Assembly (NCBI GenBank): GCA_018713585.1
Contig: DVON01000185.1
Coordinates: forward strand, 1-36,293
Length of the DNA stretch: 36,293 nt
Direction of reading: 5' to 3'
Source: Candidatus Pullilachnospira stercoravium
GTDB taxonomy: Bacteria > Bacillota > Clostridia > Lachnospirales > Lachnospiraceae
The position numbers were made by a program, and so were the translations under genes. Shown piece after piece: positions 1 through 36,293 of the stretch. The notes below the pieces were generated by a model. It did no database searches, was not told the DNA's origin, and saw nothing but the letters and a program-made list of their open reading frames with translations. Within the stretch, counting starts at the first letter, position 1. Every line of letters begins with the position of its first letter.

Positions 1-789
1 GAGCAGAAAAGACGTCTGAAGGATGCGGCGGAGCTTCTGGGGCTGACAGATTATCTGAAAAGAAAACCCAGAGAACTGTCCGGCGGTCAGAGACAGCGTG
101 TGGCCCTGGCCAGAAGCGTCTGCAGCCAGGCGCCCATCTGTCTGATGGACGAACCCCTGTCCAACCTGGACGCAAAACTGAGAGCTCACATGCGTACGGA
201 GATCCGCAGGATCCAGAAACAGCTGGGTATGACGGTAATCTATGTAACTCATGACCAGGTGGAAGCCATGACCATGGGAGATCAGATCATGGTGCTGCAT
301 GGAGGAAAGATCCAGCAGACAGGTACGCCGCTGGAACTGTACAATGAGCCGGCAAACACCTTTGTGGGAGGCTTTATCGGATCTCCTCAGATGAATTTTG
401 CGGATGCGAAGATGTCTGATGGGAATCTGGTGCTCAATGACAAGCTGGTGATCCGGCTGACAGAGGAGGAGAGAAACCGTCTGCCCCAGGGAAGCAGCTG
501 GAAAGTAGGTGTGAGAGCCGAGCAGATCGAGCTGGCAGAGCCGGAGACCTCCAATTACAATCTGGTATCCACCCTCAGTACTGAGATGATGGGAAATGAG
601 ACACAGGTGATCTTCTATGTGGGAAATACCGCATTTACCGCCCGCTGGACCGGACAGTATCTGATTGAAAATAATGAGAAGATCAAGATCCACATTCCGT
701 CGGATGCCCTGCATTTCTTTGATGAGCAGACAGGAAGCCTGATTCGGCCGGCACTGAGCATCAAGGGGCGGAAGATCCTGACGGCGTAG
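1..789 (+). CDS. ugpC: ABC importer ATPase, UgpC/MalK type (5' end outside window)
   Basis: ATP-hydrolysing subunit of a carbohydrate-type ABC importer, acting on the inner face of the membrane. The reading frame is open from base 1, so the start and the Walker A motif lie outside the window. Visible are the ABC signature LSGGQRQR (bases 76-99), Walker B with its catalytic Glu (LMDEPLSNLD), the D-loop, the switch His in YVTHDQVEAMTMGD, and a C-terminal TOBE-like regulatory region from about base 450 onward, typical of the MalK/UgpC/MsmK group. It ends with TAG, and a permease gene starts 14 bases later with an AAAGGAG site between them. The order ATPase, two permeases, binding protein fits a Ugp-like operon. 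Such ATPases can be shared by several importers, so the exact substrate is not certain. Confidence 0.93.
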   Translation, partial: EQKRRLKDAAELLGLTDYLKRKPRELSGGQRQRVALARSVCSQAPICLMDEPLSNLDAKLRAHMRTEIRRIQKQLGMTVIYVTHDQVEAMTMGDQIMVLHGGKIQQTGTPLELYNEPANTFVGGFIGSPQMNFADAKMSDGNLVLNDKLVIRLTEEERNRLPQGSSWKVGVRAEQIELAEPETSNYNLVSTLSTEMMGNETQVIFYVGNTAFTARWTGQYLIENNEKIKIHIPSDALHFFDEQTGSLIRPALSIKGRKILTA

Positions 790-803
790 AAAGGAGACAG
801 ACG

Positions 804-1742
804 ATGAATAACAGTTCCGTGAATGTGACTGCCCCATCGGCGGTTATGGAAGAGGAAAAGGCAGAGCAGAAAGTGAAAAAACCTTTGCCCCTGTGGGTGA
901 TCTATGTGCTGCCCTCCATGCTGATCTTTCTGATCTTCGTGATCTATCCGTTTTTGAAAAATATCGTGACAAGCGCTTTTGCCACATCCAATACAGGAAG
1001 CCTCACCAGTTTTGTAGGCCTGTCCAACTATATTGATCTGTTTACAGATCCCCAGTACCTGCAGATCCTGAAAAATACCGTGATCTATACGGTGCTCACC
1101 GTTCCGCTGACGGTGGTGATCTCTCTGATGCTCGCGGTGCTGTCCTGCACCGACCGTCCGGGAATGGGAATTTTCAGGACCATCTTTTCCTCCACCATGG
1201 GAATCTCCGTGGCGGCGGGATCGGTATTCTGGAACCTGCTGTTCCATCCCACAGCAGGACTGCTGAACCATGTGGTGCAGTTCTTCGGGGGAGAGAGCAT
1301 AGGATGGCTGACGGACAGTCACTACGCGCTGATCTCCATATCCGTGGTATCAATCTGGATGAACATCGGATTTTCCTATCTGGTGCTGATGGGAGGTCTG
1401 AAGAATATCGATGATTCCCACTATGAGAGTGTGGAGATCGTAGGCGGAGGATTCTTCTACCGGCTTCGGAAGGTGACCATTCCCCTGATCTCACCGTCGC
1501 TGTTCTTTGTGGTGACCACATCCCTGATCAATGCCTTTCAGTCTTTCGGACTGATCGATATGCTGACCTCAGGCGGCCCCAACAACAGTACCAATCTGAT
1601 GGTATACCGGCTGTACAACGATGCTTTCGTGAACTTCCGTTTCGGTTCCGCATCGGCCCAGGGAGTGATCCTGTTTGTGGTGATTTTCCTGGTATCTCAG
1701 CTGCAGACAAAGCTGACGGAGAGGATGGTGACTTATCAATGA
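804..1742 (+). CDS. ugpA: ABC importer permease, UgpA/MalF type
   Basis: Membrane-spanning subunit of the importer, 312 aa. A charged cytoplasmic N-terminus of about 30 residues is followed by a hydrophobic helix (VIYVLPSMLIFLIFVIYPF) and about five more segments. The EAA loop that docks on the ATPase is recognisable near residues 205-225 (SVEIVGGGFFYRLRKVTIPL). The SGGP motif before the last helices (LTSGGPNNST) and the ERMVTYQ end both resemble UgpA-type permeases. The start has an AAAGGAG ribosome site eight bases upstream. The last four bases (ATGA) overlap the next permease, which indicates translational coupling. Ugp is favoured over a general sugar importer mainly because of the binding protein downstream. 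Confidence 0.92.
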   Translation: MNNSSVNVTAPSAVMEEEKAEQKVKKPLPLWVIYVLPSMLIFLIFVIYPFLKNIVTSAFATSNTGSLTSFVGLSNYIDLFTDPQYLQILKNTVIYTVLTVPLTVVISLMLAVLSCTDRPGMGIFRTIFSSTMGISVAAGSVFWNLLFHPTAGLLNHVVQFFGGESIGWLTDSHYALISISVVSIWMNIGFSYLVLMGGLKNIDDSHYESVEIVGGGFFYRLRKVTIPLISPSLFFVVTTSLINAFQSFGLIDMLTSGGPNNSTNLMVYRLYNDAFVNFRFGSASAQGVILFVVIFLVSQLQTKLTERMVTYQ

Positions 1743-2551
1743 AAAAGGTGGAGACAACCCTTACTTATATCATACTGACCATTGCTGCGGTTTTTGTGTG
1801 CTTTCCGATCCTGTTCTCGGTGGCTTTGAGCTTTTCCGATCTTCAGGATATCCTGAAGGGAGATTACATCCCCAGCGGTCTGAATTTTACCAACTACATC
1901 AATGCGTTTCAGACGCAGCCGCTGTTTCATTATATGATGAACTCGGCGATCACAGGTGTGCTGTCCACCGTACTGCAGATCCTGTTTGCCCTGCTGGCCG
2001 CATACGCCATTGTATTTATTCCCTTTAAGGGCAAGAGGATCCTGTTCATGATCATGATGGCTACCATGATGATCCCGGGAGAGGTTCTGGTAATTTCCAA
2101 TTTTCAGACCATCCGGTCCATGAACCTGCTGAATACCTTTGCCGGACTGATCCTGCCGGGACTGGCTTCCACCTTCGGAATCTTCCTGCTCCGGCAGAAT
2201 ATGATGCAGATTCCCATGGAACTGAAAGAGGCTTCCACGGTATCCGGATTGTCGGATTTCCGGTTCTTTATCAAGGTTGTGGTGCCGATGGTTACCAACG
2301 CCATTGTTACTCTGGCAATTTATCTGTTCCTGGTAAACTGGAATTCCTATATGTGGCCTCTGCTGTCAACCACTGATGATACGGTTCGTACCGTACAGAT
2401 CGGACTGCGTCAGCTGAAAAATACAGAGGCGGTCAGCGATTACGGCATGATGGCAGCCGGAGCGATCATCACATCCCTGCCCACACTGCTGCTGATTTTC
2501 TTCGGACAGAAGCGTCTGCAGGAAGGTATGACCAAGGGAGCAATCAAATGA
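1739..2551 (+). CDS. ugpE: ABC importer permease, UgpE/MalG type
   Basis: Second membrane subunit, 270 aa, pairing with the upstream UgpA-like permease. It shows an N-terminal helix (TYIILTIAAVFVCFPILFS), about six membrane segments in all, and an EAA-like loop around residues 160-185 (PMELKEASTVSGLSDFRFF, then PMV). The short C-terminus ending GAIK is typical of MalG/UgpE proteins, which often finish with a similar KxxQxG(M/L)TxGAxK stretch. Its ATG lies inside the last codons of the preceding gene (ATGA overlap). The binding-protein gene follows after 116 bases that hold RNA hairpins instead of a clear promoter, so the four genes probably form one transcript. Confidence 0.92.
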   Translation: MKKVETTLTYIILTIAAVFVCFPILFSVALSFSDLQDILKGDYIPSGLNFTNYINAFQTQPLFHYMMNSAITGVLSTVLQILFALLAAYAIVFIPFKGKRILFMIMMATMMIPGEVLVISNFQTIRSMNLLNTFAGLILPGLASTFGIFLLRQNMMQIPMELKEASTVSGLSDFRFFIKVVVPMVTNAIVTLAIYLFLVNWNSYMWPLLSTTDDTVRTVQIGLRQLKNTEAVSDYGMMAAGAIITSLPTLLLIFFGQKRLQEGMTKGAIK

Positions 2552-2592
2552 TTAAATCATACCAGGGCCCTCCGGTCCGGTATATTTAATAA

Positions 2593-2634
2593 GGATTTCG
2601 GAAGAAATCCGCAAAATCAGGGGATCGGATCCCC
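2593..2634 (+). other. Two small intercistronic hairpins between permease and binding-protein genes
   Basis: Two perfect stems lie in the 116-base gap. GGATTTC and GAAATCC (2593-2599, 2604-2610) close a GGAA tetraloop, and GGGGAT and ATCCCC (2620-2625, 2629-2634) close a three-base loop. Neither has a T-tract, so neither is a standard terminator. In many ABC operons hairpins at this place protect the binding-protein message and raise its level over the permeases; that role is inferred here. Confidence 0.5.
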
Positions 2635-2667
2635 ATAAGAAAAAGGAAAAAAGAGGAGAAAATTATT

Positions 2668-4017
2668 ATGAAAAGAAGAATGAAAAAGGCTATCAGCGCA
2701 CTTGCCCTGTCCACCGCAGCGATCCTGATGTTCAGCGGATGCGGAAGCCAGACGTCAGCGGCCACCGGTACGTCCGGAAGCACACAGTCGGAGGACGGAA
2801 AGATCACCATTTCCTTCTGGCACTCCATGAGCGGCGATACGCAGACTGCTCTGGAGAAGGTGGTGGACGGTTTCAATGAGAGCCAGGATACTTACCAGGT
2901 GGTAGCGGAGAATCAGGGTACTTATGACGAGTCCACCGGAAAATTCTTTAATATGGCCAACGGTTCCGGAAGCGCTCAGATCATCCAGATCGGTGAGCAG
3001 AACCTGCAGTCCATGATCGATTCCGGTATGGTAGCCTCCATCAGCGAGCTGATCGATACCTATAATTTTGATGACAGCGACCTGCTGGAGCAGGTGGTGA
3101 ACTTTTATACGGTAGACGGTCAGATGTACGCGATGCCCTTCAACTGTTCCTCTCCGGTGGTTTATTACAACAAAGAGGTCTTTGACGCGGCGGGAGTTAC
3201 CGAATTCCCCACCACCTTTGAGGGCATCATGGATGCGGCTCAGGCCATTGCAGAGTCTGATGACAGCATCACGCCGGTGGGAATGTATGCTTACGGATAC
3301 GCTCTGGATCAGATGGTGACCAATATGGGCGGATTTACCGTGAACAATGACAACGGAAGAAGCGATCGGGCCACAGAGGTGGCTTACCAGGATCAGATGA
3401 CGGAAATCTTCAACTGGATCAAGGATCTGCAGGATGCCGGCTATCTGCTGAACTACGGAACGGATGGAACCAACACCATCAGCGGATTTACCCAGAGACA
3501 GGTAGCCATGTTTATCAGTACCTCCGCAAGCTGCAGAAATGTCATCGACAGCAGTGATTTTGAGGTGGGCGTATCCGCTCTTCCCGTTCCGGAAGGTGTG
3601 GAGGCTCAGGGTGTGTATGCCGGAGGCGGCGCTCTGTGCGCAGCGGCTGGTATGGATGAGGAAACCGCTCAGGGTGTGATGGATTTCTTCACCTACGCTA
3701 CTTCTCCGGAGGTGCAGGCTCAGTGGGCTGCTGATACGGGATACTTCCCCATCTGCAATGCGGCGTACGAGACAGATTCCATGATTTCCACCTATGAGGA
3801 ATATCCCCAGCTTCGGGTGGCTGCGGATCAGCTTCTGAACTCTCAGGTCAATGAAGTGACTGCGGGACCGCTGCTTTCCCAGCTTCCTCAGCTCCGCACC
3901 GATATCCAGACCGCTCTGGAGGCAGTGTTCAACGGTGAGGAAGTGGAGGCATCCCTTCAGCAGGCAGTGGACAGCACCAACTCCGCCATTGCCAATGCCA
4001 ATGCGGGTGTGGAGTAA
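2668..4017 (+). CDS. ugpB: Extracellular solute-binding lipoprotein, UgpB-like
   Basis: Substrate-binding component of the importer, 449 aa, anchored outside the membrane as a lipoprotein. The N-terminus has a basic start, a hydrophobic stretch and a lipobox LMFSGC with the lipidated Cys at residue 25, followed by a Ser/Thr/Gly linker. The mature part begins ITISFWHSMSGD, the typical family 1 binding protein opening also seen in UgpB (glycerol-3-phosphate). The later stretch AADTGYFPICNAAYE also resembles UgpB. The ribosome site is AGAGGAG. It is the last gene before the terminator at 4066-4097. Glycerol-3-phosphate, a glycerophosphodiester or an oligosaccharide are all possible substrates; the sequence alone does not decide. 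Confidence 0.9.
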   Translation: MKRRMKKAISALALSTAAILMFSGCGSQTSAATGTSGSTQSEDGKITISFWHSMSGDTQTALEKVVDGFNESQDTYQVVAENQGTYDESTGKFFNMANGSGSAQIIQIGEQNLQSMIDSGMVASISELIDTYNFDDSDLLEQVVNFYTVDGQMYAMPFNCSSPVVYYNKEVFDAAGVTEFPTTFEGIMDAAQAIAESDDSITPVGMYAYGYALDQMVTNMGGFTVNNDNGRSDRATEVAYQDQMTEIFNWIKDLQDAGYLLNYGTDGTNTISGFTQRQVAMFISTSASCRNVIDSSDFEVGVSALPVPEGVEAQGVYAGGGALCAAAGMDEETAQGVMDFFTYATSPEVQAQWAADTGYFPICNAAYETDSMISTYEEYPQLRVAADQLLNSQVNEVTAGPLLSQLPQLRTDIQTALEAVFNGEEVEASLQQAVDSTNSAIANANAGVE

Positions 4018-4022
4018 ATCAA

Positions 4023-4051
4023 TTGCAAAATTCTGAAACCTGATGTATAAT
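4023..4051 (+). promoter_or_regulatory. Possible sigma-A promoter ahead of the LuxR-type gene
   Basis: TTGCAA at 4023-4028 and TATAAT at 4046-4051 are separated by 17 bases, a near-consensus pair just after the ugpB stop. The predicted start near 4058 would lie directly before the terminator hairpin at 4066, so a transcript from here would meet a terminator within about 40 bases. It may be a chance match, an attenuated promoter for the regulator gene, or the source of a very short RNA. Confidence 0.45.
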
Positions 4052-4065
4052 CTGTTCTAAACAAG

Positions 4066-4097
4066 GACGTTCTGCTTTTGGCAGGGCGTCTTTTTTT
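4066..4097 (+). terminator. Intrinsic terminator after the Ugp-like operon
   Basis: A ten-pair stem joins GACGTTCTGC (4067-4076 region) to GCAGGGCGTC (4081-4090), including two G-T pairs, with a TTTTG loop and a run of seven T directly after. It lies about 50 bases past the binding-protein stop codon. Confidence 0.85.
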
Positions 4098-4103
4098 CGG
4101 TGC

Positions 4104-4150
4104 GCCCGGCAAGCAGCCGCCATGCTTGCATGAGCGGATATTTGCCGGGC
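4104..4150. repeat. Long compound palindrome in the regulator leader
   Basis: Three nested stems share one axis: GCCCGGCAA with TTGCCGGGC (4104-4112, 4142-4150), CCGC with GCGG (4117-4120, 4134-4137) and CATGC with GCATG (4121-4125, 4128-4132). There is no T-tract. A smaller hairpin, ACGGC TTT GCCGT, follows at about 4163-4175. This could be a dispersed intergenic palindrome or a structured leader of the LuxR-type gene; no second copy was seen in the window. Confidence 0.5.
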
Positions 4151-4293
4151 AACGGACAGCGAACGGCTTTGCCGTGAGCCGCCCGCAGTATCGCAGGGAT
4201 CAGATAAGGGAAGGAACTTCCACTGTCTGATCAGGAAGGACAGAGGGTATGCCGCTTTTTAAAGCGTGGAAATCAGGAAGGAGGAATGCGCGG

Positions 4294-4983
4294 ATGATGA
4301 GGAATAAGGACTGGATGATGCTGAACGGCATCATTTACCGGATCTATGCCACGGAGGATTTTCGCAAAATGCAGCGGATTTTCCTGGAACGGATGCGCAC
4401 GCTGATTCCTTTTGACGGAGCCGTTTTCCGGCTGGCGGACGGCCGGAAGGGGGAGCAGGCGGTCTGCGGGGAAATGACCTGCGGGGAGGAGTTTATGGAA
4501 AGGGAACTTCAGGAGGAGCTGTATGGCGGACAGAGCATGGTTTATCGGGAGACGGATTTTGCGGATCCGGGACATCAGCGGGGATATGGACTGCGGATGA
4601 CGCTGGTACACAATGAAAAATATCTGGGAACCGTGGCCTTTTTCCGCTCCCCTGAGCGGGAGGATTTTCAGTACCGCGATATTTTTCTGCTGGATATGGT
4701 AAAAGAGCATCTGGCATTCCGGCTGGACGAAGGAGAAAAAACGCGGGTCAGGCAGGAGGATGTACGGATGGAGGAGGAACTGGCGGTAAACTGCGGGCTC
4801 ACCAGAAGGGAAATGGAAATTCTCCGGTGTATCATGGAAGGGCAGGGAAACCGGCAGATCGGCGAGACGCTGGTGATCACGGAAAATACCGTGAAAAAGC
4901 ATATCCTGAATATTTACCGGAAGCTGGGCGTCCGCAGCCGTGTACAGCTTTTTAAGAAGATACAGGGCATGGAAGAGGAGTAA
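4294..4983 (+). CDS. LuxR-type DNA-binding regulator (first of two relatives)
   Basis: Transcription regulator of about 229 aa. The C-terminal 60 residues form a LuxR/GerE helix-turn-helix: LTRREMEILRCIMEG, then NRQIGETLVITENTVKKHI and NIYRKLGVRSR. The N-terminal 160 residues look like a GAF-type sensing region; the ligand cannot be named. I chose the ATG at 4294, which has AAGGAGG nine bases upstream and makes the N-terminus (LNGIIYRIYATEDF) match that of the second regulator at 9404-10168 (FNDIVYHLYACRTL). An in-frame ATG at 4249 has a poorer site and would add 15 residues. The gene stands directly ahead of the P-II and pot genes, which makes polyamine uptake a plausible target. Confidence 0.85.
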   Translation: MMRNKDWMMLNGIIYRIYATEDFRKMQRIFLERMRTLIPFDGAVFRLADGRKGEQAVCGEMTCGEEFMERELQEELYGGQSMVYRETDFADPGHQRGYGLRMTLVHNEKYLGTVAFFRSPEREDFQYRDIFLLDMVKEHLAFRLDEGEKTRVRQEDVRMEEELAVNCGLTRREMEILRCIMEGQGNRQIGETLVITENTVKKHILNIYRKLGVRSRVQLFKKIQGMEEE

Positions 4984-5023
4984 TCTTACACTTTTTAAGT
5001 AGAGGAATCACACGAATGGGGAA

Positions 5024-5053
5024 TTGTAAAGACAGGCAGAAACGGTATATGAT
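5024..5053 (+). promoter_or_regulatory. Possible promoter for the P-II/pot operon
   Basis: TTGTAA (5024-5029) and TATGAT (5048-5053) are spaced by 18 bases in the gap before the P-II gene. The predicted start near 5060 lies immediately ahead of the hairpin at 5063-5093, so the leader would begin with a terminator-like structure. Confidence 0.5.
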
Positions 5054-5062
5054 AACACCATT

Positions 5063-5100
5063 AAGAGCAAAGGCGCCGAAATCCTTTGCTCTTTTTGTTT
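5063..5100 (+). terminator. Terminator after the LuxR-type gene, or leader attenuator of the P-II/pot operon
   Basis: AAGAGCAAAGG (5063-5073) pairs perfectly with CCTTTGCTCTT (5083-5093), followed by a T-rich run. It sits 80 bases past the regulator stop codon and 27 bases before the P-II start. It may end the upstream transcript, or, because a promoter-like pair lies just before it, control readthrough into the P-II and pot genes. Confidence 0.75.
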
Positions 5101-5126
5101 TCTGAAAGAAAGGGAGGAGGCTGCGT

Positions 5127-5486
5127 ATGAAAGAATTGATGATTATTATAAGGCCGGAGAAACTGGAGACCGTGAAGAATATCATGGAGGAGATGGGCTG
5201 CGGCGGTATGACCATTTCCAGCGTGATGGGCTGCGGAACCCAGAAAGGGTACGATGAGGAATCGGGACCGTACCAGAACCAGATCAAAGGCTTTAAAACC
5301 ACCATCAACCTGCTGCCGAAGATCCGGGTGGAGGCGGTGATGAGAGACAGTATGGTGGAGCCCGTCATCGCCAGAATCCGGGAGGAACTGGCGGAAGGCC
5401 ATGTGGGAGACGGAAAAATCTTTATCCGCAGCGTGGAGGATGTGGTCCGCATCCGTACCGGTGAGCGGGGCAAGAAAGCATTATAA
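5127..5486 (+). CDS. P-II family signalling protein with extended, altered T-loop
   Basis: Small trimeric regulator, 119 aa, that in this family binds ATP/ADP and 2-oxoglutarate and controls a partner through its T-loop. Family marks are the GxxQKG entry to the T-loop with Gln39, the LPK exit with Lys65 (E. coli Lys58), the B-loop HVGDGKIFI and the C-terminal VRIRTGERG. The T-loop between Gly41 and LPK is seven residues longer than in E. coli GlnB, and the aligned uridylylation Tyr51 is replaced within GFKTTINLLPK, although other Tyr residues (42, 49) are present. The gene has a GGGAGGAGG site and ends only 21 bases before potA, so the two are almost surely co-transcribed. No ammonium transporter or glutamine synthetase gene is nearby; the transporter next door is for polyamines. 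Confidence 0.92.
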   Translation: MKELMIIIRPEKLETVKNIMEEMGCGGMTISSVMGCGTQKGYDEESGPYQNQIKGFKTTINLLPKIRVEAVMRDSMVEPVIARIREELAEGHVGDGKIFIRSVEDVVRIRTGERGKKAL

Positions 5487-5507
5487 CGGAAACAGAGGTG
5501 GAGCGAT

Positions 5508-6623
5508 TTGGGAGAAAGAAAAGTTACGGTGAAGCTGGAAAAGCTGAACAAGGTATATGACGGCCAGAACCATGTGGTGAAGGATCTGGATCTGGAGGTC
5601 TATGAAGGAGAATTTCTGACGCTGCTGGGTTCCTCCGGGTGCGGGAAGACCACGACCCTGCGGATGATCGCCGGTTTTGAAACTCCCACCGGAGGAAACG
5701 TATATGTGGAAGGCGAGAACATGGAAAACAGAGAGCCCTATGAGCGGAATGTCAACACCGTGTTCCAGAGTTACGCGCTGTTTCCCCATATGACGGTATT
5801 TGACAATGTGGCTTACGGACTTACCATCCGCAAGGTGAAGAAACAGGAAATCCGGGAACGGGTGCTGCATATGCTGGAGCTGGTGCAGCTGGGAGGTTTT
5901 GAAAAACGGTATCCTTCCCAGCTCTCCGGCGGTCAGAAACAGCGGGTGGCCATTGCCCGGGCGCTGATCAACCGGCCCCGGGTGCTGCTGCTGGATGAAC
6001 CTCTGGGAGCGCTGGATCTGAAGCTTCGCAAGCAGATGCAGCTGGAGCTGAAACGGCTGCAGAGAAAGCTGAACATCACCTTCATCTATGTCACCCACGA
6101 TCAGGAGGAGGCGCTGACCATGAGCGACCGGATCGCCATTATGCGGGACGGCGTTCTGGAACAGGTGGGGACGCCGCTGGAGATCTATGAAAATCCGGCC
6201 ACCCGTTTTGTGGCCACCTTTATCGGGGAGACCAATCTGTTTGAGGGATATATCAGCAGCAAGAAGGGCGAGGAGATGACGGTCACGGTGGAGCCGGGAA
6301 TGATCCGGGCCTGCGGCACAGGATTCCGGGAGCGGGAGATGGTGGCGGTTTCCGTCAGACCGGAGCGCATGAAATTTTCCTCCGTTCCCGTGGAAGGATT
6401 TACCATTTCCGGTGAGATCCGGGAGCAGATTTACGCCGGCTCCGTGTTGAAAACCATTGTGGTTCTCCCAAATGGAAATGAGGTCCGCATCGAGAGACTT
6501 TCCAGTGAGGAACTTCCCAAAAGCGGCAGGGTCTATCTTTACTGGAACAAAGGGGATGAAAAACTGCTGCATTCCCTGGATGATGTATTTTTCGACGCTG
6601 TGGAAAATGTAAAAATGGCTTAG
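5508..6623 (+). CDS. potA: Spermidine/putrescine importer ATPase PotA
   Basis: ATP-hydrolysing subunit of the polyamine importer, 371 aa. The start codon is TTG with GAGGTGG just upstream; no better ATG fits the N-terminus. Visible motifs are Walker A GSSGCGKTTT (Lys47), signature LSGGQKQR starting at residue 139, Walker B LLLDEPLGALD near 160, and the switch His in YVTHDQEEALTMSD. The C-terminal TOBE-like domain carries VSVRPERMKF. FIGETNLFEG after the ATPase domain is typical of PotA. It lies directly behind the P-II gene and 11 bases before potB. The family can also serve other cations, but with PotD and the putrescine genes downstream a polyamine is the best guess. Confidence 0.93.
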   Translation: MGERKVTVKLEKLNKVYDGQNHVVKDLDLEVYEGEFLTLLGSSGCGKTTTLRMIAGFETPTGGNVYVEGENMENREPYERNVNTVFQSYALFPHMTVFDNVAYGLTIRKVKKQEIRERVLHMLELVQLGGFEKRYPSQLSGGQKQRVAIARALINRPRVLLLDEPLGALDLKLRKQMQLELKRLQRKLNITFIYVTHDQEEALTMSDRIAIMRDGVLEQVGTPLEIYENPATRFVATFIGETNLFEGYISSKKGEEMTVTVEPGMIRACGTGFREREMVAVSVRPERMKFSSVPVEGFTISGEIREQIYAGSVLKTIVVLPNGNEVRIERLSSEELPKSGRVYLYWNKGDEKLLHSLDDVFFDAVENVKMA

Positions 6624-6634
6624 GAGGTGATGGG

Positions 6635-7495
6635 ATGAAGACAGAGAAAAAAGATATGGCAGCCGCCCTCCCCATGGTGGGGCCGGTGACGCTGTGGCTT
6701 CTGTTTTTTGTGGCGCTTCCGCTGATCTTTGTGGCGGTGATCAGTTTCTGCAGCATTGACCAGAACTACAACATTCAATTTCAGTTTACGCTGGAAAATT
6801 ACCGGAGACTGTTTGACGCCAGCTACCTTCAGATTTACGCCCAGTCGTTTCTGATCGCCGCGCTGACCACCGTGCTGTGCATCCTTCTGGGATACCCCTT
6901 CGCGTTTCTCATCGCCAGGACGTTTCCCAAGCGGAAGGCGCCGCTCTACATGCTGGTGATCATTCCTTTCTGGACCAATTCCCTGATCCGGATCTACGGA
7001 TGGAGATCGTTTCTGGGAACCAACGGATGGCTCAACAGCCTTCTGCAGGCGCTGCATCTTACGGATACGCCGGTGGATTTTCTGTTTCATCAGGGGACGA
7101 CGGTGCTGGGCATGGTTTACTGCCTGTTCCCCTTCATGGTGCTCCCGCTGTACACGGCTATTGAAAAGCTGGATCAAAGTCTGCTGGAGGCTTCCTCGGA
7201 TCTGGGAGCGAAAGGACCGGTTACCTTTTTCCGGGTGGTGCTGCCGCTGACAGCCAGCGGTATTTTTTCCGGTTCCATCATGGTTTTCATTCCGTGCCTG
7301 GGATTCTTCTATGTGTCGGACATTCTGGGAGGCGGAAACGCGGATGTGATCGGAAATCTCATCGAACGGCAGTTTCAGAGCGGAAATAACTGGCCGCTGG
7401 GGGCGGCGCTGTCCATTATTCTGATTGTGATAACCCTCCTGCTGGTAAAGCTTTACCAGAAGTGCGGGGGCAGCATGGAAAGTCTGGGGGTGTAG
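6635..7495 (+). CDS. potB: Polyamine importer permease PotB
   Basis: First membrane subunit of the importer, 286 aa, with about six helices (first VGPVTLWLLFFVALPLIFVA). The PotB-type stretch IIPFWTNSLIRIYGWRSFLG near residues 108-127 is characteristic of spermidine/putrescine permeases. The docking loop follows at SLLEASSDLGAKGPVTFFRV. The site AGGAGGTGATGGG precedes the ATG. It ends TAG three bases before the potC start. Confidence 0.93.
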   Translation: MKTEKKDMAAALPMVGPVTLWLLFFVALPLIFVAVISFCSIDQNYNIQFQFTLENYRRLFDASYLQIYAQSFLIAALTTVLCILLGYPFAFLIARTFPKRKAPLYMLVIIPFWTNSLIRIYGWRSFLGTNGWLNSLLQALHLTDTPVDFLFHQGTTVLGMVYCLFPFMVLPLYTAIEKLDQSLLEASSDLGAKGPVTFFRVVLPLTASGIFSGSIMVFIPCLGFFYVSDILGGGNADVIGNLIERQFQSGNNWPLGAALSIILIVITLLLVKLYQKCGGSMESLGV

Positions 7496-7498
7496 CGG

Positions 7499-8299
7499 AT
7501 GAACAGAAACGGCAAAAAGAAAATGAAAAGAGGACTGGGAGTGGCATACTGTACGCTGATCTACCTGTTCCTGTTTCTGCCCATCGCCGTGGTGGCGGCC
7601 AATTCTTTCAACGCTTCCACCACAAAGCCCTACCTGTCCTGGAAAGGATTTACCCTGGACTGGTACGTCCGGCTTTTTGACAACGGATCGCTGCTGGAGG
7701 CTTTTGGAAATACCATGCTGATTGCCGCTGCCAGTACGGTGCTTTCCACCGTGATCGGCACGCTGGGGGCGGTGGGAATGTACCGGTACAAATTCCGGGG
7801 GAAGAAGACCGTTGACGCGCTGCTTTATATTCCGGTGGTGATTCCGGAAATAGTGCTGGGAATTTCCCTTCTGACGCTGTTTTCCAGAACGGGGATCCCC
7901 AGGGGGCTTTTCACCCTGATCCTGGCTCATACCACCTTCTGTATTCCGTATGTGATCTTCAATGTGCGGGCCAGGCTGGCCGGCTATGATGATTCGGTGG
8001 AGGAAGCGTCCATGGATCTGGGGGCCGGAAGGGTGCAGACCTTTCTGCGTATCACGCTTCCTGTGCTGGCGCCGGGCATCGGCGGAGGCGCCCTGCTGGC
8101 ATTTACCCTCTCCATCGATGATGTGATCATCAGTTACTTCACCAACGGCCAGGTGAGCACCTTCCCGCTGAAGGTGATGGAGAGTATCAAAAGCGGCGTA
8201 TCGCCGGATGTGAACGCCTTGTCCGTGCTGATCCTGACCGGCACCATCGCGGTGGTGGCATTGACCCAGAGCGGTCTGCTGAAAAAGAAGAGAAACTGA
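7499..8299 (+). CDS. potC: Polyamine importer permease PotC
   Basis: Second membrane subunit, 266 aa. The first helix (VAYCTLIYLFLFLPIAVVAA) is followed by NSFNASTTKPYLSWKGFTLD and WYVRLFDN, the usual PotC opening. The middle has YIPVVIPEIVLGISLLTLF and the docking loop SVEEASMDLGAGRVQTFLRI. FTLSIDDVIISYFTNG is a hallmark of PotC. The start lies three bases after potB, so the two are tightly coupled. Confidence 0.93.
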   Translation: MNRNGKKKMKRGLGVAYCTLIYLFLFLPIAVVAANSFNASTTKPYLSWKGFTLDWYVRLFDNGSLLEAFGNTMLIAAASTVLSTVIGTLGAVGMYRYKFRGKKTVDALLYIPVVIPEIVLGISLLTLFSRTGIPRGLFTLILAHTTFCIPYVIFNVRARLAGYDDSVEEASMDLGAGRVQTFLRITLPVLAPGIGGGALLAFTLSIDDVIISYFTNGQVSTFPLKVMESIKSGVSPDVNALSVLILTGTIAVVALTQSGLLKKKRN

Positions 8300-8322
8300 G
8301 GAGGAAAAGGAGGAGAAAGATT

Positions 8323-9375
8323 ATGAAAAAAAGAGTGTGTGCAGGTTTGGTGATTTTATCGGCGATGCTTTCCATGACCGGCTGCGGAAGCGGCGGTGGA
8401 AGCGGCGATGCAGGGGAACTGAACGTGTTTATCTGGACAGAATACGTTCCGGATTCGGTGGTGGAGGCCTTTGAGGAGGAGACAGGGATTTCGGTGAATG
8501 TGACCACCTACTCCTCCAATGAGGATATGCTGGCGAAAGTAAAATCAGAGACCGCCGGAGCCTATGATATTGTACAGCCCAGTGATTATATGGTGGAACA
8601 GATGGCCGCCCAGGATATGCTGCTGGAGCTGGATACGGACCGGCTGGAGAACCTGGATAATATCGGGGAAGCCTACCGGAATCCCTCCTATGATCCCGAA
8701 GGAAAGTACGCGGTGCCCTACATGGGCGGTGTGGCCGCCATCGCGGTGAATACGGATATGATTCAGACGGAAGTGACCTCCTATGCAGATCTGTTCACCG
8801 AAGACTTTCAGGACAGTCTGGTGGTGCTGGACGATTACCGGGCGGTGATCGGCATGGCAGCCCGCAGCATCGGCCTGAGCATGAATGAGACCGATCCGGA
8901 TAATCTGGAACTGATCAGGGAACAGACCCTGAAGCTGAAGGACAATATCAAACTGTATGACAGTGACAGTCCCAAATCCGCGCTGATCGCCGGGGACTGT
9001 TCGGCAGGTGTCTGCTGGAGCGCTGAAATCGCCCTGGCCATGGAAGAGAATCCCAGCATCGAAATCGTATTCCCGGAGGAAGGCCCGTATATCTTTATGG
9101 ATAACTGGTGCATAACCAAAGACGCGAAGAATGTGGATGCCGCCTACCAGTTTATCGATTACATGCTGCGGGCGGAAACCGCACAGCAGGTATCAGAGGA
9201 ATTCCCGTACTTGCAGCCCAACACGGCAGCCATGGATCTTCTGGGAGAGGAATATTCCTCCAATCCGGCCAAGAATGTGCCGGAGGATGTGATCGCCTCC
9301 GGAGAGTATGTGCAGAACCTGGATACGGATTCCCTGGCGGTATACGATTCCATCTGGACAGAACTGAAAAAATAA
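8323..9375 (+). CDS. potD: Spermidine/putrescine-binding lipoprotein PotD
   Basis: Extracellular capture protein of the importer, 350 aa. The signal peptide ends in a lipobox SMTGC with the lipidated Cys at residue 21, then a Gly/Ser linker. The mature part starts LNVFIWTEYVPDSVVEAFEE, the PotD/PotF pattern, followed by YDIVQPSDYMVEQMAAQDML. Later stretches AVPYMGGVAAIAVN and IVFPEEGPYIFMDNWCI match the ligand-pocket lobes of the family, where Asp/Glu and Trp residues hold the amines. The preceding AGGAGGAAAAGGAGG region gives a strong ribosome site. It closes the operon; a strong hairpin terminator follows. Whether putrescine or spermidine is preferred cannot be read here. Confidence 0.93.
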   Translation: MKKRVCAGLVILSAMLSMTGCGSGGGSGDAGELNVFIWTEYVPDSVVEAFEEETGISVNVTTYSSNEDMLAKVKSETAGAYDIVQPSDYMVEQMAAQDMLLELDTDRLENLDNIGEAYRNPSYDPEGKYAVPYMGGVAAIAVNTDMIQTEVTSYADLFTEDFQDSLVVLDDYRAVIGMAARSIGLSMNETDPDNLELIREQTLKLKDNIKLYDSDSPKSALIAGDCSAGVCWSAEIALAMEENPSIEIVFPEEGPYIFMDNWCITKDAKNVDAAYQFIDYMLRAETAQQVSEEFPYLQPNTAAMDLLGEEYSSNPAKNVPEDVIASGEYVQNLDTDSLAVYDSIWTELKK

Positions 9376-9385
9376 ACAACAGCAG

Positions 9386-9425
9386 AAAAAGGGACAGATC
9401 CGGTCAGAGGGTCTGTCCCTTTTTT
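9386..9425. terminator. Bidirectional terminator between potD and the second LuxR-type gene
   Basis: AAAAAGGGACAGA (9386-9398) pairs with TCTGTCCCTTTTT (9412-9424). It gives a T-run on either strand. The stop codon of the minus-strand regulator (9404-9406) lies in the loop, so the last six codons of that gene are also one arm of the terminator. Confidence 0.9.
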
Positions 9426-10168
9426 AAGAGCTCCCAGCGGGAGGAAACCCCCGTTTTCCGGAAGATGTTCTGCATATGCTTCTGAAGTGTGTGAGCGGAA
9501 ATTCCCAGCGAGTCCGTGATCTCCTCGTTGGAGGCGAAGGTCAGCAGAAGCTGCAGAATCTGGGTTTCCCGGGGGGTCAGCCCGAAGGTCAGCCGGAGCT
9601 GTTCCAGACGATTTTCGTCCGTCTGTGCCTGCTGCGGCCGTCCCTCCAGAAGATTGTGCAGGGCCGCGTTCAGATGGATGCCCAGGGAGCGGAGCCGGAA
9701 CATATCCTCGTTGGTAAATGTCCCATCGATGCGGGTGTGATATAAAGTGAGAATTCCCAGCATCTTCTGCCGGTAGACGATACTGTACTGGATCGAATCA
9801 AAAACATGATACTTCTGATAACAGCTCCGGTAGATGGGGGAGCTGAGACGCTTTTCCTCCGGAACCAGCTCGCTTTCCCGGACCAGCGTGGACTCCTTAG
9901 TGTGAAGAATCCAAAGAAGCGGATCCTCATCCAGACATTCCATATATTTTTTTTCAGCCTCCTCAAAAGAATCCGGTATACACAGGGCCCGCTCAAACCG
10001 GATCTCATCGGCAGCAGCCAGGGGATCTGTCAGCAGAATACTGGCACAGCTGTAGGGTACCAGCATTTTCAGAGGAACAAGAAAGTCGTTTTTCAGCTCC
10101 TCCAGGGTGCGGCAGGCATAAAGATGGTAGACGATATCGTTGAAAATAAAGAATATGTTTTTGTCCAT
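9404..10168 (-). CDS. LuxR-type DNA-binding regulator (second of two relatives)
   Basis: Transcription regulator of 254 aa, convergent with potD and divergent from patA. The C-terminus is a LuxR/GerE helix-turn-helix: LTPRETQILQLLLTFAS, then NEEITDSLGISAHTLQKHM and NIFRKTGVSSRWELLKK. The N-terminal 170 residues resemble a GAF-type sensor and share length and opening pattern with the regulator at 4294-4983, so the two are probably paralogs. AAAGGAG stands nine bases before the ATG. Its promoter carries a 9+9 base inverted repeat over the -35 box, which suggests autoregulation. The divergent position beside patA makes it a candidate controller of the putrescine catabolic genes. Confidence 0.88.
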   Translation of the reverse strand: MDKNIFFIFNDIVYHLYACRTLEELKNDFLVPLKMLVPYSCASILLTDPLAAADEIRFERALCIPDSFEEAEKKYMECLDEDPLLWILHTKESTLVRESELVPEEKRLSSPIYRSCYQKYHVFDSIQYSIVYRQKMLGILTLYHTRIDGTFTNEDMFRLRSLGIHLNAALHNLLEGRPQQAQTDENRLEQLRLTFGLTPRETQILQLLLTFASNEEITDSLGISAHTLQKHMQNIFRKTGVSSRWELLKKGQTL

Positions 10169-10211
10169 GACCGGATTCTCCTTTCGTCAAAGGATAAAAG
10201 AAATTTGATAT

Positions 10212-10240
10212 ATCATAGCATGGTAAATACTTAAAAACAA
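10212..10240 (-). promoter_or_regulatory. Promoter of the second LuxR-type gene
   Basis: On the minus strand TTGTTT (10235-10240) and TATGAT (10212-10217) are spaced by 17 bases. The start would fall near 10205, giving a leader of about 37 bases with AAAGGAG. Confidence 0.7.
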
Positions 10241-10247
10241 GTATTTA
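10224..10247. promoter_or_regulatory. Inverted repeat, candidate operator
   Basis: TAAATACTT (10224-10232) and AAGTATTTA (10239-10247) are perfect nine-base arms around a six-base centre. They cover the -35 box of the minus-strand promoter and lie about 40 bases upstream of the patA -35 box. This is where a dimeric regulator could repress its own gene and activate patA. No second copy was found in the window. Confidence 0.55.
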
Positions 10248-10284
10248 TAACGAATTTTAAGCAGAAACTTCCGCAAAGATACCA

Positions 10285-10313
10285 TTGAAGAGATAGAAAG
10301 AATAGAGTATGAT
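10285..10313 (+). promoter_or_regulatory. Promoter of patA
   Basis: TTGAAG (10285-10290) and TATGAT (10308-10313) are spaced by 17 bases. The predicted start near 10320 leaves a leader of about 135 bases that contains a full terminator-like hairpin. Confidence 0.65.
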
Positions 10314-10346
10314 TAACCCATAAAATAAATACCGACATAGATACAA

Positions 10347-10388
10347 AGGTGTATTTGCTGTGGGAACACAGTGGATGCACCTTTTTTT
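10347..10388 (+). terminator. Terminator hairpin in the patA leader (candidate attenuator)
   Basis: AGGTGTAT pairs with ATGCACCT, and inside it CTGTG pairs with CACAG around GGAA. A run of seven T follows at 10382-10388. No + strand gene lies upstream that would need a terminator here, so it is best read as control of entry into patA. An alternative seven-pair hairpin, AGATACA with TGTATTT (about 10339-10356), would use up the 5' arm of the terminator and could act as an antiterminator. Confidence 0.65.
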
Positions 10389-10454
10389 CATGGCATGGAA
10401 AACAGCGTTTTCTTCTGTCGTGAAATTGTCTGACTGGAAAGGAAGGGAGACTAT

Positions 10455-11825
10455 ATGGCAGAGAAACAACAGGTAATCAAGGATCTGGAACGGGTGATTT
10501 CACTGATTGAGACAGACAGTGATCAGATTCCGGAGGAAGAAAAAAAGAAGATGGTCAGCGAAACACTGGATCATTTTGACAATTACGTCAGCCCGGGCTG
10601 GCTGAAATACCGCAAATCCGTTTCTTCTGATTCGGAGAACGGCGCTGTTCTTGAGTGGCAGGATGAGGGTGCTTACTGCTATGGATTAAACGGTGAGAAA
10701 TTCATCGACTGTCTGGGCGGATTTGGCATCTACACCTGCGGCCACAGAAATCCTGCCATTCTGGATGTGGTGAAGGCACAGCTGGATCACCAGGCACTTC
10801 ATTCCCAGGAACTTCTGGACCCCCTTCGCGGCTATCTTGCAAAGGCGGTGGCGGATATCACTCCGGGTGACCTGCAGTACTGCTTCTTCACCAACGGCGG
10901 AGCCGAGGCAGTGGAGATGTCCCTGAAGCTGGCCCGGATCGCCACCGGCGGCAGATGGTTTATTTCCACCGTGGGCGCTTTCCACGGGAAATCCATGGGA
11001 GCCGTCTCCATGGGAGGTAAGAGCACATACCGGATTCCGTACATCCCCATGGTGCAGCAGGTGCAGCATGTGGAGTACGGCAATGCGGAGGATATCCGCA
11101 AGGCCATACGGAATCTCCAGGCGGTGGGCGAAAAGGTGGCCGCGGTGATTCTGGAACCCATCCAGGGTGAGGCGGGTGTCATTGTTCCGCCGGAAGGATA
11201 TCTGACGGAGGTGCGTAAGATCTGTGACGAGACAGGCGTGGCCCTCATCTTCGATGAAATCCAGACGGGTATGGGACGGACAGGAACTATGTGGCGCTGT
11301 GAGGCGGAGGGCGTGGTACCGGATATCATGACCTTTGGAAAGGCTTTCGGCGGCGGTATCATGCCCATCACCGGAATTATCTGCAAACCGAAAATGTGGG
11401 TACAGGATCTGATTGACAATCCCTGGCTTCTGGGATCCCCCACTTTCGGCGGCAATCCGGTCTGCTGCTCCGCAGCTATCGCCACCATCAAATATATGCT
11501 GGAGAATGATATCCCCGGTGTCTGCCGCGAGAAAGGAAAAATGCTGAAAGCGGGGCTGCAACAGCTGGCGGAGAAATATCCGGAGGTAATCCAGGAGGTG
11601 CGGGGTGTAGGCCTGATGCTGGCGGTAGAATTTAACACCTGTGAGCTGGGTTACGAATGTGCCAAAGGCCTGTTTGCCAGAAGAGTCATGACGGCGGGAA
11701 CACTGGTGAACGCAAAAACCATCCGTTTTGAACCCACGGCAGTGATTTCTGAACAAGATATCAGGGATGTGATCAGCCGGATGGATGAGGCGCTGGCCGA
11801 TACGAAGAAGACATTTGGCCTGTGA
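10455..11825 (+). CDS. patA: Putrescine aminotransferase
   Basis: Class III PLP enzyme, 456 aa, expected to move the amino group of putrescine to 2-oxoglutarate, giving 4-aminobutanal (which cyclises to pyrroline) and glutamate in the cytoplasm. It follows the E. coli PatA (YgjG) pattern closely: GWLKYRKSVSSDSENGAV, FIDCLGGFGIYTCGHRNP, LHSQELLDPLRGYLAK, FTNGGAEAVEMSLKLA, GAFHGKSMGA and LEPIQGEAGVIVPPEGYL. The PLP lysine is Lys296 in FGKAFGGGIMPI. The length matches E. coli PatA (about 459 aa). GGAAGGGAG precedes the ATG. A terminator hairpin ahead of it and another after it frame the gene, so its level may differ from that of the downstream genes. Ornithine or acetylornithine are less likely substrates given this match and the cluster. 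Confidence 0.93.
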   Translation: MAEKQQVIKDLERVISLIETDSDQIPEEEKKKMVSETLDHFDNYVSPGWLKYRKSVSSDSENGAVLEWQDEGAYCYGLNGEKFIDCLGGFGIYTCGHRNPAILDVVKAQLDHQALHSQELLDPLRGYLAKAVADITPGDLQYCFFTNGGAEAVEMSLKLARIATGGRWFISTVGAFHGKSMGAVSMGGKSTYRIPYIPMVQQVQHVEYGNAEDIRKAIRNLQAVGEKVAAVILEPIQGEAGVIVPPEGYLTEVRKICDETGVALIFDEIQTGMGRTGTMWRCEAEGVVPDIMTFGKAFGGGIMPITGIICKPKMWVQDLIDNPWLLGSPTFGGNPVCCSAAIATIKYMLENDIPGVCREKGKMLKAGLQQLAEKYPEVIQEVRGVGLMLAVEFNTCELGYECAKGLFARRVMTAGTLVNAKTIRFEPTAVISEQDIRDVISRMDEALADTKKTFGL

Positions 11826-11849
11826 CAGTAAAGCCGAAAGGATTTACTG
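11826..11849 (+). other. Hairpin with GAAA tetraloop after patA
   Basis: CAGTAAA (11826-11832) pairs with TTTACTG (11843-11849), and CC/GG pairs close a GAAA loop. It begins one base after the patA stop codon and lacks a T-tract. It may stabilise the patA message end; a true terminator follows at 11907. Confidence 0.5.
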
Positions 11850-11906
11850 CTGAAAATGGAATTCCGTCATGCGGGATATTCCGGAATAAGGTTTTTCATA
11901 ATGCGA

Positions 11907-11943
11907 GGAGGCATACCGGAGAAAACGGGTATGTCTCCTTTTT
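11907..11943 (+). terminator. Intercistronic terminator between patA and the permease gene
   Basis: GGAGGCATACC (11907-11917) pairs with GGTATGTCTCC (11928-11938) with one G-T pair, followed by five T. No convincing promoter was seen between it and the permease start at 11999, so the downstream genes may depend on readthrough. The bases after the T-run (TTTTTCATGGCA, then AAAAC) closely match those after the patA-leader hairpin. Confidence 0.8.
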
Positions 11944-11946
11944 CAT

Positions 11947-11983
11947 GGCAGCAAAACGCCTGCGAAGCCGGCTTTGCGCTGCC
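11947..11983 (+). other. Hairpin just ahead of the permease ribosome site
   Basis: GGCAGC (11947-11952) pairs with GCTGCC (11978-11983), enclosing a near-palindrome GCGAAGCC/GGCTTTGC. It ends three bases before the GGGAGG ribosome site of the permease gene, so folding could affect translation. Confidence 0.4.
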
Positions 11984-11998
11984 CCGGGAGGATAATAT

Positions 11999-13354
11999 AT
12001 GAATACTGGACTTATTGCAATTCTCATTATTTTAGTTGTCATCGTGGGCGCCATCATCACCAGGCGCTGTATGGAATTTCTGATCGGCGGATCCATCGTG
12101 GCGGCCATCGTCATGTACGGAGGCAATTTCCTGTCCGAATGGTGTTCGCTTCTGCAGACCTCTCTGACCGACAACGTATGGATTTTCCTGGTCTGCGGAC
12201 TGTTCGGAAGTCTCATCGCCCTGCTTCAGGAGTCAAAGGGAACCTTCGGATTTTCCGCGCTGGTGTCCAAATTCTGCACCAATCAGAGAAGGACGATGCT
12301 GACCACCTTTATCATGGGTATCCTGATTTTCGTGGACGATTATCTGAATGTGCTGACCATCGGCGTCTGCATGAAGAATGTCAGTGACAAGCGGAAGCTC
12401 CCCAGAGAGAGTCTGGCGTATATGCTGGATGCCACCGGAGCCGCGGACTGTGTGCTCCTTCCCTTCTCCACCTGGGCGGTGTTTTACTCTTCCCTGTTCT
12501 GGGAGCAGCCCAGCGTACAGGAAATGGGATTTTCTTCCGCCATGTCCGCCTATGTGCATGCGGCGCCTTTCGCGTTCTATCCGATCCTCACCCTGCTGAT
12601 TGCCCTGTTGTTTGCTCTGGGCATTATGCCGAAGCTGGGTGCCATGAAGAAAGCCTTTGCGCGTGTGGAAGAGACCGGAAAGGTGTACAGTGATGCCAGC
12701 CGCAAATACAATCATGAGAACAGAAAAGGCTATGAGGAAAGCGGAAATCTCTGGAATTTTGTGATTCCCATGGTGATCCTGGTAGCCCTCACCGTAATCA
12801 CCGGCGACCTGCTGGCCGCAGTGGTGGTGGCGCTGTTTGTCTGCCTGGTGATGTATGTTCCCCAGAAGCTGATGAATCTGGAAGAGTTCTTCAACCTGAT
12901 TATCCGCGGTTTCGCAGATATGCTGCCCACCCTGATGATTCTGCTGATCGCCTTTGTTCTTCAGGGCGTGACGGAAGGTATGGGTATGACAGACTTTATC
13001 ATTGATGTGGCAGAGCCTCTGATGACCGGGGCGGCATTCCCGGCAGTGGTATTTGTGGTTCTGGCGGCCATCTGTTTTGCCACCGGTTCTTTCTGGGGCA
13101 TGAGCGCAGTGGTTTCTCCCATTGTATTCCCCCTGGGCGCCGCCATCGGTGCCAATCCGGTGCTGATCATGGCAGCCGTGGTATCCGGCGGAGCTTTCGG
13201 AAGCCATGCCTGCTTTTATGCGGATGCTACCCTGCTTTCTTCCCAGAGCGCGGGAATCGATAACATGGAGCATACCATTACCCAGCTCCCCTATGTGGTG
13301 ATTGCCAGTGTGCTGGCCATTGTGGGATTTGTAATCTGCGGAATTGTCATGTAG
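11999..13354 (+). CDS. NhaC-family membrane antiporter/permease
   Basis: Polytopic membrane protein of 451 aa with about eleven hydrophobic segments, fitting the Na+/H+ antiporter NhaC-type family. Marks are an N-terminal helix (LIAILIILVVIVGAIITRR), FVDDYLNVLTIGVCMKNVSD with paired acidic residues inside a membrane segment, DATGAADCVLLPFSTWAVF, and GSFWGMSAVVSPIVFPLGAA near the end. The family includes transporters that exchange organic substrates, so the position inside a polyamine cluster makes uptake or export of a polyamine-related compound as plausible as sodium/proton exchange. GGGAGG precedes the ATG. It ends TAG and the amidohydrolase follows after 37 bases. Confidence 0.85.
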   Translation: MNTGLIAILIILVVIVGAIITRRCMEFLIGGSIVAAIVMYGGNFLSEWCSLLQTSLTDNVWIFLVCGLFGSLIALLQESKGTFGFSALVSKFCTNQRRTMLTTFIMGILIFVDDYLNVLTIGVCMKNVSDKRKLPRESLAYMLDATGAADCVLLPFSTWAVFYSSLFWEQPSVQEMGFSSAMSAYVHAAPFAFYPILTLLIALLFALGIMPKLGAMKKAFARVEETGKVYSDASRKYNHENRKGYEESGNLWNFVIPMVILVALTVITGDLLAAVVVALFVCLVMYVPQKLMNLEEFFNLIIRGFADMLPTLMILLIAFVLQGVTEGMGMTDFIIDVAEPLMTGAAFPAVVFVVLAAICFATGSFWGMSAVVSPIVFPLGAAIGANPVLIMAAVVSGGAFGSHACFYADATLLSSQSAGIDNMEHTITQLPYVVIASVLAIVGFVICGIVM

Positions 13355-13391
13355 CGCAGGAACGCAAGCCTGATGCGAGGATGGTGAGAAA

Positions 13392-15047
13392 ATGAGCGGC
13401 AGAAGATTAATTGTCCGGAGCCGGGCGGTGTACACGGGCAAAAAAAGCCGGCCCGTCCCGGCAGCTATAGCTGTGGAAGGAAAACGGATTTGCGGGGTAC
13501 TGCCCTGGGACTGTGAAAAACAATATAGGGAGTGGGAAATCCATGATTACGGAGACCGGATGGTGATGCCTTCGTTTATCGACGCCCACACCCATCTGTT
13601 CTCCGGCGCGGTCAGCGCCAGCGAGTATGTGTGTACGGATCTGGGCCGGGGAAAATCCCAGGAGGAATGTGTGGAAATTATCCGGGCTTTTGCCCGGGAA
13701 CATCCGGATTATCCCAGAATCCGGGGAACGGGATGGTTTGTGGGAAACTGGAAGGAGGATCGGCTTCCGGACAGAAGGCTTCTGGATCAGGCCATCCCAG
13801 ACCGTCCGGTGTATCTGCAGTGCGCGGACGCCCACAGCATGTGGATGAATTTCCGGGCCCTTGAGGAGGCGAACATCGATCCCGACCGGAAGCTTTCCGA
13901 CGGGATGATCGTCAAGTTTGATGATGGTCAGATGAGCGGCCTGCTGCTGGAACCCTCGGCCTGTGCCCCGGCACTGGAAAAATATATGGAGTTTTCCGAC
14001 GAGGAAATGCTGCGGATTCACCGGGAATTTCAGAAACACTTGGCAGCCCTGGGAATCAGCGCTGCCAGCGAGATGTTTGCCGATGATTATTTGGAGAAAA
14101 CGTATCACGATTATGGGCTGCTGAAGCGCCTGGATGAGGAGGAAGGACTGTCCGCCCACATCTACGCGTATACCAGACTATTCGGCTATACCGATTTTGC
14201 CCCTTATTTCCGGATGAAGGAATTCTTTGATTCTCCCCATTTCCACATCGGAGGCCTGAAAGGGTTTGTGGACGGGGTTACGGAAACCTTTACCGGAATG
14301 ATGCTAAAGCCTTACACCGACCGGCCGGACTGCCGGGGGCTTTCCGTTCCCCTGTGGCCCCGGGAAAAAATCGAAGAAGAGATCATCGCCGCCAACGGGG
14401 CAGGGATTCAGGTGAGACTTCACTGCATTGCTGACGGATCCGTCCGGCTGGCGCTGGATGCCTACGAAAAATCGCGGGCCGTCAACGGGACCATGGATTT
14501 TTATAATACCATTGAACATATTGAAAATATCCATCCGGATGATATTCCCAGATTTGGTCAGATCGGAGTGCTGCCCTCCATGCAGCCCTATCATCTGACC
14601 CTGTCCAGAAATGACAAGATTTACCGGATCGGAGAAGCGCGCTGCCGCTATGAGTGGCCGGAGAGGTCCATGAGGGAGAGCGCCGGCATGCTGGCCCTGG
14701 GAACGGATTTCCCTGTGGTGGATATCAATCCCTTTGCCAGTCTCCATTCGGCGGTCACCAGAAAAGATGAATATGGCGTGGCCACAGGCCACAATCCCTG
14801 GGAGACGCTGACGCTTCCGGAGGCGCTGTGCGGTTATACACAGGACGCGGCCAGAGCATACCGGGCGGAAAAGGAGATGGGGACGCTGGAGGCGGGAAAA
14901 CTGGCGAATCTGCTGGTGCTGGATCAGAATCTGTTTGAGGTTGACGCAGAGAAGATTCCCAAAACACAGGTTCTGGTGAACTATTTTGAAGGAAAAAAGA
15001 TTTTTGAGAGGAGTGAAGGTTATGGATCAGAAAAAGATGTTCATTGA
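13392..15047 (+). CDS. YtcJ-like amidohydrolase (amidohydrolase 3 type)
   Basis: Metal-dependent hydrolase of 551 aa. The metal-binding HxH motif is at His66 and His68 (IDAHTHLFSG), and the protein has the long inserted regions of the YtcJ group (CADAHSMWMNFRALEEANID, GLKGFVDGVTETFTG, HCIADGSVRLALDAYE, EHIENIHPDDIPRF). The family end pattern ALGTDFPVVDINPFASLHSA is present. Related enzymes cleave amide or urea-like C-N bonds, but the substrate here is unknown. No agmatine deiminase gene is seen, although the AguB product gene is, so this enzyme might supply or remodel an N-substituted putrescine. That is inference only. It overlaps the aldehyde dehydrogenase by 26 bases. Confidence 0.88.
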   Translation: MSGRRLIVRSRAVYTGKKSRPVPAAIAVEGKRICGVLPWDCEKQYREWEIHDYGDRMVMPSFIDAHTHLFSGAVSASEYVCTDLGRGKSQEECVEIIRAFAREHPDYPRIRGTGWFVGNWKEDRLPDRRLLDQAIPDRPVYLQCADAHSMWMNFRALEEANIDPDRKLSDGMIVKFDDGQMSGLLLEPSACAPALEKYMEFSDEEMLRIHREFQKHLAALGISAASEMFADDYLEKTYHDYGLLKRLDEEEGLSAHIYAYTRLFGYTDFAPYFRMKEFFDSPHFHIGGLKGFVDGVTETFTGMMLKPYTDRPDCRGLSVPLWPREKIEEEIIAANGAGIQVRLHCIADGSVRLALDAYEKSRAVNGTMDFYNTIEHIENIHPDDIPRFGQIGVLPSMQPYHLTLSRNDKIYRIGEARCRYEWPERSMRESAGMLALGTDFPVVDINPFASLHSAVTRKDEYGVATGHNPWETLTLPEALCGYTQDAARAYRAEKEMGTLEAGKLANLLVLDQNLFEVDAEKIPKTQVLVNYFEGKKIFERSEGYGSEKDVH

Positions 15048-16503
15048 CGGCTGTTGGACGGAAGGCAGCGAAGGAAAATCGGAACCCACCATCAATCCCG
15101 CCAACGGCCAGGTGCTGGCTTACATGACGGTGGGAACCAAAGAGGATGTGCACCGGGCCGTGGCTGCTGCCAGAAGATCCTTCTACGAAACCAGAGAATG
15201 GAGAGATCTGGATTCCCAGAGCCGCAGCGATAAGCTTCTGGAGATCGCGGACGCCATTGAGGCGGAAAAAGAGGAATTCGCCCGTCTGGACAGCATGGAT
15301 CACGGAAAGCCCCTGCGGGAGGCGGAATGTGATGTGGACGACGCCATTCACTGCTTCCGCTATTACGCGGGAATTCTGAAAGCGCCCTGCGGCGGAAGCT
15401 ATGAGGTGAATGACGGCTTTGGAGCCATGCATTCCTATACCATTCACGAGCCGGTGGGTGTGTGCGCGCTGATTACCCCCTGGAATTATCCGCTGCTGAT
15501 GGCAGTCTGGAAGCTGGCGCCGGCTCTGGCCGCGGGCAACAGCGTGGTCTTCAAACCCAGCTCCAACTGTGTGCTGTCCTGTGTGAAATTGTTTGAGATT
15601 TTTGAAAAACTGGAAATGCCCAAAGGCAGCGTCAACCTGGTGCTGGGCCCGGGCTCCGTGGTGGGAAATGAGATGGCAGCCAGCACGGATGTGGATATGG
15701 TGACCTTCACCGGCAGCACCCAGGTGGGGCAGAGCATCATGCGGGCCGCCGCGGGAAATGTGAAAAAAGTGGGCCTGGAGCTGGGCGGCAAATCCCCCAA
15801 CGTGATTTTCGCGGACGCGGACCTGGAAGGCGCTGTGGAATGGGCCATGGTGGGTATTTTCTTCAACCAGGGCGAGGTCTGCTCGGCGGGCTCCAGAATC
15901 ATTATAGAGGAGAGCATAAAGGATGCCTTCGTGAAACGGCTGGCCCAAAGGGCCAACGCTATGACCATCGGAAATCCCCTGGACAATCCGGACATGGGAC
16001 CGCTGGTAACGGAGGGACATATGAACCGGGTGCTCTCCTATATTCAGAAAGGAATCGACGAGGGCGCCACACTGGTATGCGGCGGCGAACGGTATACGGA
16101 AGGGGAATGTGCTTCCGGGTATTATGTGCGGCCCACCATTTTCAATGATTGTACCAGTGACATGACCATCGTGAGGGAAGAAATTTTCGGGCCGGTGGTG
16201 ACCATCCAGACCTTCCGGACGGAGCAGGAGGCCATCGATCTGGCCAATGACACTCCCTACGGCCTGGCAGGAGCGGTGTTTACCGCGGACGGCGCCCGGG
16301 CGCTGCGGGTGATCCGGGAGATCCGGGCCGGAATCACCTGGATCAACTGCTACAATCCCACCTTCAACGAGGCGCCCTGGGGCGGATACAAGATGTCCGG
16401 CATCGGAAGAGAGCTGGGCGTACACGGCCTGGAGGAGTATCAGGAGGTAAAACAGATCAATATCAACCTGAATCCCGGCACCCTGGGCTGGTATGAACAC
16501 TGA
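15022..16503 (+). CDS. Aldehyde dehydrogenase, likely 4-aminobutanal to GABA
   Basis: NAD(P)-dependent aldehyde dehydrogenase of 493 aa, close in pattern to betaine/gamma-aminobutyraldehyde dehydrogenases. Visible are the substrate-channel stretch TPWNYPLLMAVWKLAPALAA, the cofactor loop FTGSTQVGQSIM, the general-base Glu253 in LELGGKSPNVI, the nucleophile Cys287 in NQGEVCSAGSR, and EEIFGPVV. I use the ATG at 15022, which has GAGAGGAG upstream; an in-frame ATG at 14986 lies deeper in the previous gene and lacks a good site. With PatA making 4-aminobutanal and GabT using GABA, oxidation of 4-aminobutanal is the natural role. Specificity for other amino-aldehydes cannot be excluded. Confidence 0.92.
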   Translation: MDQKKMFIDGCWTEGSEGKSEPTINPANGQVLAYMTVGTKEDVHRAVAAARRSFYETREWRDLDSQSRSDKLLEIADAIEAEKEEFARLDSMDHGKPLREAECDVDDAIHCFRYYAGILKAPCGGSYEVNDGFGAMHSYTIHEPVGVCALITPWNYPLLMAVWKLAPALAAGNSVVFKPSSNCVLSCVKLFEIFEKLEMPKGSVNLVLGPGSVVGNEMAASTDVDMVTFTGSTQVGQSIMRAAAGNVKKVGLELGGKSPNVIFADADLEGAVEWAMVGIFFNQGEVCSAGSRIIIEESIKDAFVKRLAQRANAMTIGNPLDNPDMGPLVTEGHMNRVLSYIQKGIDEGATLVCGGERYTEGECASGYYVRPTIFNDCTSDMTIVREEIFGPVVTIQTFRTEQEAIDLANDTPYGLAGAVFTADGARALRVIREIRAGITWINCYNPTFNEAPWGGYKMSGIGRELGVHGLEEYQEVKQININLNPGTLGWYEH

Positions 16504-16542
16504 GAAGGCCATCGGCGGATGGCAGAGAGAGGAGAATGTGAT

Positions 16543-17157
16543 ATGACGAAAAGCAAGTATGTGGTGACCATCACCAGACAGTTCGGAAGCCTGGGAAGGC
16601 CCATCGCCAAACGGATGAGCGAGATTCTGGATATCGGTTACTATGACCGGGATCTGGTGGATGAGGCGGCGAAGAAACTGAAGCTGCCAGTATCGGTGGT
16701 GGATAAGGAGGAGGAGTCGGCGAAAAAGGTCCCACTGAATCCCTTTACCCGCATGAAGTATCCGCTGGGAAAAGGCACCAGCGATACCCAGGACGCTATC
16801 TTTGAGGCACAGCAGAATATTATACAGTTCCTGGCGGAAAAGGAGACCTGCATCATCGTGGGCCGCTGCTCGGATTTCATCCTGGAAGAGATGAAAAATG
16901 CCATGCACATCTATATTTACGCTCCCTACGATGTGAGAGTGCAGCAGAGTGTGGATAATTTGAAGATGGATATTCAGGAAGCCCGCCAGATGATCGTGGA
17001 TGTGGATGAGGCCAGGGATTCTTATCACATGCATTACGCGGGCTATCTGCCGGACGATAAGAATCACAAGGACATTATGATTGACAGCAGCTTCCTGGGG
17101 GTGGAAAAAACTGCCCAGTTTCTTGCGGAGGCAGTCAGAAGAAAATTCGGGGCATGA
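16543..17157 (+). CDS. Cytidylate-kinase-like P-loop protein
   Basis: Protein of 204 aa from the cytidylate-kinase-like family common in Clostridia. It opens YVVTITRQFGSLGRPIAKRM, an altered P-loop where relatives usually have GSGGR; here Leu replaces the second variable Gly. Other family marks are YYDRDLVDEAA, CIIVGRCSDFIL and the C-terminal stretch HYAGYLPDDKNHKDIMIDSS. I chose the ATG at 16543, which has GAGAGGAG upstream, over an in-frame ATG at 16519. Its substrate is unknown. It lies within a chain of polyamine-degrading enzymes, between the aldehyde dehydrogenase (39 bases) and gabT (38 bases), where a nucleotide kinase has no obvious job. Phosphorylation of a pathway compound or a regulatory role is possible. 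Confidence 0.85.
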   Translation: MTKSKYVVTITRQFGSLGRPIAKRMSEILDIGYYDRDLVDEAAKKLKLPVSVVDKEEESAKKVPLNPFTRMKYPLGKGTSDTQDAIFEAQQNIIQFLAEKETCIIVGRCSDFILEEMKNAMHIYIYAPYDVRVQQSVDNLKMDIQEARQMIVDVDEARDSYHMHYAGYLPDDKNHKDIMIDSSFLGVEKTAQFLAEAVRRKFGA

Positions 17158-17195
17158 GGATTGGTTCATGCCGGTGATCAGCGAGGAGTAGGATT

Positions 17196-18575
17196 ATGAG
17201 CGAATTAAGAGAAGCATTACCGGAAATTAAAACGGAGACGCTGCCGGGGCCTAAGGCAGCCGCTGTGCTGGAGCGCAGAAAAAAGATTATGCCGGACGCC
17301 ATCCGGTGCGTCTATCCCTGTGTCATGGAACAGGCAGAGGGAGCCATGATTGAGGATGTGGACGGAAACCGCTTCCTAGACTGGGTGGGCGGCGTGGGCG
17401 TCCTGAATGTGGGACACTGCCATCCCGAACTGGTGGAGGCTGTCCGCCAGCAGGCCGGAAAATATTTTCACGGCATGGCCAATATTGTGACCCATGAGCG
17501 GTATATTGAGCTGGCGGAAAAGTTGGCGGCTGTCACACCGGTAAAGGGAGAGGAAAAGAAGGTCATGTTTGCCAACAGCGGTGCCGAGGCGGATGAGAAT
17601 GCGGTGAAGATCGCAAAGGGATTTACGGAACGTCCCAACATCATCGTATTTTCCGGAGCTTTTCACGGCCGCACCATGCTGACCATGTCCATGACCGCGA
17701 AAAAAGCCTATTCCCGGGGGATGGGGCCCTTCCCCGACGGCGTATACCGGGCGGAGTTCCCCTATCTCTACCGGAAGCCGGAGCAGATGACGGAGGATGC
17801 CTATATCCGCTGGTGTGTGGACAGTGTGAAGGAGGTCTTTGAAAATGCCTCTCTGCCGGAATATGTGGCCGCCATGGTCATCGAGCCGCTGCAGGGAGAA
17901 GGAGGATTTATTCCGGCCCCCCTTTCGTTTGTAAAAGCCCTGAGAGAGATCTGTGACCAGTATGGAATCCTTCTGGTGGCAGATGAGGTGCAGACCGGAT
18001 TTTGCCGGACGGGCCGGTTGTTTGCCTGTGATTACTGGAAAGAAGCGGGCGTGGAGCCGGATATTCTGGCCACCGCGAAATCCATCGCGGGAGGAATTCC
18101 CCTCAGCGCGGTGATCGCCCGCAAAGAGATCATGGACGGGATTCCTGCAGGAATCATCGGCGGCACCTACGGAGGAAATGCCCTGGCCTGCGCGGCGGGC
18201 GTCAAGGTGCTGGAGGTCATTGAAAAAGAGAACCTGGCGCTGCGTTCCCGTCAGATCGGCGAAAAATGCCGGGAAAGATTCCTGAAATGGAAAGAAACGT
18301 TTGAGCAGGTGGGAGATGTCCGGGGCCTGGGAGCCATGCTGGGGGTGGAATTTGTAAAGGATAAAGCCACCAGGGAGCCGGATCCGCAGCTGGTATCCGA
18401 CATCATCCAGGAATGTGCCCGCCACGGACTGCTGGTGGAAAACGCCGGTATTCATAACAATGTGATCCGCTTCCTGGCCCCGCTGGTGATGACGGACGCG
18501 CAGCTGGAAGCCGGACTTGCCATTTATGAGGATGCCATCCGGGTATGCACAGAAAAAGGAGGTGCCGGATTATGA
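17196..18575 (+). CDS. gabT: 4-aminobutyrate aminotransferase
   Basis: Class III PLP enzyme of 459 aa expected to convert GABA and 2-oxoglutarate to succinate semialdehyde and glutamate. The GabT pattern is clear: FLDWVGGVGVLNVGHCHPEL, FANSGAEADENAVKIAKGF, FSGAFHGRTMLTMSMTAK, EPLQGEGGFIPAP, ADEVQTGFCRTGRLFACD, and Lys295 as the PLP lysine in ATAKSIAGGIPLSAV. It has a GAGGAG site. The last four bases overlap aguB (ATGA), so the two are coupled. It is distinct from PatA in the same cluster, and together they could take both nitrogen atoms of putrescine to glutamate. Confidence 0.9.
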   Translation: MSELREALPEIKTETLPGPKAAAVLERRKKIMPDAIRCVYPCVMEQAEGAMIEDVDGNRFLDWVGGVGVLNVGHCHPELVEAVRQQAGKYFHGMANIVTHERYIELAEKLAAVTPVKGEEKKVMFANSGAEADENAVKIAKGFTERPNIIVFSGAFHGRTMLTMSMTAKKAYSRGMGPFPDGVYRAEFPYLYRKPEQMTEDAYIRWCVDSVKEVFENASLPEYVAAMVIEPLQGEGGFIPAPLSFVKALREICDQYGILLVADEVQTGFCRTGRLFACDYWKEAGVEPDILATAKSIAGGIPLSAVIARKEIMDGIPAGIIGGTYGGNALACAAGVKVLEVIEKENLALRSRQIGEKCRERFLKWKETFEQVGDVRGLGAMLGVEFVKDKATREPDPQLVSDIIQECARHGLLVENAGIHNNVIRFLAPLVMTDAQLEAGLAIYEDAIRVCTEKGGAGL

Positions 18576-19435
18576 GAAAAGTGACAGTGGCTGCCACCCA
18601 GATGAGCTGCAGCTGGGATCGGGAGGAAAATCTGAACAAGGCGGAAGGTCTGGTGCGGAAGGCAGCGGCGCAGGGCGCCAATATCGTTCTTCTGCAGGAG
18701 TTGTTTGAAACTCCGTATTTCGCCCAGATCCAGAGCTTTGATTATATGAAAATGTGTACAAAAGCGGAGGAAAATCCGGCGGTTCTCCGGTTTCAGCAGG
18801 TGGCCCGAAAGCTGTCGGTGGTGATTCCGGTGAGCTTTTATGAAAAAGCGGGAAACACGGGCTTCAACACGCTGGCCATCATCGACGCGGACGGAAGCGT
18901 CCTGGGTTATTACCGCAAGACCCACATCCCCGACGGCCTGCCCTATGCGGAGAAATTTTATTTCACTCCGGGAGATACCGGTTTTAAAGTATGGGATACC
19001 AGATATGGCCGGATCGGCTGCGGGATCTGCTGGGATCAGTGGTTCCCGGAAGCCGCCAGATGCATGGCGCTTATGGGGGCGGAGCTGCTGTTTTATCCCA
19101 CCGCCATCGGCAGCGAACCGGTGCTTCAGAACGATTCCCAGCCCCACTGGACCCGCTGCATGCAGGGCCATGCGGCTGCAAACATCATGCCGGTGATCGC
19201 CTCCAACCGGATCGGTACGGAAGCGGAAAAGGATTCTGAGATGACCTTCTACGGCTCTTCTTTCATCGCCGATGAGACGGGAGCGCTGGTGGCCCAGGCG
19301 GACCGGGAAAGCGAGACGGTGCTGACCGCTTCCTTTGACCTGGATGCCATCGGGGAGAAAAGACGGGAATGGGGCGTATTCCGGGATCGGAGACCGGAAA
19401 TGTACCAGATTCTGCTGACCCATGGAAAGAGGTGA
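18572..19435 (+). CDS. aguB: N-carbamoylputrescine amidase
   Basis: Nitrilase-superfamily hydrolase of 287 aa that releases putrescine, CO2 and ammonia from N-carbamoylputrescine. The catalytic triad is visible: Glu43 (LLQELFETPYF), Lys116 (YYRKTHIPDG) and Cys153 (GICWDQWFPEAAR). ELFETPYF, the HIPDG stretch with EKFYFTPGDTGFKV after it, and ICWDQWFPE are hallmarks of AguB as opposed to other nitrilase branches. The start at 18572 has AAAGGAGG upstream and overlaps the gabT stop. In agmatine pathways AguB normally comes with the deiminase AguA; no AguA gene lies in this window, so the substrate may be imported, made elsewhere, or made by the nearby amidohydrolase. Confidence 0.93.
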   Translation: MRKVTVAATQMSCSWDREENLNKAEGLVRKAAAQGANIVLLQELFETPYFAQIQSFDYMKMCTKAEENPAVLRFQQVARKLSVVIPVSFYEKAGNTGFNTLAIIDADGSVLGYYRKTHIPDGLPYAEKFYFTPGDTGFKVWDTRYGRIGCGICWDQWFPEAARCMALMGAELLFYPTAIGSEPVLQNDSQPHWTRCMQGHAAANIMPVIASNRIGTEAEKDSEMTFYGSSFIADETGALVAQADRESETVLTASFDLDAIGEKRREWGVFRDRRPEMYQILLTHGKR

Positions 19436-19442
19436 GGGCAGC

Positions 19443-20564
19443 ATGGAATTTCAGTATTATCTTCCGGTGAATCTGATCTTCGGACAGGGGAAGGCCGATC
19501 TGGTGGGAGAAGAGACCGCCAGATACGGAAGGCGGGCCCTGGTGGTGACAGGAAGAAACAGTGCCAGGAAAACCGGTCTCCTTGCCCGCATTCAGGATTC
19601 TCTGAAAAAAGCCGGCGTCTCTTCGGTGGTCTATGACCAGGCCCGGCCAAACCCCCTGGCTTCCGACGCCTGCCGGGGGACGGCGCTGGCCCGGGAGGAG
19701 AAGTGTGACGTGGTGGTGGCCGCAGGCGGCGGAAGTATCATCGACTGTGGAAAGGCCATCGCGTTTCTGGCGAAAAACGATGGTGACATTTTTGACTATA
19801 TTTTCGGGCTCCGAAACGGCAGTCAGGCGCTGCCGCTGGTGGCCCTGCCCACCACCTGCGGAACCGGCAGCGAGGGCAACTGCTTTGCCGTGCTTACCAA
19901 TGACGGAACGGGAGACAAAAAGTCGCTGCGCAATATGGTCAGTCTCCCCAAAGTATCCATCATCGATCCGGAGCTGATGGTGACCATGCCCAATGGTGTG
20001 GCTTCCAGCGTGATGTTCGATGCCCTCTGCCACAATATGGAGGCGTATCTGTCCAAAACCACCCAGCCCCTGGTGATGCAGCAGGCGCTTTTTGGGGTGG
20101 AGCTTCTTTCAGACAATATCCGCAGGGCTCTGGCGGATCATTCGGATATGGAAGCCTGGGCGCGGGTGTGTCTGGGAAGCACGCTGGGCGGCATGTGCAT
20201 CAATATGGCGGGAGTGGCTTTGCCCCACGGCATGGAGCACCCGGCCAGCGGCCTGAGGGATATTATGCATGGCCGGGGACTGGCGGCCCTTTCCCCGGTG
20301 ATTTATGAAGCTACCATTCCCCGGGCGCCCGAAAAATTCCAGGTGCTGGCACAGCACATGGGCGGCGGTGATTTCCTGGTGCTTCTTACGGAGCTTCTGC
20401 GGGACATCGGCCTTGAGACCACCCTGTCGGCGGAAGGCGTCAGAAAAGAGGATGTGGAGTGGATGGCGGACAACTGCCTGAAAGTGTCCGCCGCGGCCAT
20501 CAGCGCGCACCCGGTACAGTTTGACAGGGAAGCCATTGCAGAACTGTACCGCAGGGCAATGTGA
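19443..20564 (+). CDS. Iron-type alcohol dehydrogenase, possible 4-hydroxybutyrate dehydrogenase
   Basis: Group III (iron-dependent) alcohol dehydrogenase of 373 aa. The NAD(P)-binding half has GGGSIIDCGKAIAF and LPTTCGTGSEG. The metal ligands are Asp193 and His197 (FDALCHNMEAY), His262 (PHGMEH) and His276 (MHGRG). I chose the ATG at 19443 with GAGGTGAGG upstream; an in-frame ATG at 19422 lies in the aguB end. Placed after gabT, it would reduce succinate semialdehyde to 4-hydroxybutyrate, the step that in clostridia leads on to 4-hydroxybutyryl-CoA and butyrate. No CoA transferase or dehydratase gene is seen in the window. Other aldehydes are possible. Confidence 0.85.
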   Translation: MEFQYYLPVNLIFGQGKADLVGEETARYGRRALVVTGRNSARKTGLLARIQDSLKKAGVSSVVYDQARPNPLASDACRGTALAREEKCDVVVAAGGGSIIDCGKAIAFLAKNDGDIFDYIFGLRNGSQALPLVALPTTCGTGSEGNCFAVLTNDGTGDKKSLRNMVSLPKVSIIDPELMVTMPNGVASSVMFDALCHNMEAYLSKTTQPLVMQQALFGVELLSDNIRRALADHSDMEAWARVCLGSTLGGMCINMAGVALPHGMEHPASGLRDIMHGRGLAALSPVIYEATIPRAPEKFQVLAQHMGGGDFLVLLTELLRDIGLETTLSAEGVRKEDVEWMADNCLKVSAAAISAHPVQFDREAIAELYRRAM

Positions 20565-20621
20565 GGATGGAACAGGAAACCGGAAGGAAAAACGGAAGAA
20601 TCAATGACAGGAGGAGGAAAA

Positions 20622-21107
20622 ATGTTTCGCGAAATGAGACTGAAAAGACAGCAGATGGCGCCGGAGGAAGCGGCGGAAGTCCTGAAAAAGGGCACTTCCG
20701 GGGTACTGGCCCTTGCCGGCGATGAGGGATATCCCTATGCGGTTCCTTTAAGCTATGTGTATGACGAACAGGAGGGAACCATTATTTTTCACTCTGCAAA
20801 AAGCGGTCATAAAATCGATGCCGTCCGCCGGGACGGGAAGGCGTCCTTCTGTGTGGTGGGACAGGATCAGGTGGTGCCCGCCGTGTACACCACCTATTAC
20901 CGGAGTGTGACGGTATTCGGAAAAATGCGGATTCTGGAGACCGATGAAGAAAAGAGAGCTGCCATTGAAAAGCTGGCCGTAAAGTATGCCCCCGATGACA
21001 GCGAAGAAAACAGAAACCAGGCCATCCGGCGGGAGTGGAAGGGACTCTGCGTCCTGGAAATGCGCGTCGAACATATGACTGGGAAAAAGGCATCGGAACT
21101 GCTGTAG
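20622..21107 (+). CDS. Pyridoxamine 5'-phosphate oxidase-like (NimA-like) protein
   Basis: Small flavin-binding split-barrel protein of 161 aa. GYPYAVPLSYVYDE and FHSAKSGHKIDAVRRD are typical of the pyridoxamine-phosphate-oxidase-like group that includes nitroimidazole reductases. GAGGAGGAAAA precedes the ATG at 20622; an in-frame ATG at 20604 is less well placed. It lies 57 bases after the alcohol dehydrogenase and may be the last gene of the cluster. True PLP salvage is unlikely from family knowledge; a redox or detoxifying role is more common. The link to polyamine use is only positional. Confidence 0.82.
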   Translation: MFREMRLKRQQMAPEEAAEVLKKGTSGVLALAGDEGYPYAVPLSYVYDEQEGTIIFHSAKSGHKIDAVRRDGKASFCVVGQDQVVPAVYTTYYRSVTVFGKMRILETDEEKRAAIEKLAVKYAPDDSEENRNQAIRREWKGLCVLEMRVEHMTGKKASELL

Positions 21108-21124
21108 AGAAAACTGACTGAAAC

Positions 21125-21153
21125 TTGTATTTCCAGGTCAAAAATGATAGAAT
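21125..21153 (+). promoter_or_regulatory. Promoter ahead of glgB
   Basis: TTGTAT (21125-21130) and TAGAAT (21148-21153) are spaced by 17 bases. It starts a new unit after the polyamine cluster. No clear terminator was seen in this gap. Confidence 0.55.
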
Positions 21154-21231
21154 AAGTTAAGACTTTCATGATACCTTTATGGCCATGCGGCCAGGACAGA
21201 GGAAATTGTGAAAAGAGGAGGTACGGGTTTT

Positions 21232-23604
21232 ATGGCAGACAAATTATATGAAATGATGGACTGGCCGGAGATTGAGGCCGTGGTATATTCGGAGGAAAAT
21301 GCCCCCAGAAATATTCTGGGGCCCCGGATGACCGGAGACGGTGTTCTGGTGCAGTGTTTTTTTCCGGAGAGAACTCAGGTAAGCGTCAAAGTTCTTTCCG
21401 ATGAGAAGACATATCCCATGGTGATGGAGGATGAGGGAGGTTTCTTTGCGGCACTGCTGCCGTATCAGGAGATCCCCGGGTACGTTTATCTGGTAAACGA
21501 GCAAGAGGAAGTGCGGGAATACCGGGATCCCTATGCCTTTGGCCCCCAGATCACGCTGGAGGAGGAGCAGCAGTTTACCAATGGGATCTGTTATGAGATT
21601 TATGAAAAGATGGGCGCCCATCCCATGACCATTGACGGTGTGGATGGCGTGTACTTCGCGGTCTGGGCACCCAATGCCATGCGGGTGTCTGTGGTGGGCG
21701 ATTTCAACAACTGGGACGGCAGGATGTATCAGATGAATCTTCTGCCCGCATCCGGGATCTATGAGCTGTTCATTCCGGGGATTCCCGTGGGTGCCATTTA
21801 CAAATACGAACTGAAGCTGCGGGACGGACTGACGTATCTGAAAGCGGATCCCTACGCCAACGCGGCGGAGCTTCGTCCGGCCACCGCGTCGGTGGTGGCG
21901 GATCTGACCAGGTTCCGCTGGCGGGACAAAGCATGGCTGCGCAGCAGAAAAAAACTGCAGAAGGCGGATCAGCCCATGTTTGTCTATGAGATGCATCTGG
22001 GTTCCTGGAGAAAGCCGGAGGATGGCCGGGACTTTTACAATTACCGGGAGATTGCCCCCATGCTGGTGGAATATCTGACAGAGATGGGTTACACTCATGT
22101 GGAGCTGATGCCTATCATGGAGCATCCCTTCGACGCCTCCTGGGGATATCAGGTGACGGGCTATTATGCGCCCACCAGCCGGTACGGCTCGCCGGAGGAC
22201 TTTATGTTCTTTGTGGATACCCTCCACCGGGCCGGTTTCGGTGTGATTCTGGACTGGGTACCGGCGCATTTCCCCAGAGATACCTTCGGGCTGGCTTCCT
22301 TTGACGGAACCTGCCTTTACGAGCATCTGGATCCCAGACAGGGATATCATCCCCACTGGGGCACGCTGATCTATAATTACGGACGCCCCCAGGTGAAGAA
22401 TTTCCTGATTTCCAACGCGCTGTACTGGGCGGACAAGTACCATGTGGACGGCATCCGCTTTGATGCGGTGGCATCCATGCTTTATCTGGATTACGGGAAG
22501 AATGACGGGGAATGGGTGCCCAACATCTATGGCGGAAATGAAAATCTGGACGCTGTGGAATTCCTGAAGCATCTGAATTCCATCTTTAAGAAAAAATATC
22601 CGGATACGCTGCTGATCGCGGAAGAGTCCACCGCATGGCCTCAGGTGACCGGTAGTGTGGAGGATGACGGCCTGGGCTTTGACTATAAGTGGAACATGGG
22701 GTGGATGAACGATTTCATCGGCTATATGTGCAACGATCCCCTGTTTCGGGGCAGCCATCACAATGAGCTGACCTTCAGCATGATTTATGCCTACAGTGAG
22801 AATTTCCTTCTGAGCCTCTCCCATGACGAGGTGGTGCATGGAAAAGGTTCTCTGCTGAATAAGATGCCGGGAGACATGGAAAAGAAGTTTGCCAATCTGC
22901 GGCTGGCGATGGGATTCTTTGTGACGCATCCCGGAAAGAAGCTTCTGTTTATGGGACAGGAGTTTGGCCAGGAGCATGAGTGGGCCGAAAACAAATCTCT
23001 GGACTGGAGCGATATGGAACAGCCGGAACATAAGAAGCTGCATGATTTCATGAAAGCGCTGATCGGACTTTACCGGCAGTATCCGGCTCTCTACCGGATG
23101 GATTACGATCCCCAGGGTTTTGAATGGATCAACTGCGTGGACTGGGAAAAGAGCATGGTATCCTTCATGAGAAGGACCGCAAAGCCGGAGGAAACCCTGG
23201 TGGTGATCTGCAACTTCTCCGATGTGGCCTATGACGCCCATCAGGTGGGCGTGCCCTACGCGGGAAAATATAAAGAAATCCTCAACAGTGATGCCGAGGC
23301 TTACGGAGGAAGCGGTTTTGTGAATCCCCGGGTAAAGATCGCCAAAAAGGTGGAATGTGATGACCGGCCCTATTCTCTTACTGTCAAGGTTCCGGCGCTG
23401 GGTATCTGTATCTACAGTTTCACAAAAACTGTGGAGAAGGTTGTGGACAACAAGACTGCCAAAGGCAGAAAAAAGAATTCATCCACGAAGAAAAGCGGGC
23501 TGAAAGAGGAGATCAGCCGGCAGATGGAGCTGGCGGAGGAAGCTGCTGTCCGGAAAACAGAGGCAAAGGAGACAAAAGAAAAGGCTGCAGAGAAGAAAGG
23601 ATAA
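21232..23604 (+). CDS. glgB: 1,4-alpha-glucan branching enzyme with Lys-rich tail
   Basis: Glycogen branching enzyme of 790 aa, making alpha-1,6 branches. Two N-terminal beta-sandwich regions of the CBM48 type come first (second one VYFAVWAPNAMRVSVVGDFN), then a GH13 barrel. Catalytic residues are Asp411 (GIRFDAVASM), Glu464 (LIAEESTAWP) and Asp532 (LSHDEVVHGKGSL). The ATG at 21232 has GAGGAGG upstream; an in-frame GTG at 21208 lies before that site. The C-terminus is unusual: after the beta domain (ICIYSFTKTVEK) about 55 residues rich in Lys, Glu and Ser/Thr follow, probably disordered and absent from standard GlgB. The mscS gene starts nine bases later. Confidence 0.93.
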   Translation: MADKLYEMMDWPEIEAVVYSEENAPRNILGPRMTGDGVLVQCFFPERTQVSVKVLSDEKTYPMVMEDEGGFFAALLPYQEIPGYVYLVNEQEEVREYRDPYAFGPQITLEEEQQFTNGICYEIYEKMGAHPMTIDGVDGVYFAVWAPNAMRVSVVGDFNNWDGRMYQMNLLPASGIYELFIPGIPVGAIYKYELKLRDGLTYLKADPYANAAELRPATASVVADLTRFRWRDKAWLRSRKKLQKADQPMFVYEMHLGSWRKPEDGRDFYNYREIAPMLVEYLTEMGYTHVELMPIMEHPFDASWGYQVTGYYAPTSRYGSPEDFMFFVDTLHRAGFGVILDWVPAHFPRDTFGLASFDGTCLYEHLDPRQGYHPHWGTLIYNYGRPQVKNFLISNALYWADKYHVDGIRFDAVASMLYLDYGKNDGEWVPNIYGGNENLDAVEFLKHLNSIFKKKYPDTLLIAEESTAWPQVTGSVEDDGLGFDYKWNMGWMNDFIGYMCNDPLFRGSHHNELTFSMIYAYSENFLLSLSHDEVVHGKGSLLNKMPGDMEKKFANLRLAMGFFVTHPGKKLLFMGQEFGQEHEWAENKSLDWSDMEQPEHKKLHDFMKALIGLYRQYPALYRMDYDPQGFEWINCVDWEKSMVSFMRRTAKPEETLVVICNFSDVAYDAHQVGVPYAGKYKEILNSDAEAYGGSGFVNPRVKIAKKVECDDRPYSLTVKVPALGICIYSFTKTVEKVVDNKTAKGRKKNSSTKKSGLKEEISRQMELAEEAAVRKTEAKETKEKAAEKKG

Positions 23605-23613
23605 ATTTTCATT

Positions 23614-24468
23614 ATGTTGGACCTGATACAAGGCGCGCTGTTCTGGATAGGTAAAATTCCCCAGGATGGCCTGCTGGGATTTTTGTTCCGGCTGATTCTG
23701 GCATTGATCGTCTATGCCATAGGAACAAAGGTGATTGCCTGGCTGTGCCGCATAGTACGCAAGCATCTGCTGAAATACGGGACAGATGAAGCGGCCAAGA
23801 GTTTTGTGATGTCCATCCTGAAGATCAGCCTCCATATTCTTCTGATTATGACGCTGGCAGCGCAGGTGGGTGTGGACAGGACTTCCATCGCCACAGTGCT
23901 GGCTTCCGCCGGAGTGGCAGTCAGCCTGGCATTGAAAGATGGACTTTCCAATTTCGCCAGCGGGCTGATTATTATGTTCCTGAGACCTTTTTCTGTGGGG
24001 GATTATATTATCGAGCATGGAGAAAATAATGAAGGAACAGTGGAAAAAATAGAACTTTATTATACCACGCTGGCCACTACAGACAGCAGAAGAGTGGTGA
24101 TCCCGAATTCTCTGCTGACAGGCAACTGTATCACCAATGTGACAGCTGCCGATAAGCGGAGACTGGAGATCAAGGTGGGAATTTCCTACGATTCCAATTT
24201 ACAGAAAGCCAAGGATATTCTCCGGGAACTGATTCAGGAGGATCCGGAGCTGATGGATCAGGAAGAAAGTCAGATTTATGTGGATTCTCTGGGAGAAAGC
24301 TCAGTGGTTCTGGGTTTGAAATCCTGGGTGAAAACTGAGGAATTCTGGAATACCAAGTGGCGGATGAATGAGCGTATCAAAGAAGCTTTTGACGCCAATG
24401 GTATTCAGATTCCATATCCTCAGCTGGATCTGCGGATCCGGGATATCCCAAAAGAAATAAAGCGGTAA
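23614..24468 (+). CDS. mscS: Small-conductance mechanosensitive channel (MscS family)
   Basis: Membrane channel of 284 aa that opens under membrane tension to release solutes during osmotic down-shock. There are three N-terminal helices; the third is the pore-lining one (LASAGVAVSLALKDGLSNFA), followed by FLRPFSVGDYIIEHGENNEG, the conserved start of the cytoplasmic beta domain, and the vestibule region (RRVVIPNSLLTGNCITNVT). It follows glgB by nine bases with AGAAAGG as a somewhat distant ribosome site, so it is likely co-transcribed. The function is well supported by the family pattern. Confidence 0.92.
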   Translation: MLDLIQGALFWIGKIPQDGLLGFLFRLILALIVYAIGTKVIAWLCRIVRKHLLKYGTDEAAKSFVMSILKISLHILLIMTLAAQVGVDRTSIATVLASAGVAVSLALKDGLSNFASGLIIMFLRPFSVGDYIIEHGENNEGTVEKIELYYTTLATTDSRRVVIPNSLLTGNCITNVTAADKRRLEIKVGISYDSNLQKAKDILRELIQEDPELMDQEESQIYVDSLGESSVVLGLKSWVKTEEFWNTKWRMNERIKEAFDANGIQIPYPQLDLRIRDIPKEIKR

Positions 24469-24481
24469 CCGAAAGAAAGCG

Positions 24482-24521
24482 AAGGACAGGATTCCGGCTA
24501 TGTGGCCGGGGTGCTGTCCTT
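24482..24521 (+). terminator. Weak terminator-like hairpin after mscS
   Basis: AAGGACAG (24482-24489) pairs with CTGTCCTT (24514-24521), with an inner CCGGC/GCCGG stem. Only three T follow, so termination would be partial; the aminotransferase gene starts 27 bases later. Confidence 0.45.
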
Positions 24522-24547
24522 TGCGGGTACAAAGAAAGGAAGAAACT

Positions 24548-25735
24548 ATGATTGCAGAACAGTATAAAGCCATGTTGGGAGCAAAATCGGCCATCCGGGA
24601 GATGGCGGCTTACGGAGCAAAACGGGGAAAGGAAATCGGGCCGGAAAATGTCTTTGATTACAGTCTGGGAAATCCTTCGGTGCCGGTGCCGGAAAAATTT
24701 ACCCGGAAGATGAAGGATCTGCTGGAGAAGGAAAGCCCGGTGGCTCTTCACGGCTACAGTCCCACGCTGGGGATCGATTCCGTCCGGCAGGCGGTGGCGG
24801 ATTCCCTGAATCGCAGATTCGGTATGACCTACGAAAAGGAACACATTTTCATGACCAGCGGCGCGGCGGCGGCTCTGGCCCATGCCTTCCGGGCGGTGAC
24901 GGTGCCGGGGGACTCCATTCTCACCTTCGCCCCGTTTTTCCCGGAATACCGGTTCTATGTGAATCTGACCGGAGCCAGCCTGAAAGTGGTTCCTCCGGAT
25001 CTGACCGGCTTTCAGGTGGATTTTGACAAATTTGCCGACATGGTGACGGAGGATGTGACGGCGGTGCTGATCAATACGCCCAACAATCCGTCAGGAACCG
25101 TTTATACCACAGAAACCATCCGGAAGCTGGCCGCCATTCTGGAGGAGAAGGAGAAAGCGTACGGCCATGAAATCTACCTGATTTCCGACGAGCCCTACCG
25201 GGAGATTGTGTTTGACGGGGTGGACGCCCCCTATGTGGCGAAGTATTACAAAAACACCATTACCTGCTATTCCTTCAGCAAGTCTCTGTCTGTCCCCGGA
25301 GAGCGGATCGGCTATGTGGCGGTTTCTCCGGAATGTGAGCATGCCCGGCTGATTGTGGAAATGTGCGGACAGATTTCCAGAGGCATCGGACATAACTGCC
25401 CGTCCTCCATCATCCAGCTGGCGGTGGCGGACTGCCTGGACGATACCTCCGATCTGTCCGTCTACGAGGAAAACGCCAGGATCCTTTACAGCCGTCTGAC
25501 GGATCTGGGCTTTGAAATCGTAAGGCCCGGCGGAACCTTTTACATGTTCCCGAAAGCGCTGGAGCCGCATTCCCAGGCTTTCTGCCAAAAAGCCATGGAA
25601 GCGGATCTTCTGCTGGTGCCGGGAGATACCTTCGGCTGTCCGGGGTATTTCAGAATCGCCTACTGCATCGATACGGAAAAGGTAGAACGCTCTCTGCCCG
25701 CCTTCGAACGGGTGGCGGCCATGTACCGGAAATAA
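24548..25735 (+). CDS. Class I/II PLP aminotransferase, aspartate-type
   Basis: Aminotransferase of 395 aa of fold type I. The N-terminal region has VFDYSLGNPSVPVP, then HGYSPTLGIDSVRQAVADSL, INTPNNPSGTVYT, LISDEPYREIVFDG, and the PLP lysine in CYSFSKSLSVPGERIGYVAV. The C-terminus has RPGGTFYMFPKALE and the substrate Arg in YFRIAYCIDTEKV. The start at 24548 has AAAGGAAG upstream; an in-frame ATG at 24500 lies inside the hairpin region. The amino-acid substrate is not determined by the sequence; aspartate or an aromatic/branched amino acid is typical for this group. Its gene is followed after 15 bases by the helicase fusion gene. Confidence 0.9.
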   Translation: MIAEQYKAMLGAKSAIREMAAYGAKRGKEIGPENVFDYSLGNPSVPVPEKFTRKMKDLLEKESPVALHGYSPTLGIDSVRQAVADSLNRRFGMTYEKEHIFMTSGAAAALAHAFRAVTVPGDSILTFAPFFPEYRFYVNLTGASLKVVPPDLTGFQVDFDKFADMVTEDVTAVLINTPNNPSGTVYTTETIRKLAAILEEKEKAYGHEIYLISDEPYREIVFDGVDAPYVAKYYKNTITCYSFSKSLSVPGERIGYVAVSPECEHARLIVEMCGQISRGIGHNCPSSIIQLAVADCLDDTSDLSVYEENARILYSRLTDLGFEIVRPGGTFYMFPKALEPHSQAFCQKAMEADLLLVPGDTFGCPGYFRIAYCIDTEKVERSLPAFERVAAMYRK

Positions 25736-25750
25736 TCGGAAAAGGGAAAG

Positions 25751-28700
25751 ATGATGGAAAAAGAAACGAAACAGATTCGTCCCGTTCCGGGACTGTCCAG
25801 GGAGGACGAGGAAGCGCAGCTGTCCAGAATTATCGCTGTGGCCCAGGAGAACCTGGAACGGACCGCGGGGCGCAGCCACGAGCTTGCCGAAGAGCTGCAT
25901 GATCTGATGGAAACGTATGGCGCCAAGGACAAGGAAGCGCTGGCGCTGCTTTTTAACACCCAGTCCCAGATGAAGGAGAATCAGCGGGATCTGATCCGGT
26001 GCCGGAAGGCCAGAAAAAAACCGTATTTCGGAAGAATTGACTTCCGGGACGCCCGTATCCGCCAGACGGAATCCTACTATGTGGGAAGGGTGGGGATTTC
26101 CGAAAACGGACAGGAACCGCTGGTGATTGACTGGAGAGCCCCGGTGGCCTCCGTTTATTACGAAAATTCTCTGGGCCCCTGCAGGTATACGGTGAAAAAC
26201 GAGGGTGTCTTTGAGATCGATCTGAAACGGAAGCGTACCTATGAGATTGCGGACGACAAACTGAAGGATTTTTACGACTCCGATGTGGTGGCCAACGATG
26301 AGTTGCTGAACAAATACCTGGCCCGGAACAAAAAAGCGGTGCTGGGGGAGATTATTGCCACCATACAGAAGGAGCAGAACGCCATTATCCGCAAATCCCC
26401 CAAGACCAATGTGATTGTGCAGGGTGTGGCCGGTTCGGGAAAGACCACCGTGGCCATGCACCGGATTTCCTATATCCTGTACAATTATGAGGAATTCAGG
26501 CCGGAGGATTTCTACATCATCGGAAGCAACCGGATTCTGCTGAATTATATCACCAGCGTTCTGCCGGAGCTGGATGTGTACGGCGTCTCCCAGATGACCA
26601 TGGAGCAGCTGTTTGTGCGGCTTCTCTATGAGGACTGGGACAAGGAGAAATATCAGATCCGGCCGGCGGACAGGAAGGATGCGCGGATCTGCCTGAAAGG
26701 AAGCCTTGCCTGGTTTCGGGATCTGGAAGCCTTCTGCAGAGAATATGAGCTGAGCCAGATTCCCGGAAAAGATATTCACCTGAAAAAGACGGGAGCTCTG
26801 CTGCTTTCCGCCGCCTCCATCCGGCAGTATCTGGAGGAATTTCCCCAGCTGTCCATGCAGACGAAAATCAATATGCTCAACGAACGGCTGCTGGCAAAAC
26901 TGGAAAATGAGCTGTCCGGCAAGTACATTTCCTGTACTCCGGAGGAGAAAAAGGAATTGCAGCGGGCCTGCCGGCAGCATTTCGGGGGAAATGTCTGGAA
27001 AGGATCTGTTTTCCGGGTATATGAGGATTTTCTGAAAGAACAGAAAAGAGAGGGGAAGAGCGTTCCCTTTGAGGAAAATTGTTTTGACGTCTATGATCTG
27101 GCCGCGCTGGCATACCTGTACAAGCGGATCAAGGAGACGGACGGGATCCGGGAGGCCAGCCACGTGATCATTGATGAGGCACAGGATTTCGGCATGATGG
27201 CCTACGGGGCGCTGGCTTACTGCCTGAGAGGCTGCACTTACACCATTATGGGGGATGTGTCCCAGAATATCCATTTCGGATACGGCCTCAATGACTGGAA
27301 GGAGCTGCAGGATCTTATCCTGACGGGAACCTTTGACAGCTTTGAACTGCTGAAAAAAAGTTACCGGAACACGGTGGAGATTTCCGATTTTGCCACGGAA
27401 ATCCTGCGCCACGGAAATTTTTCCATCTATCCGGTGGAGCCCATCAGCCGCCACGGAAGCCCGGTAAAGATCCAGGCCTGCCCGGGCCCGGAGGAAATGC
27501 TTATGGAATCGGTGCGGATTATCCGCGGATGGCAGCAGGAGGACCGGGAGACCATCGCGGTGATCTGCCGGGATCAGGAGGAGGCCGCCATGGTCAGCGC
27601 CCGTCTGGGAGAACATCTGACCCTGGCGGACAGCAATCTGGAGACGGCAGAGTTCGGCAGCGGCATCATGGTGCTGCCGGTGGAATATACCAAAGGTCTG
27701 GAGTTTGACGCGGTGCTGATTTACCATCCCTCACAGGAGCATTATCCCTGTGAGGACGGCTATGTGAAGCTGCTCTATGTGGCTGCCACCCGCGCGCTCC
27801 ACGAGCTGGCGGTGGTGCATCAGGGAGACCTGACCCCTCTGATCGCCGAACCTGTTCCGGAGGAAAAACGGATGCGGTCTCTGGAAGGTATGGCCAAAAA
27901 GCCATTCCGGTTTGAGACAAAAAGGGAGATTACCGACAAGGAGCAGATGGCCCAGGATGTGCTTCAGGGAAATAAGGAACGGGCCATGCGGGATTATCTG
28001 GGCCCGAAGCCCATTGTGGTTTCCGCAAAAGAAGAAACAAAAACGGAAAAAGTGGGGATTCGCAATCGGATAATCCAGCAAAATATCCATAAAAGGGAGA
28101 TTGAAGAAGGAAAACGCGCAGAAAACGCAGCAAAAATGGAGAATACGCAGAAAAAGGGAGGAAAGGAAAGCCGGGAAGTTCCCGTGAATCCTTCCGGCTG
28201 GCAGTTCGGATGCGCGCCGGACAACAGTATGCTTCGCCCCAGAGGCCACGGGCGGATCGATAATTCTGTCCGCATGGTGCGGCGAACGAAGCGTTTTGTA
28301 GAACTGATCAGCAGCTATGGAACCCTGCGGATCTCGCCCCTGGAGGATGCGGTGATCCGGGTGCAGTTTGTGAAAGGCAGGCTTGTACCTTTCGAGGAAG
28401 GATTCTGGAATTATCAGCCGGAGGCGCCCTTATCCTGGACGGCCAGGGAGAACAAAAGTCTGGTGGAGATTGCCACGGGGAAACTGTCGGTGCGGATTGA
28501 TAAGAAAACCGGAGCCATACAGTTTCTGGAAAGAGGAGGCAGGCTGCTTCTGGCAGAGAAGGCGGCGCTGCCCAGGCAGGTGGAGGAGCCGCCGGCCGGT
28601 CAGACCTGGACGTATTTTGACTGGGGAAAGAAAGAAAAGCTCTGGGCTAAGGGACTGCTGGCGCAGGATCTGGATCGGATTGATCAGAAGGCCCGGTATA

Positions 28701-28918
28701 TCAGCTTCGGAGGGAAAAAGCTGCGGATGCCGCTGGTGGTGTCAGAACTGGGCTACGGAATCGGTATTGCCGCGGAAAATACCGTCATGTGCTGCGCGAT
28801 TCCCATGTACGGCCCTTATCTGTACACGGAGGGAAGCGGACAGATTGACTACTACTTCTTTTTCGGGGGCAGCAGCGAGGAGACGCTGAGACTGTATCGG
28901 AAAGTACAGGAAGGATAA
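25751..28918 (+). CDS. HelD-like helicase fused to a GH31 N-terminal-like domain
   Basis: A single unbroken frame of 1055 codons. Residues 1 to about 760 look like HelD, an UvrD/Rep-like motor that clears stalled RNA polymerase: GRIDFRDARIRQTESYYVGR and VIDWRAPVASVYYE early, Walker A QGVAGSGKTTVAMHR near 225-240, Walker B HVIIDEAQDFGMMAYGAL near 471, and helicase motifs GDVSQNIHFGYG, KKSYRNTVEISDFA and EYTKGLEFDAVLIYHP, LYVAATRALHEL. A charged linker (about 760-815) leads to a C-terminal region (about 830-1055) resembling the N-terminal beta-sandwich of family GH31 glycosidases: YGTLRISPLEDAVIRVQF, EIATGKLSVRIDKKTGAIQF, VSELGYGIGIAAENTVM, QIDYYFFFGGSSEETLRLY. The GH31 catalytic barrel is absent, so no hydrolase activity is expected. 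The ATG pair at 25751/25754 has a modest AAAGGGAAAG site. Confidence 0.85.
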   Translation: MMEKETKQIRPVPGLSREDEEAQLSRIIAVAQENLERTAGRSHELAEELHDLMETYGAKDKEALALLFNTQSQMKENQRDLIRCRKARKKPYFGRIDFRDARIRQTESYYVGRVGISENGQEPLVIDWRAPVASVYYENSLGPCRYTVKNEGVFEIDLKRKRTYEIADDKLKDFYDSDVVANDELLNKYLARNKKAVLGEIIATIQKEQNAIIRKSPKTNVIVQGVAGSGKTTVAMHRISYILYNYEEFRPEDFYIIGSNRILLNYITSVLPELDVYGVSQMTMEQLFVRLLYEDWDKEKYQIRPADRKDARICLKGSLAWFRDLEAFCREYELSQIPGKDIHLKKTGALLLSAASIRQYLEEFPQLSMQTKINMLNERLLAKLENELSGKYISCTPEEKKELQRACRQHFGGNVWKGSVFRVYEDFLKEQKREGKSVPFEENCFDVYDLAALAYLYKRIKETDGIREASHVIIDEAQDFGMMAYGALAYCLRGCTYTIMGDVSQNIHFGYGLNDWKELQDLILTGTFDSFELLKKSYRNTVEISDFATEILRHGNFSIYPVEPISRHGSPVKIQACPGPEEMLMESVRIIRGWQQEDRETIAVICRDQEEAAMVSARLGEHLTLADSNLETAEFGSGIMVLPVEYTKGLEFDAVLIYHPSQEHYPCEDGYVKLLYVAATRALHELAVVHQGDLTPLIAEPVPEEKRMRSLEGMAKKPFRFETKREITDKEQMAQDVLQGNKERAMRDYLGPKPIVVSAKEETKTEKVGIRNRIIQQNIHKREIEEGKRAENAAKMENTQKKGGKESREVPVNPSGWQFGCAPDNSMLRPRGHGRIDNSVRMVRRTKRFVELISSYGTLRISPLEDAVIRVQFVKGRLVPFEEGFWNYQPEAPLSWTARENKSLVEIATGKLSVRIDKKTGAIQFLERGGRLLLAEKAALPRQVEEPPAGQTWTYFDWGKKEKLWAKGLLAQDLDRIDQKARYISFGGKKLRMPLVVSELGYGIGIAAENTVMCCAIPMYGPYLYTEGSGQIDYYFFFGGSSEETLRLYRKVQEG

Positions 28919-28953
28919 AACTTTTAAAGAAGGAATCGGGAAACAGGCAGGAC

Positions 28954-28998
28954 GGGACAGGTGTGGCTCATGGAAAGCACACCTGTCCCTGAAATTTT
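28954..28998 (+). terminator. Terminator after the helicase fusion gene
   Basis: GGGACAGGTGTG (28954-28965) pairs perfectly with CACACCTGTCCC (28978-28989). The following bases are T-rich but interrupted (TGAAATTTT). Confidence 0.7.
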
Positions 28999-29055
28999 CA
29001 TGACAAAAGATTGCTGATACCGGGTAGAGTTGAAAATGTTTTTATTGTAGAGCGG

Positions 29056-29994
29056 TTACGGCTTTGGTGGAATTGGCTGATTCTCTTCTTCCTGCGACAG
29101 ACGGATTACAGACTGCAGATCCATGCCCAGGAAATCAGCGATTTCCTGCAGGCTCCTCCCGCGGGAGAGGTTGTGTTCCATGATTCGTTTTAGAGCTGCC
29201 TGTTGGCCCATGGAAACGCCCTTTGTCATGCCCTGTTCCAAACCCTTCTTCATACCCTTCTCCATACCTTTCTCCAGCCCACGGGTTTCTGCGTCTTCCA
29301 TCAGCGAATTGTAATCGCGGAGGGCTTTCTGTCTGGCTTCATATTCCAGGCGTTTTTGTTCATCGGAGCTTAATTTGTCCAGCTCGGTGAAAGCCTCGGC
29401 AAGATATTCATTGTCATGGGTCATGGATTTCAACTCCTCTCTGTTTTTTGCTCCCAGAAAGCGCAACCACTGCAGGAGCGGATCTTCTCCCTCTTTTTTG
29501 GCGGGAAGTTTTTTCAGCTCCAGTATCAGCAGCTCAAAAAGATCTGTGTATTCTTTTCCGGTCTTCCTGTCGCAGAGGCAGATGGAATGAAAGTATTCCT
29601 GATCCTGGGGAATATGTATAAAATTCAGGATACTTACATGAATACATTTTTTCAGCTGTGCATAGGAATCACCGGCCTGAAGCTGTTCCGTGAAAAGCTT
29701 TCCCAGATAGAACAGCGCCCGGGCGTCCCAGTGCGCGAAGCTGAGTACCTGCATTTCCAGATCAATTCGCGTTCCGTCTTCCAACAGCACACTGACATCC
29801 AGAATTCCCAGCTTTTGATCTCCATATTCCCGTCTCAGGGCGGTTGGACGAAGCGTAGTTTTCTGAATCTTGTGGGGAGGAATCTTCAGAAGGGCAGCGA
29901 TAAATCCTTTCCGGACTTTGGGATTATTCATCAGCTCCTTGAAGCACAGATCAACGGTGGGAAGCATAATAAAATCACTGTGTTTATCACTCAT
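29056..29994 (-). CDS. Rpn/PDDEXK-family transposase-like nuclease
   Basis: Protein of 312 aa of the Rpn (recombination-promoting nuclease) or PDDEXK_2 transposase-like family, thought to cut DNA. The nuclease core follows the family pattern: MLPTVDLCFKELMNNPKVRK at the start, GILDVSVLLEDGTRIDLEMQ with the acidic D...ExQ active-site residues, then HWDARALFYLGKLFTEQLQ. The C-terminus has the repeated Lys-Gly-Met stretch (EKGMEKGMKKGLEQGMTKG) usual in this family, and a short helical end LSRGRSLQEIADFLGMDLQ. I use the ATG at 29994, which has AAAGGAG six bases upstream; an in-frame ATG at 30030 lies in a repeat region. The family is spread by horizontal transfer and its copy number varies. Confidence 0.88.
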   Translation of the reverse strand: MSDKHSDFIMLPTVDLCFKELMNNPKVRKGFIAALLKIPPHKIQKTTLRPTALRREYGDQKLGILDVSVLLEDGTRIDLEMQVLSFAHWDARALFYLGKLFTEQLQAGDSYAQLKKCIHVSILNFIHIPQDQEYFHSICLCDRKTGKEYTDLFELLILELKKLPAKKEGEDPLLQWLRFLGAKNREELKSMTHDNEYLAEAFTELDKLSSDEQKRLEYEARQKALRDYNSLMEDAETRGLEKGMEKGMKKGLEQGMTKGVSMGQQAALKRIMEHNLSRGRSLQEIADFLGMDLQSVIRLSQEEENQPIPPKP

Positions 29995-30125
29995 AGCGGC
30001 TCCTTTCCTTGCGTTTGGCCGGAAGGCCATAAAGGTATCCCCTTGCGGGATTTCCTTGACTTCGGCCGAAAGGTCATAAAGGTATCTCCCTGTGGGATTT
30101 CCCTAACCTTGGCCGAAGGGCTCAT
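29991..30125 (-). CDS. Possible 44-codon leader ORF overlapping the Rpn-like gene
   Basis: A minus-strand frame starts at an ATG at 30125 and ends in a TGA that overlaps the ATG of the Rpn-like gene (ATGA), as in translational coupling. The predicted peptide is basic and contains VREIPQGDTFMTFRPKSRK. A near-identical peptide, VKEIPQGDTFMAFRPNARK, is encoded by the next repeat unit in the frame of the Rpn-like gene itself. There is no strong ribosome site. It could be a real leader peptide, or a fragment left by the 47-base duplication. Confidence 0.35.
   Translation of the reverse strand: MSPSAKVREIPQGDTFMTFRPKSRKSRKGIPLWPSGQTQGKEPL
30017..30124. repeat. 47-base tandem repeat ahead of the Rpn-like gene
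   Basis: Two full units (30017-30063 and 30064-30110) match at 38 of 47 positions, and the start of a third (30111-30124) shares the GGCCGAAGG opening. Read on the minus strand the units encode the same peptide in different frames, because 47 is not a multiple of three. Most of the differences within the central peptide stretch fall at synonymous third positions. Confidence 0.8.
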
Positions 30126-30170
30126 TTTCCCGCAAACCGGCAGCAGGAAAGAAACCACTGCTTTATATAT

Positions 30171-30198
30171 ATCATATCACATTTTGCAGATATGTAAA
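30171..30198 (-). promoter_or_regulatory. Possible promoter of the Rpn-like gene
   Basis: On the minus strand TTTACA (30193-30198) and TATGAT (30171-30176) are spaced by 16 bases. The leader of about 165 bases would carry the 47-base repeats and the 44-codon frame. Confidence 0.5.
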
Positions 30199-30626
30199 GA
30201 ATAAAGAAGTGTGATTTCCCAAAAAAGAGCAGAAGAAATACATTCGGACATTTCCTGATGCAGCCGGGGATTATTGAATTGGTAAATGGGATACATACTC
30301 TGAATCGAGTAAAGAACAAATGTGTTGAATGCCTGACGGCAAAAAATGAAGAAAGCAATCTGCAGATTTGTATTCCTGCGGACAGCGCGTACAGGCCTGA
30401 TTTCGTTTGTGCCAGACAGAAAGCTGGCGAAGTGCGGGACCTGCTGCAAAATGGCATCCGCAGAATAGTTAACTTTCTTTCGTATGAAAAGAATAGCATA
30501 AGGAATGGATAATTGCAAGGGGAAGAAAAAATTTACGACTATGAAATCGTATTCCTGGATGTGTTTTTATAATGCGACCTGCTTTTATGAAAACCCTTCG
30601 GTATATACTGCATAACGAAAGGGGAA
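30199..30626. other. AT-richer intergenic stretch with no recognised gene
   Basis: About 430 bases between the Rpn-like and esterase units. Short open frames occur on both strands (for example 30258-30512 on +), but they lack ribosome sites and show no recognisable domain. No RNA gene, hairpin terminator or insertion-sequence end was identified. It may hold decayed coding sequence. Confidence 0.5.
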
Positions 30627-30655
30627 TTCTGCCGAGGCCTGATCTGGTATATAAT
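30627..30655 (+). promoter_or_regulatory. Possible promoter of the interrupted esterase gene
   Basis: TATAAT at 30650-30655 has TTCTGC 17 bases upstream, a weak -35 box. GCAGGAGG lies between it and the ATG at 30686, so expression signals look intact even though the frame is interrupted. Confidence 0.4.
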
Positions 30656-30685
30656 AACAGTCAGAAAGAAGCAGGAGGTAAGCAG

Positions 30686-31738
30686 ATGAGAAAAAGCAGA
30701 CTGCTGGCTGCCGCGATGGCATTGTTGTTTCTGACAGGCTAGGAGGTACCCCCTGAGAATTCGCCGCAGCAGGAAACAGATGCCGTGCGGCAGGAGATTT
30801 CGGAGGATACACAGGAAGAGGTGAAGGAGGATTCCATGAGGGAAGAAACGGGTGTGACCAGCGGCAGCTTTCCGGAGAATCTGGAGCAGATCCCCCAGGA
30901 GTATTTTACCCCGGCACAGCAGGAGGGAACTCTGGTGGAGCTGGAGTATGATACCTATGAGTCCATGTCGTACGAAGAGAAGGACACGGTGCTGCACAAA
31001 CGGGCGATTGTTTATCTGCCCTACGGATATTCGGAGGATACGCCCTACAATGTTTTCTATCTGATGCACGGAGGCTGGAGCGACGAGACCACTTATCTGG
31101 GAACGCCTGATCAGCCCAATGCTTTTAAGTATGTGCTGGACCACGGCATGGAGGATGGGAAAATTCAGCCCATGATCGTGGTATGCCCCACGTACAATAA
31201 TGAAAGTGACACCGACAGTTCCAGCTATTCGCTGGCGCTGCGGCTGACGGAGAATTATCACAGGGAACTGGTCAATGATCTGATACCGGCGGTGGAAGGA
31301 ACTTACAGCACGTACGCGGAGGACACCTCCCCGGAAGGGATCCGGCAGTCCAGGGATCACAGGGCTTTTGCGGGATTTTCCATGGGATCGGTGGCCACAT
31401 GGAGAACCTTTCAGTACTGTCTGGATGAATTCCGCTATTTCATGCCTTCCAGCGGGAGCCTGACCACGGATGGGGAAGTTATGGCATCCATGGTGCGGGA
31501 TTCCGGCCACGATTGGGATGACTTCTTTATTTTCGCGGCGTCCGGCACGTAGGATTTCGCGTATTCCTCATTTAAGGCGCAGATTGAGGCCATGGCCGGC
31601 GCGGACCGGGAGATCTTCCGGGTGGCGGACAATGAGAAGGAGGGCAATTTGTATTTCCTGGAACAGGAAGGCGGAACCCACAGCGGGGAGTATGCCATGG
31701 AATACTTTTATAACGGACTTCGCTGGATCTGGCAGTGA
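30686..31738 (+). pseudogene. Lipoprotein esterase gene interrupted by two in-frame amber codons
   Basis: A 350-codon frame with normal coding content but with TAG at codon 19 (30740-30742) and codon 289 (31550-31552). It has no frameshift and ends in TGA. The N-terminus is a lipoprotein signal, RLLAAAMALLFLTG, and the first TAG sits exactly where the lipobox Cys is expected. The body resembles an alpha/beta-hydrolase esterase (Fes/feruloyl-esterase-like): IVYLPYGYSEDTPYNVFYLM, HGGWSDE, and the nucleophile elbow GFSMGSVATW. The second TAG cuts off the stretch with the likely catalytic His (GGTHSGEYAMEYF). TAG is a normal stop in several neighbouring genes, so it is not generally recoded. Most likely a recent pseudogene; suppression is a less likely alternative. 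Confidence 0.8.
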
Positions 31739-31802
31739 AATCCATAAACAGGCCGGAAAGGACGGGGAACGCCCGGATGGAAGGAAGAGGAAAGGAGATT
31801 TT

Positions 31803-32294
31803 GTGGCTGTATCCGATGCTGACCTTTACTATGTCTCTGTGGATACGGAGGGAGAAATCGGATGGGAATCCGGAACCTTCCGGAATAAGGGGAGAGCTCC
31901 GGCGCATGTCATCGAGGTGCTCACGGAAGCCACATCGCCGGCCTACAAGGCATATCTCCGGGAAACAGGGGTGTCCTATATTGTGGCGGGAAAAGACCGG
32001 CTGGACTGCCAGATGGCCATGGAAAAGCTGTACCGGCTTTTTCATATCGAAAAGTTGCTGATCTGCGGCGGAGGCATGGTGGACTGGAGTTTTCTTCGGG
32101 CTGGTATGGTGGATGAGCTGAGTCTGTTTCTGGCGCCGGTTTCCGATGGAAGCCAGGGAACGGCTTCCCTGTTTTCGCGGATGCCCGGGGAGGAAAACGG
32201 ACAGCCGGTGGAATTTGTGCTGAAAGACATGGAAAAAGTGGGAGAGGGAGGACTGCGCCTGAAGTATCTGGCGAAAAATGCCCGGAAATCCTGA
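31803..32294 (+). pseudogene. Truncated RibD-C/dihydrofolate-reductase-like gene remnant
   Basis: The C-terminal two thirds of a RibD-C/DHFR-like protein: DADLYYVSVDTEGEIGWESG, HVIEVLTEATSPAYKAYLRE, VSYIVAGKDRLDCQMAMEKL, LLICGGGMVDWSFLRAGMVD and ELSLFLAPVSDG. The family normally starts with an N-terminal stretch of roughly 70-100 residues carrying an MSLDG-type motif and nucleotide-contacting residues; this part is missing, and the preceding bases are the esterase end. A GTG at 31803 with AGGAAAGGAG just upstream could still give a 163-residue product. Loss of the 5' part by deletion is the simplest reading. Confidence 0.7.
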
Positions 32295-32345
32295 CGCGCC
32301 CTTCGCGGATTTCCAGTGGAAGGCCGCTGTGTGCCGGCAGAAAAA

Positions 32346-32405
32346 GAGCTCCGCGGGATATGGAAAGATCAAGTGTGATCTGCATATCCCGCGGAGCTCA
32401 TACTT
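32346..32405. terminator. Strong bidirectional terminator between the remnant and proS
   Basis: A perfect 17-pair stem runs from 32346-32362 (GAGCTCCGCGGGATATG) to 32383-32399, with an inner GATCA/TGATC stem. A-rich bases before and T-rich bases after give T-runs on both strands. It ends eight bases before the proS stop codon side. Confidence 0.9.
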
Positions 32406-32406
32406 T

Positions 32407-34122
32407 TTATTTCTTTCCGAAGCCGGATACGATCTGAAGAATCCGTGCCGCGGCATCCTGTGCCGGGATTTTTTCGGACAGTGTCTTATCCCTGGAGGTT
32501 ACCTCCAGTACCTGATCCTTCAGGTTGCGGGGGCTTACCACCACGCGGATGGGAACGCCCAGAAGATCCGCGTCGGAGAACATGACGCCGGCCCGCACCG
32601 GACGGTCGTCGTAGATCACCTCCGCGCCGAGACGCTGAAGTTCTTCGTACAGGTGATCCGCATATTCTCTGACCTGCGCGTCATCGGCCCGGACAGCGCA
32701 CAGATGAATCTGCCAGGGAGCGATGGCCATGGGCCAGATGGGCCCGTATTCATCATGGGAAGCCTCGCAGACAGCGGCGGCCAGACGGCCCACGCCGATA
32801 CCATAGCAGCCCATGATGGGATATTGGGAATTTCCCTCCGGGTCGATGTAAGTCATGTTCATGGACCGGGTGTATTTGGTGCCCAGCTGGAAGATATTTC
32901 CCACCTCGATGCCGCGCTGGATGGTGATGGCAGGCTTCTTGCAGCAGGGGCAGACGCCTCCCTCGCGGATTTTTGCGAAATCGTGATAGGAGGCTTCGGG
33001 TACATCCCGTTTCATATCCAGTCCCGTATAATGATATTCCTCCCGGTTGGCTCCGCAGGAGAGATTGTTTCTTCCTTCCAGAGACCGGTCGTATAATACC
33101 GTAAAATCTCCTTTCAGATCCACGGGACCGATGTATCCCGCATGGAGTCCGGATTCGGGCGTAATCTCCGCCGGGCGGATCTCGCAGCCCAGATAGCCGG
33201 TCAGCTTTGTCTCATTGACCTCCAGATCTCCCCGGAGGAAAAGCACCACATATTTACCGTCGGGTACCTGCTGATATACCACTGCCTTGCAGGAGTTCTC
33301 CCTGGGACTTTTCAGAAAGTCGCAGATTTCCTCGATGGTGTGGATGTCGGGGGTGTAAACCAGGGTCAGAGGGCCGGAGACCTCATCCCGGATATGGGGC
33401 ATGATATTTTCCGCCGCCTCCATGTTGGCCCGGTAGCCGCACTCCGGACAGATGGCGATGGAATCCTCCCCGATGGGGGTCAGCAGCATAAATTCATGGG
33501 AAATGCTTCCGCCCATCATGCCGGAATCGGAGGCCACGGAAATCACCTGGGGTACGCCGGCTCTGGCAAAAATCCGCTCATAGGCCTTGTGGCACCGGTC
33601 ATAGTAAGCCTCCAGATCCTCCTGGCTGGTGTGGAAGGAGTAGGCGTCCTTCATGGTAAATTCCCGGACACGGATCAGTCCAGCCCGCGGGCGGGCTTCA
33701 TCCCGGAACTTTGTCTGGATCTGATAGATCATAAAAGGATAACGGGTGTAGCTCTGGCCGTACTCCCGGACCAGATGAACCGCCGCCTCCTCGTGGGTCA
33801 TGCCCAGCACCATGGGGCTGCCGTTTCTGTCCTGAAAACGGAGCAGTTCTTTTCCCACGCTCTCATACCGGCCGGATTCCTGCCAAAGGGAAGCGGGCAG
33901 CACCACCGGAAACTGTACCTCCTGGCCGTCGATGGCGTCCATCTCTTCCCGGATGATCTGCTCGATTTTCCGGGTGATTCTTCTCAGGGGAAGATAAGAG
34001 GAGTAAATGCCGTTGGCCACATATTTCATATAACCGCCCCGGATCATCAGCGCGTGGCTGTCCACCACACAGTCGGCGGGGCGTTCCTTAAAACGTTCTC
34101 CCACAAGTTTTTCCAGTTTCAT
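32407..34122 (-). CDS. proS: Prolyl-tRNA synthetase
   Basis: Class II aminoacyl-tRNA synthetase of 571 aa that charges tRNA-Pro. It is the bacterial type: N-terminal KLEKLVGERFKERPADC, motif 2 region TKFRDEARPRAGLIRVREFT, an inserted editing domain in the middle (ENSCKAVVYQ through GYLGCEIRPAEI), motif 3 MGCYGIGVGRLAAAVCEA and the C-terminal anticodon-binding domain (YDDRPVRAGVMFSDADLLG). I start at the ATG at 34122, which has GGAGG upstream; an in-frame ATG at 34161 would add 13 residues with no site. It lies downstream of tRNA-Thr on the same strand. Confidence 0.96.
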   Translation of the reverse strand: MKLEKLVGERFKERPADCVVDSHALMIRGGYMKYVANGIYSSYLPLRRITRKIEQIIREEMDAIDGQEVQFPVVLPASLWQESGRYESVGKELLRFQDRNGSPMVLGMTHEEAAVHLVREYGQSYTRYPFMIYQIQTKFRDEARPRAGLIRVREFTMKDAYSFHTSQEDLEAYYDRCHKAYERIFARAGVPQVISVASDSGMMGGSISHEFMLLTPIGEDSIAICPECGYRANMEAAENIMPHIRDEVSGPLTLVYTPDIHTIEEICDFLKSPRENSCKAVVYQQVPDGKYVVLFLRGDLEVNETKLTGYLGCEIRPAEITPESGLHAGYIGPVDLKGDFTVLYDRSLEGRNNLSCGANREEYHYTGLDMKRDVPEASYHDFAKIREGGVCPCCKKPAITIQRGIEVGNIFQLGTKYTRSMNMTYIDPEGNSQYPIMGCYGIGVGRLAAAVCEASHDEYGPIWPMAIAPWQIHLCAVRADDAQVREYADHLYEELQRLGAEVIYDDRPVRAGVMFSDADLLGVPIRVVVSPRNLKDQVLEVTSRDKTLSEKIPAQDAAARILQIVSGFGKK

Positions 34123-34153
34123 AAGATACCTCCAGAATATGAAATAAAGCATG

Positions 34154-34179
34154 CCGGACACACACTGCGGGCTGTCCGG
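34154..34179 (-). other. Short hairpin in the proS leader
   Basis: CCGGACA (34154-34160) pairs with TGTCCGG (34173-34179) between the tRNA terminator and the proS start. No T-tract follows on the minus strand. The space is too short for a T-box, and no T-box motif was seen. Confidence 0.4.
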
Positions 34180-34185
34180 TGATAT

Positions 34186-34220
34186 AAAAAAAAGAAAGCG
34201 CTAACAGCAAAACGCTTTCT
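34186..34220 (-). terminator. Terminator after tRNA-Thr
   Basis: On the minus strand AGAAAGCG (34213-34220) pairs with CGCTTTCT (34193-34200), followed by a run of T (34186-34193). It separates the tRNA from proS. Confidence 0.88.
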
Positions 34221-34228
34221 TCCTTAAA

Positions 34229-34301
34229 AGCTGGAAAAGAGACTTGAACTCTCGACCCCTTCATTACGAGTGAAGTGCTCTACCGACTGAGCTATTCCAG
34301 C
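34229..34301 (-). tRNA. tRNA-Thr (anticodon CGT)
   Basis: Full cloverleaf on the minus strand: acceptor GCTGGAA/TTCCAGC, D-arm GCTC/GAGC, anticodon stem CTTCA/TGAAG around loop CTCGTAA (anticodon CGT, reads ACG), and T-arm GAGAG/CTCTT around TTCAAGT. The discriminator base is T. CCA is not encoded. Confidence 0.95.
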
Positions 34302-34324
34302 CTGTGCTTTTCGGCACAAACTAT

Positions 34325-34352
34325 ATTATACATGGATTTCAGAAAAAATCAA
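34325..34352 (-). promoter_or_regulatory. Promoter of tRNA-Thr
   Basis: On the minus strand TTGATT (34347-34352) and TATAAT (34325-34330) are spaced by 16 bases, about 24 bases ahead of the tRNA. Confidence 0.7.
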
Positions 34353-34399
34353 TCATTTTTTTCTTTTTCTTTCAAAAATTATCTTCCGGCAGAATTCTT

Positions 34400-34429
34400 T
34401 TGCCTCCGGCGCCCCTTAGATGGTATACT
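34400..34429 (+). promoter_or_regulatory. Promoter of the zinc alcohol dehydrogenase gene
   Basis: TTGCCT (34400-34405) and TATACT (34424-34429) are spaced by 18 bases, about 46 bases before the start codon. Confidence 0.5.
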
Positions 34430-34475
34430 TACCTTAACCGATTAACAAAACAATATAATTACAAGGAGGTAAGCA

Positions 34476-35552
34476 ATGGGGGAACTGCCGAAAACCATGA
34501 AAGCGCTGGTAGCTTACGGACTGGGGGACTACCGGCTGGAACTGGATTATCCGGTGCCGGAGTGCGGACCGGATGATATTATCATCAAGACGGAGGCCTG
34601 CGGCATCTGTGCCGGGGATCTGAAATGTATGCACGGGGCGGCCATGTTCTGGGGCGATGAGGTACAGCCCCGCTATGTGGAGCCGCCGTTTATTCCGGGG
34701 CACGAATTTCTGGGGCATATCGTGAAGATGGGGGAAAATGTCAGCGGATTATCCGTGGGGGACCGGATTACGGCGGATCAGATCGTTCCCTGCGGCACCT
34801 GCCGCTTCTGCAAATCCGGCCGATACTGGATGTGCCAGCCCCACGCCATCTTCGGATTTCAGAGCGGAAACAACGGGGGAATGGCGGAATACGTCCGTTA
34901 TCCCAAAAACGCGGTGATCTCCCGGGTGCCGGAGGAGATGCCCCTTGAGAAGGCGTTGCTGATCGAGCCCTACGGCTGTTCCAAACATGCGGTGGACCGG
35001 GCGCAGATCGGCAGTGAGGATGTGGTGGTGATCTCCGGCGCCGGAACATTGGGCCTGGGAATGATCACCTATGCCAGAATGAGAAATCCGGCGCTGCTGA
35101 TCGCTCTGGATCTGGCGGATAACCGGCTGGAAAAGGCAAAGGAGTTCGGCGCGGATCTGGTGATGAATCCGCAAAAAGAGGATGTGACCAAAAAGGTGCT
35201 GGAGCTGACGGAAGGGTACGGGTGTGATATTTATATAGAAGCCACCGGACACCCCTCCAGCGTGCAGCAGGGCCTGAACATGATTCGCAAGCTGGGCCGC
35301 TTTGTGGAGTTCAGCGTGTTCGGCCAGCCGGCCACCATCGACTGGTCCATCATCGGAGACCGGAAAGAACTGGATGTGCTGGGGTCCCATCTGAGCCCCT
35401 ACTGCTATCCCTTTGTGATCAGAAACATTGGCAATGGCAGTCTGAAAACGGACGGCGTGGTATCGGCCATGTTTCCCATCGAGCAGTGGGAAGAAGCCTT
35501 CGACCACGCTTCCGGAAAGTACGGGGATTTCAAGGTGGCGATCCGGTTCTGA
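34476..35552 (+). CDS. Zinc-dependent alcohol/polyol dehydrogenase (MDR family)
   Basis: Medium-chain dehydrogenase of 358 aa. Catalytic zinc ligands are in EACGICAGDL (Cys) and PGHEFLGH (His-Glu); the structural zinc has the four Cys of CGTCRFCKSGRYWMC. The NAD-binding fold follows at VVISGAGTLGLGMITYA, with an acidic residue after the second strand (LIALDLADNRLEKAKEFGAD) that favours NAD. It is nearest in style to threonine/sorbitol-type dehydrogenases; the substrate is unknown. AAGGAGG precedes the ATG at 34476. The gene stands alone between its own promoter and the terminator at 35570. Confidence 0.88.
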   Translation: MGELPKTMKALVAYGLGDYRLELDYPVPECGPDDIIIKTEACGICAGDLKCMHGAAMFWGDEVQPRYVEPPFIPGHEFLGHIVKMGENVSGLSVGDRITADQIVPCGTCRFCKSGRYWMCQPHAIFGFQSGNNGGMAEYVRYPKNAVISRVPEEMPLEKALLIEPYGCSKHAVDRAQIGSEDVVVISGAGTLGLGMITYARMRNPALLIALDLADNRLEKAKEFGADLVMNPQKEDVTKKVLELTEGYGCDIYIEATGHPSSVQQGLNMIRKLGRFVEFSVFGQPATIDWSIIGDRKELDVLGSHLSPYCYPFVIRNIGNGSLKTDGVVSAMFPIEQWEEAFDHASGKYGDFKVAIRF

Positions 35553-35569
35553 CAATAAAATCACGTAAG

Positions 35570-35599
35570 AAAGGATGGTTGAAGGGCCATCCTTTTTTT
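35570..35599 (+). terminator. Terminator after the zinc dehydrogenase gene
   Basis: AAAGGATGG (35570-35578) pairs with CCATCCTTT (35587-35595), continued by a run of T. Confidence 0.9.
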
Positions 35600-35664
35600 G
35601 CCGGCGCGTTGGTCCACGGACACACAGCCGATTATTAAAAAAGTATAAACACAGGTGTTTTTCA

Positions 35665-35692
35665 TTGACACACTTCCGAAGAGGCGTATAAT
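35665..35692 (+). promoter_or_regulatory. Promoter of the marR-MATE operon
   Basis: Consensus TTGACA (35665-35670) and TATAAT (35687-35692) are spaced by 16 bases. The candidate operator lies just downstream, over the expected transcription start. Confidence 0.8.
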
Positions 35693-35708
35693 AGTTATCG
35701 GAAATAAT

Positions 35709-35724
35709 AGTTATAATTATAACT
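35709..35724. promoter_or_regulatory. Perfect palindrome, likely MarR operator
   Basis: AGTTATAATTATAACT is a perfect 16-base palindrome 17 bases after the -10 box, with a half-site-like AGTTAT just upstream (35693-35698). It is the usual size and place for self-repression by a MarR dimer. Confidence 0.7.
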
Positions 35725-35748
35725 GAAAACATCGGAAAGGAGGATGCA

Positions 35749-36186
35749 ATGAGCTACACAACAGAATTTTTAGTAAATCTCCGGGAGATTGTACGGATGC
35801 ATGAGAAACTACTGAAGGAAATCTGCCGGGATTATCAGATGACTTTGACGGAAGCGGCGGTAATCAGCTTCCTCCATAATAATCCCGGGAAGGATACAGC
35901 GGCGGATATAGTAGAGCTGAGGAGGCTGCAGAAGAGTAATGTCTCCATCGCCGTTGAGGCGTTGTATCAGCGGAACATGCTGGACAGGTGTCAGGACAGG
36001 GAGGACAGAAGGAAAATTCATCTTGCCCTGACAAAGCAGGCGGCTCCCGTTGTGGAGGCGGTGGACCGGCTGCAGGAAAAATTCTGGGAGGATATTTTTC
36101 GGGGATTTTCAGCAGAAGAGATTGAGATTTTTCACAGTCTGAACAGAAAAATAAAAGAAAATATACAGTCAGCCATGGATTCCTGA
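35749..36186 (+). CDS. MarR-family transcription regulator
   Basis: Winged-helix regulator of 145 aa. The recognition region is DTAADIVELRRLQKSNVSIA, with the wing at DRCQDREDRRKIHLALT, the conserved D-x-R-D-x-R pattern of MarR proteins, and long helices at both ends for dimer formation. AAAGGAGG precedes the ATG. It lies behind a strong promoter with a palindrome and just ahead of a MATE-type gene, the usual arrangement in which the regulator represses itself and an efflux pump until a ligand binds. Confidence 0.9.
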   Translation: MSYTTEFLVNLREIVRMHEKLLKEICRDYQMTLTEAAVISFLHNNPGKDTAADIVELRRLQKSNVSIAVEALYQRNMLDRCQDREDRRKIHLALTKQAAPVVEAVDRLQEKFWEDIFRGFSAEEIEIFHSLNRKIKENIQSAMDS

Positions 36187-36255
36187 CGGATTTCCACTGA
36201 AGGGTATGCAAGATCTTTGGCGTTTTCTGACCATCATGGAGAAAGGAGTAGAAAA

Positions 36256-36293
36256 ATGGATCAGGACAAGGATTTTCTGGGTAAAGAACCCAT
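36256..36293 (+). CDS. Start of a probable MATE-family efflux gene (cut by window end)
   Basis: Only twelve full codons are visible: MDQDKDFLGKEP and on. The FLGKEPI opening is common at the N-terminus of clostridial MATE efflux proteins. GAAAGGAG lies seven bases before the ATG. It follows the MarR gene by 69 bases. Confidence 0.6.
   Translation, partial: MDQDKDFLGKEP

Follow-up and report, generated by a model that had tools for sequence, protein, structure and literature searches.

What does a P-II signal protein control when its gene stands directly in front of a polyamine importer? The locus that raises this question lies in the window, by which we mean the whole 36,293-nt stretch of Candidatus Pullilachnospira stercoravium DNA that was analysed (contig C188 in our set of 397 Lachnospiraceae genomes).

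The P-II gene, the pot operon and their surroundings

The P-II gene (potN) occupies positions 5127–5486 of the forward strand, behind a Shine–Dalgarno-like GGGAGGAGG 5′ of its ATG, and encodes a protein of 119 residues (Pfam P-II, PF00543, 93.2 bits, cut-off 25), here assigned to the PotN subfamily, that is 99% identical to the P-II of Candidatus Pullilachnospira intestinigallinarum. On the same strand follows potA (5508–6623, TTG start), whose product is an ABC-transporter ATPase (TIGR01187, 384 bits against a cut-off of 355.6) with a C-terminal TOBE domain (PF08402, TOBE_2). The initial annotation had placed the P-II gene 21 bases ahead of potA, and the two open reading frames, each above the cut-off of its model, leave exactly that spacer (5487–5507). 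Two permease genes, potB (6635–7495) and potC (7499–8299), and a gene for a substrate-binding lipoprotein, potD (8323–9375, SBP_bac_8), complete the forward-strand series; their best NCBIfam matches are PotB (296.8 bits), PotC (269.6 bits) and PotD (255.4 bits), in each case below the cut-off (348 at equivalog level, 326 and 582, respectively). The 21-nt gap suggests that the P-II gene and potABCD are co-transcribed. Upstream, also on the forward strand, is a gene for a LuxR-type (GerE) transcription regulator (4249–4983; Pfam GerE, 68.8 bits). A second LuxR-type regulator is encoded on the minus strand 3′ of potD (9404–10168), and together the two bracket the P-II–pot operon.

Farther downstream, patA (10455–11825, forward strand) is confirmed as a putrescine aminotransferase gene (NF008570, 689.7 bits, cut-off 612); it is also found 3′ of the pot genes at five related loci (L060, L061, L064, L068 and L069). 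GabT, which had been named beside PatA, is less firmly placed: the class-III aminotransferase encoded at 17196–18575 is matched best by 4-aminobutyrate transaminase models, at scores below the curated cut-offs (532 against 676 and 490 against 506.65). Also downstream of the pot genes are aguB, whose product is an N-carbamoylputrescine amidase (457.8 bits, cut-off 410), and genes for a Na+/H+ antiporter-family protein, an amidohydrolase, an aldehyde dehydrogenase and an iron alcohol dehydrogenase. From these family names, the region would be a cluster for polyamine uptake and putrescine degradation. Within it lies a gene for a cytidylate-kinase-like protein (16519–17157; PF13189, 144 bits) with no evident role there.

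Where, then, are the genes of ammonium assimilation? The remark that neither amtB nor glnA is in view holds for the window, in which none was identified, but both are present elsewhere in the genome. Contig C122 encodes a single 576-residue protein consisting of AmtB with a C-terminal P-II domain (L037:4824–6551), and on contig C177 glnA adjoins a gene for an ANTAR regulator. The ordinary ammonium assimilation genes are thus sited outside the window. P-II matches within frames of about 570–680 residues are common across the Lachnospiraceae and are probably the same AmtB–P-II fusion. The genome also encodes a third, divergent P-II-like protein of about 226 residues (contig C227, L038:4868–5545), in which the P-II match is confined to the C-terminal half.

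A pot-linked branch of the P-II family

Is the pairing of P-II and pot genes peculiar to this genome? A search of the 397 Lachnospiraceae genomes with the P-II protein gave a bimodal distribution, with a top group at 57–73% identity (99% within the same genus) and a background at about 50% or less. Pot genes adjoin the P-II gene at all of the top-group loci fetched, and those fetched from the background are mostly amtB-linked. The reverse search of the same genomes with PotB returned 16 homologues at 67–100% identity, every one paired with a P-II gene, which lies about 2 kb from PotB on the same contig in 15; in the exception (G313), the operon is cut by a contig end, with the P-II gene and potA on a different contig. 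A P-II gene is also near 14 more distant PotB matches (42–56% identity), the coordinates having been paired by hand and most of these operons re-read at the locus level. Conversely, when 20 pot loci with no listed P-II were fetched, a P-II gene was found in none, and three loci from the wider phylum (L079, L083 and L089) proved likewise to be pot-linked. The adjacency is far beyond chance and is present in every close relative; its absence from close relatives had been named in advance as grounds for giving up the proposal. At two loci (L073:6136–8648 and L077:883–3540), the P-II gene lies between two potA-like ATPase genes.

The best sequence match of the window P-II in the PDB is 7O4X (97.1 bits), which is PotN of Lentilactobacillus hilgardii and was traced to Iskhakova et al. 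2022 through PMC9692440. That publication (FEBS J 289:5305, doi 10.1111/febs.16431) presents PotN as an “energy-state sensing PII subfamily”; PMC9692440 cites it for PotN and for the isolated C-terminal domain of L. hilgardii PotA, which it labels side by side. Coupling of a P-II protein to a polyamine importer is therefore a published arrangement, and the novelty first claimed for it falls away. When a mixed-P-II profile or a structure is used for the search, 7O4X is one of many P-II matches and not the top one; therefore, a tree is the better evidence for kinship with PotN.

In a tree of 80 rows, the 26 pot-linked rows, PotN included, fall on one side of a branch with support of 99/96, and there is one change in 100% of the bootstrap trees. 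The branch holds at 98/84 when the T-loop columns are removed, and with ten further pot-linked rows (36 in total) there is still a single clade (SH-aLRT 95). The clade divides into two sub-branches, one of 18 rows with the window P-II (97/93) and one of eight rows with PotN (96/90), in a tree built on only 91–113 columns, so that its inner forks are soft. The rows were chosen by similarity to the window P-II or to PotN, and pot-linked P-IIs outside the clade would escape such a sample. Judged by its sequence, the window P-II is a member of the PotN subfamily, in a sub-branch with a long T-loop, and groups with PotN apart from the AmtB-linked P-IIs.

The two proteins share the P-II fold and the loss of an AmtB-type T-loop, in addition to the clade. 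Linkage to Pot is probably also common to both, PotN and PotA of L. hilgardii having been studied together. They differ in that the window P-II is only about 45–52% identical to PotN, has a T-loop excess of seven residues against two in the alignment, and keeps Glu62, Val64 and Phe92, which in PotN are Ile, Tyr and Ile. A further difference is that, in the window sub-branch, luxR and a conserved leader hairpin usually come before the P-II gene.

Could the P-II protein instead act on one of these other neighbours, the LuxR regulator or PatA, and so control transcription or catabolism rather than transport? At most long-T-loop loci, a LuxR homologue is indeed encoded on the strand of the P-II gene, 45–300 nt upstream of it (about 1 kb at L071), and patA is downstream at several. 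In the PotN sub-branch and at several other loci, however, the P-II gene stays with the pot genes, and that LuxR gene and patA are not close; at L063, no LuxR homologue was found within 1.5 kb upstream of the P-II gene. We consider action on such a neighbour very unlikely.

The T-loop and the proposed partner of the P-II protein

Codons 5235–5321 of the forward strand specify residues 37–65, an extended T-loop. Across the span from 37 to 58 in GlnB numbering, the window P-II has 29 residues against 22 in E. coli GlnB; the other P-II reference sequences in the alignment come from PDB matches. The excess of seven residues, the retention of Gln39 and of the lysine in the LPK motif (K65, equivalent to K58), and the loss of Tyr51, where the aligned residue is Thr58, all agree with what was first reported. 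The excess is +2 to +7 in the 18 rows of the window sub-branch and 0 to +3 in the eight of the PotN sub-branch, and it is 0 in all 42 AmtB-linked P-IIs compared. Arg47 of E. coli GlnK plugs the AmtB pore. This arginine is present in 42 of the 42 AmtB-linked proteins, and a lysine takes its position in 16 of the 18 rows of the window sub-branch. The Tyr51 position is threonine in all 18 (Tyr51 itself occurs in 35 of the 42 AmtB-linked P-IIs), and the Glu50 position is lysine in 15. Both the changed T-loop and the attachment to pot genes are thus conserved throughout the clade, which supports the earlier proposal that this P-II is tied to the Pot importer and not to ammonium.

A structural model of the window P-II is in agreement with its family: the AlphaFold core is mostly at pLDDT 88–95, with residues 41–53 and 55–57 of the T-loop disordered (below 50), and the model matches P-II structures in a structure search (best E 2.9e-13). 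The fold and the nucleotide-binding residues would also suit an ordinary GlnK still serving AmtB, its place beside the pot genes being accidental. Such a GlnK has an amtB neighbour and a 22-residue T-loop span with Arg47, and the window P-II has neither; it belongs to a separate clade, its T-loop is changed at both Arg47 and Tyr51, and the genome's amtB already carries a P-II of its own. That the gene is an ordinary GlnK we find scarcely credible.

The window P-II has all six of the ATP contacts described for GlnK (Thr29, Gly87, Lys90, Phe92, Arg101 and Arg103; PMC8395244), and the nucleotide-site motifs of the B- and C-loops, GDGK and RIRTGERG, are also kept. We propose, with confidence somewhat better than even, that it is a PotN-type P-II which reads ATP/ADP, perhaps together with 2-oxoglutarate, and whose altered T-loop serves to gate PotABCD. 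As a trimer, the protein, specialised for the polyamine importer with which it would be co-transcribed, would hold ATP or ADP in the clefts between its subunits, as the kept nucleotide residues suggest. The position of the long T-loop, which lacks the AmtB-facing Arg47 and Tyr51 and has a different conserved motif, would depend on the nucleotide bound and possibly on 2-oxoglutarate as well. One of the resulting states, most likely that with ADP or at low energy, would let the T-loop face bind PotA, so that the uptake of polyamine driven by ATP is slowed or halted; the P-II would come off PotA again with MgATP (and with 2-oxoglutarate, if that is bound), and the imported polyamine would feed the downstream putrescine-catabolic genes. 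Within PotA there is no clear docking signature, P-II-linked and unlinked PotA sequences differing at three weakly discriminating positions. When the two proteins were modelled as a fused P-II–PotA chain, with the in-frame TAA read as Gln and without the trimer and the membrane subunits, both domains were modelled and the T-loop was disordered (pLDDT about 49), an outcome that, in such a chain, weighs neither for nor against docking.

A P-II acting on the ATPase of an ABC importer has a counterpart in cyanobacteria, whose P-II binds the ATPases NrtC, NrtD and UrtE of the NrtABCD and UrtABCDE systems (PMC6603209). The mode proposed for the window P-II is alike in this respect. The cyanobacterial protein differs in being a general regulator with many targets and not a dedicated copy encoded with its transporter, and the substrates are nitrate and urea, not polyamine (PMC6603209).

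Is the protein primarily a sensor of 2-oxoglutarate, adjusting polyamine uptake to the amount of amino acceptor available to PatA and GabT, as was first suggested? Every 2-oxoglutarate contact listed for GlnK (Arg9, Gln39, Gly41 and Lys58; PMC8395244) is intact in the window P-II, as R9, Q39, G41 and K65, and the downstream putrescine route looks complete. Moreover, Glu62 is kept in most of the window sub-branch and lost in PotN and most of its sub-branch. Intact contacts are a necessary sign and not a sufficient one, however, and are no proof of function. All four are found in PotN too, and yet its describers call it energy-state sensing; A. fulgidus GlnK2, which keeps the contact residues (row 3NCP), was not found to bind 2-oxoglutarate (PMC8395244). 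The AmtB-linked GlnK and GlnB proteins, of the same superfamily, likewise share the site residues for both ATP and 2-oxoglutarate. Because the residues cited occur equally in PotN and in AmtB-linked P-IIs, specific 2-oxoglutarate sensing is not supported as stated, and we regard it as rather unlikely to be the primary function. Glu62, Val64 and Phe92, kept here and absent from PotN, make it possible that ligand behaviour differs between the two. The mechanism in the initial annotation is thus partly supported: its outline is reasonable, its 2-oxoglutarate step is hypothetical, and its kind is already known.

If gating of the importer is indeed the role of these proteins, PotN-type control of polyamine import would be a recurring feature of gut Lachnospiraceae, coherent in its phylogeny and tied to putrescine catabolism, and the sensing of energy, perhaps also of nitrogen, may set the amount of polyamine that these bacteria take from the gut. 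The pot-linked P-IIs also offer a clean natural set of T-loop variants with which to study what leads a P-II to an ABC importer instead of AmtB.

The leader hairpin and upstream signals

A candidate promoter for the operon, TTGTAA-18-TATGAT, lies at 5024–5053 on the forward strand; it is a weak candidate, as such sites occur in the window at chance frequency. It is followed at 5065–5096, on the same strand, by a terminator-like hairpin, GAGCAAAGG-CGCCGAAAT-CCTTTGCTC-TTTTTG (fold z −4.3). Counterparts whose 5′ arm is close to GCAAnGGAGC are in the same place at the long-T-loop loci with potN ahead of potABCD (L059–L072 and L074), mostly in the order luxR-potN-potABCD, and in many relatives −10-like motifs are seen by eye immediately 5′ of the hairpin. 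Across 15 hairpins, the stem positions pair in 88% of cells, and one pair is found as CG, GC and AU. Covariation is 0.366, against 0.194 for shuffled alignments (reached in 0 of 500) and 0.06–0.14 for slid ones, the structure having been picked from the same sequences, which favours it over the slid ones. Searched for in 16 of these genomes, the exact pattern was matched 11 times: six times at the leader, once upstream of luxR within that locus (G026) and four times at other places; the pattern read backward had no match. An Rfam scan of the window returned only a tRNA at the gathering threshold, and so the hairpin matches no described family there. Lying between the likely promoter and the start of potN, this covarying hairpin is a candidate attenuator.

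A plain terminator for luxR is a disfavoured reading, because the hairpin stays by the P-II gene where luxR is about 1 kb away or was not found, and because the approximately 30 nt from hairpin to ATG in the window leave little room for a promoter. Antitermination by an ANTAR protein was also considered and rejected. Leaders of that type have two hairpins with hexanucleotide loops in which position 1 is A and position 4 is G (PMC3369931). The genome does encode an ANTAR protein, but the dual hexaloop is absent: there is one hairpin, and its loops, by eye, vary in length and sequence.

It is tempting to join the two levels. The long-T-loop sub-branch, unlike PotN, might integrate 2-oxoglutarate with ATP/ADP, and the operon might also be under the undescribed GCAAnGGAGC leader attenuator, so that polyamine uptake would be throttled twice by nitrogen/carbon state; this combined scheme is speculative, and we hold it to be improbable.

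In some relatives, a candidate LuxR box, ACTTn..AAGT, followed by AAAATGGT, lies 5′ of the hairpin. The string AGTA-AAAATGGT occurs in six of the 16 leaders, where mononucleotide shuffles predict 0.01, a pattern chosen after looking and hence a lead only, and the palindrome by itself gives a weak signal (seven against a shuffle mean of 2.1 and maximum of 6). Finally, AmtB-linked P-II genes (L039–L057, upstream of glnK-amtB) often have a different terminator-like hairpin before the start, AAGGCGTTT.../ACGAGGACGTT..., and attenuation may therefore be general for the P-II operons of Lachnospiraceae.
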